A stretch of 37,947 nt of DNA, from IMG/VR virus record IMGVR_UViG_3300008450_000146, positions 1 through 37,947 of that record. One strand, given 5' to 3'. Of this stretch, positions 1-37,947 are shown one piece after another. Under the pieces are notes generated by a model. That model saw nothing but the letters and a program-made list of their open reading frames with translations, was not told the origin of the DNA and made no database searches. The DNA comes from a virus. The position numbers and the translations under genes are program-made. How positions within the stretch are numbered: the stretch's first letter is position 1; every line of letters begins with the position of its first letter.

Positions 1-1998
1 ACCATGGGCACAGTCACAAGCGTGACGGCTGGAACCGGCCTTTCTGGTGGCCCAATCACATCAACGGGATCTTTGGCTGTTGTGTATGGAACAACAGCAG
101 GCACAGCCGCTCAAGGAAATGACGCTAGGTTTGGCACCATTCCAGAAGCAAGTACGCTGAACCCATCTCCAGATTCCAACTCTCCGGTTATCGGAACCAG
201 CACAGATTTTGCGCGAGCAGATCATTCGCATCCAAAAGCAGTCACCAGCATTACCGGTGACGTTGTTGGATCTGGGGCTGAGACAATCACCGCTTCGCTT
301 GTTTCAATTACCTCTGCTCAGACAAATGTTGGTGGAATCAATCAGATTCCCCAGATCAGTGTTGATGCCAAAGGCCGTGTGACAAGCTTGACGGCAATTG
401 CAAATCCCCAAACTGCAATCACCTCTTTGACAGGTGATGTTATTGCCACTGGACCTGGGGCCGTGTCTGCGCAGTTGTCTGCCTCTGGAGTTGCTGCTGG
501 AACTTACGGCTATGGATCCACTGGCAAAGTTGGATCAATCACAGTTGATGCAAAAGGGCGGATTGGATCTGCAAGTGAATCGACTATCGTGCTTCCAGTG
601 GAAAAGGAATCCAGCACAAATGTTGCGGTTGGATACGGATTAAAGACTTTTGCGTTTTCAAACAACACAGGAGTCAATCCATACTTTTCTACTCAACCTG
701 TTACAATAACAGCAACAAACGGGCAGAGGTGGATGTCTGGATTTGTTGTTGGTTCGTCAGCATCTTCTGTACAGGTTAATGTTACCTCCTGTTTTCCAAC
801 TGGTGAAGTCTCATTTAACTCTTGGAGAATTAGGCCAGGTTTAAATTTGCCAATTGATCTTGTGGGGGCAACTGCCGGCCAAGTATTGGCGTTTGATGGC
901 ATTGGAAGATTGATTCCAAGCTCTGGTGGCAGCGCAAACGCAACTGCCATTCAAGGCCGGCCTGTTTCGGGGAATGCTCCTGACACTGGGAATGCCTTGG
1001 TTTGGAGCGGCTCAGAATGGCAGCCCTCTGTGGTTTCTGGAGGCGGAACTTCCACAATTTGGAACTCTACTACCACTTACGAGCCTGGGCAGATTGTAAC
1101 CACCTCAAGCTCAGATCCGGCTTGGGTTTGCGTTATTCAAAACACAGATAGCCAGCCCAATATTTCAAACTCATTTTGGAGTCCAATTGTAGCAAACGCA
1201 TTTCAGCTTCAGGGCTACGATGTAAGCTCAAACATTCCAAGTGACGGAGATGCACTTGTTTGGGATGACTCTTTGCAGCAGTGGAAGCCAACTGCTGGAG
1301 GAGCAGGGGCAGACGCAACATCTATACGGGGAACTGAAGTAACCACAACGGCTCCAACCACTGGGCAGAGCTTGGTTTACGATGGAGCTAATTATGCTCC
1401 AAGCCTAGCGGATGCAGGCAAACTTCAAGGCACTGAAATTCTATCTGGGATTACTCCGGCAGAGTCTCAGGTGCTTACTTGGGGGCTTAAAGATCCGATA
1501 AATCCTTCATCCGGATATGCATGGAGGCCCAGCGGGGCAAACGCTGTTGAATTGCAGGGGGATCCCATTTCTGCAACCGCTCCAAGCGTTGGGCAAATTT
1601 TAAAGTTTGTAACAGGCGAAGACTCCATTAATCGCTGGACTCCAGCAGACGCTTCGACAAACGCCACCCAGCTACAGTCCACTCCAATTTCTGGAGCTAC
1701 TCCAAGCGCTGGCCAGTTCCTGTCACTTGTAGTAGGTGAAGATTCCGTTGGCAGATGGACTCCTGTTGCTAACCCAAGCAATGGAAATGCAACATCACTG
1801 CAATCTACTGCGGTGTCTGCAACTGCTCCAGCAGCTACGCAGGGGCTTGTTTTTAATGGAACAAATTGGACTCCTACGGATGTTTTAAACGTTTCCGCCT
1901 ACTCTGGCTCTCCAAGCAACGCAAGTAGTAATGCTGGCTGGATTCAAATAATTATACCAGGAGTGTCTACTCCAACCTTTATTCCGATTTACCAGTAA
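1..1998 (+). CDS. Tail fibre / adhesin, 5' end cut by window edge
   Basis: The reading frame is open to the left edge and ends with TAA at 1996-1998. An ATG lies at 4, but it is unlikely to be the true start. The sequence after it (GTVTSVTAGTGLSGG) matches residues 41 onward of the next gene, whose first 40 residues look like a virion-attachment segment, so about 39 codons are probably missing. The visible 664 residues are rich in Ser, Thr, Gly and Ala. They contain several diverged repeats of the type LQGxxISxxxPxxGQxLxW...W.P (residues about 315-625), as in beta-rich trimeric fibres. No enzymatic motif is seen. The likely role is host attachment at the tail; the receptor is unknown. It runs directly into its paralogue with 3 bases between them. 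Confidence 0.8.
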   Translation, partial: TMGTVTSVTAGTGLSGGPITSTGSLAVVYGTTAGTAAQGNDARFGTIPEASTLNPSPDSNSPVIGTSTDFARADHSHPKAVTSITGDVVGSGAETITASLVSITSAQTNVGGINQIPQISVDAKGRVTSLTAIANPQTAITSLTGDVIATGPGAVSAQLSASGVAAGTYGYGSTGKVGSITVDAKGRIGSASESTIVLPVEKESSTNVAVGYGLKTFAFSNNTGVNPYFSTQPVTITATNGQRWMSGFVVGSSASSVQVNVTSCFPTGEVSFNSWRIRPGLNLPIDLVGATAGQVLAFDGIGRLIPSSGGSANATAIQGRPVSGNAPDTGNALVWSGSEWQPSVVSGGGTSTIWNSTTTYEPGQIVTTSSSDPAWVCVIQNTDSQPNISNSFWSPIVANAFQLQGYDVSSNIPSDGDALVWDDSLQQWKPTAGGAGADATSIRGTEVTTTAPTTGQSLVYDGANYAPSLADAGKLQGTEILSGITPAESQVLTWGLKDPINPSSGYAWRPSGANAVELQGDPISATAPSVGQILKFVTGEDSINRWTPADASTNATQLQSTPISGATPSAGQFLSLVVGEDSVGRWTPVANPSNGNATSLQSTAVSATAPAATQGLVFNGTNWTPTDVLNVSAYSGSPSNASSNAGWIQIIIPGVSTPTFIPIYQ

Positions 1999-2001
1999 TT
2001 T

Positions 2002-3309
2002 ATGGCTGACGTTAAAATCTCTCAACTTCCGCCGGCCACCAGTGTTGCCGATGCAGACATTTTGGTGATCAACCAGGGTGGCGTTACTAAACGGGTGGCG
2101 CGCAGCCTTGTAAAGAATCCTGGCACTGTTACCAGCATCACTGCCGGCACGGGCTTGTCTGGCAGCACGATTACCACCTCCGGCTCTATTGCTGTTGTCT
2201 ACGGATCTTCAGCTAACACGGCCGCTCAAGGCAATGACAGCCGACTGTCTGATGCCCGTGTTCCAACTGGAGCCGCGGGCGGGGATCTCAGCGGAACGTA
2301 TCCAAACCCAACACTGAATACGGTGGCCGTGAACAAGGGTGGCACGGGGCAGACAACCTACACAGATGGGCAGCTTCTCATTGGCAACAGCACTGGTAAC
2401 ACGCTGACCAAGGCTGCCTTGACTGCTGGAACTGGGATCACGATCACCAACGCTGCTGGTGCAATTACGATTGCTGAGACAAATCAGACAAACGTACAGA
2501 CGTTCACTACGAGTGGCACTTGGACAAAGCCCGCTGGGGCGGTGGCTGTTGACGTTGTTGTGATCTCAGCCGGTGGCGGTGGCGGCTCTGGTCGCAAAGC
2601 GGGCGTTGGATCTCAGGCATCAGGCGGTGGCGGTGGCGGTGGCGGGTCGTATTCTTTTCGCAACATTGCCGCTGCATTACTGGGGGCAACTGAAACTGTT
2701 ACTGTTGGAAGTGGTGGAACTGGAGGTGCTTCCGTTACGATTAATAGCACAAACGGAAATGTTGGGGTAAATGGAGGAAACTCTTCTTTTGGAACGTGGA
2801 TACAAGTGACAGGTGGCGGAGGTGCTGGGACTGCAACAACCGCAAGTGGACCTGCTGGGGCTTCTTCAAGTGCCCGCGCCATGTTTCAGGGGGCTAACGG
2901 ATCAGCTGGCTCGGGCGGCGCAGGAGCCCTTTCTAGTGGATCAAATACAACTGTTGGAGGCGCAGGTGGAGGCGCAGGTGGAGGGCTTCCAATTTCTGCA
3001 ACGGTTGGATTTATTGGCAGCTCGGGAGGAACGCAGCTTGGAACTTGGTTTACTGGCGGCACTGCATCAGGGGGAGCAATTGGGGGCAATGGTGGATCTG
3101 CTCCAAGTGTCACAGTAGGCTTTGCTGCTAGTGGCAGCGCAGGCGCAGGTGGAGGCTCTAGCGTTGCCGGAAACGCAGGCAACGGGGGAAATGGAGGACT
3201 TTACGGAGGCGGTGGAGGTGGTGGCGGTGGCGGGCTTGATGGTGTTGGAAACTCTGGCGCTGGCGGGAATGGAGCAGACGGCATTGTTGTTGTTGTAACC
3301 TACTTCTAA
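2002..3309 (+). CDS. Tail adhesin with glycine-rich C-terminal domain
   Basis: This 435-residue protein has three parts. Residues 1-40 are a short N-terminal segment (MADVKISQLPPAT...). Residues 41-75 repeat the module that opens the preceding gene (GTVTSITAGTGLSG...AAQGNDSRL). From about residue 190 it becomes an extreme Gly/Ser domain with long Gly runs, ending GADGIVVVVTYF. Gly-rich C-termini with this ending are common in phage receptor-binding proteins, and polyglycine-II sandwich adhesins (S16 gp38 type) are the best-studied analogue; that structural link is inference. The ATG at 2002 is chosen because it follows the previous stop by 3 bases and gives the natural N-terminus. No good Shine-Dalgarno sequence precedes it. 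The Gly domain probably contacts the host. Confidence 0.8.
   Translation: MADVKISQLPPATSVADADILVINQGGVTKRVARSLVKNPGTVTSITAGTGLSGSTITTSGSIAVVYGSSANTAAQGNDSRLSDARVPTGAAGGDLSGTYPNPTLNTVAVNKGGTGQTTYTDGQLLIGNSTGNTLTKAALTAGTGITITNAAGAITIAETNQTNVQTFTTSGTWTKPAGAVAVDVVVISAGGGGGSGRKAGVGSQASGGGGGGGGSYSFRNIAAALLGATETVTVGSGGTGGASVTINSTNGNVGVNGGNSSFGTWIQVTGGGGAGTATTASGPAGASSSARAMFQGANGSAGSGGAGALSSGSNTTVGGAGGGAGGGLPISATVGFIGSSGGTQLGTWFTGGTASGGAIGGNGGSAPSVTVGFAASGSAGAGGGSSVAGNAGNGGNGGLYGGGGGGGGGGLDGVGNSGAGGNGADGIVVVVTYF
2571..2646 (+). repeat. GGTGGC/GGCGGT microsatellite tracts in the adhesin gene
   Basis: Two tracts of GGTGGC-type 3/6-base repeats (2571-2586 and 2623-2645) encode Gly runs. A third lies at about 3205-3234. 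Because the unit is a multiple of three, slippage changes Gly-run length without a frameshift. Confidence 0.7.
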
Positions 3310-3311
3310 GC

Positions 3312-3500
3312 ATGAGATACGCTATTGTTGATGATGCCACCAAGGTGGTGCAAAACGTCATTGTCTGGGACGGGGTAACACCTTTCACTCCTCCCGCTGG
3401 AACCACTCTTGTGAATGTCGATGGCATTCCTTGTGGTCCCGGCTGGATTCAGCAACCTGACGGCTCATTCATTCCTCCTCCTGAAGAGTCCAATGGCTAA
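3312..3500 (+). CDS. Small tail-associated protein (fibre assembly-like)
   Basis: This 62-residue protein starts MRYAIVDDATKVVQNVIVWDG and continues with a Pro-rich, Trp-containing tail (PAGTTLV...GPGWIQQPDGSFIPPP). That pattern (short beta-rich start, N-VIVWDG, then GPGW...DGxFxxP) is typical of small proteins encoded just after fibre genes in many phages, sometimes annotated as tail fibre assembly or chaperone-like; the exact role is not known. It begins 2 bases after the adhesin stop and overlaps the next gene by 8 bases, so it is probably translated with the adhesin. Confidence 0.6.
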   Translation: MRYAIVDDATKVVQNVIVWDGVTPFTPPAGTTLVNVDGIPCGPGWIQQPDGSFIPPPEESNG

Positions 3501-3753
3501 AAAGCAGGTCAACCTCTCTGTGTCCAAAGGCGAGAAGCTGCCTGTCTCTAAAGGAGCAGGGCTGACCGCCAAGGGACGAGCCAAGTACAACGCTGCTACT
3601 GGCAGCAATCTCAAGGCTCCTGCTCCTAATCCAAAGACAGACACAGACAAGGGTCGCAAGAAGTCCTTCTGCGCTCGCATGGCTGGCGTTGTGGCTAAGG
3701 CCAAGGGGCCGGCAGAGCGAGCCAAGGCAAGCATGAGACGCTGGAAGTGCTGA
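3493..3753 (+). CDS. Small basic conserved phage protein (DUF6321-like)
   Basis: An 86-residue Lys/Arg-rich protein. The start at 3493 (MAKKQVNLSVSKG) is chosen over the in-frame ATG at 3415 because the upstream part would lie wholly inside the previous gene. Recognisable blocks are GLTAKGRAKYNAATGSNLKAP at residues 23-43 and KSFCARMAGV near 62, followed by an Arg-rich end with RRWKC. This combination matches a family seen widely in aquatic and other phages, recalled as DUF6321; the assignment is from memory. Function is unknown; the charge suggests nucleic-acid or virion binding. Confidence 0.65.
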   Translation: MAKKQVNLSVSKGEKLPVSKGAGLTAKGRAKYNAATGSNLKAPAPNPKTDTDKGRKKSFCARMAGVVAKAKGPAERAKASMRRWKC

Positions 3754-3757
3754 TTTT

Positions 3758-3922
3758 ATGGAACGATTCATCAACCACATTCTGGATCAGGTGGCAGGCC
3801 AGGGTTTGTCCATGGCATTCACCATCGTTGCCGTCTACTACTTGTACGGCAAGATCAAGGAGTGTGAGGCTGATCGTAAAGCGCTTTGGGAGCGATTGTT
3901 TGAGCACACGGAACAAAAATGA
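3758..3922 (+). CDS. Small membrane protein, holin-like candidate 1
   Basis: A 54-residue protein. It has a short amphipathic N-terminus (MERFINHILDQVAG), one hydrophobic stretch at about residues 16-32 (LSMAFTIVAVYYLYGK), and a charged C-terminal helix (KECEADRKALWERLFEH). The ATG at 3758 fills the gap between the previous gene and the next one, with which it overlaps by 4 bases (ATGA). One membrane segment plus a charged tail beside a second membrane protein and an endolysin suggests a holin, antiholin or pinholin partner. Sequence alone does not say which. Confidence 0.6.
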   Translation: MERFINHILDQVAGQGLSMAFTIVAVYYLYGKIKECEADRKALWERLFEHTEQK

Positions 3923-4095
3923 ACCTACTTAAAAACTATCTCCGGCAACCTTCAACATGGCTTGGCCTTGCTAAAATTGGAGCCGCTGCTGGCATCTATT
4001 CCATCGGAATTGGTAATGCTGTCGCAAGTGCTGTTGTCAGCATTTTTGGCTTGGTGGACGTCATTCGCAATGAGCACCGTTCCAGCAAATCCTAA
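3919..4095 (+). CDS. Small membrane protein, holin-like candidate 2
   Basis: A 58-residue protein starting MNLLKNYLRQPSTWLGLAKI. A long hydrophobic, Gly/Ala-rich stretch spans about residues 14-48 (WLGLAKIGAAAGIYSIG...AVVSIFGLVDVI), enough for one long or two short membrane helices, and the end is charged (RNEHRSSKS). The shape fits phage holins that accumulate in the inner membrane and release the endolysin. The start overlaps the upstream stop (ATGA), and the 3' end overlaps the endolysin start by 26 bases, so the three genes are likely coupled in translation. Confidence 0.65.
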   Translation: MNLLKNYLRQPSTWLGLAKIGAAAGIYSIGIGNAVASAVVSIFGLVDVIRNEHRSSKS

Positions 4096-4612
4096 CTTTG
4101 AGCGGGCACTTAAGTTCGTGCTCGATGTAGAAGGCGGATACTTTAACCACCCACACGACAAGGGTGGAAAGACAAACCGCGGCATTCTCCAGCGTGAGTA
4201 CGACAAGTACCGCGACAACCGGCAGGAGAGCCGGCGCTGCGTAAAGGAGATCAGTGACGAGGAGCTAGAGGACATATATTACAACGACTATTGGGTACCT
4301 GGCAGGTGCTACAAGATGCCCTGGCCGCTCTATGCTGTTCATTTTGATGGCTGCGTTAACACTGGTGTGGGCCAGGCATCAAAGTTCCTTCAGAGGGCTG
4401 TGGGTGCCGGTGACGATGGTGTGATCGGGCCAAAGACAATCATGGCTTTGGAGGACAAAATAAACGACATCGGTGTCGATGCCATCTGCGCCTCCATCAT
4501 GCAGCAGCGAATTGACTTCTACAAGCTGCTGGCAAAGCTGGATTCCACGCAACTTTCGTTCAGTAATGGCTGGAGCAATCGTTTGGAAAAGCTTAAAAAC
4601 TACATCGCATGA
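4070..4612 (+). CDS. Endolysin, GH108-type muramidase with peptidoglycan-binding domain
   Basis: A 180-residue enzyme that cleaves peptidoglycan at lysis. The N-terminal domain carries the family signature EGGYFNHPHDKGGKTNRGI (residues 21-39); Glu21 is the expected catalytic acid of glycoside hydrolase family 108. The C-terminal part (about 105-175) has FLQRAVGAGDDGVIGPKT, typical of the PG_binding_3 domain that accompanies GH108. The start at 4070 (MSTVPANPNFERAL) gives the usual family N-terminus. The same frame is open to 3962 and would add a hydrophobic leader, but that part overlaps the holin gene. With no export signal in the short form, a holin is needed for release. Confidence 0.9.
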   Translation: MSTVPANPNFERALKFVLDVEGGYFNHPHDKGGKTNRGILQREYDKYRDNRQESRRCVKEISDEELEDIYYNDYWVPGRCYKMPWPLYAVHFDGCVNTGVGQASKFLQRAVGAGDDGVIGPKTIMALEDKINDIGVDAICASIMQQRIDFYKLLAKLDSTQLSFSNGWSNRLEKLKNYIA

Positions 4613-4842
4613 GCAAGCTCACTATCGCACTGGGATCCCTTTTGGGAGGAACTGGAAAAGAATACTGCCCAGACTGTGGCTGCGACATGAAGTCGAACGG
4701 CACCTGTCCTGAGTGTGGCTACGGAGAGGAAGAAGAAGGTGAGGACGAAGGCGGGGAAATGGACGTGCAGGCAATCATGGACATCCGTGATGACCTCCAG
4801 CGTGTTGTGGAAAAGCTTGGTAGGCTGATCTCAAAGGACTAA
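4609..4842 (+). CDS. Small zinc-ribbon protein
   Basis: A 77-residue protein with two CxxC pairs (CPDCGCDMKSNGTCPECGYG, residues 20-39) that should bind one zinc ion. A strongly acidic run (EEEEGEDEGGE) and a C-terminal helix (IMDIRDDLQRVVEKLGRLI) follow. It overlaps the endolysin stop (ATGA), and its own stop overlaps the next gene's start. Small zinc-ribbon proteins are frequent in phage late operons; no specific function can be assigned. The C-terminal helix could be a dimer or partner contact. Confidence 0.7.
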   Translation: MSKLTIALGSLLGGTGKEYCPDCGCDMKSNGTCPECGYGEEEEGEDEGGEMDVQAIMDIRDDLQRVVEKLGRLISKD

Positions 4843-7034
4843 TGGCACAGGAAGAAAGCCAGATTGCAGTTGAGTCCGATAACAACTTTATCGGCTTTTC
4901 TTCGCGCCTTGATCCTTCAAATCTAAGCCCAGGCTACTCGCAGTCCTCAAAGAACATGAGGCTGCAACGCGGATCGGCACAGCCCAGAAAAGGCTGCGAG
5001 CGACTCACCTCTGACGAGTACAACGTACTGATGCAGAGTGGATCCGGCTACTACATCGACAAGAACGGACAGGATAACATCGTCCTTCTGTTTAGCGATG
5101 GAATGGTGCTGTACAACACTCAGAAGAAAACATTCTCGCAAAAGTACACGTTTCCGACTGGGCGCTACCTCACTGTTGGCGAGCTTTCTTCCCAGCAAGC
5201 CTCATACACCTCTACGCCAACTCCAGGATTTTACACTGGCAACATTTCTGTTCAGACTACAATCGGCTTAAACGTTGGAGATAAAATCAAGGTTGGATAC
5301 GGAACAACTAGCCCAACGTTCCAATATCAAGAGTACACGATTTCCGCGCTAAACGGGACTGTCATATCTTATGAATACGAAAGTGCCGCACCCAGAAGTG
5401 GCACAGTATCGCTTTTGATTTCTTCGTTTTCTTTTCAGCCTGAAATAGTACAGGCACTCAACAATCTTTACATTTTTAGGGGAGTTGCTGGCAGCACTGT
5501 TTCAGCAACAATAACCAATCCATCAGTTAGTGCCGGACAGACAATTTCTGTTACTGTTACTACCATTAATCCAAATGGGTTTAGGGTTGGATCAGAGGTA
5601 AACATAATTGATGTAGTAGCTCCGTACTCTCACGATTATTTTCACAGAAACGTAGTTGTGGCTTCAATCATAAGCCCAAATCAATTTACGTTTTCTTTTA
5701 CCAATAATACTGGGTCTACAATTCAAGCCCACACAAACATTACTGGGTTTGAAGTGCAGCAGGCAAATCCGCCACTGTTGTGGGATGGCGTATCAAACGC
5801 ACTTACGTTTGTTGATCAGACAGGAATCAACGCAGACAACGTAACTTATCCACTTCCTCCTGGAGAGTTTGGCCTGTATTTTCAAAACAGGATAATCGTA
5901 AAAACAAAAAACACTGAGATAATTGCAACCGATATTTTAAGCGACAATTACGATCCGCTTAATACGTTTGTGATTAATCAAGGTGGCAACGATAGCATCG
6001 TTGGAGTGCTACCATGGATTGAAAACCAATTTTTGGTATTCATGTCCAAGTCAATTTACGTTGCTTACGTTGATCCTAGGTTTGATGAGACAACTCCAGA
6101 TCAAAGCCAAGTAACTGTAGTTACCACAGAAGTAGGATGCCTAGCGCGGCACAGCATCGTGCCGGCTGGTCAGTTTGTCTTTTTCTTCAGTGGCAAGGGA
6201 GTCCACATGTTGACTCCGCAGCTTGACCTTAAACTGGTCGGGAACACAATGCCGCTCAGTGAACCTATTGATGACTACTTTGACACTGTCAACTTTGACT
6301 ACGCCAAAAAGGTAACAGCAATCTACTTTGACAACCGGTTCTTTATTGCGTTTCCGGTTAATGGAGGAATCAAGAACAACTCCATTTTGGTGTACAACAC
6401 GCTCAACAAGGCCTGGGAGAGCATAGACACCTATCCTGAGGGGATGTACATCGACAAGTTTGTCCCCGCCTTCTACAACAACAAGCGCCGGTTGTTCATT
6501 ATTGCAAACGTTGGAAAGCCTGTGCAGTCTCCGCTTGTTGGCCCATTCCAGCCAGGGCAACCAACCACGTTCTTGGCCGGAGCTTACGGAGGCATCTTCC
6601 TTGCTGAAGAGCTAGAGGGAGGAGATGAGTTCCTTGGCACAACCGGATCTCCGCTGCTTCCATTTAACTTGCCGGCAACGCTCACGGATATTTCTTACAT
6701 CGTGACCCCAATTGATGCCCGTATCCGCTCAAGGGAGTACACGTTTGGCAGCCAGCTTACAAAGCGCTTCAGTAGGGCTGAGTTTAACTTCAGCAACACT
6801 ACCGGAGACGATGTCTCAATCTTTGTAACTGTTCACGATCCTGACTCGTCTGAAGAGATCCTGCGCTATGTCTTTACTGGATCGGCTCAAATTGATGGGA
6901 CTATTCGCCCAAGAATTGCAATGAGAGGAGTCGCAATTGAGACAGAGGTTGTTTTTAACTTGGGAAGACCGGCGTTGAAAAGCACCAGTGTGTATGCTAT
7001 CAACTCGAACAGGGCAATGATCACAGAAGAATAA
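4842..7034 (+). CDS. Large virion protein, possible tail nozzle/tubular-like component
   Basis: A 730-residue protein with many short beta-prone segments and no enzymatic motif. The N-terminus (NNFIGFSSRLDPSNLSPGYSQSSKNMRLQRGSAQPRKGC, residues about 15-53, contiguous blocks abbreviated) has the pattern SRxDPxxLxxGxxxxxxNxxxxxGxxxxRxG. That pattern opens large tail-tip proteins of several podovirus-like phages, where they form a beta-propeller-rich nozzle; this is inference, not proof. Start ATG 4842 has AAAGGA 7 bases upstream. Its position between lysis and fibre genes, in a continuous late transcript, supports a structural role. Confidence 0.6.
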   Translation: MAQEESQIAVESDNNFIGFSSRLDPSNLSPGYSQSSKNMRLQRGSAQPRKGCERLTSDEYNVLMQSGSGYYIDKNGQDNIVLLFSDGMVLYNTQKKTFSQKYTFPTGRYLTVGELSSQQASYTSTPTPGFYTGNISVQTTIGLNVGDKIKVGYGTTSPTFQYQEYTISALNGTVISYEYESAAPRSGTVSLLISSFSFQPEIVQALNNLYIFRGVAGSTVSATITNPSVSAGQTISVTVTTINPNGFRVGSEVNIIDVVAPYSHDYFHRNVVVASIISPNQFTFSFTNNTGSTIQAHTNITGFEVQQANPPLLWDGVSNALTFVDQTGINADNVTYPLPPGEFGLYFQNRIIVKTKNTEIIATDILSDNYDPLNTFVINQGGNDSIVGVLPWIENQFLVFMSKSIYVAYVDPRFDETTPDQSQVTVVTTEVGCLARHSIVPAGQFVFFFSGKGVHMLTPQLDLKLVGNTMPLSEPIDDYFDTVNFDYAKKVTAIYFDNRFFIAFPVNGGIKNNSILVYNTLNKAWESIDTYPEGMYIDKFVPAFYNNKRRLFIIANVGKPVQSPLVGPFQPGQPTTFLAGAYGGIFLAEELEGGDEFLGTTGSPLLPFNLPATLTDISYIVTPIDARIRSREYTFGSQLTKRFSRAEFNFSNTTGDDVSIFVTVHDPDSSEEILRYVFTGSAQIDGTIRPRIAMRGVAIETEVVFNLGRPALKSTSVYAINSNRAMITEE

Positions 7035-7035
7035 T

Positions 7036-8784
7036 ATGGCACAGATACAAGCTGGCGTAACATACGTTGATGGTGGGCAGGTGACCGCGGTTAACCTGAA
7101 TGCGCACGTCAACAATGCTGTTTTGGTTCCTGGGGCAATCACGTCCCAGGTTGCTGCGTCTTCGTGTACAACCAGCGATTCCTTGCTGATCGTTCAGGCT
7201 GGATCCCTGAAGCAGGCAACACTGTCTCAAGTTCAGACAGCCATAAATCCGTCTCTTGATCCCTATCTTCCTAAGAATGGATCGCAGCCGATGACCGGCT
7301 TGCTGACGCTTGCAAATGCCACTTTGACGTCTGGCCTCAATGCGACTCCAAAGTCTTATGTGGACAGCGGCTTGGCCACCAAGCAAAACAATCTGGGTTT
7401 TACTCCAGTCAATAAAGCGGGTGATACCAATGTTGGCGCTCTTTCTCTGAATGGAGCATTAACGCTTCCGCAAAATCCACAGAACCCACTAGAAGCCGCA
7501 ACGAAGCAATACGTTGACAGTGGGCTGGCAGGCAAACAAGCAAACCTTGGATTCACTCCGCTTAACAAGGCCGGAGACATCGCAACCGGAGACATTCTCG
7601 TTAACGGGCCATTGGCAAATCCAGCGGCTATGGTGCCAAAAAGCTACGTTGATACCAACTTGGCCAATGGCCTTGCTGGAAAGCAAAACGTGCTTGGCTT
7701 TACCCCACTAAACAAGGCTGGAGATACAGCTACAGGCGACATCTTGCTGGCTGGGCCACTGTCTTCTGCCTCTGCTGCCGTTCCTAAAAACTACGTCGAT
7801 TCTGGCCTAGCAGGAAAGCAGGCAAACCTTGGGTACACTCCCGTAAACAAGGCTGGAGACACTAACGTCGGAGCTATGACCTTTGCTGGAGCAGTGACAC
7901 TGCCGGCCCCAGATCCAAGCTCAAATCTTCAGGCAACGCACAAGCAGTACGTCGATGCCAGGGATGCCACAAGAATTCCTTTTGGAGGAGCAACCATTGG
8001 TGGCACCTACCTGTACACCGGTAATCTCCAAACAAGCACAGCCGCAACTTCCGCCAACGATGTCTTGAACAAGTCATTTTTTGACTCGTTTATCAGCACG
8101 ACTCCAAAGATTGCGGCATCTTGTTATTTCTTTACCGCAGTTGCATCGGCTCCAACCGTTATCATAGAGACAGGATACCTTCTTGTTAATGGCTCTAGGT
8201 CTGCAGGCTCTACGACTTTTACAGTCAACTATGACATTCTTGATCCAAGATATGAAAATAACTTTTTTCTTGCAGGGCAATACATTGGAATAAAGACGGG
8301 CACTTCAGGAATTACTGGAAAACTTTATCGCATAGAAAGCGTAAATTCCGTAGCAAAAACATTCACCATAATAACTACTGAATCAACAGTATTTAGTTCT
8401 CAAATTAAGTTAACTCTTGTTTTTGATTCAACAACAACGTCTGGAGGATACAACGTTAAAAGCGTTTATTGGGACAATACCGCAGTTTCAAAGTATTACG
8501 TTAATTACATTAACGATACAGACTCAGGCTCACCAAATCCTTCAGTCATAAATCCAAAGCTGTGTTTTCAGCTTGCTGGTAGTTCTAACCTTGCTGACAA
8601 CAATGGTTGTTTTGCAATGGCTATGAGGAATGTTGGAAGGACAATTAATAATTTTGGCCAAGATCAACCAGAAGGATTTGGAGCAACTTCTTTTGGTGCT
8701 CACATTGGATTTTTCTACAATGGAAGCAATGGTCAAGATAATGGGCTTGTGCTTGGAGCTTCATTTATCATTACGCACTTTTAA
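7036..8784 (+). CDS. Tail fibre with tandem YVDSGLAGKQ...FTPxNKAGD repeats
   Basis: A 582-residue fibre. After about 105 residues come four copies and one partial copy of a 45-52 residue unit: K-x-YVD-SGLAGKQ-xx-LGFTP-V/L-NKAGD followed by a variable stretch. This unit is common in phage collar and fibre proteins and builds an elongated trimeric shaft. The C-terminal 260 residues are Ser/Thr/Asn-rich and non-repetitive and probably form the distal binding domain. There is no chaperone or peptidase motif. It starts 1 base after the upstream stop and is followed by a 6-base gap to the internal-protein block. It is unrelated in sequence to the two fibres at the left end. Confidence 0.8.
   Translation: MAQIQAGVTYVDGGQVTAVNLNAHVNNAVLVPGAITSQVAASSCTTSDSLLIVQAGSLKQATLSQVQTAINPSLDPYLPKNGSQPMTGLLTLANATLTSGLNATPKSYVDSGLATKQNNLGFTPVNKAGDTNVGALSLNGALTLPQNPQNPLEAATKQYVDSGLAGKQANLGFTPLNKAGDIATGDILVNGPLANPAAMVPKSYVDTNLANGLAGKQNVLGFTPLNKAGDTATGDILLAGPLSSASAAVPKNYVDSGLAGKQANLGYTPVNKAGDTNVGAMTFAGAVTLPAPDPSSNLQATHKQYVDARDATRIPFGGATIGGTYLYTGNLQTSTAATSANDVLNKSFFDSFISTTPKIAASCYFFTAVASAPTVIIETGYLLVNGSRSAGSTTFTVNYDILDPRYENNFFLAGQYIGIKTGTSGITGKLYRIESVNSVAKTFTIITTESTVFSSQIKLTLVFDSTTTSGGYNVKSVYWDNTAVSKYYVNYINDTDSGSPNPSVINPKLCFQLAGSSNLADNNGCFAMAMRNVGRTINNFGQDQPEGFGATSFGAHIGFFYNGSNGQDNGLVLGASFIITHF
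7357..7965 (+). repeat. Tandem coding repeats in tail fibre gene
   Basis: Units begin near 7357, 7506, 7641, 7789 and 7945 (partial), each 135-156 bases, encoding YVD(S/T)...GKQ...LG(F/Y)TP(V/L)NKAGD. Such repeats can recombine to change shaft length. Confidence 0.75.
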
Positions 8785-8790
8785 GCTGAT

Positions 8791-9231
8791 ATGCAGCTGA
8801 AGAAGCTAACTCTTGAGCTTTACGAAAAAATCATTGATGCCGTTTATGCCAAATCACTCAACCATCTTAATATGCTTGGTCATGTTACTAGGGACGAGTG
8901 CGCTGACTACCTTGGCTTTTATGCGCTCAATAATGGTTTGTTCTGGAGTGAGCAAGATGGTCAAATTGTTGGAGTTTCAACTGCACACCCTGGCAAAAAA
9001 GACATTGATTGGACTTGGGAAGAATCAAATGGTATTTGGACTGCCCACCTTGTTTGGGCAGACAATACACAGGCACACGCAGAAGTTTTGCGGCACTTTT
9101 TTGAAAGCCGAAACGAACCTGTTGTTGAACTGTGGACTTGGAGGAAAAATCGTCCAGTAGAATTAACCACAAAGAAGCTAGAAAGGATTTTATCTTATGG
9201 GCGGCGGAGATACAGTAATACAGGCACCTAA
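8791..9231 (+). CDS. Small protein at head of internal-virion block, weakly GNAT-like
   Basis: A 146-residue protein. The stretch FWSEQDGQIVGVSTAHPG (residues 51-68) looks like the beta4 strand of GNAT acetyltransferases, and the following segments (WTAHLVWADNT..AHAEVLRHFFE, WTWRKNRPVEL) suit an alpha/beta fold. The acetyl-CoA motif (Q/RxxGxG/A) is not evident. T7 gp13, also just upstream of the ejection proteins, is a comparable small GNAT-like virion-morphogenesis protein, so position supports the guess. No Shine-Dalgarno sequence is seen. Its last 35 bases overlap the next gene. Function is unproven. Confidence 0.5.
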   Translation: MQLKKLTLELYEKIIDAVYAKSLNHLNMLGHVTRDECADYLGFYALNNGLFWSEQDGQIVGVSTAHPGKKDIDWTWEESNGIWTAHLVWADNTQAHAEVLRHFFESRNEPVVELWTWRKNRPVELTTKKLERILSYGRRRYSNTGT

Positions 9232-10915
9232 GGCACCAGATTATGGTGGCTCAATGCGAGAGATTCTTACCTCTCAAGTTGAGTTAGCTCCGCAGGTGTA
9301 CGCCAGTGAGGCGATTTACCAGCCTAAATACGCACAGCTTCAGGCTCAAGTTCAGGGGTATTTGGGCGAGCAAGCATTGGCTCAGGCGGCCAAAATGTTC
9401 CCTCAGGTTGCCGAAATTGAGGCTCAGTATGGTGCAGCCAATCGTGCCGCCGAACTTCAGCAGCTTCAGTCTTCTCTGCCGCAATATCAGCAAGCATTTA
9501 GCTCGTTGACTCCAGGCCAAAAAGAAGCCCTTGGGACCACCGGTCAGTTGGCGCAGCAATCCATGGAGCGCTCTTTGCAGTCTCCAGAGCTTGCAGCTTA
9601 CGAGCAGGGAATTGCCGGCCCATCTGCTGGACAATACCTTGGTCAGGTTGGCGAGTTTCAAGCGGTCTCTCCCTTGTCTCAGCTTGGACAGACAGCCGCT
9701 CAGGCCGCTGGGTCTGCTGGCCCAGTTCCGATGGCGCAAAACATGCAGATGGCTCAGTCTGCTAATGCGGCAGCCAGATCTGCCGGCCTTGTGCCTGATG
9801 CCGTAAACATGCCGCAGGTTGCTGGGCCACAGCTGCAATCTGGACTGCAAAACATAGATCAAGGGAACGTGTCTCAGTACGTTTCAACCATGCCTGGCAT
9901 GGGGGACTATGCGCAGTTTTTGGCTGAATCTTCCAGGAAAGAGCTAGAAGCAGGAAAGGGACTCACGGAAGAGGAGCAAAGAATTGCAGACCAGTCTGTG
10001 AGGGCTGCCTATGCTGCTAGAGGAACTGCACTTGGTAATCAGGCTGTTGGCTCCGAGATCCTCAATAGAGCATCAACCGCAAATCAGCGTTACCAGCAGC
10101 GACTGTCAAATGCTGCATCCGCGGCAGGACAGATCCAAGGCATCTATCAGCCTGCACTGGCTCAATCACTGCAACGGCAGCAGGCTGGTTTGGAGTACGA
10201 CCTTGGCGCTCAAAGCCAGGCTTTTGGTCAGGCTCAGGCTAGAGACACTTTTGCTCAGCAACTTCAGGCCCAGCGGTACGGACAAGCCATGGGCACACAG
10301 GGAACAGCATTTGGACAGGCTCAGGCAAAGGATGCCGCTGCCCAGTCCTTGCAGGCCCAGCGCTTCCAGCAGGCTATGGGCGCTCAGGGAGCAGGCTACG
10401 AACAGCTGGCAAATCAAGAAGGCTACCTTCAGGGGGTACAAGCTCAAGCATTCGGGCAGGCAATGGGCCGCGAAGAACTTGGTGCCGCCACACAACAGCA
10501 AGCATTCAATCAGGCACTTGCCCGCAATCAGGCTGAGCAACAACGCCTTCAAGCTGGCACTGCTATTCAAGCCGGCCAGGCTCAGCTTGGCGCAGGCGCA
10601 CTTGGACAGCTTCAGCAGGCGCAGGCTCCCGTGCTACAGGCGTTTTACAAGCAGCCAATCTTGCAGGGGCAAAGCAATTTTGCCCAGCAGATGGGAGCGA
10701 ACATGGGTCAGGCCGCTGGCCCTCAGTACTTTAACCCAGAATCACAGACTGGCATGGGGAGTATCTATGGGGCTTATAACTCACAGATGAACCTTGCAGG
10801 AGCACAGGCTCAGGCTAATGCTGCCGAGTCTGCTGGCAAGAGCAGCATGTTTGGCTCGATTGGCGGCGGGCTGCTTGGCGCAGGCGGCATGGTTGGAGGC
10901 GCATTGATTCTCTAA
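9197..10915 (+). CDS. Gln/Ala-rich internal virion (DNA ejection) protein candidate
   Basis: A 572-residue protein very rich in Gln, Ala and Gly, mostly helical in appearance. Residues about 330-480 contain degenerate repeats of FGQAQAxDxxAQxLQAQRxxQAMGxQG, and the C-terminus is a Gly/Ala hydrophobic stretch (GGGLLGAGGMVGGALIL) that could enter a membrane. Helical, Gln/Ala-rich proteins encoded in series upstream of a very large protein are characteristic of podovirus ejection complexes. Start ATG 9197 has AAGGA upstream and gives MGGGDTVIQAPKAPDYG, an N-terminus of a type frequent in such proteins. Its stop overlaps the start of the PP-loop gene by one base. Confidence 0.65.
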   Translation: MGGGDTVIQAPKAPDYGGSMREILTSQVELAPQVYASEAIYQPKYAQLQAQVQGYLGEQALAQAAKMFPQVAEIEAQYGAANRAAELQQLQSSLPQYQQAFSSLTPGQKEALGTTGQLAQQSMERSLQSPELAAYEQGIAGPSAGQYLGQVGEFQAVSPLSQLGQTAAQAAGSAGPVPMAQNMQMAQSANAAARSAGLVPDAVNMPQVAGPQLQSGLQNIDQGNVSQYVSTMPGMGDYAQFLAESSRKELEAGKGLTEEEQRIADQSVRAAYAARGTALGNQAVGSEILNRASTANQRYQQRLSNAASAAGQIQGIYQPALAQSLQRQQAGLEYDLGAQSQAFGQAQARDTFAQQLQAQRYGQAMGTQGTAFGQAQAKDAAAQSLQAQRFQQAMGAQGAGYEQLANQEGYLQGVQAQAFGQAMGREELGAATQQQAFNQALARNQAEQQRLQAGTAIQAGQAQLGAGALGQLQQAQAPVLQAFYKQPILQGQSNFAQQMGANMGQAAGPQYFNPESQTGMGSIYGAYNSQMNLAGAQAQANAAESAGKSSMFGSIGGGLLGAGGMVGGALIL

Positions 10916-11754
10916 TGACTGCTGAACAAACTATACTACTCGCACTCAGGCATGCAAAACGACCTGCTGTTCTTTGGAGCGGCGGAAAAGACAGCACTGT
11001 GTTGCTGGATCTCACAAGAAAGATTCGGCCAGACATTGAGGTGATTCACTTCAAGTTGCCGTTTTTGCCACAGAAATACGCCTTTCACCATGTAGCACAA
11101 GAAACCTACCGGATGACCGTGCATGACTGGGTGCCAGCATCTATTTCTATAACCCACGGGAATGGGCGCATAGATGTTTGTGAAAAGTACTCCATTGGAG
11201 ATGGGGACATCAGGGTAATGCGAGGCACAGAACCGATGGAGCCAGGTAAGCCTTGGGTGTGCGGAAAGGAATGGCTAAACCGCCCAAAGGCGCACGTTGT
11301 GTCTGATTTTGATGTGTTGCTGTGTGGACACAAAAGTAGTGATGAAGACCCTTTGACGGGTCAGATTCCTCTTGAGATCCACAAGAAGATGCTAGGGCCA
11401 AGTACGGAGATGTGGTTTCCGTTGCGTGAATGGACGGATCTTCATGTGGCTAACTACATCATTTACAACAACGTACTGTTTGACCGAAATAGATACGATG
11501 AGAATGTGGTCAGTAAGCCGAGCAAGCACATGAACTCTGACTACGTTCATGCCTGCTTTAACTGCGTGGACAATCGGCTTGGCAAGTTTGTTGATTGCCC
11601 TAAGCACGGCATCCAAGTAGAGAACCTGCATGAGCACGCACTCCATGAGCAGCCAGTCGCAGAGTACTGCAACATCCGATCTGGACTGCAAAACCTGCGG
11701 GGCGTGTTGCAGCCACAAGTGGAGCTGGCCGGTGCTTCGCCGGGACAGGGCTGA
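10915..11754 (+). CDS. PP-loop ATPase, PAPS reductase / ATP-sulfurylase-like
   Basis: A 279-residue protein of the adenine-nucleotide alpha-hydrolase (PP-loop) fold. The pyrophosphate-binding loop SGGKDST is at residues 22-28. LCGHKSSDED (136-145) and PLREWTDLHVANYI (169-182) are the blocks shared with PAPS-reductase-like proteins. A CxxC pair (CFNC 214-217) and Cys228 follow. The ECGxH active-site end of true assimilatory reductases is absent, so sulfate reduction is doubtful; adenylation or sulfur transfer to an unknown substrate is more likely. The gene lies inside the internal-protein block, starting on the stop codon of the ejection-like gene (TAATG). Its last 40 codons overlap the YkgJ-like gene. 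Confidence 0.85.
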   Translation: MTAEQTILLALRHAKRPAVLWSGGKDSTVLLDLTRKIRPDIEVIHFKLPFLPQKYAFHHVAQETYRMTVHDWVPASISITHGNGRIDVCEKYSIGDGDIRVMRGTEPMEPGKPWVCGKEWLNRPKAHVVSDFDVLLCGHKSSDEDPLTGQIPLEIHKKMLGPSTEMWFPLREWTDLHVANYIIYNNVLFDRNRYDENVVSKPSKHMNSDYVHACFNCVDNRLGKFVDCPKHGIQVENLHEHALHEQPVAEYCNIRSGLQNLRGVLQPQVELAGASPGQG

Positions 11755-11977
11755 TGCAGCCGGAATACCACCAGAGTTGATTCGAGATGATTACCCGCTT
11801 CTCAAGACATGCAACAACAGGTGTGCTGCTTTGTCTGGAGTTGTCGGAGAATCTGTTTCCTGTACAATTTACGAAAACCGCCCACAGGCCTGCCGGCAGT
11901 TTAAGGCTGGAAGCCCTCTGTGCTTAGAAGCTAGGAAATCATTTTATGGCAAGACCAATCAATCCGTATCAGGGTGA
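11630..11977 (+). CDS. YkgJ-like cysteine-cluster (zinc/iron-binding) protein
   Basis: A 115-residue protein with CxxCxxCC at residues 20-27, further cysteines at 61, 65, 78, 88 and 98, and the block CTIYENRPQACRQF (78-91). This is the signature of the YkgJ/UPF0153 family, thought to bind zinc or an iron-sulfur cluster; the biochemical role is unknown. The first ATGs in frame are 11630 and 11645, both deep inside the PP-loop gene, so 110-125 bases are used in two frames. The CxxCxxCC at 11687 onward shows that much of the overlap is truly coding in this frame. The two products may work together. A +1 shift from the PP-loop frame would produce a fusion, but no slippery site is obvious. Confidence 0.75.
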   Translation: MSTHSMSSQSQSTATSDLDCKTCGACCSHKWSWPVLRRDRADAAGIPPELIRDDYPLLKTCNNRCAALSGVVGESVSCTIYENRPQACRQFKAGSPLCLEARKSFYGKTNQSVSG

Positions 11978-12590
11978 AGCGCCAAGAGCAATGGCCCAAA
12001 TGGGTCAGGGCATTCTTGAAACTGGAGCCAACATTGCCAAAACAATTCAAGGTGGCTATGAGCAGATGGGCCAAGGCATTGCCAAGGGCATTACGTCAGC
12101 AGCCAGCGCATATGCTGATTACAAAAAGCTGAAGGCAGACACCGCTGCTGATGAAAAGGTGCTTGGCACACTCACAAAGTACATGACTCCAGAAATGAAG
12201 ACCATGTTTGATGATACAGCCAACTCAGACATGCCCTACGCCGAAAAGAACGCCATGTACAAGCGTGCCTTTGAGTACATCGGAGGCGCCGTTACTCAGA
12301 AGCAGGCCATGGACAAGCTGAATGCGTCCGGAAGCATTCAGGAAAATCTTGCCAAGCAGTCACAGGATGCTGCTGCTGCGCTTCAGAAGAGTCAGCTTGA
12401 GGCCAACCAAAAGCTGCAAGAAGATCGGCTCAAGGCGGACCAGGATTTGCAGCGCTTCAAGGCTGTGTCTGATGCTGTGTCTGGTGGTCCCATGATTTAC
12501 GGACCCGGTGGAGCTGCTCGCTCAACCACTCCTGATTTTACCCAGAAAAGAAAAATGAACATCGGAGGAGGTGTTTATGATGGCCGGTAA
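11946..12590 (+). CDS. Internal virion protein candidate, helical
   Basis: A 214-residue protein starting MARPINPYQGEAPRAMAQMGQGILETG. Residues 15-60 are Gly/Ala-rich. A long charged, Gln-rich coiled-coil region covers about 115-170 (SGSIQENLAKQSQ...LQEDRLKADQDLQRFK). No enzymatic motif is seen. It overlaps the YkgJ-like gene by 32 bases and the next gene by 14. N-terminal Gly/Ala segments plus coiled coils are typical of ejection proteins, and the next two genes look the same; this is inference from composition and context. Confidence 0.6.
   Translation: MARPINPYQGEAPRAMAQMGQGILETGANIAKTIQGGYEQMGQGIAKGITSAASAYADYKKLKADTAADEKVLGTLTKYMTPEMKTMFDDTANSDMPYAEKNAMYKRAFEYIGGAVTQKQAMDKLNASGSIQENLAKQSQDAAAALQKSQLEANQKLQEDRLKADQDLQRFKAVSDAVSGGPMIYGPGGAARSTTPDFTQKRKMNIGGGVYDGR
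12564..12570 (+). promoter_or_regulatory. Strong ribosome binding site deciding the start at 12577
   Basis: GGAGGAG lies 6 bases before ATG 12577. This favours that start over the in-frame GTG at 12571 and is one of few strong Shine-Dalgarno sequences in the late region. Confidence 0.6.
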
Positions 12591-13680
12591 CACTCAAGAT
12601 CCGGCCGAGGCCGATGTGCAAAGGTACCTGAATGACCCCACCATTCAGGCAATAATGGGAATCAGACAGGGCCAGATGCGGCAGGCCCAAGAGGCTGAAG
12701 CCCGGCGACTAAAAGAGGCTGAAAAGTATCGGACAGAAGGCCTGACCCAGATTCAGGAGTTCGTAAACTCCATTCCAGAACAAGACAGAAAAGCTCCTGC
12801 TATCATGCACGACATTCAAGCCTTCACAAGAAGGCTCGAGCGTGATGCTGAACTGAAGGCCATTGATCCCAATGCCAAAAACGCTGAGTTCGAGCGACAG
12901 AGGATCAAGGACATGTACGGTGATCCAAAAGATTTTATCGACACCGATTTGTTCAAGCAGGCCGAGCAAACAGCCCATAGCACCAAGCCAAAGTTTGAAA
13001 GCGCATTTCGTCTTGGAAAAAGCATTGATGAAATGCAGTACATTTTGGAAAACAAGGGCGAAGAGGCAGCCAACCAATACGGCAGAACCAGCTTAATGAA
13101 AGAGCTGAACTCCCTGTGGGGTTCGGACGCCGTTGGTTTGTCTGAAGCTGTGCTGCGTTACAATCAGCTGATTCCAATCCAGCTTCAAAACCAGATCAGC
13201 GGAAAGTCGATGCTTGAGGCTACGAACATCATCACAAAGTTCATGTCTGATCCCAGAAACAAGGCAGACACCATTTCCAGCCTGGCCAATGGGCTTTCTA
13301 ATATGTTCGTTGGCGATGCCCGAGGCATGATGGATGTTGCCCGGTCGATGCAGGATGTTTCCGCAAAAGGACACAACGAAAATGTGAGGCTTCTAAAAGA
13401 GCGCACCAGTCCGTACCACATCAAGCGTCTTGGCGTGCAGGAGCTAGAATCGGTCAACGAACGGGACAAAAGATTGGCCAAAGAAGCGGCCATGTCGGCT
13501 GCTGGCGGAGTGCAAATGTCTGGAGGCCAATACTCTGGGCCGACTCAAATTCAGACAACTTCCGGGACATATCGTGCGCCGGGAAATGACCCAAGAATGG
13601 AAGTTGCAAGAAAAGCGCTCAGCGATCCAAATGCAAGTGAGGACCACAAAGCTGCTGCTCGCAAAATTTTAGGACAGTAA
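12577..13680 (+). CDS. Internal virion protein candidate
   Basis: A 367-residue, mainly helical, Gln/Glu/Arg-rich protein. A charged coiled-coil-like N-terminal half (IRQGQMRQAQEAEARRLKEAEK...) is followed by a mixed region and a flexible Gly/Ser/Thr segment near 310-335 (AAGGVQMSGGQYSGPT). I recognise no motif. ATG 12577 is chosen because GGAGGAG sits 6 bases upstream; a second ATG follows at once at 12580. The gene stops 1 base before the 1146-residue protein. Position in an unbroken series of late genes supports a virion role, probably in the ejection complex. Confidence 0.6.
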   Translation: MMAGNTQDPAEADVQRYLNDPTIQAIMGIRQGQMRQAQEAEARRLKEAEKYRTEGLTQIQEFVNSIPEQDRKAPAIMHDIQAFTRRLERDAELKAIDPNAKNAEFERQRIKDMYGDPKDFIDTDLFKQAEQTAHSTKPKFESAFRLGKSIDEMQYILENKGEEAANQYGRTSLMKELNSLWGSDAVGLSEAVLRYNQLIPIQLQNQISGKSMLEATNIITKFMSDPRNKADTISSLANGLSNMFVGDARGMMDVARSMQDVSAKGHNENVRLLKERTSPYHIKRLGVQELESVNERDKRLAKEAAMSAAGGVQMSGGQYSGPTQIQTTSGTYRAPGNDPRMEVARKALSDPNASEDHKAAARKILGQ

Positions 13681-13681
13681 T

Positions 13682-16600
13682 ATGCCAAGCGAATACGACA
13701 TCCTCCTTCAAGAACCTCAGACAGGATCCGAGTACGACATCCTACTGGCGCCAACCTCTTTCGAGCAGGTGCCCGGTGAGCTGGCGTTCCCAATCGAGGG
13801 TGGCGGCATTCAAAAAGCAGATCTGTCTGATCCCCGGATTTCCCCGACCGAACGCGAGGAGACATGGAACACGCTTGATGGCAAGATCACGCCCGAGTTT
13901 GCCAGAGACTTCATGCTATTGGCTGCCGGCGCAGTCAACGCACGCTCCTTGAGGTACAGCACTGGGAAGGAGGAATTTCCGGTCGAGACACCCAGGCAGG
14001 TGTTTGACGCTGCCGTTCAGAACCAGCTGCTCGCGCCAACATTTGACGCGGACCCCAAGTTTGGAGCCTTCAAGTCCCACTGGGACCAGTACAAGGCTGA
14101 GATGAATCCGTCCATGCTTGGGGCAGCCGGCCGTGGGGCTGTCAGCGCTATCGGATCAACCGCTGGTGGTATAACCGCTGGCGCAATCGCATCTCCAATG
14201 GCGGCCGCCGGCCCGGTTGGGGTTGCCGGTGTTATCGCAAGCAGTATGGCTGGCGGAACTGCCGGGGCGGCCGCTCAAGAGTTTTTGGCTCCATCAAGCT
14301 CCAGAGAGGTTTCCCAGCGGATGTTTGATGAGGCAAAAGACAGCACCCGCCGGGCACGGCTGGCTGGTGAGATTGTCCCGAGCCTTGCCACGGAGACACC
14401 CACTTTCATTGGGCCAAACAACGCACTGTCCAAGCTGGCCAAGCTCGAGATGCCCAAGCAGGTGCTCGATTTTGCCGGCAGCGCACTGGCCAAGGTTGAT
14501 GTGGCTGCGGCGAAAAAGATGCTTCTTGGTGGAGCCATTGGGGGCGCCATTCCTGCCGCGATAGATGCTCTTACCAACAAGGCCGTAGATCTCGAGCGTG
14601 TGGTTCAGGGCATCTTTCAGGGTGGCGCCATGCAGGGCAACAGCCTTGGAAAACTTCTGCATGACCGGCTTGCTTCTACCACACAGCAGGCACTGGAAAT
14701 TCGGAACAAATTGTTTCAACGGAATGTCTCAGAAAACGCTCGAACTGACGCAATTTTCAGGCTGCAAGAGGCTGGTAGTGTAAATCAAAACGGGGTTCGT
14801 TTGATGAGCGGAGAACTTGTTGGCGGAATGCTTGCAAGAATGCAGCGTGTTTTAGGGGCAACTGCTGACTCGAGGATCTCTGAGCGCATGGCCGCCAACG
14901 AAAGAGCTATTGCCATGAATTTGGCAGACGAGCTTGCCCCAGAAGGCGCCCCGGCTGAAAGAACGCGGGCCTATGCTGAGGAGTGGCAAAACAGGCTTTT
15001 GGCAGAAGCAGATGAACTGCATCGCGCTTTGTCTGAAGCGGGACAGACACAGTACACGGACGTTTTGGATACGGCCATGCGGCAGTCTGCGGCTGCTCAC
15101 GCTGCCCGCGAACAGGGCATCCTGAATGCTGAAACAACAGAGGCCCTTACCATACGGAACCTTGAAGCTGCTGTTGCAGACATAAAGTTGCGTGCCGGAA
15201 TCCGGGAGCCAGCGGCCAAGGCTGTCCGCGACATCTTGGTCAGCGAAGGTGATGTTGCTATCAAGGCTGCTTCACAGCTTTACGAAACACCAAAAGCATC
15301 TCCGGCAAGGACAACTTTTGACAACACCTACCAAGCACTAAGGTGGAGCCAAGGCAGCCAAGGCTTCGGTGAAAGCGGCAGGAAAGACAAGGCCATTGCC
15401 CCGGCGATTGTTTCAAGGCTCCTAAAACTCAGGAAGCCGTCAATCAGCGCAACAGGAAGAAGACGGCATGAGCGTCCGATTACCGAGTTGATCACGGACT
15501 ACAGAAATGTAAATCAGGCAATCAGCGAAGCGGCTGAAAAAAATCAAGACAACACGGTTCGTGTCTTGATGAAGATCCGCGAGGGGATGCAAAAAGATCT
15601 GGATGCTGCTGGAAATGTCTGGCCAGAGCTTCAGGAAGCCAACAAGGCTTGGAAAGAGGCCATGAGGGTTTATGGAGATGGCCAGATTGGAAAAGTGGTC
15701 GATTCCCGTAATGCCATTCCTACTTCAGAAACGCTCGATAAAATCTTCAAAGGGAAATCCGGCACTCAAGATTTGAGTGCTGCCCAGCAACTGCGAGCTG
15801 CCATCAAGGAACGCCCGGAGGGCATTGCTGCCGTTACCGACTGGTTTGTCCACAGGCTGGCCCTGAAGGGCGGGAAGACATCAGAAAGCATGTCATCTTG
15901 GCTCAACAGGCCTGAGCAAGTTGAAGCATTAAACTCTTTTCCAGAAGCTCGAGCCACTCTCGAAAACCATATCCGGGACATCCGAAATGCGGAGGTTCAG
16001 GTTGCGGGTGCTCAGACAGCAATGAGGGCAGCGCAGGCAGTTCCAAACGTAAATCCAAGCCATGTCGATCCGGCTGTTCGCACAGCTGCAAGAGAGCAGC
16101 GCGATGCCGTCATGGCTATTGCCAGAGACAGACAGACAGACATGAGAAGGCAGATTGCCAGCAACGCCTTCTCCAACTTTGTCGGAGCGGATCCGCAGGT
16201 AGCAATCAGGGAAACCCTAAACTCGAGAGATCCCGTTGGGGCCATGCGTCAAGCTGTGCAAATGGCCGATCAGGATCCATCTGGAGAGGCCGTTCAGGGA
16301 CTCAGAAATGCCCTGAGGGATTTCATTGGAGAAGCTGTTGAGAAGAATGGACGCCCATTGTCCGCAGACAATCAGCCAGACAGGCCACTTGGCAGGGGTG
16401 AGCTTGCTTTGTCGTTGGCAAAGCTCGATGACTTCATGAAGACATCCTCTCCAATGAGGGCAGTTATTGAGGTCGCATATGGCCCGGACTCAGTGGAGCT
16501 TCGAGCCTTGGACATGGCCCGCGAGCAGATGGAGATTTGGAGCAGGACACAACAGCTTACTCCCGGATCTTCGCCAACGATGGATTTGGCTGGCCTGCAA

Positions 16601-17122
16601 AAGGCCATGGAGGGTCAGGTTCAAGACAACCTGCTTGGACTCATTTCCAAAGTCGGAAAGGGCCTGATGCCTCGTAGCTCAGCATTCAACAAGCTGACTT
16701 GGCTGGGAGACATGTTCAGCGGCGTTTACAACCGAGGACTCGAGCAAATGGTGGAGCGGTTTCAGGTGGATGCCACGCTGGATCCCAATCTGGCCATTGA
16801 GGCACTGTTGCCGCTGCGGCCAGAGAACATGCCGCGCATCAATGCCGTTTTGAAGAACTACTTTGTTTCCAAAGACCAGCTTTACAAGGAGGTTCCACAG
16901 CTGCCATTCAGCGTCTTGAACACCAAGGAGGAGACACTGGGAGAAGGAAAGTTCCTGAGAGACAAGGTGACCGGGTACTCCATTCAAGCAGTGAACGGGA
17001 AGTTCAGAACCTACGATGCCAAGAGCCGGCAGATTGGAATTTCAGACACGCTTCAGGCAGCCAAAGACAAGGCCGTCATGGAAGACCTCAAGAAACTCCC
17101 GCCACTCAAACCAAGAAAATAG
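13682..17122 (+). CDS. Very large internal virion / DNA ejection protein candidate
   Basis: At 1146 residues this is the largest gene in the window. The first 22 residues contain SEYDILL twice (3-9 and 16-22), a short repeat at the N-terminus like those seen in other large phage internal proteins. Residues about 137-200 form a Gly/Ala hydrophobic segment (GRGAVSAIGSTAGG, IASPMAAAGPVGVAG, AGGTAGAAAQ) suited to membrane insertion. The remaining 900 residues are mostly charged helices. I see no transglycosylase ES...T/NGS motif or protease motif. Size, position last in the block, and composition match the role of T7 gp16-like ejection proteins, without recognisable sequence identity. AGGA precedes the start. 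Confidence 0.65.
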   Translation: MPSEYDILLQEPQTGSEYDILLAPTSFEQVPGELAFPIEGGGIQKADLSDPRISPTEREETWNTLDGKITPEFARDFMLLAAGAVNARSLRYSTGKEEFPVETPRQVFDAAVQNQLLAPTFDADPKFGAFKSHWDQYKAEMNPSMLGAAGRGAVSAIGSTAGGITAGAIASPMAAAGPVGVAGVIASSMAGGTAGAAAQEFLAPSSSREVSQRMFDEAKDSTRRARLAGEIVPSLATETPTFIGPNNALSKLAKLEMPKQVLDFAGSALAKVDVAAAKKMLLGGAIGGAIPAAIDALTNKAVDLERVVQGIFQGGAMQGNSLGKLLHDRLASTTQQALEIRNKLFQRNVSENARTDAIFRLQEAGSVNQNGVRLMSGELVGGMLARMQRVLGATADSRISERMAANERAIAMNLADELAPEGAPAERTRAYAEEWQNRLLAEADELHRALSEAGQTQYTDVLDTAMRQSAAAHAAREQGILNAETTEALTIRNLEAAVADIKLRAGIREPAAKAVRDILVSEGDVAIKAASQLYETPKASPARTTFDNTYQALRWSQGSQGFGESGRKDKAIAPAIVSRLLKLRKPSISATGRRRHERPITELITDYRNVNQAISEAAEKNQDNTVRVLMKIREGMQKDLDAAGNVWPELQEANKAWKEAMRVYGDGQIGKVVDSRNAIPTSETLDKIFKGKSGTQDLSAAQQLRAAIKERPEGIAAVTDWFVHRLALKGGKTSESMSSWLNRPEQVEALNSFPEARATLENHIRDIRNAEVQVAGAQTAMRAAQAVPNVNPSHVDPAVRTAAREQRDAVMAIARDRQTDMRRQIASNAFSNFVGADPQVAIRETLNSRDPVGAMRQAVQMADQDPSGEAVQGLRNALRDFIGEAVEKNGRPLSADNQPDRPLGRGELALSLAKLDDFMKTSSPMRAVIEVAYGPDSVELRALDMAREQMEIWSRTQQLTPGSSPTMDLAGLQKAMEGQVQDNLLGLISKVGKGLMPRSSAFNKLTWLGDMFSGVYNRGLEQMVERFQVDATLDPNLAIEALLPLRPENMPRINAVLKNYFVSKDQLYKEVPQLPFSVLNTKEETLGEGKFLRDKVTGYSIQAVNGKFRTYDAKSRQIGISDTLQAAKDKAVMEDLKKLPPLKPRK

Positions 17123-17123
17123 T

Positions 17124-17276
17124 ATGCCACTGAAACAATCCGCATCCGAAAAAGCGTTCGTCCAAAACATCCGCACCGAGATCAAGCACGGCAAGCCCCG
17201 CGACCAGGCTGTGGCAATCGCCTACCGGACACAGAAGGAAGCTGCCCGAAAAGCATCTTCCTCAAAAAAGAAGTAA
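17124..17276 (+). CDS. Small conserved phage protein (DUF6496-like)
   Basis: A 50-residue basic protein: MPLKQSASEKAFVQNIRTEI, then KHGKPRDQAVAIAYRTQK and a Lys-rich end. The pattern MPL..SxSxxAxxxNIxxExxxGKPxxQAVAIAY is found in very many phages and is recalled as DUF6496 or a close relative. Function is unknown. The start at 17124 is the family N-terminus; the open frame extends upstream only inside the previous gene. It is the last gene of the late block, followed by a structured gap before the replication genes. Confidence 0.75.
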   Translation: MPLKQSASEKAFVQNIRTEIKHGKPRDQAVAIAYRTQKEAARKASSSKKK

Positions 17277-17278
17277 AG

Positions 17279-17372
17279 TTACTGCGGCAGCGTGCCGATG
17301 TGTTACAATGAGGGGCGGACTTGGTGATTGCAGGCAGCACTGAAGCTGTCTGCCCAGTCCGCTCTTCGCTAA
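17279..17372 (+). promoter_or_regulatory. Candidate promoter and structured leader before the replication genes
   Basis: TACAAT at 17304-17309 resembles a -10 box; the only -35-like match is TTACTG at 17279, with a long 19-base spacer, so the promoter call is weak. Downstream, GCGGACT (17315-17321) pairs with AGTCCGC (17356-17362). Inside lies a 9-bp hairpin, GCAGGCAGC / GCTGTCTGC with loop ACTGAA (17330-17353), with one G-T pair. No T-run follows, so it is not a classical terminator. It lies at the late/early boundary and could be a structured 5' leader, a processing site or a terminator-like pause. Confidence 0.4.
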
Positions 17373-17385
17373 GAAAAACAAACAC

Positions 17386-18126
17386 ATGAAAGTAGCTCAG
17401 ATTCAAGACATTGGAAACCTCGCAGATGGCAGCGTCATCGGAGAAATGAGGGTCCAAGTCAAGGCAGCGTTCGCTCCCAAAGTGGGCGAAGGGAAGTATG
17501 GTCCATGGAGGGTGCAGGCCTGCATCCTGAAGGACGTCACAGGTGAAGTTCGGGCCTCTTTCTGGGGACCAGACGACATGCAACCGTTGGTTGGTCAGAC
17601 GATCACCATCAAATCCCAAGCCACCACCAAAGGCTTGCAAGGCATCAACGTCCAGTACTCGAAGCATTCAGACACCAACGAACTCAAGGTGACGGACAAG
17701 GCCGCCATCATTGACGACACGCAGGGAGCTGTGCAGGCCTACGCCGCCAACGTGCCGGCGATTCCTCGAGCAGCAGCTCCCCGACCAGCGCAGAGTCCGG
17801 CATCTGCCGGCATCTCCGTTGAGGAAGAAGTGATCCGCCGGGGGCGCCTGTACATGCACTGTTACGCAGCTGCAAAATCCGCTCAGATCAAGATCGAGCA
17901 GTCTTTCGGAACTCTGGCGCCGGAGCACTTTCAGGCACTGGTCAGCAGCCTGTTCATCAGCGCAGACCGGGCTGGCCTACACCAGCACCTGAAGACACCG
18001 ATTGGCCAGACGGCAGCTCCCGCCGCACCGGCACAACCTGAAGCACTCGAGCCTCACGATGAGATTCCCGGCCTTTCCACGGCCAAGAAAGTTCTGAACG
18101 AGTTCGAGGCTGAGACGGGATGGTAG
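17386..18126 (+). CDS. OB-fold single-stranded DNA-binding protein
   Basis: A 246-residue protein. Residues 1-110 form an OB-fold like those of RPA and phage SSBs; the key block is WRVQACILKDVTGEVRASFW (41-60), with the typical KD.TGEV..sFW strand pair. A Pro/Ala-rich linker follows (about 120-140), then a helical region and an acidic C-terminus (DEIPGLSTAKKVLNEFEAETGW). Acidic ends of SSBs usually recruit replication partners. It probably coats ssDNA at the phage fork and leads the replication gene cluster (resolvase, helicase, nuclease). The leader AAACAC-ATGAAAG is shared with the gene at 18636. Confidence 0.75.
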   Translation: MKVAQIQDIGNLADGSVIGEMRVQVKAAFAPKVGEGKYGPWRVQACILKDVTGEVRASFWGPDDMQPLVGQTITIKSQATTKGLQGINVQYSKHSDTNELKVTDKAAIIDDTQGAVQAYAANVPAIPRAAAPRPAQSPASAGISVEEEVIRRGRLYMHCYAAAKSAQIKIEQSFGTLAPEHFQALVSSLFISADRAGLHQHLKTPIGQTAAPAAPAQPEALEPHDEIPGLSTAKKVLNEFEAETGW

Positions 18127-18182
18127 AAGGGATCCTTGCCGTTGTTGTCTTTCTGCTTTTGATGCACCTGCTTCTGAAATGA
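18120..18182 (+). CDS. Twenty-residue membrane peptide
   Basis: ATG 18120 opens a 20-codon frame, MVEGILAVVVFLLLMHLLLK, ending TGA at 18182. Its start overlaps the end of the SSB gene by 7 bases, and its stop overlaps the next gene's ATG (ATGA). It fills the gap between two coupled genes exactly. Apart from Glu3, His16 and Lys20 it is entirely hydrophobic, one membrane helix. No Shine-Dalgarno sequence is apparent; it would depend on coupling. It could also be only a translational bridge. Function is unknown. Confidence 0.45.
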   Translation: MVEGILAVVVFLLLMHLLLK

Positions 18183-18520
18183 ACAGTCGCCAAAAAGGAG
18201 CACGCGGCGAACGCCAGTGGCGTGACGTCCTCCGTGAGGAGGGCTTCACTGCCCGGCGTGGCCAGCAGTTCGCCGGGGGCGCAGACAGCCCAGACGTCAT
18301 CTGCGAGGAACTGGCTGCACTTCACTTTGAGGTGAAATGTGTGCAGTCCCTGAACCTCGAGAGTGCCATCGACCAGGCCAGCAGAGATGCCGGCCAGCTG
18401 AAGGACTGGGTTGTCGCTCACAAGAAAGACAGAAAGCCGTGGCGCGTGACGATCAGCACAGAGCTGTTTTTCAGGCTGCTGCGTGACGGCATGGATGGCT
18501 TGAAGAGGCTGCCAAAGTAA
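18179..18520 (+). CDS. PD-(D/E)XK endonuclease, Holliday-junction-resolvase-like
   Basis: A 113-residue nuclease. KGARGERQWRDVLREEGF (6-23) supplies the N-terminal Glu11. RRGQQFAGGADSPDV (26-40) supplies Asp39. FEVKC (50-54) supplies the Glu51-x-Lys53 pair, completing the E...D...ExK metal-binding site of Hjc-like and phage PD-(D/E)XK nucleases. It probably cuts branched DNA made during replication or recombination before packaging. The start is fixed by the ATGA overlap with the small upstream frame. A 115-base gap containing a conserved hairpin follows. Confidence 0.8.
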   Translation: MNSRQKGARGERQWRDVLREEGFTARRGQQFAGGADSPDVICEELAALHFEVKCVQSLNLESAIDQASRDAGQLKDWVVAHKKDRKPWRVTISTELFFRLLRDGMDGLKRLPK

Positions 18521-18551
18521 TCTGGGACGCCAGATCGGGAACGCCGCCAAG

Positions 18552-18584
18552 TGTCAATGGGCGTGACAGTCAGGAGAGACTGAC
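18552..18584 (+). other. GGYGYGACA + GAGAGA-loop hairpin, copy C
   Basis: GGCGTGACA (18560-18568) is followed by a 5-bp hairpin GTCAG / CTGAC closing a GAGAGA loop (18569-18584). A second possible stem TGTCA / TGACA (18552-18568) competes for the conserved block. Two related copies lie after the capsid gene. Confidence 0.5.
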
Positions 18585-18635
18585 CAGGGGCTGCGCATCT
18601 GTCCAACACGCAGACCAAACCAACAAACCAAACAC

Positions 18636-19085
18636 ATGAAAGAAGATAACTGGTCAGTACAAGAAGCAATTAGTCGCTTAATAAAAGAGCGAGACGAAGC
18701 CCGCACTGAGGTGAAGTGTCTGAAGACAGAGCTGGCTCAGGCCATCTCCGAACGCACGCCGCACGACTACGGGGTGCTCGCAATCCAGCGGGACGATTAC
18801 CGAGAGAGGCTTGGTGTCGCAGCCAAGGAGGTTTTTGAGTTAAAGGCAGAGCTTTTAACCAAAGAGCGTCACATTGAAGATCTTCAAAAAGCTGCTATCA
18901 CAAATCTTACGGCTGCTGTTGCACTTGTTCGACCAGAACCTTCCCGCCTTGAGATCGCTGCCATGCTCGTTGCCGGCAGGTTTTCAGACACGGTATATGT
19001 GACGGAGGTCAAGGGCACTTGGATCAAGTACGCACTTGATGGGGCAGACGCACTCATTGCGGCAGCAAAGGAGGTGACCAAGTGA
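18636..19085 (+). CDS. Hypothetical coiled-coil protein
   Basis: A 149-residue protein. Residues 12-95 form a long charged helix with coiled-coil character (LIKERDEARTEVKCLKTELAQ...). The C-terminal part contains RLEIAAMLVAGR (about 105-116) and ALDGADALIAAAKEV. The latter pair resembles a short tail module found on small phage proteins that carry (L.iAa.lla...a...AdaLi.a); function is unknown. The start context (AAACAC ATGAAAG) copies that of the SSB gene, and it overlaps the next gene's start by 4 bases. It may be an accessory replication or regulatory protein. Confidence 0.6.
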   Translation: MKEDNWSVQEAISRLIKERDEARTEVKCLKTELAQAISERTPHDYGVLAIQRDDYRERLGVAAKEVFELKAELLTKERHIEDLQKAAITNLTAAVALVRPEPSRLEIAAMLVAGRFSDTVYVTEVKGTWIKYALDGADALIAAAKEVTK

Positions 19086-19816
19086 ACATCACCATCAAGA
19101 TCACGCACGTCTCCGGAACCGTCACCGAGGTCAGTATTCCGATGGGCGATTCTGTGGCTGTTTCTATGCCTTCCGCTCCGGTGACCCCTGTCGCACCACA
19201 AGTGGCATCAGAACCCGCCATTCCGGCCGCTGATGAGGGGGACAATTGGCCGAATGATTACGAGATTTTGCATGGCGACTTGCTGCCGGGCAAAAAGCGT
19301 TACGCATCGGTGCAGGACATGCTCGATGGCAAAGAAATTGTCCGCTCGAAACATGCGGAAGAGATAGAAGAAGGGGAGGTAGGAGGGGAAGAAGGGGGAT
19401 GCAAGGGGGAAGAAGGGGAGAAGGAGGGGAAGAGGAAAGAGAAACCAGACCCAGAGCTTGCCGAACTCGAGCGCGAAGCCGAGTTGAACGCCTTGGAGGA
19501 TTCTCGCGACCTTTGCGAAATCGAGTTCCGAACTAAGCAGGGCGCCTACAGGCTCGAGCCGTCATTTGTTCACGACCTCCTGAAGGTGCATGACGACCCG
19601 TTTTTGCGCCGAGAGCTGATCAAGGCCAAGCTATGGCTTGAGGCCCACCCACACAAGGCCAAGTCGATGCGCGGCATGAAGAGCTACATCAACAGCTGGA
19701 TGAACCGTGCCGCTGAAACGCTGGCCTTCCTGCAACACAAAGCCGTTGTGGCGCCTCCCAAAAGACAGGAACCCGGCAGCTTGCTGGCCGCAGCAAAATC
19801 GGAGGTGGGTTGGTAA
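19082..19816 (+). CDS. Putative replisome accessory / helicase-loading protein
   Basis: A 244-residue protein. Residues 1-90 are a beta-rich N-terminal region. Residues about 93-122 are a low-complexity Glu/Gly/Lys linker encoded by a polypurine tract. The C-terminal domain has a long helical region and the block WLEAHPHKAKSMRGMKSYIN (about 181-200) then SWMNRA. A pattern of the form W...np.k..t.rG...fi..Wm.ra is found at the end of phage replisome-organiser or DnaT-like proteins encoded beside a DnaB helicase; this is recalled, not computed. It ends one base into the dnaB N-terminal start (TAATG), suggesting coupled expression and a role in loading that helicase. Confidence 0.5.
   Translation: MNITIKITHVSGTVTEVSIPMGDSVAVSMPSAPVTPVAPQVASEPAIPAADEGDNWPNDYEILHGDLLPGKKRYASVQDMLDGKEIVRSKHAEEIEEGEVGGEEGGCKGEEGEKEGKRKEKPDPELAELEREAELNALEDSRDLCEIEFRTKQGAYRLEPSFVHDLLKVHDDPFLRRELIKAKLWLEAHPHKAKSMRGMKSYINSWMNRAAETLAFLQHKAVVAPPKRQEPGSLLAAAKSEVGW
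19357..19443 (+). repeat. Interrupted polypurine tract within coding sequence
   Basis: Almost all bases from 19357 to 19443 are A or G, with GGGG/GGGGG runs and only a few pyrimidines. It encodes the Glu/Gly/Lys-rich linker. Triplex or G-quadruplex formation is possible. Confidence 0.6.
19801..19807 (+). promoter_or_regulatory. Ribosome binding site for the dnaB N-terminal half
   Basis: GGAGGTG lies 8 bases before ATG 19816. This supports that start over the in-frame TTG at 19810. Confidence 0.55.
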
Positions 19817-20472
19817 TGGAAATCCCAAAAGCCACCGAGAGTGAGCGTGGGATTGCCTCCATTGCGCTCAATCATCCGACCACGCTGCTCAACAAAATCA
19901 CGGAGCAGAAGTTCAGCACCGCTGACATCCTGGACCCAACGAGCCGAGCTATCGTTGAGACAATTCTGGATCAGACATCCCGGAACGCCAGCTGTGACGT
20001 TCGGGTGTTGTACGAGAAATTGCGCGAGCGTCTTCCAGAGATCCAGTTTTACCAGCTCACAGAGATGTACACGCTCATGCCGCTTGAGGGCTGTCTGCCG
20101 GAGTTGCTCGAGCTGGTGAAGAACGCGGCGAAGCGCAGGGCATTGCTGATGGTAATGCAGCAGGCCTTGGTGAAGATTGCTGCGGCCGACATCCAGACCC
20201 CAGAGTTGGTCAACGAGGTTGCCATGAAGGTGGACGGCATCCAGACAGAGCTGATGCCCCCGCAGGTTGCGGACACCAAGAAGCTCCTGCTCGATGCGAT
20301 GGATCGTTATCAGACTGGTGACGATGCCACGCAAAGAATCAAGACAGGTTACGACAAAATTGATAACCTGACCCCAATCCGCCTTGGCGATTTCCTTGTC
20401 ATCGGCGGAGAAACGAAAAGTGGAAAAACAATGCTGGCACTAAACATCATAGCAAATCTTATCTCCGAATGA
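19816..20472 (+). CDS. dnaB: DnaB-type replicative helicase, N-terminal half (split gene)
   Basis: A 218-residue protein. Residues 1-150 match the helical N-terminal domain of DnaB, followed by the linker helix and the start of the RecA-like motor: RIKTGYDKIDNLTPIRLGDF (174-193), then Walker A GETKSGKT (198-205) and the helix after it, MLALNIIANLISE. It stops there (TGA 20470-20472), before Walker B and all other motor motifs. The missing part is encoded 2.1 kb downstream at 22590-23180. Alignment with ordinary DnaB (ALNIAENVAIN|EGKPVLFFSLEM) shows that the next expected residue is the first residue of that gene. Alone it could bind nucleotide but not hydrolyse it. The stop overlaps the next gene's ATG. 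Confidence 0.85.
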   Translation: MEIPKATESERGIASIALNHPTTLLNKITEQKFSTADILDPTSRAIVETILDQTSRNASCDVRVLYEKLRERLPEIQFYQLTEMYTLMPLEGCLPELLELVKNAAKRRALLMVMQQALVKIAAADIQTPELVNEVAMKVDGIQTELMPPQVADTKKLLLDAMDRYQTGDDATQRIKTGYDKIDNLTPIRLGDFLVIGGETKSGKTMLALNIIANLISE

Positions 20473-20807
20473 AAATCACCTTTGTAAACCTCACCCCGTA
20501 TGCCATCAAAGTTGGAGGCATGGAGCCAATCGCTCCGTCCGGCAATGTGGCCCGTCTGAATGCTCAGACAGTCCAAACAGCCCAGATTGAAGGAATCCCG
20601 ATCCTCGAAACATTCATCAACGGCGTCACCGGCGTCCCGCCCAAAGAACCCGGAACCATGTTCATCGTGCCGGCACTAGTTCGGCAGGCATTCCCGTTGC
20701 GCCGGGATCTGCTGAGTCCCGCAAAACTGGTCAGAGACAAATCCGGCATGGTGCTGGGCTGCCTTGGCCTTGAGGTAAATCCTGAAACTCCTACCGCTAC
20801 GGAATGA
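20469..20807 (+). CDS. Conserved phage protein of unknown function
   Basis: A 112-residue protein: MKITFVNLTPYAIKVGG, then PSGNVARLN (24-32), GVTGVPPKEPGTMFIVPALV (52-71) and LSPAKLVRDKSGMVLGCLGL (82-101). The order NLTPHA...PSG.vaR...G...gVtGlP...pGt.yIVsalV...R.D...P..lvRd..G.v.Gc.gl is a widespread family in phages and prophages, with no known function. It is the first gene of the cassette that separates the two dnaB halves. Its ATG lies inside the stop of the N-terminal half (ATGA), so no non-coding junction sequence exists here. Confidence 0.75.
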   Translation: MKITFVNLTPYAIKVGGMEPIAPSGNVARLNAQTVQTAQIEGIPILETFINGVTGVPPKEPGTMFIVPALVRQAFPLRRDLLSPAKLVRDKSGMVLGCLGLEVNPETPTATE

Positions 20808-21298
20808 AAGCCATCGGACTTAAATCAGACAACGTGAAACACATCGGACTGATTGGCCTGGCTGGCTCCGGAAAGGACACGGCAGCCAAAGCGCTTATCA
20901 AGCTGGGCTACTGCCGCATGGCTTTTGCTGACGAGCTGAAGGATCTGGCTTTCGAGTTTGGCTGGAACGGAGAAAAGGACGAAGCTGGCAGAAGGCTCCT
21001 GCAAGAGCTGGGCATGGCCGGTAGGCGCTACTTTCCGGGCATCTGGATTCAGCACGTTGCTTGGAAAATTGCACCAAATGGGCCGCCTGTTGTCTTCACT
21101 GATGTTCGTTTCCAAAACGAAGCGAACTTTGTCAGACACAAAGGAGGCATCGTTGTCAGGATTGTCAGGCCCGGACAAGTTGCGGGCGAACACGAATCAG
21201 AGCTAAACCAAAGCGAGATTGCTGCCGACTACGAAGTAGTCAACGATGGCAGCATTGAAGACCTACACCAAAAAATAGCACAGCTTACCAACCTATGA
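20804..21298 (+). CDS. Deoxynucleoside monophosphate kinase
   Basis: A 164-residue P-loop kinase. Walker A is GLAGSGKDT (18-26). The middle carries the lid and substrate region (RRLLQELGMAGRRYFPGIW), and VVFTDVRFQNEANFVRHKGG (97-116) is the block typical of phage dNMP kinases (T4 gp1 type). It phosphorylates dNMPs, probably those released by host DNA breakdown, to dNDPs for phage DNA synthesis. It overlaps both neighbours by 4 bases (ATGA). It lies within the dnaB-splitting cassette. Confidence 0.85.
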   Translation: MKAIGLKSDNVKHIGLIGLAGSGKDTAAKALIKLGYCRMAFADELKDLAFEFGWNGEKDEAGRRLLQELGMAGRRYFPGIWIQHVAWKIAPNGPPVVFTDVRFQNEANFVRHKGGIVVRIVRPGQVAGEHESELNQSEIAADYEVVNDGSIEDLHQKIAQLTNL

Positions 21299-22068
21299 GA
21301 ACAGACCTACGCGAAGGAATACCGATGGACGTTTACCGTTTGGCGCACGGCCTATCTAAGCATGAGTTCGACAACTTTATGAAGTCGCCGGCGGAGTACC
21401 AGTTCCGCAAGAAGCAGCCATGGAAGCCAAGCAGGGAAGCTGTGCTGGGAACGCTGATCCACAGCTGGGTGCTAGAGGACAGAGTTGATTTTGCAGTTGG
21501 CCCGGACGTGGACAAGCGAACCAAAGCCGGCAAGGAGGAGTGGGCCTTGTTTTGTGAGAACAACATCGGCAAGGAGATCGTGACCAATGAGGAGTACGGC
21601 CGGATCACTGGCGCCTACACTTCTGCGAAGGTGCTTTTGCAGGACGTCAGGATCGACCACGTTGAGGCCTCGATGTTCTGGGAACGCAGCGGCGTTCAAT
21701 GCAAGGGGCGTCCAGACATCATCGGGACAATCAACGAAAAGCCCGTCATCGTGGACCTGAAGACAACTTCGGACTTCTACTCGTTCGACCGAAAATTTTG
21801 GAGCTTCGGATACGATGTTCAGGCTGCGTGGTACGCCTATGGGCTGAAGCAGATCTGGGGCGTGGATGTGGATTTCTGGTTTTTGGTGACAGACACCGAG
21901 CAGCCACACTTCGCACAGTTTGTCTTACTAGGCTCAGACGCCATGGAAGCAGCTCAGGAAAAAATCGAAGACCACATCGACCATTTCGCTGAGTGCGAGA
22001 AAAAGGATTTCTGGCCCGGCCCGCTGAAGCACCGGATTCTTGGACTCAGACAATGGCAAAGTTCGTAG
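21295..22068 (+). CDS. PD-(D/E)XK exonuclease, RecE/RecB-like (DUF3799-type)
   Basis: A 257-residue nuclease. AVLGTLIHSWVLED (49-62) supplies His56 of motif I. CKGRPDIIG (136-144) supplies Asp141. VIVDLKTTSD (151-160) supplies Asp154-x-Lys156. QAAWYAYGL (about 175-183) is the QxxxY motif of RecB/RecE-family nucleases. It probably degrades or resects double-stranded DNA during recombination or host DNA turnover. The start is the ATGA overlap; a second Met at residue 11 is also possible. It is in the cassette between the dnaB halves, next to the kinase that could recycle its products. Confidence 0.85.
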   Translation: MRTDLREGIPMDVYRLAHGLSKHEFDNFMKSPAEYQFRKKQPWKPSREAVLGTLIHSWVLEDRVDFAVGPDVDKRTKAGKEEWALFCENNIGKEIVTNEEYGRITGAYTSAKVLLQDVRIDHVEASMFWERSGVQCKGRPDIIGTINEKPVIVDLKTTSDFYSFDRKFWSFGYDVQAAWYAYGLKQIWGVDVDFWFLVTDTEQPHFAQFVLLGSDAMEAAQEKIEDHIDHFAECEKKDFWPGPLKHRILGLRQWQSS

Positions 22069-22337
22069 CCATCCGGCGCACAACTGTCGCTGACCACATT
22101 CGGCACCTCCCACGGCCAAAAATTGTCCAGGAGGTGCTGTTTGTTGGCGACAAAGACACCTGTTTTGAGGTGATCGAAAAAGAATCGCTAAAGCCTGCGA
22201 ACCAATCGACCGACCAGATAACAGTGGACCTTGTCGTCACGCGGTTTGACGGACATAAGTCCCACAATTCAAAAGAAATACGAAAAAATGCCGGCATACG
22301 AAACCCCCGACCAAAAACAAATCAGATACCTCTATGA
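22053..22337 (+). CDS. Hypothetical protein
   Basis: A 94-residue protein starting MAKFVAIRRTTVADHIRHLP. I recognise no family. The first 65 residues look like a small alpha/beta fold; the end is basic (KSHNSKEIRKNAGIRNPRPKTNQ). It overlaps the nuclease by 16 bases and the next gene by 50. It is accepted as a gene because otherwise about 220 bases of an otherwise gene-packed cassette would be empty. The basic tail within the overlap may be less constrained. Confidence 0.5.
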   Translation: MAKFVAIRRTTVADHIRHLPRPKIVQEVLFVGDKDTCFEVIEKESLKPANQSTDQITVDLVVTRFDGHKSHNSKEIRKNAGIRNPRPKTNQIPL

Positions 22338-22608
22338 CAAGCTCGAGTTTGTCGAGAATTGGTATCGCAAGAATTGGGTGCGCAAACTGAACTGGGTTGT
22401 CCTTGGAAGCAATGGCTTCGCTTGGACGGTGATGAGCGAGTTCGGAGACAACCAACCCGCTGCGGAGAACTACTTCCTTCACAACGTGGAGAACGCGAAG
22501 AGCTGCAATGGCCCACTTAAAAACTTCCGCTTGGAGAAGCGTGTGGGTGTCATTCAGATTGCCGAGGAAATTGAAATGGAGTGCGAGACATGGGAACAGG
22601 AATCCTAA
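22288..22608 (+). CDS. Hypothetical protein, last gene of the dnaB-splitting cassette
   Basis: A 106-residue protein starting MPAYETPDQKQIRYLYDKLE. It has several Trp, Tyr and Glu residues in probable helices (FVENWYRKNWVRKLNWVV) and an acidic end (EIEMECETWEQES). I recognise no family. The open frame reaches back to 22231, but MPAYE is the first natural start outside the core of the upstream gene. Its last 19 bases overlap the dnaB C-terminal half, so the right boundary of the cassette is also coding on both sides. Confidence 0.55.
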   Translation: MPAYETPDQKQIRYLYDKLEFVENWYRKNWVRKLNWVVLGSNGFAWTVMSEFGDNQPAAENYFLHNVENAKSCNGPLKNFRLEKRVGVIQIAEEIEMECETWEQES

Positions 22609-23180
22609 TCATTTCGCTGGAGATGCCGGCCAGCCAGATCATCGACCGGCTTGTTGCCCGGCTTGGTAACGTGAGTCTCCGGGCCTTGGCCGAGGGCGTG
22701 AAGACACAGGGAGACATCGAGGGTGTCCACCGGGCTGTCACCAAGATTCACAACTCGAACATTGTTGTCCGGGATGACCTGTACGACATTGCGAGCATTG
22801 CGGCCACCGCTCGAGCCATGGCCAAAAGTCCAACCGGCCTGAAGGTGCTCATGGTTGACTACATCCAACTGGTCCGCTGCGATTTGGGGCGCGAGGGCAC
22901 CCGTGAGCGTGAGGTTGCCGAGGTGTCCCGTTCCTTGCGTTTGCTGGGGCTGGAGTTGGGTTGTCTGGTGATTTCAATTACCCAACTCAACGAGCAGGGG
23001 AAGGCCCGCGAAAGCCGCGCCATCCAACAGGACGCCACCTGTATCATGGCCATCAAGCTGGATGAGGAGGAGGGATCCGAACTTCGGACAATCTCCATCC
23101 CCTACCAGCGGAACGGCCCTTGTGGCGTTCAGACAACACTCAGATTCAACGGCCGCACGGCCAGCTTTTTACCTCAATGA
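22590..23180 (+). CDS. dnaB: DnaB-type replicative helicase, C-terminal half (split gene)
   Basis: A 196-residue protein holding the rest of the RecA-like motor: IISLEMP (7-13) with the catalytic Glu11, Walker B LKVLMVDYIQL (84-94), ISITQLNEQGKARESRAIQQ (128-147) covering the sensor and DNA-binding loop region, and PYQRNGPCG (171-179) with the arginine-finger region. No Walker A is present; it lies in the gene at 19816. ATG 22590 is chosen because GGAG lies 8 bases upstream and because it makes the joined halves (218+196 residues) collinear with DnaB with no gap. A GTG at 22581 would add three residues. Assembly of the two polypeptides into a working hexamer is the simplest explanation. Confidence 0.85.
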   Translation: MGTGILIISLEMPASQIIDRLVARLGNVSLRALAEGVKTQGDIEGVHRAVTKIHNSNIVVRDDLYDIASIAATARAMAKSPTGLKVLMVDYIQLVRCDLGREGTREREVAEVSRSLRLLGLELGCLVISITQLNEQGKARESRAIQQDATCIMAIKLDEEEGSELRTISIPYQRNGPCGVQTTLRFNGRTASFLPQ

Positions 23181-23392
23181 ACACACCCAACAAAAAAGAC
23201 GAAGCAAGGGCCACGAAGGCAGCAAAGACACTTTGCGAGATCATGGCCAATTACGAACTCAGATGCGCTCAATTCCAGATGCAGGTGGACAACGGTCCAT
23301 TTGAGGGGATGAAGTTCGTTGTGACCATCGAAGCAATAGACCCCTCCTGTCTGTGCGAAAACTGTCTGAACGAAGAAAGGGACGCCGAATGA
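23177..23392 (+). CDS. Small hypothetical protein with a cysteine pair
   Basis: A 71-residue protein starting MNTPNKKDEARATKAAKTLC. A helix of about 30 residues is followed by a beta-prone segment (FEGMKFVVTIEAID) and an acidic end with three Cys (PSCLCENCLNE) that could hold a metal. I do not recognise it. The ATG overlaps the dnaB stop (ATGA), and its stop overlaps the next start the same way. Confidence 0.6.
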   Translation: MNTPNKKDEARATKAAKTLCEIMANYELRCAQFQMQVDNGPFEGMKFVVTIEAIDPSCLCENCLNEERDAE

Positions 23393-23634
23393 ACTGCCTT
23401 TCATGCGAAGTGATGATGCCGGAGCTGGAAAACCAGCTTGCTCGGATCAGACAGGACTACAGCCAGCTTCTGTTCATCCGGGATCGCTTGCTGGCCGAGC
23501 GTGAAATGGCTATCAAGGTTTCCAAGATGCTGCTCGAACTACTCGAGGCCCCGCAGGGATCCGAGTTCAACTACGAGGTAGCCAAGACCTGTCTAAAACA
23601 GCTGGAAGACAGACAGAAAGGGGGCGCGGAATGA
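23389..23634 (+). CDS. Small coiled-coil protein
   Basis: An 81-residue protein: MNCLSCEVMMPELENQLARI and then continuous charged helix to the end. A CxxC at residues 3-6 precedes the helix. ATGA overlaps at both ends show that it belongs to a tightly packed early transcript. No family is recognised. Confidence 0.6.
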   Translation: MNCLSCEVMMPELENQLARIRQDYSQLLFIRDRLLAEREMAIKVSKMLLELLEAPQGSEFNYEVAKTCLKQLEDRQKGGAE

Positions 23635-23819
23635 CTTGGAGAGATAAATACATGCGAGATCCAGAACTAGCTGACTCGATTATCAAGGCGCTCAGAGAAG
23701 AGTTAAAAGAAGCCGAAAAACGTGCTGAGATGCTGCAACTTGCGTTGGAACGAATTGTCAACTTTGACCACTGGTCAACGTACAAAATAAGAGAAGAGGC
23801 ACGGGAGGCTCTAAAATGA
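23631..23819 (+). CDS. Small helical protein
   Basis: A 62-residue protein, MTWRDKYMRDPELADSIIKA, then a coiled-coil-like helix (LREELKEAEKRAEMLQLALERI) and a short end. ATGA overlaps on both sides. No family is recognised; it resembles other small helical phage proteins of early regions. Confidence 0.6.
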   Translation: MTWRDKYMRDPELADSIIKALREELKEAEKRAEMLQLALERIVNFDHWSTYKIREEAREALK

Positions 23820-24319
23820 GATTTGCTGCACAAAAAACTTTGGGGATGCAGGACATTTTGCCAGCCAACGGCACTGTCTACATGCCCAACATGGACAACA
23901 AGCTGGGTTCCATGATGCAGGCCCTGAAGGACTGGGAAAAAAGACGAGGCCTCTCGATGTCTTTCAGAAGCAAGTTCATTGCCACCAAAGCAAAGCTCGA
24001 GCAGAAACAGAGCGAGGAACCAAAAGCTCCTAAAGAACCAACACCAAAAGTCCGACCAATCACTGTGCCACGGGATCGAAAAAAGCCGGGGCGCAAGCCA
24101 ACACTCAGTGAACAAGAAAGAAAGGAACGAAAAAATGAATGGAACCGCAACTACCGAAAAACTTATAACGCTCAAGCATGCCAGCGCTCACGGGAGTGGA
24201 GAGCAAAACAAAGTCCAGAGCAAAGGGCCGCTCAGCTCCAACGAGTCAAAGACTGGAAAGCCCGCCAGCGAGAAAAGAGAATTCTGGATAACCAGACGGG
24301 AAGCGTGCGCGGTTCTTGA
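23816..24319 (+). CDS. Basic protein with WRAKQ-type repeats
   Basis: A 167-residue protein. The first 60 residues include LGSMMQALKDWEKRRGL. A Pro/Lys-rich linker (EEPKAPKEPTPKVRP) follows, then a strongly basic helical part with two diverged repeats, NEWNRNYRKTYNAQACQRSREWRAKQSPEQRAAQLQ and RVKDWKARQREK (shown in part). This type of Arg/Lys/Gln/Trp repeat occurs in DNA-binding phage proteins. Its last 185 bases are also read in another frame by the helix-turn-helix gene. The repeat pattern in this frame suggests the overlap is real coding here. Confidence 0.55.
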   Translation: MRFAAQKTLGMQDILPANGTVYMPNMDNKLGSMMQALKDWEKRRGLSMSFRSKFIATKAKLEQKQSEEPKAPKEPTPKVRPITVPRDRKKPGRKPTLSEQERKERKNEWNRNYRKTYNAQACQRSREWRAKQSPEQRAAQLQRVKDWKARQREKRILDNQTGSVRGS

Positions 24320-24596
24320 ATGTCACGTGCAGACACTGCGCTACAGGGAGATGAGGGGCGAGATCACCGGCCGCAGAGTGGGGCGCCGTAAGCTTTACAA
24401 CCTCGCTGATGTGGAAAGGATACTGGCAGAGAACCCGGTTGCCAGCCGGCCGTACAAGCCACGGAGGCGCAAAAAGAAGGTGTCTGCACCCGGAGGAGGC
24501 GCCGGTAGCGGCTATGTTTTTGGCCCCACTTTCGGTATTGTGATGCCAAATCCAAAGCCAAGCCTGTGGCAGCGCTTCAAAGCTCTGTTCCTATGA
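24135..24596 (+). CDS. Excisionase/MerR-like winged helix-turn-helix protein
   Basis: A 153-residue protein. Residues 50-100 form a compact DNA-binding domain: FWITRREACAVLECHVQTLR (50-69), RRVGRRKLYNLADVERIL (80-97). This is the layout of excisionase-type and MerR-like domains (helix, turn, recognition helix, wing with R-K-LY). The first 48 residues are low in pattern and lie entirely over the preceding gene. ATG 24135 is the only good start before the domain, so the long overlap seems unavoidable. A basic linker (RPYKPRRRKKK) and a Gly-rich end follow. No integrase is seen, so a transcriptional or replication role is as likely as excision. Confidence 0.65.
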   Translation: MNGTATTEKLITLKHASAHGSGEQNKVQSKGPLSSNESKTGKPASEKREFWITRREACAVLECHVQTLRYREMRGEITGRRVGRRKLYNLADVERILAENPVASRPYKPRRRKKKVSAPGGGAGSGYVFGPTFGIVMPNPKPSLWQRFKALFL

Positions 24597-25147
24597 AGAA
24601 ACCAGCCAAGAAGAGAGTCTACAAATCCGCTGAAAGCCGCGCCAGACAACTGGCCGGCCTTTCCGGCGTCCGCATCGAAGACCATGTGATTGGAGTCACG
24701 GGCATCGAAAAAATTAACGGCAAGGGGAACTGGGCCAGCGTGTCTGAGGAGACACGGAAACAGATCCTGGAGATGTACACGTCCGGGATGACGATAGTTG
24801 CCATTGCGGAGAAGCTGAAGCTGTCAAAAACAGTTGTCGGAGACGTGAAGTTGCGTGCGCTGGATACAGACACTCAGTTCGCGAATGCCATGTTCAAGGT
24901 GAACATCAGACAGAAGCTTCAACACGCGGCCGAGCACAGTGTGGACCGGATCTCCGAGCTGCTTCCGGAGATGGAGGCAAGGGACGCCACGCTGGCCTTG
25001 GCTAAGTCGATGGAAATCCTGCTGGCCATGGACAAGGAAAAGACACCGGAGGTCAACAACACGATGAACCTCCACATTCATGCCAGCGATTTGCAGTCCC
25101 AATTTTTGTCAGCAATGACAGACAAACAAAAAACAATCGAAATATGA
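24593..25147 (+). CDS. Helix-turn-helix protein, possibly a small-terminase-like DNA-binding protein
   Basis: A 184-residue protein with a basic N-terminus (MKKPAKKRVYKSAESRARQL). A helix-turn-helix occupies about residues 51-91 (SEETRKQILEMYTSGMTIVA followed by IAEKLKLSKTVVGDVK), and a long helical domain follows with MEARDATLALAKSMEIL. An N-terminal HTH plus a helical oligomerisation region is the build of small terminase subunits and of phage regulators. No other small terminase candidate is visible, but this gene lies 6 kb before the large subunit, in the early cluster. The start at 24593 overlaps the upstream stop (ATGA). Confidence 0.5.
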   Translation: MKKPAKKRVYKSAESRARQLAGLSGVRIEDHVIGVTGIEKINGKGNWASVSEETRKQILEMYTSGMTIVAIAEKLKLSKTVVGDVKLRALDTDTQFANAMFKVNIRQKLQHAAEHSVDRISELLPEMEARDATLALAKSMEILLAMDKEKTPEVNNTMNLHIHASDLQSQFLSAMTDKQKTIEI

Positions 25148-25485
25148 AACATAAGGCAGAACAATTTGAATGGGATTTTGAACATCCGAAAAATTTTGGA
25201 ACCCCCGCGCACAAGCTGTCGCGCAGTGACGGTCCAGACACAAGCAAGGCGGCAACCGAGTCCGTGGACACCACGTCCCTTGAATCAATGGTGTTTTCTG
25301 CGATCGAAAATTTTGGGAGACAAGGCGCCATCGCGGACGACATTTTGGAAATGTTCCCGAGCTTCCCGTACTCTTCAATCACCGCAAGGTTCTCCGCCTT
25401 GATCCGGAAGGGCTTTGTCTCAGACACGGGCGAGCGGCGCCCAGGCAGGTCCGGGAGAGGTCAGCGAGTCATGGTTGCCCTATGA
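25144..25485 (+). CDS. Winged-helix regulator-like conserved phage protein
   Basis: A 113-residue protein. The pattern is DTSKAATESV (32-41), then a helical domain LESMVFSAIENFGRQGAIAD (46-65) and PYSSITARFSALIRKGFVSD (74-93), ending TGERRPGRSGRGQRVMVAL. It matches a recurring phage family (DTS..AA.s......v...I...g..G.t.deI....pYsS.taRfsaL...G.i..tg.rR.g.SGr.q.V), which has the shape of a winged helix with the wing at the R-rich end. The function is probably DNA binding; targets are unknown. It overlaps both neighbours by 4 bases. Confidence 0.7.
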   Translation: MKHKAEQFEWDFEHPKNFGTPAHKLSRSDGPDTSKAATESVDTTSLESMVFSAIENFGRQGAIADDILEMFPSFPYSSITARFSALIRKGFVSDTGERRPGRSGRGQRVMVAL

Positions 25486-25721
25486 AGGTGATTTACGAAC
25501 ATGCCGACTACGTTGCGCAGGTGTCTTTTGACGGGGCTTGCGTAGTGCATCGAATGGGAATGCTTCCGAACAACCAAAAGCTGACCACCCATGTAGGGGA
25601 AAAGCTTCCCTCTCAAGATTGGCGGGAAGTCCGTCTGATAGGGTGTCCGGACGAAATCAGACAAGACATCATCCGCGCCTTCGATTTCCATTGCGCTACC
25701 GTTGGAGGGATCCGACTCTGA
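25482..25721 (+). CDS. Small hypothetical protein, last gene of rightward early cluster
   Basis: A 79-residue protein starting MKVIYEHADYVAQVSFDGAC. It looks like a small alpha/beta domain: two or three strands, then a helix (PDEIRQDIIRAFDFHC). I do not recognise it. It overlaps the upstream stop (ATGA) and is followed 10 bases later by a strong bidirectional terminator. Confidence 0.6.
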   Translation: MKVIYEHADYVAQVSFDGACVVHRMGMLPNNQKLTTHVGEKLPSQDWREVRLIGCPDEIRQDIIRAFDFHCATVGGIRL

Positions 25722-25731
25722 CCGCACAATG

Positions 25732-25769
25732 AAAGGCCCGCCCCTGACCGAAACAGGAGCGGGCTTTTC
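25732..25769. terminator. Bidirectional intrinsic terminator between convergent clusters
   Basis: GCCCGCCCCTG / CAGGAGCGGGC pair (one mismatch) around the loop ACCGAAA. AAA lies on the left and TTTT on the right, so the hairpin has a T-run for either strand. It sits between the convergent genes ending at 25721 (+) and 25788 (-). Confidence 0.85.
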
Positions 25770-25787
25770 CCTTAAACGAAACCTCGC

Positions 25788-26045
25788 CTAGTTTGCCAGC
25801 TCGGCAAGCTCGCGCATCAACGGGATATATTCCCAACCAGTGTCTGAAAAGCTCGAGAAGAATTGCTCCCAAGTTTCGTCACTGGTTTTTGTGGCCAGCT
25901 TCTGCGACCATTCCCAGTTGCATGAATTGGCCGTTGAGATCGAAAAGACAAACTCGTCTCCGACCTTCTCGAGAACCAGCGGACAATCGTCCGTGAAACC
26001 GGCTTCCCAGTAGTTGTCTTTTTTGTTTTCAATTTTGTAGGTCAT
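25788..26045 (-). CDS. Small hypothetical protein
   Basis: An 85-residue acidic protein: MTYKIENKKDNYWEAGFTDD, further Trp residues (CNWEWSQKL, ETWEQFFSSF, GWEYIPLM) and a short helical end. I recognise no family. It is the last gene of the leftward operon and ends 19 bases before the shared terminator. The leader is A-rich with no Shine-Dalgarno sequence. Confidence 0.6.
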   Translation of the reverse strand: MTYKIENKKDNYWEAGFTDDCPLVLEKVGDEFVFSISTANSCNWEWSQKLATKTSDETWEQFFSSFSDTGWEYIPLMRELAELAN

Positions 26046-26057
26046 AATTTTTGGAGG

Positions 26058-26342
26058 TTATTTGCTGAACTCCAAACCCTTCAGAAAAGCGATTGTCTGA
26101 AGACAGGCCAACCGTGCCGGAACGTGTCCCTCCCAAATCGGGTGAGAGCAGCCACCGGATTCGGTGACGATGCGGGCGACACAGTAGCCACCGTACTGTT
26201 GGGAAACGTGCCAGTTTCCGACCTGCGGAACGTGAGTGCCTTGGCCGTTCGGCGCCGCGTAGGGATGGGAAGGGCTGCCCGTGAGTTCGTTGAGGCGATC
26301 GACAAGAGCGCGGAGTTTGTTTTTGGTGTAGGTTTCAGACAT
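26058..26342 (-). CDS. Conserved small phage/plasmid protein (RLNxLTGSP type)
   Basis: A 94-residue protein. The pattern RLNELTGSPSHPY (17-29), HVPQVGNWHVSQQYGGYCVA (37-56) and ESGGCSHPI...GHVPARL...FLKG matches a family seen in many phages and plasmids (RLN..tG.p..p......g..... G.yhl..aYGGy.l..i....Gg......g..p...l...i.af..G). Its function is unknown. The leader is A-rich. It lies in the leftward operon between two other small genes. Confidence 0.7.
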   Translation of the reverse strand: MSETYTKNKLRALVDRLNELTGSPSHPYAAPNGQGTHVPQVGNWHVSQQYGGYCVARIVTESGGCSHPIWEGHVPARLACLQTIAFLKGLEFSK

Positions 26343-26433
26343 AACTTTTTGCTTTCGATTTTTTTTGGTTGCAGCGTGATTGCTGCCCGATGCCGGCCGC
26401 CCTCAAAGCGACCGGCAAGCGGCAGCCTTCCCG

Positions 26434-26796
26434 CTAGTATTCCATGGGGAGCATTACGGTTGTGGCGCTCCGGTCATGTTCGGTAATGATCCAGAGGCGT
26501 TCCTTCGAAACGGGGTGCGTGTAGCTCGAGAGAAGCCGGCCGCCACCGTCCAAAGCTTCATCGTTTGTCTGAGTGTCTTCAGCGTCCAAATCGCCCCAAT
26601 CCCCGACAATGTGCCGGCAAAGGCATTTTGAGAAAAAGCCACGGGTGAAAGTTTCCATGGCGAGCGAAGTGCAGACAAGTTTGCCGGGACTGAAAGCTTT
26701 CATGCCAACGGCCAAAAGGATGGCGATTGAGGCTTCCTCAAAGTTTTCCGGCTCGGGCATTTGGGCGAAGATTGTGTTGCGGTTTTCGATTTTCAT
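26434..26796 (-). CDS. Conserved plasmid/phage protein (GDWGD...NDEAL...RLLS family)
   Basis: A 120-residue protein. The C-terminal 60 residues carry HIVGDWGDLDAEDTQTNDEA and then GGRLLSSYTHP, LWIITEHDRSATTVMLPMEY. This matches a very widespread small domain of plasmids and phages (GDWGd....D...Nd.Al..g.RllSay......kiwviTEaDRs.TtvLLP.eY); its function is unknown and it is sometimes misannotated as a restriction subunit. ATG 26796 (MKIENRN) is preferred to the in-frame ATG at 26928, because the extra 44 residues look unlike the family and the site has the A-rich leader typical of this operon. Confidence 0.7.
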   Translation of the reverse strand: MKIENRNTIFAQMPEPENFEEASIAILLAVGMKAFSPGKLVCTSLAMETFTRGFFSKCLCRHIVGDWGDLDAEDTQTNDEALDGGGRLLSSYTHPVSKERLWIITEHDRSATTVMLPMEY

Positions 26797-26934
26797 TTTG
26801 GATTTTTGGTTTGGATTTTTGGCATCGAAAATTTTCTCGGTGCTGATTTCTTGGTACAGACTTGCGTGCTTCCTTGCAAGGAAAAAGGTGAAGTTTTCTT
26901 GAGATAGTTTCTTTACAGGCAGGGTCAAAACGTC

Positions 26935-27336
26935 AAAGCGTTGGCCTTGTTGGCTTTACAACTTGGAAAAATTGGACCGTTCAACCCGAAGGCCTTACAA
27001 CTAAGGGAAGGCCGGAAGGCCTCCCGGAGCCAAGGCCGGAGCCGGGAAGGCCACCGGGAAGGCTTAAGCCTTCGGAAACAAAGGCCTTGCAAGGGCAAAG
27101 GCCAAGCCGGCCGAAGCCAAGGCAAGGCCGCCCCAAAGGCCGGCTTCCGGAGTTCCGGCGGCCTTTGCCAAGGCCAAAGCGTCAAAGGTGAAAAGGGCAA
27201 GGGAAGCCCCGAAAAGGGCAAGGCGGGTTTGCATAGGGTTTGGGTTTGTTTGGGTTTGGTTTGGTTCTCCCGGCTTTGTGCCAAGGGAAGGCCGGGAAGC
27301 CCCTTTGCAAAGGCTCCCCGGGTTTTCCCTTGGCTC
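26935..27336. other. GGCC/CCGG-rich non-coding stretch
   Basis: This stretch of about 400 bases between the leftward genes is packed with AAGGCC, GCCGG and CTCCCGG words; I count about 13 GGCC in 26941-27180, where about one is expected. Frames across it translate to low-complexity Lys/Pro/Gly-rich sequence and are probably not genes. It shares this composition with the two genes to its right and the control region beyond. Confidence 0.65.
27225..27254 (+). repeat. GGGTTT repeats, potential G-quadruplex
   Basis: Four GGG runs at 27225, 27236, 27242 and 27252 are separated by loops of 8, 3 and 7 bases. Two further GG runs with TTT spacers follow to 27264. Confidence 0.45.
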
Positions 27337-28170
27337 CTAGGCTTCGGAGAATTGAACCCCCTGGGCTTTGAGTTGTTCCACAATCCAGCGCCGGGAGGCC
27401 TCCGGCGTCCAAGCGGTTTCGGAAAGGATCCCCTTCAGAGTTATATCCCCCTCTGGAGTCCAGCTTTCAACCGGGCATCCGTAGCCCCCACCCATTCTTG
27501 CGTCGACGTGCTCCCGGAGCGGGGAAGCTTCACAAATCCGGAAAAAGCACCTCCGGAGCACGTCCGGACAAACAAGCCAAAAGGCCAGCTTGTCCAAGTC
27601 GAAAGGCTCCCCGGCCTCTTTAACTACCGTCTCTGCGTACAAATAACTCCCGTCTCGAGTTGTTGCGTCTCCCACTACAACCCGGACGCTTCTCCCGGAG
27701 CGCTCAAGCAAGACGGCCAAGGCTAGCATGGCCGCTCCCCGGGCTTCGATTGTGGCGGCCGGAACGCATCCCGAAACCGTACAATTTAAGGCTAAGGTGA
27801 CAACCTTGCTTCCCTTCGTCTCTTCCTCCGTTTCCGTTGTTTCCAGCCAAGCTTCCGGTTCACCGGAGAGAACAAGGCCAACGTCAAAGAAGAGGCCGGA
27901 GACGGCCGGCCGGAACGTCTCTTTTAACATTCCGGAGCCAACAAAGGCGGAAAGGCTTTCTACAAGGCCGGAGACGGCCTTTAAGCCTTCCGGCCAACCG
28001 AACTGAATGGCTCTTTCACAAGCCGGCCAGTTCGGAAGCCGGGTAAAGGTTGAATCCGCCGACCTTTCCTTTTCGGAAGAGCCTCCCGGAGACTTGGCCA
28101 TATAGTCTAGCGTTTCTTGGATGTTCCGGAATTGAAGCCGGAGCGTTTTTGGTTTGAGTGTCTTTGCCAT
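27337..28170 (-). CDS. Partner protein of the CobS-like ATPase (DUF7192-like)
   Basis: A 277-residue protein. RSADSTFTRLPNWPACERAI (about 36-55) followed by QFGWPEGLKAV matches a family (f.gt.s...A...a..GWpeG...) that I recall as DUF7192, found next to CobS/MoxR-type ATPases in phages. The rest has alternating beta and alpha segments (VVTLALNCTVS, AAMLALAVLLERSGRSVRVVVGD) with a shape that could be a von Willebrand A-like or related fold; no clear DxSxS is seen, so this remains a guess. It starts 9 bases after the ATPase stop in the same leftward operon. Composition is strongly GGCC-rich, like the ATPase gene. Confidence 0.6.
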   Translation of the reverse strand: MAKTLKPKTLRLQFRNIQETLDYMAKSPGGSSEKERSADSTFTRLPNWPACERAIQFGWPEGLKAVSGLVESLSAFVGSGMLKETFRPAVSGLFFDVGLVLSGEPEAWLETTETEEETKGSKVVTLALNCTVSGCVPAATIEARGAAMLALAVLLERSGRSVRVVVGDATTRDGSYLYAETVVKEAGEPFDLDKLAFWLVCPDVLRRCFFRICEASPLREHVDARMGGGYGCPVESWTPEGDITLKGILSETAWTPEASRRWIVEQLKAQGVQFSEA

Positions 28171-28179
28171 GGCCGGGAA

Positions 28180-29325
28180 TTAGGAGAGAAGCTTTTCAGC
28201 GGAGAGGGAATCCAAGGCCTTAAAGAGAAAGCCTTTCTTGAGCCATTCAAGGCCAACCCCGGCGGCCGCAAGCTTTGCCCCTCCGATAGTAGCACGCGGG
28301 GAAATAACAACCTTAACACCGTGCTTCTCCGCCCCTTCCCGGGCTTTCTGCACAAACCAAAGCCAACCGGCGGCCGTTGTTGTTCCACCGGCGGCCATAT
28401 CAAAGGCCGGGGATTCAACCCCGGAGACGCCAACGAGAGAGGCCTCGAGGCCTTGGTCCAAGGGAAGGTTCAAGAAAAAGAAACGGTCCAAGGTGGCCGC
28501 GTCAATTTGATTCCGGCCAACGTAACCGCCGGTGGCGCCGTTTCCAAACGTGTTTGCACAAGCAACACAAACAAACCCTTCTCCCCGCTTCACCGTAGCG
28601 TCCGGGAAGGTCATTTCCCCGTTGGCTAAAGCGGAATTGAGCACGGCCAACACGTTGGGGTTTCCGCCGTCGGCTTCATCTAAGCAAAAGACAAACCCCT
28701 TTTCAAAGGCCTCCCGGAAGGCCGTTCCCCGGTAAACCCCGGTGGCATCAATAAAGCCCAAAAGGTCGGTTTTGGTAGTTTGCGCGCAAACCGACAAAGC
28801 CCGGTGTTCCAACCCCAGAACCCCGGCGGCCGCTCCGACTAGGCTTGTCTTTCCCCCGCCGGCCGGACCGACAAGCCAAAGGTGAGTCCGGGTTGAAAGG
28901 GCGGCCACAATCAAAGGAAAGTAGCTATGTTCCCGGCGTTCCGTTGTTACCGTCCCGGCGGCCGTTGTGAAGCTGTAATGCACCACGGAAGGTTCCGGCT
29001 TCGGAGCATGCTCCCGGATTAGCTCAAGGATCCGGGCTTCGTCCAAGGCCGGCGCCTTCGGTTGAACCATTGCGAGCGCTTGCATCATCAAAGCGGCCGC
29101 CGTTTCGTTCCCGGCCGAAAGGGAAGAGACAACCGGCGCCGGCTTCGGCTCCGGCCGATTAACCAAAGCCAACAAGGCCGTGTTGCTTTCATCCGTCCAA
29201 GCTTCATTTAACTCCGCCATAGTCAGGGAATCGGCAAGCTTTGACGCTACGCCGGCTTCCCGGAGCCAGTTCCGGAGAAAAGAACGTGCTTCGGCGCCGG
29301 AGAGGGTTTCGTTTCGGTTGTACAT
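28180..29325 (-). CDS. CobS/MoxR-type AAA+ ATPase
   Basis: A 381-residue ATPase. Residues 1-110 are a helical N-terminal region. The AAA+ core follows, with Walker A GPAGGGKT (153-160), Walker B FVFCLDEAD (211-219), sensor-1 Asn258 in CVACANTFGNG, and DAATLDRFFFLNLP (275-288), which carries the arginine finger of the AAA_5 group. The closest build is the CobS-like MoxR clade, which remodels partners often bearing VWA-like domains; the next gene is the likely partner. The substrate in phages is unknown. It is the first gene of the leftward operon, behind an A-rich leader. The DNA is dense in GGCC and CCGG, unlike the rest of the window. Confidence 0.8.
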   Translation of the reverse strand: MYNRNETLSGAEARSFLRNWLREAGVASKLADSLTMAELNEAWTDESNTALLALVNRPEPKPAPVVSSLSAGNETAAALMMQALAMVQPKAPALDEARILELIREHAPKPEPSVVHYSFTTAAGTVTTERREHSYFPLIVAALSTRTHLWLVGPAGGGKTSLVGAAAGVLGLEHRALSVCAQTTKTDLLGFIDATGVYRGTAFREAFEKGFVFCLDEADGGNPNVLAVLNSALANGEMTFPDATVKRGEGFVCVACANTFGNGATGGYVGRNQIDAATLDRFFFLNLPLDQGLEASLVGVSGVESPAFDMAAGGTTTAAGWLWFVQKAREGAEKHGVKVVISPRATIGGAKLAAAGVGLEWLKKGFLFKALDSLSAEKLLS

Positions 29326-29585
29326 ATAACTATCTTTCTTTGTTTAGTTTAAGGCCGGCCGGCTTCCGTTGTGAAAGACGACCGAGAACCCAAAGTAAAA
29401 GACACAAGCAAAAGACACAAGCCTTTGTTGTCTCTTTTCTTCACTTCTTTTCAGACAACCGGGAAGGCTCCCGGCGCCGGCCGCTTCGAAGCCGGCTCCC
29501 GGAGGCTCCCGGAAGGCCAGCAAAGGCCGGGAGCATGGCAAGGCCGGGACAACGGCCGGGAAGGAAAAGACAACGGCCGGGAATA

Positions 29586-29611
29586 GGCTCCCCGGCTCCC
29601 CGGCTCCCCGG
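29586..29611. repeat. Tandem GGCTCCCC x3
   Basis: Three perfect copies of GGCTCCCC (29586, 29594, 29602) are followed by GG. Each copy also forms a CCGG junction with the next. Confidence 0.8.
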
Positions 29612-29762
29612 TTGTCTTTGGCTCCCGGAGACAAGCTTCGGGGTTCAAGGCAAAGGCTAGGTTCTGGGGAATCCGTTTCCCCGATCGGCTCCCGGCTTTG
29701 TGCAATGACCGCTCCTCCCGGCCTTCCCCGCTCCGGCTCCGCTCCTTCCCGGCTTGTCTCCG

Positions 29763-29777
29763 GCTTGTCAGACAAGC
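29763..29777. promoter_or_regulatory. Palindrome GCTTGTC-A-GACAAGC, operator candidate
   Basis: A perfect 7-bp dyad with a one-base centre, in the divergent control region. Half-sites GGCTTGTC and TTGTC recur at about 29751, 29846 and 29855. This would suit a dimeric repressor; no repressor is identified with certainty. Confidence 0.4.
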
Positions 29778-29920
29778 GGCCGGCTTCCCTTCCCCGGCTC
29801 CGAAGGCCGGCCAAAGGCTCCATAGGCCGGAAAAGGCCGTTCCGGTTGTCTCCGGCTTGTCTTTTTGGCCGCTTTTACTCTGTAGAAAGGGCAATCCTGA
29901 CTAAACCGATCGGAATAGTA

Positions 29921-29991
29921 GGGGTGGGGGCGGCCAAGCGTCCGGGGGGAAGTTCTAGGCCTAGGCATCCCCCCACCTGAAAATTTTTTAA
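29921..29991 (+). terminator. Long-loop GC stem followed by T-run
   Basis: GGTGGGGG (29923-29930) can pair with CCCCCACC (29970-29977), followed closely by TGAAAATTTTTT. A second G-run (29944-29949) can pair with the same C-run, so the two structures exclude each other. A palindrome CTAGGCCTAG lies in the loop. It could be a terminator that stops early transcription from the left, or a switch. Confidence 0.35.
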
Positions 29992-30195
29992 TGCCACAAG
30001 GCGCCCCTTTGGCTACAGTGCCTTGGCAGTATGGAAAAGTGGCGCGGGCTTTTGCCCCACAACAGGTTGTGAGCTTGCCCCGTTTCGGAAGCGCGGATTA
30101 GTTTGCAGCTAAATGTGCCAAGATTCTTGTGAATTTTGGGCGCCATTTTCTGTTGTTGTGGTGTCCGTAGGAATGTGTAAGGTTTTTGAACACAT

Positions 30196-30651
30196 ATGGG
30201 AGACGTATTTACAATTAGCGAGAAATGGGTGAAAGAAAGAGATGGAGCAAATTATGCATTGGAAAGGTACAAAGAAGGTACCGATTTCGTGCGCAGGAGG
30301 AATCGCTTTGGCTTCAAGGTTGTCTTCCGGAAGGGATTTCTGGGTGAGGTTGCGGATGTAGTGGATCCGAGCTTGGTGGAGCACAAGCAGCAGCCTGAGG
30401 AGGTGCAGCCTGAGACAGGGAGCCAGACAGTGGTCCCGGTGAAGGCGCCAGAGTGCGCCAGCACACCAATGGTTGCGAAGATTACTCGCAAGTATCCAAA
30501 CCCAAGATTTGTGGATACGGACGTTTGCGGCCGAGTTTTCTGCGGGCTGAAGGGTAATGGCCTGAAGACTGGCCAGCTGATTCTGGTATCAGATGGTACT
30601 ATCGTTCTTGGGAAAGCCGGCATGATAGCCACAGCAGCTTCTGTGGCTTAA
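30196..30651 (+). CDS. Hypothetical protein at start of late region
   Basis: A 151-residue protein starting MGDVFTISEKWVKERDGANY. The N-terminal half is charged and beta-prone (DFVRRRNRFGFKVVFRKGFLG). A Pro/Gln/Glu linker (about 64-82) leads to a C-terminal segment, ITRKYPNPRFVDTDVCGRVF and GLKTGQLILVSDGT. That ending (NpR.V......g...cg......k.GqlI.v) resembles a short beta-rich module in some phage proteins, of unknown function. The leader is GAACACAT before the ATG, without a Shine-Dalgarno sequence. It precedes the 350-base structured gap and terminase. Confidence 0.6.
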   Translation: MGDVFTISEKWVKERDGANYALERYKEGTDFVRRRNRFGFKVVFRKGFLGEVADVVDPSLVEHKQQPEEVQPETGSQTVVPVKAPECASTPMVAKITRKYPNPRFVDTDVCGRVFCGLKGNGLKTGQLILVSDGTIVLGKAGMIATAASVA

Positions 30652-30998
30652 CCACTTCCGGCAATAGGAGCTTTGGAGCTGAGCAGAGTACCCCCAAGAC
30701 TGAGCGTTGGCCGCCTAGAATTGGGGGAGTACTCAAGCAAGCACAGAGACTTCCGTATAAAAGTCGCCCTATCGCATCGCGTTCACAGTCTCAGCCCATG
30801 GCTACCCGATCAGCCTAGCATTGCCTCTATCGCGGGCGACTGTGTAGTACTCAGAGGCGCGAGGCCTGTGATTTTTAATCCGGGTCAGGAGGTACACCCG
30901 GAACCATGTATTCGCTAGTGGCTCCAATCTTTCAGGTTGGCCAGTAGGTACGCGGCAGGTTATTGGCCTGCACAGGAAACATCTCAGAATCTCAAAAA
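30652..30998 (+). ncRNA. Structured non-coding region upstream of terminase (candidate RNA, leader or packaging site)
   Basis: No credible gene of normal size lies here, but paired segments are dense. GAGTACCCCCAA (30686-30697) pairs with TTGGGGGAGTACTC (30721-30734), 12 bp with a 2-base bulge. GACTT/AAGTC (30748/30761) is a small hairpin. GTCGCCC (30763-30769) pairs with GGGCGAC (30834-30840). CACAGTC (30784-30790) pairs with GACTGTG (30838-30844). TCCGGGT/ACCCGGA (30879/30896) forms a 7-bp hairpin. GCAGG/CCTGC (30955/30967) forms another. Several of these share bases and cannot form together. It may be a regulatory leader, a stable RNA or a cos/pac region; the sequence does not decide. Confidence 0.45.
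30906..30947 (+). CDS. Possible 13-residue leader peptide
   Basis: ATG 30906 to TAG 30947 encodes MYSLVAPIFQVGQ. AGGAGGT (30887-30893), one of the strongest Shine-Dalgarno matches in the window, lies 12-13 bases upstream in the loop of the TCCGGGT/ACCCGGA hairpin. Translation here would affect the surrounding structures. This is weak evidence for a real gene. Confidence 0.25.
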   Translation: MYSLVAPIFQVGQ

Positions 30999-32747
30999 AT
31001 GTCAACGCCAACAGAAGAAAATCACCTGTCTCCGAGTCAGAGGGAAAAGCTTGTGGAAAAGCTGCTTAGGTTTCCTATGGCGGAGCATCCGATCATCCCC
31101 TGTCCAAACGAGGAACAGAGGGTGCGCATGATTGAAAATGTGGGGCCACAGGAGGTCATGCGGATGTTCTTGGCAAGGGAGCAGCGGATCCGGGCAGAAC
31201 AGGAAGATCCTTACCGCTACGGGAACGAGTTGATGGCCTGGCCGGATGCTGACAGCATTCTTGATACCAAAAATGAGATCCTTATTTTGGGAGGAAATCG
31301 TGCAGGAAAGACAGAGTACGCAGCGAAGAGGGTGGCCCAGGCTTTTGTGGGAATGGATCTGGCCGGAACGATGCCGGCTTGGTTGAAGGAGCGATCCGCA
31401 AAACGTGGGCTGAACATCTGGTGCCTGCACACCACGCACATGACGAGCGTTTCGATGCAGCAGAATGTCTTTCACAAGTATCTCCCAAGGGAGCTGAAGG
31501 AGGCCAAGCGCAGCGCACAGATTCAGGTGGCATGGACTCAGAAGAATGGCTTTTCAGACAACACGGCCGTGTACATGAAGAATCAGATCTGGTTCCTGAA
31601 CTACGCACAGGACATCAAGGTGGTGGAAGGTGGTGAAGTCGATGTTGTCTGGTGCGATGAGTTGGTGCCGCAGGACTGGCTCGAGACACTCCGCTATCGT
31701 CTGGTCACCCGGAACGGGAAGCTGATCGTCACCTTCACTCCGATCCTTGGCTACACGCAAGTCGTCAAAGAGTTCATCACCACGGCCAAGATCACACAGT
31801 GGAAGGAGTCCGAATTGCTGCCGGAGAACAATGTCTTGGCTGTCCCCAAGGGGCACATGCCCTACATGGCAGAGGGTGTCTACGGAAAGCACGGCTGCAT
31901 CTGGTTTCACTCGAAACTGAACCCATACAACAACTGGGAGCGCATGAAACAGACGCTCAAGGGACGCAGCTCGCATGACATCAAGATCCGGGCCTATGGT
32001 TGGGCGGATCAGACAGCCGGATCTCAGTTCCCGATGTTTGGGGAGCAAAACATTTTTTCGCAGCCTGTTACGGAACTCTGTCCGTCTGGCACAAACTACA
32101 TGGTTGCGGATCCGGCCGGCGCCCGTAACTGGTTCATGCTCTGGGCCAGAGTAGATGAGTACGAGACTGTCTGGATTTACCGGGAGTGGCCTGATCCTTC
32201 ATACGGAGAGTGGGCATTGCCCTCTGAGAAGGCGGACGGTAAACCCGGTCCGGCACAGAGGTCCGGAGCTGGCAGAGGCATCAACGAGTACACAAACCTG
32301 ATCTGGTCCTTGGAGACAGACAAAGACAAATCGGAAGACATCGCCGAACGCTACATCGACCCAAGGTCTGCCGGTACAGAGACGATCAGCAAGGAAGGAG
32401 GCATAACCCTGCTGGATATGCTTCATGATGCAGACAACCCTCTGTATTTCATCCCGGCCGCTGGCGTCCCTGTTGAAGAGCGTGTGATGATCATCAACGA
32501 CCTGCTGTGCTTTGACAGAGAGATGCCATTGGACGTTAAAATAAATCATCCACGCTTAATGGTGCATGAAAGTTGCCAAAACTTGATTTGGTCCCTGCGT
32601 GAATGGACTGGACAAGATGGCCAGAAAGGTGCATCGAAAGATCCTATTGATGCCTTGGGTTACCTTGTAGCGATGCACCCAATGCACACCAGTAATCCCA
32701 TATGGAAAAAACAATGGGACAAACTATCAAAATGTGGCAGCTATTGA
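30999..32747 (+). CDS. terL: Terminase large subunit
   Basis: A 582-residue packaging motor. The ATPase domain has Walker A GGNRAGKTE (98-106), Walker B VDVVWCDE (214-221) and the coupling motif TFTP (245-248). The RNase H-like nuclease domain has Asp371 (VADPAGARNWF), Asp454 (YIDPRSAG) and Asp551 (KDPIDALGY). It cuts concatemeric DNA and pumps it into the prohead through the portal. ATG 30999 (MSTPTEENH) is chosen over the in-frame TTG at 30963. No Shine-Dalgarno sequence is present and the leader is A-rich (CTCAAAAA). It is followed by the portal gene after 21 bases. No adjacent small subunit is seen. Confidence 0.93.
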   Translation: MSTPTEENHLSPSQREKLVEKLLRFPMAEHPIIPCPNEEQRVRMIENVGPQEVMRMFLAREQRIRAEQEDPYRYGNELMAWPDADSILDTKNEILILGGNRAGKTEYAAKRVAQAFVGMDLAGTMPAWLKERSAKRGLNIWCLHTTHMTSVSMQQNVFHKYLPRELKEAKRSAQIQVAWTQKNGFSDNTAVYMKNQIWFLNYAQDIKVVEGGEVDVVWCDELVPQDWLETLRYRLVTRNGKLIVTFTPILGYTQVVKEFITTAKITQWKESELLPENNVLAVPKGHMPYMAEGVYGKHGCIWFHSKLNPYNNWERMKQTLKGRSSHDIKIRAYGWADQTAGSQFPMFGEQNIFSQPVTELCPSGTNYMVADPAGARNWFMLWARVDEYETVWIYREWPDPSYGEWALPSEKADGKPGPAQRSGAGRGINEYTNLIWSLETDKDKSEDIAERYIDPRSAGTETISKEGGITLLDMLHDADNPLYFIPAAGVPVEERVMIINDLLCFDREMPLDVKINHPRLMVHESCQNLIWSLREWTGQDGQKGASKDPIDALGYLVAMHPMHTSNPIWKKQWDKLSKCGSY

Positions 32748-32768
32748 TGCCAAGGATTTCCATACATT

Positions 32769-34877
32769 ATGCTCGATTACAACACTGATGTTTTGGCCAT
32801 TGCCTCCAAGGAGCCGCATGTTGGCGAGCTTTTGAGCGAATACAACCGCTCGATGATCAACTCATCTCAGGGAAATCTTGTTACCAAGTTTGACAACATT
32901 CGGTTTTGTCGGTGGCCCGGTCAGACAGATGATGGCAAGAAGCACTCTGAAAACCGTTCGGAAGGAGATCCTGCTTGGCCATTTGAGGGGGCCTCTGATG
33001 TTCGTGCCCGTCTGATTGACGCTACCTGTAACGAACTGACTTCCCTGCTGGTTTCGGCTTTCCAGAAGGCTGAGATTCGGGCCGATGGCGTGAACATGAC
33101 GCACGTTGAGCAGTCTCAGGTTGCCACCACACTTCTGCGCTGGATCCGGGACTGCAAGATGCCTCAACAGCTGTACAAGGAGGCCACACTTGGCGCCCAG
33201 TACGCCCTTCAATACGGATGGAGTGCCTTCTTTGTGGGCTGGCAGCAGAACATCAGCGTCCGGAAGCAACCTGTGTACATGCAGGAGATCCTCCAGATGG
33301 CTGAGCAATCTGGTAGTGAGACACTGGCAGCCCTGCCGCAGATGATCATGGATCAGTCCGAGGAGGCCATTGGGATTTTTCAGGCCGTCATGCCGGATCT
33401 GAAGAACTCCGATGCCAAGCGCATGATCCGCGAGCTGGCTGAGAAAGGTCAGACAACCAGAGACGAGGAGTACGTCAGCAAGAACCTGCCTGAAATTGTC
33501 GCACTGAAGCCTTGGGACGAGATCATCTTCCCTCCTGAAACCGCAGATTTGCAGCGTTCCCGCGTGATTTTCCGCCGGACATGGATGTCTGAGGTGGAAT
33601 TGCGTGAAAAAATCACGACTGAGGGCTGGAATCCGGACTGGGTGGAGCGGGCCTTGCAGCAGCTGGGTAAATCCAGCTCCTACTACAACATCAACCTGCT
33701 TCCGACCACCACCATGATGGTCTACAACGGGGTGAACTACATGAATATGGTGGAAGTGGTGTACTGCTACACCAAGAGTCTTGATGGGGACGCCCCAGCC
33801 ATCTTCTACACCGTTATCTGTCCCCAAGCGGCCTCGAATCGGCAGTCTGACGGGGACTCTTGGGCCATCCATGAGCGTTTGGACTACGCCCATGGCGAAT
33901 ATCCTTTCGTAGAGTTCCGCCGAGAGCAGATTCGCCGGGCAATCACAGACACTCGAGGCATCCCGGAGCTTTCCAGCACGGATCAGGACGAAATCAAGGC
34001 TCAGCATGACTCGATTCGGGACAGCACCGCGTTTTCAACGCTTCCTCCAATCCGCGTGGTGAAGCGCATTGGCGCCATGAACAAGGTGGGTCCGGGCGTG
34101 CAACTTCCGGTTACCAACGCCAACGACTACACGTTCATGGATCCGCCGGCGCGGCCGCCCAATCTGGCGTTCGACCTCATCAAAAGGGTGGAACAGCAAC
34201 ACGCGGCCTACTTTGGGACCACCAATCAGTTTGTCGCCCCACAGGTAACCCAGATGCTTCAGCAGGCACTGGTGAACACATGGCTGCTGTCGTGGAGATC
34301 TGTCTTCCGACAGATGTTTGCCCTTTGCTGCCAGTACATGGCTCCAGGAGAAATCCAGCGCATCACCGGAGGCCAGTTGCCGCAGAACTTGTCTGAGATC
34401 CACAACGAGTTCGACTTCAACATCAGGTTTGATGTGATGAATTTAGACAAGGAATACATCACTCAGAAGATTGAGTATTTGAAGAGCATCAAGCAGATGG
34501 ACTCTGGCGGCGTCTTAAACTCCAATCGGCTCACAGAGATGATGATTCAGGCCATTGCTCCGGAGATGTCTGCCGAACTGATTATGACAGAGCAGCAGGC
34601 CTCTCAGAAGCTGTTCAAAGACGTTCAGACAGACATTGCTATGATGCTCTTGGGCAACGAGGCATCGTATCAGGAAAACGATCCGACCGCTCAGGCCAAG
34701 CTGCAATACTCGCAGCAGGTCATTCAGAGCAATCCAAAGGCTCAGGCCGCATTGCAGTCTGATGAGAACTTTCAGCAGCTGTTCCAGAACTACATCAAGA
34801 ACCTTAAAATGAGCGTGATGCAGAAACAGAACGCTCAGATTGGAAGGATTGGAGTATCACCCATTCAACAACAATGA
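32769..34877 (+). CDS. Portal (head-to-tail connector) protein
   Basis: A 702-residue protein directly after the terminase. It has the mixed alpha/beta make-up of podovirus-type portals: an N-terminal region with WPFEGASDVRARLIDA (about 75-90), a central stem and wing region (ALKPWDEIIFPPETADLQRS), and a C-terminal Gln-rich helical end (KAQAALQSDENFQQLFQNYI). W-PFEGASD..R.pl near the start is typical of this portal type. It should form a dodecameric ring at one capsid vertex and bind the terminase. The stop overlaps the next gene's start (ATGA). Confidence 0.85.
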   Translation: MLDYNTDVLAIASKEPHVGELLSEYNRSMINSSQGNLVTKFDNIRFCRWPGQTDDGKKHSENRSEGDPAWPFEGASDVRARLIDATCNELTSLLVSAFQKAEIRADGVNMTHVEQSQVATTLLRWIRDCKMPQQLYKEATLGAQYALQYGWSAFFVGWQQNISVRKQPVYMQEILQMAEQSGSETLAALPQMIMDQSEEAIGIFQAVMPDLKNSDAKRMIRELAEKGQTTRDEEYVSKNLPEIVALKPWDEIIFPPETADLQRSRVIFRRTWMSEVELREKITTEGWNPDWVERALQQLGKSSSYYNINLLPTTTMMVYNGVNYMNMVEVVYCYTKSLDGDAPAIFYTVICPQAASNRQSDGDSWAIHERLDYAHGEYPFVEFRREQIRRAITDTRGIPELSSTDQDEIKAQHDSIRDSTAFSTLPPIRVVKRIGAMNKVGPGVQLPVTNANDYTFMDPPARPPNLAFDLIKRVEQQHAAYFGTTNQFVAPQVTQMLQQALVNTWLLSWRSVFRQMFALCCQYMAPGEIQRITGGQLPQNLSEIHNEFDFNIRFDVMNLDKEYITQKIEYLKSIKQMDSGGVLNSNRLTEMMIQAIAPEMSAELIMTEQQASQKLFKDVQTDIAMMLLGNEASYQENDPTAQAKLQYSQQVIQSNPKAQAALQSDENFQQLFQNYIKNLKMSVMQKQNAQIGRIGVSPIQQQ

Positions 34878-35125
34878 CCGAAAAAGAACGACTTGCATTC
34901 GGTTGGGGTGGCAAAAACCACGTTTGGGATCAAGTAATTGAAACGATCCAGCAGATGCAGGAAAGCCTTTGGCTTAATGCTGTTAGCAATAACGTAAAAG
35001 GCGAAGATCGTATCCACGCTTGCGGCCAAGCCGATGGAGTGAACTTGGTTTATTCAACACTTTTAACATTAAGAAATGAAGCATTAAAACTTAATGGCTT
35101 GACTGAAGAGAAAGATTTGGCATAA
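34874..35125 (+). CDS. Small hypothetical protein between portal and scaffold
   Basis: An 83-residue protein starting MTEKERLAFGWGGKNHVWDQ. Mostly helical, it includes VIETIQQMQESLWLN and GVNLVYSTLLTLRNEAL. I recognise no family. It overlaps the portal stop by 4 bases, so it is translated with the portal. A small gene at this position is common in podovirus-like phages; the role is unknown. Confidence 0.65.
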   Translation: MTEKERLAFGWGGKNHVWDQVIETIQQMQESLWLNAVSNNVKGEDRIHACGQADGVNLVYSTLLTLRNEALKLNGLTEEKDLA

Positions 35126-35188
35126 CGCCATCAACGGGCCTTCCAGCGTTACTGGATTGTAATTAAAGGAACTTGCGACCTTAACCGC

Positions 35189-36148
35189 ATGAATGAAAGC
35201 GAAGTACAGCCTGATGCCGGGAATCAGGAGGCAGCAGAATCTCCCGTTGTTGATAAGCTCGGTCTTTTGGATGAGAGGGATCTAAGTGCTCTCTTGAAAT
35301 CCAACTTCCTTGACGAGCAAGGGGACGCTCCGGCCTCACAGGAGCAGGTTACAGATGCTGATTTGTCTGAGACAGACGAAAGCGGCATTGATGAACCTGA
35401 AGGTCACGATGGTGATGAAAGCAATTTAAGCAGGGGTGTCCAGAAGCGCATCAACAAGTTGGTTGCTGCAAAGAAGGCCGCTCAAGCTGAGTTAGAAGCG
35501 CAAAGACAGCGTTTGGCTGAAATGGAAAGAGAGCTGGCCTCCGCAAGGCAGGCTACCCCTCAGTCCGAACCAGAGGTTTCTGGAGAAGTTGAATCTTTGA
35601 GTAGCCTTGAGCAGGTGAACGAAGAGTACAGCAGGGCCGTGAATGCCATTCTTTGGTGCGAGCAGAATCGGAACGGGGCAACGCTCAATGGCGTTGATCT
35701 GTCTGATGAAGACATTCTTGACATCAAAATGAGGGCACTCAGGATCAAGGAAATTGAACTTCCTGCCAGATTTAATTACCTGCAAAAACAGGCTCAATTA
35801 GATTATGGAATTGTTCAGGATTTTCCTTGGTGGGGAAAACCAGAAACTGAAGAGTATCAGGCCGCACAGCAGATTTTGCGTGAATTTCCAGAGCTTAAAA
35901 AGCGCAGAGCTGACTTCAAGCATGTTGCCGGCATTGTTGTTTTGGGACTGAAGGCCTACACGGATCTGAAATCCAAAAAGACAACGCAGGCGCCTATCAA
36001 AAAGGCTCCTCCCCAACCGGGAGTCAGACAGGCTCCACCAACCAGTTCACATCAGCAGTCCACCCAGAAGGCAAAACAGCAATTTGCCAGAAGCGGAGGA
36101 GATCGTGACGGACTAAGCGATTTGGTAAAAAACATGGGCTTTGTTTAG
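35189..36148 (+). CDS. Scaffolding protein
   Basis: A 319-residue protein. The first 80 residues are very acidic and disordered-looking (DADLSETDESGIDEPEGHDG). A long coiled coil follows (QKRINKLVAAKKAAQAELEA, about 86-125). The C-terminal part has basic helices and a Gln/Pro-rich basic tail (KKTTQAPIKKAPPQPG..., SSHQQSTQKAKQQFARSGGD). Acidic start, coiled coil and basic end, with position just before the capsid gene, are the hallmarks of prohead scaffolds whose C-terminus contacts the capsid protein. No protease motif is seen. Confidence 0.8.
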   Translation: MNESEVQPDAGNQEAAESPVVDKLGLLDERDLSALLKSNFLDEQGDAPASQEQVTDADLSETDESGIDEPEGHDGDESNLSRGVQKRINKLVAAKKAAQAELEAQRQRLAEMERELASARQATPQSEPEVSGEVESLSSLEQVNEEYSRAVNAILWCEQNRNGATLNGVDLSDEDILDIKMRALRIKEIELPARFNYLQKQAQLDYGIVQDFPWWGKPETEEYQAAQQILREFPELKKRRADFKHVAGIVVLGLKAYTDLKSKKTTQAPIKKAPPQPGVRQAPPTSSHQQSTQKAKQQFARSGGDRDGLSDLVKNMGFV

Positions 36149-36180
36149 CCCCCAACAACAACCGCAGTATTTTTTTTGAT

Positions 36181-37263
36181 ATGGCAACTCTACTCGAACC
36201 CAATCTCTCCGGTCGCGGCAAGCGCGAAGATCTCATGGACATGATTGCCTTGGTTGACGCCAAGGACACGCCGTTTACGTCCATGGCCAAGAAAGGCTCC
36301 AAGCCTGGCAACATGTACTTCCGATGGCAGTCTGACAGCCTTCCGGCTCCTCAGGTTGGCGGCACTCCTGACGGCGTTGACGTGAACCTCTCCACTGGCG
36401 TTGATAACTACGTTGTCAACTACCGTGCTGAGCTGGCCAACTACGCCCAGATCTTCCGCCGCGCAGTCCGCGTGTCCAAGCTCACTCAGGACATCGCTGA
36501 TGTTGCTGGTGTGCGTGACGAGCTGGCAGACAACGTCGCCAAGGCCATCACTGGGATCAAGCGCGACATGGAAGTGACCATGGTGTCTGATCAGGTGGCC
36601 CAGGCAGATAGCGGGAATCAGACAACTCCGTACCGCACGGCCGGCGCCCAGACATGGATCGCTACCGGCGGGGCTGGAACTCCGACTCCAGGAGGCATTC
36701 CCTCGATCTTCCAGACGCCTTCTACCTCGATCATCGGAACTGGATCCGCTCTTGGAACCTCGTTGACGGACGCCGTTGTGCAGGGCTTGCTCAAGTCGAT
36801 CTTCGACCAGACCGGCCACTACACCTCGTTTGATTGCATCGTTGGGACGGATCTGAAGCGCGCCTTCACCGGCCTGTTGGGGACCACTTCCCTGACGACT
36901 GTGGCTGGCACTCAGGCCGCTCCTCTGGCAGCTGGCGCCACCAAGGTTCAGACATTCCAGCGTGACGCTGCCGCAGACACCTACATCCAGAGTCTGGATG
37001 TGTTCCAAGGTGACTTCGGAACGGTCCGCCTCCACCCCACCACGTTCATCGGAACCGTGTCTGGCACGTCCTACACGCCCACTCCGTTCCGTGGCTTGGT
37101 GCTGGATATGAACTTGATCGAAATCCGCTATGGCGGTAATGTCGCTCAGGTCACTCCGCTCACCGACAATGGTGGTGGTCCCGGCCGCTTGGTTGAAGCT
37201 GTCGCTGGTCTGGTTGTGGGCAACCCGCTGGGCCTTGGCAAGTTCAACTACAACGCCGCTTAG
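36181..37263 (+). CDS. Major capsid protein, SU10/DUF5309-type HK97 fold
   Basis: A 360-residue protein. The N-terminal signature is REDLMDMIALVDAKDTPFTSMAKKG (residues 15-39, shown as two joined blocks), then YFRWQSDSLPAP (46-57) and NYAQIFRRAVRVSKLTQDIA (95-114). These match the SU10-type major capsid family (DUF5309): TPf.sm..k......eWq.DsL, then n..QIf...v.vS.t. It should form the icosahedral shell with the HK97 fold. The start ATG 36181 is preceded by a T8 tract and no Shine-Dalgarno sequence, which is surprising for a gene that must be highly expressed. Confidence 0.88.
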   Translation: MATLLEPNLSGRGKREDLMDMIALVDAKDTPFTSMAKKGSKPGNMYFRWQSDSLPAPQVGGTPDGVDVNLSTGVDNYVVNYRAELANYAQIFRRAVRVSKLTQDIADVAGVRDELADNVAKAITGIKRDMEVTMVSDQVAQADSGNQTTPYRTAGAQTWIATGGAGTPTPGGIPSIFQTPSTSIIGTGSALGTSLTDAVVQGLLKSIFDQTGHYTSFDCIVGTDLKRAFTGLLGTTSLTTVAGTQAAPLAAGATKVQTFQRDAAADTYIQSLDVFQGDFGTVRLHPTTFIGTVSGTSYTPTPFRGLVLDMNLIEIRYGGNVAQVTPLTDNGGGPGRLVEAVAGLVVGNPLGLGKFNYNAA

Positions 37264-37272
37264 TTGACTTCC

Positions 37273-37337
37273 GCGACACCTGCGTGGCTTCGACCTTATC
37301 GGGGCCAAAAGTGGTGCGACACTCCGGAGAGACGGAG
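37273..37337 (+). repeat. Imperfect direct repeat unit A with hairpins (GAGAGA-loop copy A)
   Basis: GCGACACCTGC (37273-37283) is repeated exactly in unit B. TGGCTTCGA / TCGGGGCCA (37285-37307) forms a 9-bp hairpin with two G-T pairs. GGTGCGACA (37313-37321) precedes the hairpin CTCCG-GAGAGA-CGGAG (37322-37337). AAGCGAAGG follows (37350), resembling the start of the Met tRNA. Confidence 0.6.
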
Positions 37338-37365
37338 ACACTTTTGTGCAAGCGAAGGGCCTGTA

Positions 37366-37390
37366 GCAGTCTTGTCTGAAGACAGGCTGC
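37366..37390 (+). terminator. Hairpin after capsid gene, terminator or processing site
   Basis: GCAGTCTTGTC / GACAGGCTGC forms a 10-bp stem with a bulged T and a TGAA loop. It is not followed by a T-run, so it is not a classical terminator. It may limit transcription or protect the 3' end of capsid mRNA. Confidence 0.4.
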
Positions 37391-37413
37391 GAACCTTGGG
37401 CACAAATAAAGAA

Positions 37414-37500
37414 GCGACACCTGCCGGTGGCTGCATGCCGCCGCGCACGGACTGGGTTACTCAGTCGCCGCAGTGGTGTGACAGCCGGGAGAGTACCGGC
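37414..37500 (+). repeat. Imperfect direct repeat unit B with hairpins (GAGAG-loop copy B)
   Basis: It opens with the same GCGACACCTGC as unit A. CGGTGGC / GCCGCCG (37425-37443) and GACTG / CAGTC (37450-37466) form hairpins. GGTGTGACA (37475-37483) precedes GCCGG-GAGAGTA-CCGGC (37484-37500). Together with unit A this fills the 250 bases between the capsid gene and the tRNAs; no gene is seen there. Confidence 0.6.
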
Positions 37501-37512
37501 ACGTTTTTCAAA

Positions 37513-37587
37513 AGCGAGGTAGAGCAGTGGCAGCTCGCCAGTCTCATAAGCTGGAGGCCGCAGGTTCGATTCCTGCCCTTGCAACCA
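37513..37587 (+). tRNA. tRNA-Met(CAT), initiator-like
   Basis: A complete 75-base cloverleaf. The acceptor is AGCGAGG / CCTTGCA with discriminator A and encoded CCA. The D arm is GAGC-AGTGGCA-GCTC, the anticodon stem CCAGT / GCTGG with loop CTCATAA (anticodon 37545-37547), and the T arm GCAGG-TTCGATT-CCTGC. Position 1-72 is an A-A mismatch and the 11-24 pair is A-T, both features of bacterial initiator tRNAs. The anticodon stem lacks the three consecutive G-C pairs of normal initiators. It lies 8 bases before the Tyr tRNA. Confidence 0.88.
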
Positions 37588-37595
37588 ATTTCATT

Positions 37596-37680
37596 GGGTG
37601 GTTCGCATAGCGGCTATTGCAGGAGACTGTAAATCTCCCGCCTTCGGGCATCATTGGTTCGAGTCCACTACCACCCACCA
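37596..37680 (+). tRNA. tRNA-Tyr(GTA)
   Basis: An 85-base class II tRNA. The acceptor is GGGTGGT / ACCACCC with discriminator A and encoded CCA. The anticodon stem GGAGA / TCTCC closes the loop CTGTAAA (anticodon GTA 37629-37631). A long variable arm contains GCC-TTCG-GGC, as expected for bacterial Tyr tRNA. The T arm ATTGG / CCACT has one mismatch. The next gene starts 5 bases after the CCA. Confidence 0.9.
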
Positions 37681-37685
37681 CTTTT

Positions 37686-37922
37686 ATGACTGTACTTCCG
37701 ATTCCGGTAATACCAGAACTGATTCAACGATACATTGGCGTGCAGGCGCCGGCAAACTTGGTGGCCCTAGCGAACAGAAAGCCTGCCAGCAGCGGGCCTG
37801 AGGGCACAGATGGGTCAGCGATGCCGTCAGACAAGATCAGCCCCTACAGTGGCATTTATGACGCCCAGGGCCGACTGCCCCGCATTCCCGAACCCGGAAC
37901 TACTTTTATTGCTCGCGTATGA
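37686..37922 (+). CDS. Small hypothetical protein after the tRNAs
   Basis: A 78-residue protein starting MTVLPIPVIPELIQRYIGVQ, rich in Pro and Gly, with PSDKISPYSGIYDAQGRLPR near the end. I recognise no family. ATG 37686 is chosen because the in-frame ATG at 37617 lies inside the Tyr tRNA. Its stop overlaps the next start (ATGA). It is probably a small head-completion or neck protein judging only from its position after the capsid. Confidence 0.6.
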   Translation: MTVLPIPVIPELIQRYIGVQAPANLVALANRKPASSGPEGTDGSAMPSDKISPYSGIYDAQGRLPRIPEPGTTFIARV

Positions 37923-37947
37923 TCAGCATTCCAGAAAACCTCGTTGG
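37919..37947 (+). CDS. Start of a gene cut by the right window edge
   Basis: ATG 37919 overlaps the preceding stop (ATGA) and the frame stays open to the end: MISIPENLVG. Too short to identify. By order it may be the first tail or adaptor gene. Confidence 0.5.

Follow-up and report, generated by a model that had tools for sequence, protein, structure and literature searches.

Two overlapping genes whose products both look like sulfur- or metal-type proteins lie within a run of virion genes in an uncultured phage, and the question that this locus raises is what such a pair is doing there. The window, by which we mean the whole stretch of DNA that was analyzed, is a virus record of 37,947 bases; it encodes a major capsid protein of the SU10 type that scores above cut-off, and its match to the SU10 portal is weak. 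The features that matter here are the following.

8791..9231, plus strand: small non-ejection-type protein, 146 aa, upstream of the ejection genes (from its position)
9197..10915, plus strand: ejection-type virion protein, 572 aa, starts MGGG, no cysteine
10915..11754, plus strand: PP-loop ATP-pyrophosphatase of the PAPS_reduct superfamily (PP), 279 aa (from PF01507, AF2, Foldseek and 50 relatives)
11630..11754, plus strand: overlap of PP and Cys, 125 nt (from codon-position variation in 42 non-redundant relatives and PP pLDDT)
11630..11977, plus strand: CxxCxxCC (YkgJ-like) cysteine-cluster protein (Cys), 115 aa, or 110 aa from the ATG at 11645 (from PF03692 and 49 relatives)
11946..12590, plus strand: ejection-type protein, 214 aa, no cysteine, with a 32-nt overlap with the end of the Cys gene
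12571..13680, plus strand: ejection-type protein, 369 aa, no cysteine
13682..17122, plus strand: large ejection-type protein, 1146 aa, no cysteine

A sequence-only reading of this DNA had given the ends of both genes and an overlap of 110-125 bases exactly as listed, and its placing of the pair within an ejection-protein operon agrees with the cysteine-free ejection-type proteins found on either side. The stop codon of the 9197-10915 gene overlaps the start of PP in the sequence TAATG.

Elsewhere in the window, the minus strand at 27337-29325 encodes a MoxR-like AAA ATPase (28180-29325) and a DUF7192 protein (27337-28170). A DnaB-type helicase is split on the plus strand into two pieces (19810-20472 and 22581-23180), the first of which stops right after Walker A while the second picks up at the next strand; once joined, they align to an intact helicase. 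The approximately 2.1 kb between them contains dNMP kinase-like, PDDEXK exonuclease-like and other genes, and no intron family was found. The pieces are apart in 13 of the 14 window-clade records searched, and the frame-2 sister records with a helicase match have a single frame of 466-556 aa.

The family assignments made for the two proteins proved sound. PP matched PF01507 at 38.5 bits (Pfam cut-off 22.5, E=1.6e-9) and carries SGGKDST at residues 22-28. Its PP-loop and four cysteines, C116, C214, C217 and C228, are invariant in all 50 aligned PP sequences, and the C-CxxC-CP pattern, scored by residue order rather than by superposition, is present in 39/39 in-family representatives. The AF2 model of PP (pLDDT 88.7) is well ordered apart from residues 257-279 (pLDDT <50), a stretch whose codons lie opposite the Cys motif. 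Foldseek matched this model to solved structures of PAPS/APS reductases, FAD synthase and TtuA, a [4Fe-4S] protein, all of them remote (TM-score at most about 0.55), and the best viral model was that of an uncultured phage protein (TM-score 0.84-0.89, 33% identity). By analogy with these families, PP is probably a PP-loop enzyme of the [4Fe-4S] type with its cluster on C116, C214, C217 and C228.

The PF01507 match is also what would be expected of an auxiliary gene, a PAPS/APS reductase serving sulfur assimilation, redox balance or the response to oxidative stress, and a sulfur-assimilation or redox role has been proposed for the PAPS reductases of JC1 and of freshwater phages (PMC9144972, PMC6802176). 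However, the C-terminal catalytic motif of CysH, ECG[LI]H, was missing from 41/41 PP representatives, and the curated CysH-type NCBIfam models scored PP at 15-19 bits, far under their cut-offs of 154-254. CysH/PAPS reductase activity was rejected on account of the absent motif and, as an auxiliary role would also have to accommodate a fixed slot among late ejection genes, we consider that role unlikely.

The Cys protein scores above the Pfam cut-off for the YkgJ/YcgN family (PF03692; 37.4 bits, cut-off 23, E=4.4e-9) but far under that of the YcgN equivalog model (14.6 bits, cut-off 150), and it differs from that family in being tied to PP. Eight of its cysteines, including those of the CX2CX2CC motif, are invariant in 49 aligned relatives. 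The motif, CKTCGACC, falls within the overlap, as had been noticed from the sequence. The structure model of Cys is poor (pLDDT 52.7), and a profile search returned no solved structure for it. Judging by its family, Cys probably binds an Fe-S cluster or Zn.

The shared stretch measures 125 nt from the first Cys ATG and 110 nt from the second in-frame ATG. Downstream of 11645 there is no ATG, GTG or TTG before the first codon of the motif (11687), so that normal initiation of Cys requires the genes to overlap by 110 nt or more. We compared variation by codon position across 42 window-clade sequences, all non-redundant. Over the 45 nt that precede the motif, variation follows PP codons (0.28, 0.14 and 0.40 at PP positions 1, 2 and 3); in the initial 45 nt of the motif region it follows Cys codons (0.08, 0.12 and 0.28 at Cys positions 1, 2 and 3), with both patterns clear farther out from the boundary. 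The constraint therefore switches at the motif, from the PP frame up to about 11686 to the Cys frame from 11687, and acts on a single frame at a time; the disorder in the PP model, confined to residues 257-279, is consistent with this switch. Because codon variation follows one frame at a time, the N-terminal tail of Cys and the C-terminal tail of PP are by-products. The overlap is incidental, a case of ordinary phage compaction without a function of its own. It would arise where PP frames stay open into the Cys gene beyond the last codon that PP needs, and where the nearest usable Cys start codons fall inside PP.

First scans for relatives gave 63 viral loci for PP and 80 for Cys; later scans added more, and duplicates were then removed. 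The pair proved to be conserved in other phages: in 115 distinct viral loci, far more than chance would give, PP is followed by an overlapping Cys gene of the same strand, and this shared order and overlap exclude a sequencing error, so that the objection of an artefactual indel falls. The Cys frame relative to PP is +1 in 55 of these loci and +2 in 60, while in six others Cys lies tail-to-tail with PP on the opposite strand. The overlap in the representatives ranges from 11 to about 260 nt, with just 11-17 nt in some loci, and one locus has only a distant Cys start codon. The census also met fragments cut by contig ends (L270 among them). PP stands without Cys in five in-family genes, from five sister lineages, and in three genes of the Bcep22 type; whole-record searches found no Cys gene in the five lineages or in the tested Bcep22-like and MW202711-like records, although such records may be incomplete. 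PP-alone relatives, which the sequence-only reading had named as a counter-argument, do exist, and this objection applies in part.

These arrangements bear directly on the proposal that a programmed +1 frameshift fuses PP and Cys into one protein. The Cys frame of the window clade does overlap PP in the +1 frame, but a fusion in half of the loci would call for a shift in the other direction, six loci encode Cys on the opposite strand, and the overlap can shrink to 11 nt. An in-frame fusion was never seen, and none of the ORFs in the collected loci matched both profiles. As codon variation at any one point reflects a single functional protein, the fusion is unsupported; frameshifting is refuted as a conserved mechanism, and we regard it as extremely improbable here.

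On the PP tree the gene arrangements are interleaved, which suggests repeated changes in the frame, in the overlap length and in whether Cys is present. The linkage of PP and Cys nevertheless persists through the changes of frame and strand, and every phage Cys gene that we found adjoins PP, with L146 as the sole exception. That record (CAKLQH020000013.1), filed as Acinetobacter phage MD-2021a, contains several bacterial metabolic genes in a row (aceF, guaB, glmM and recJ) and may be bacterial sequence rather than phage. The distances of PP and Cys are correlated (rank correlation 0.43, Mantel p 0.001), as shared phage ancestry would also produce. Cys could in principle be an independent passenger, a YkgJ-like gene acquired from a host that sits beside PP without any joint work. 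This would account for the PP lineages that lack it and for its far better conservation in a distant clade (61-70% identity, versus 27-33% for PP), which transfer could explain too, but it sits poorly with the constant adjacency to PP in three different arrangements and with the correlated distances, and we think it improbable. The comparisons instead indicate that the partnership of PP and Cys is real and evolutionarily kept. Since several PP relatives have no Cys gene, Cys may at times be dispensable or supplied by the host.

The pair is carried by a large group of short-tailed phages that are uncultured and come mostly from freshwater; no isolated phage gave a direct match to the PP or Cys of the window, or to three other PP relatives. 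A single genome-contig match (L143) was considered as a host copy of the gene and rejected, since it is apparently a phage contig that had been placed in the bin of a MAG. We found no literature on phage CxxCxxCC proteins paired with PP.

PP is flanked by cysteine-free ejection-type proteins, and in the pair-bearing representatives such neighbours together contain 5 cysteines in about 49,000 aa, 4 of them in a single ORF that is possibly not a gene. The annotated ejection proteins of P22 (gp7, gp16 and gp20), T7 (gp15 and gp16) and N4 (gp50, gp51 and gp52) have no cysteine at all. PP and Cys, with 7 and 9 cysteines respectively, break this rule, which suggests that neither is ejected and that both probably act in the cytoplasm.

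Near-absence of cysteine, seen in the window (9197-10915 and 11946-17122), in its relatives and in P22, T7, N4 and JC1, may be a simple marker of ejected proteins. In 32 of the 38 loci scored, the ejection-type protein upstream of PP starts with MG, mostly MGG, which resembles an N-terminal acylation signal. This MG-starting protein is often preceded by a small protein, annotated as an acetyltransferase in Bcep22-like phages; the 8791-9231 gene occupies that slot in the window, and BLAST found no similarity between its product and JC1 gp63.

Taken together, the sequence-only interpretation is partly supported: the conserved pair, the sulfur- or metal-type look of both proteins and their place among late virion genes hold, and the frameshift fusion does not. 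The reading that we prefer, with a probability of about 0.5, is that PP and Cys form a late, two-protein cytoplasmic enzyme that modifies something tied to the ejection-protein step and is not itself ejected. PP would be an adenylating ATP-pyrophosphatase with a probable [4Fe-4S] cluster on its four invariant cysteines, and Cys, reasoning from the chemistry of the two families, would be its dedicated sulfur, electron or metal partner. Both would be produced in the cytoplasm of the host late in infection, and they would act either on the ejection proteins or on DNA or RNA synthesised at that stage. Cysteine chemistry on the ejection proteins themselves is disfavoured because these neighbours are cysteine-free.

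A different possibility is thiolation of nucleic acid, in which PP would put sulfur into phage DNA, as DndC does, or into tRNA in the manner of TtuA/TtcA, with Cys as the sulfur or cluster carrier; late expression would then mark DNA before packaging or tune late translation. The single cysteine plus CxxC, as in DndC and APS reductase, and the presence of TtuA among the fold matches agree with this, as do the genes for tRNA-Met(CAT) and tRNA-Tyr(GTA) at 37513-37680 on the plus strand of the window. On the other hand, a Pfam scan of some 30 window proteins, a set smaller than the full complement of ORFs, turned up no DndB/D/E-like partner or Ssp protein, no nucleic-acid-binding domain was recognised, and the fixed slot among ejection genes is left unexplained. 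We therefore see thiolation as possible but doubtful.

Phage 'PAPS reductases' are usually filed under sulfur assimilation. The family described here is without the CysH catalytic motif and, even in phages that have diverged greatly, remains at a single place among the ejection genes; in one large group it is joined by a cysteine-cluster protein dedicated to it. This combination suggests a late function connected with ejection proteins or with packaged nucleic acid, and not one in host metabolism. The finding proper is the conserved pair and its slot, which provide a concrete protein pair for testing. As a more speculative extension of the preferred reading, which we advance only tentatively, a phage-specific two-component Fe-S/PP-loop enzyme that modifies ejection proteins (not on cysteine) or packaged DNA might carry out a maturation step, so far unrecognised, that readies short-tailed phages for genome ejection, with the Bcep22-type proteins as one-component versions.

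The PAPS reductase-like proteins of Bcep22-like phages (BcepIL02 gp67 and JC1 gp65) belong to the same superfamily as the PP of the window; the JC1 protein is related to the window family with an hhalign probability of 96%, and for the PP-superfamily protein of MW202711 the profile-level relation is weak. BcepIL02, JC1 and MW202711 all carry their gene in a slot equivalent to that of the window, which in Bcep22-like phages lies between two virion proteins and downstream of the small annotated acetyltransferase. In contrast to the window, the Bcep22-like phages have neither a Cys gene nor such an overlap, and their PP is very diverged, with C-CxxC-CP missing in the two relatives tested. JC1 gp66, encoded after PP, contains no cysteine and was rejected as a Cys homologue. 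Virion proteomics of JC1 lists gp64, gp67 and gp68, and gp63, gp65 and gp66 are not listed (PMC9144972); the absence of a protein from such a list is weak evidence, and JC1 is only distantly related. FliB, a flagellin lysine methyltransferase, binds a [4Fe-4S] cluster through a CX4CX3CC motif, has eight conserved cysteines and modifies a structural protein (PMC8598068). The Cys protein has a related motif and the same number of conserved cysteines but, unlike FliB, its motif is CX2CX2CC and its length of about 100 aa is too short to accommodate a catalytic domain. In DndC and APS reductase the [4Fe-4S] cluster is held by one cysteine plus a CxxC (PMC12193691), and the PP of the window shares with both the PP-loop fold and a single cysteine followed by CxxC about 100 residues on. 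It is distinguished from APS reductase by the lack of the catalytic ECG[LI]H and from DndC by its fourth invariant cysteine, which comes after the CxxC in PP and before it in DndC.
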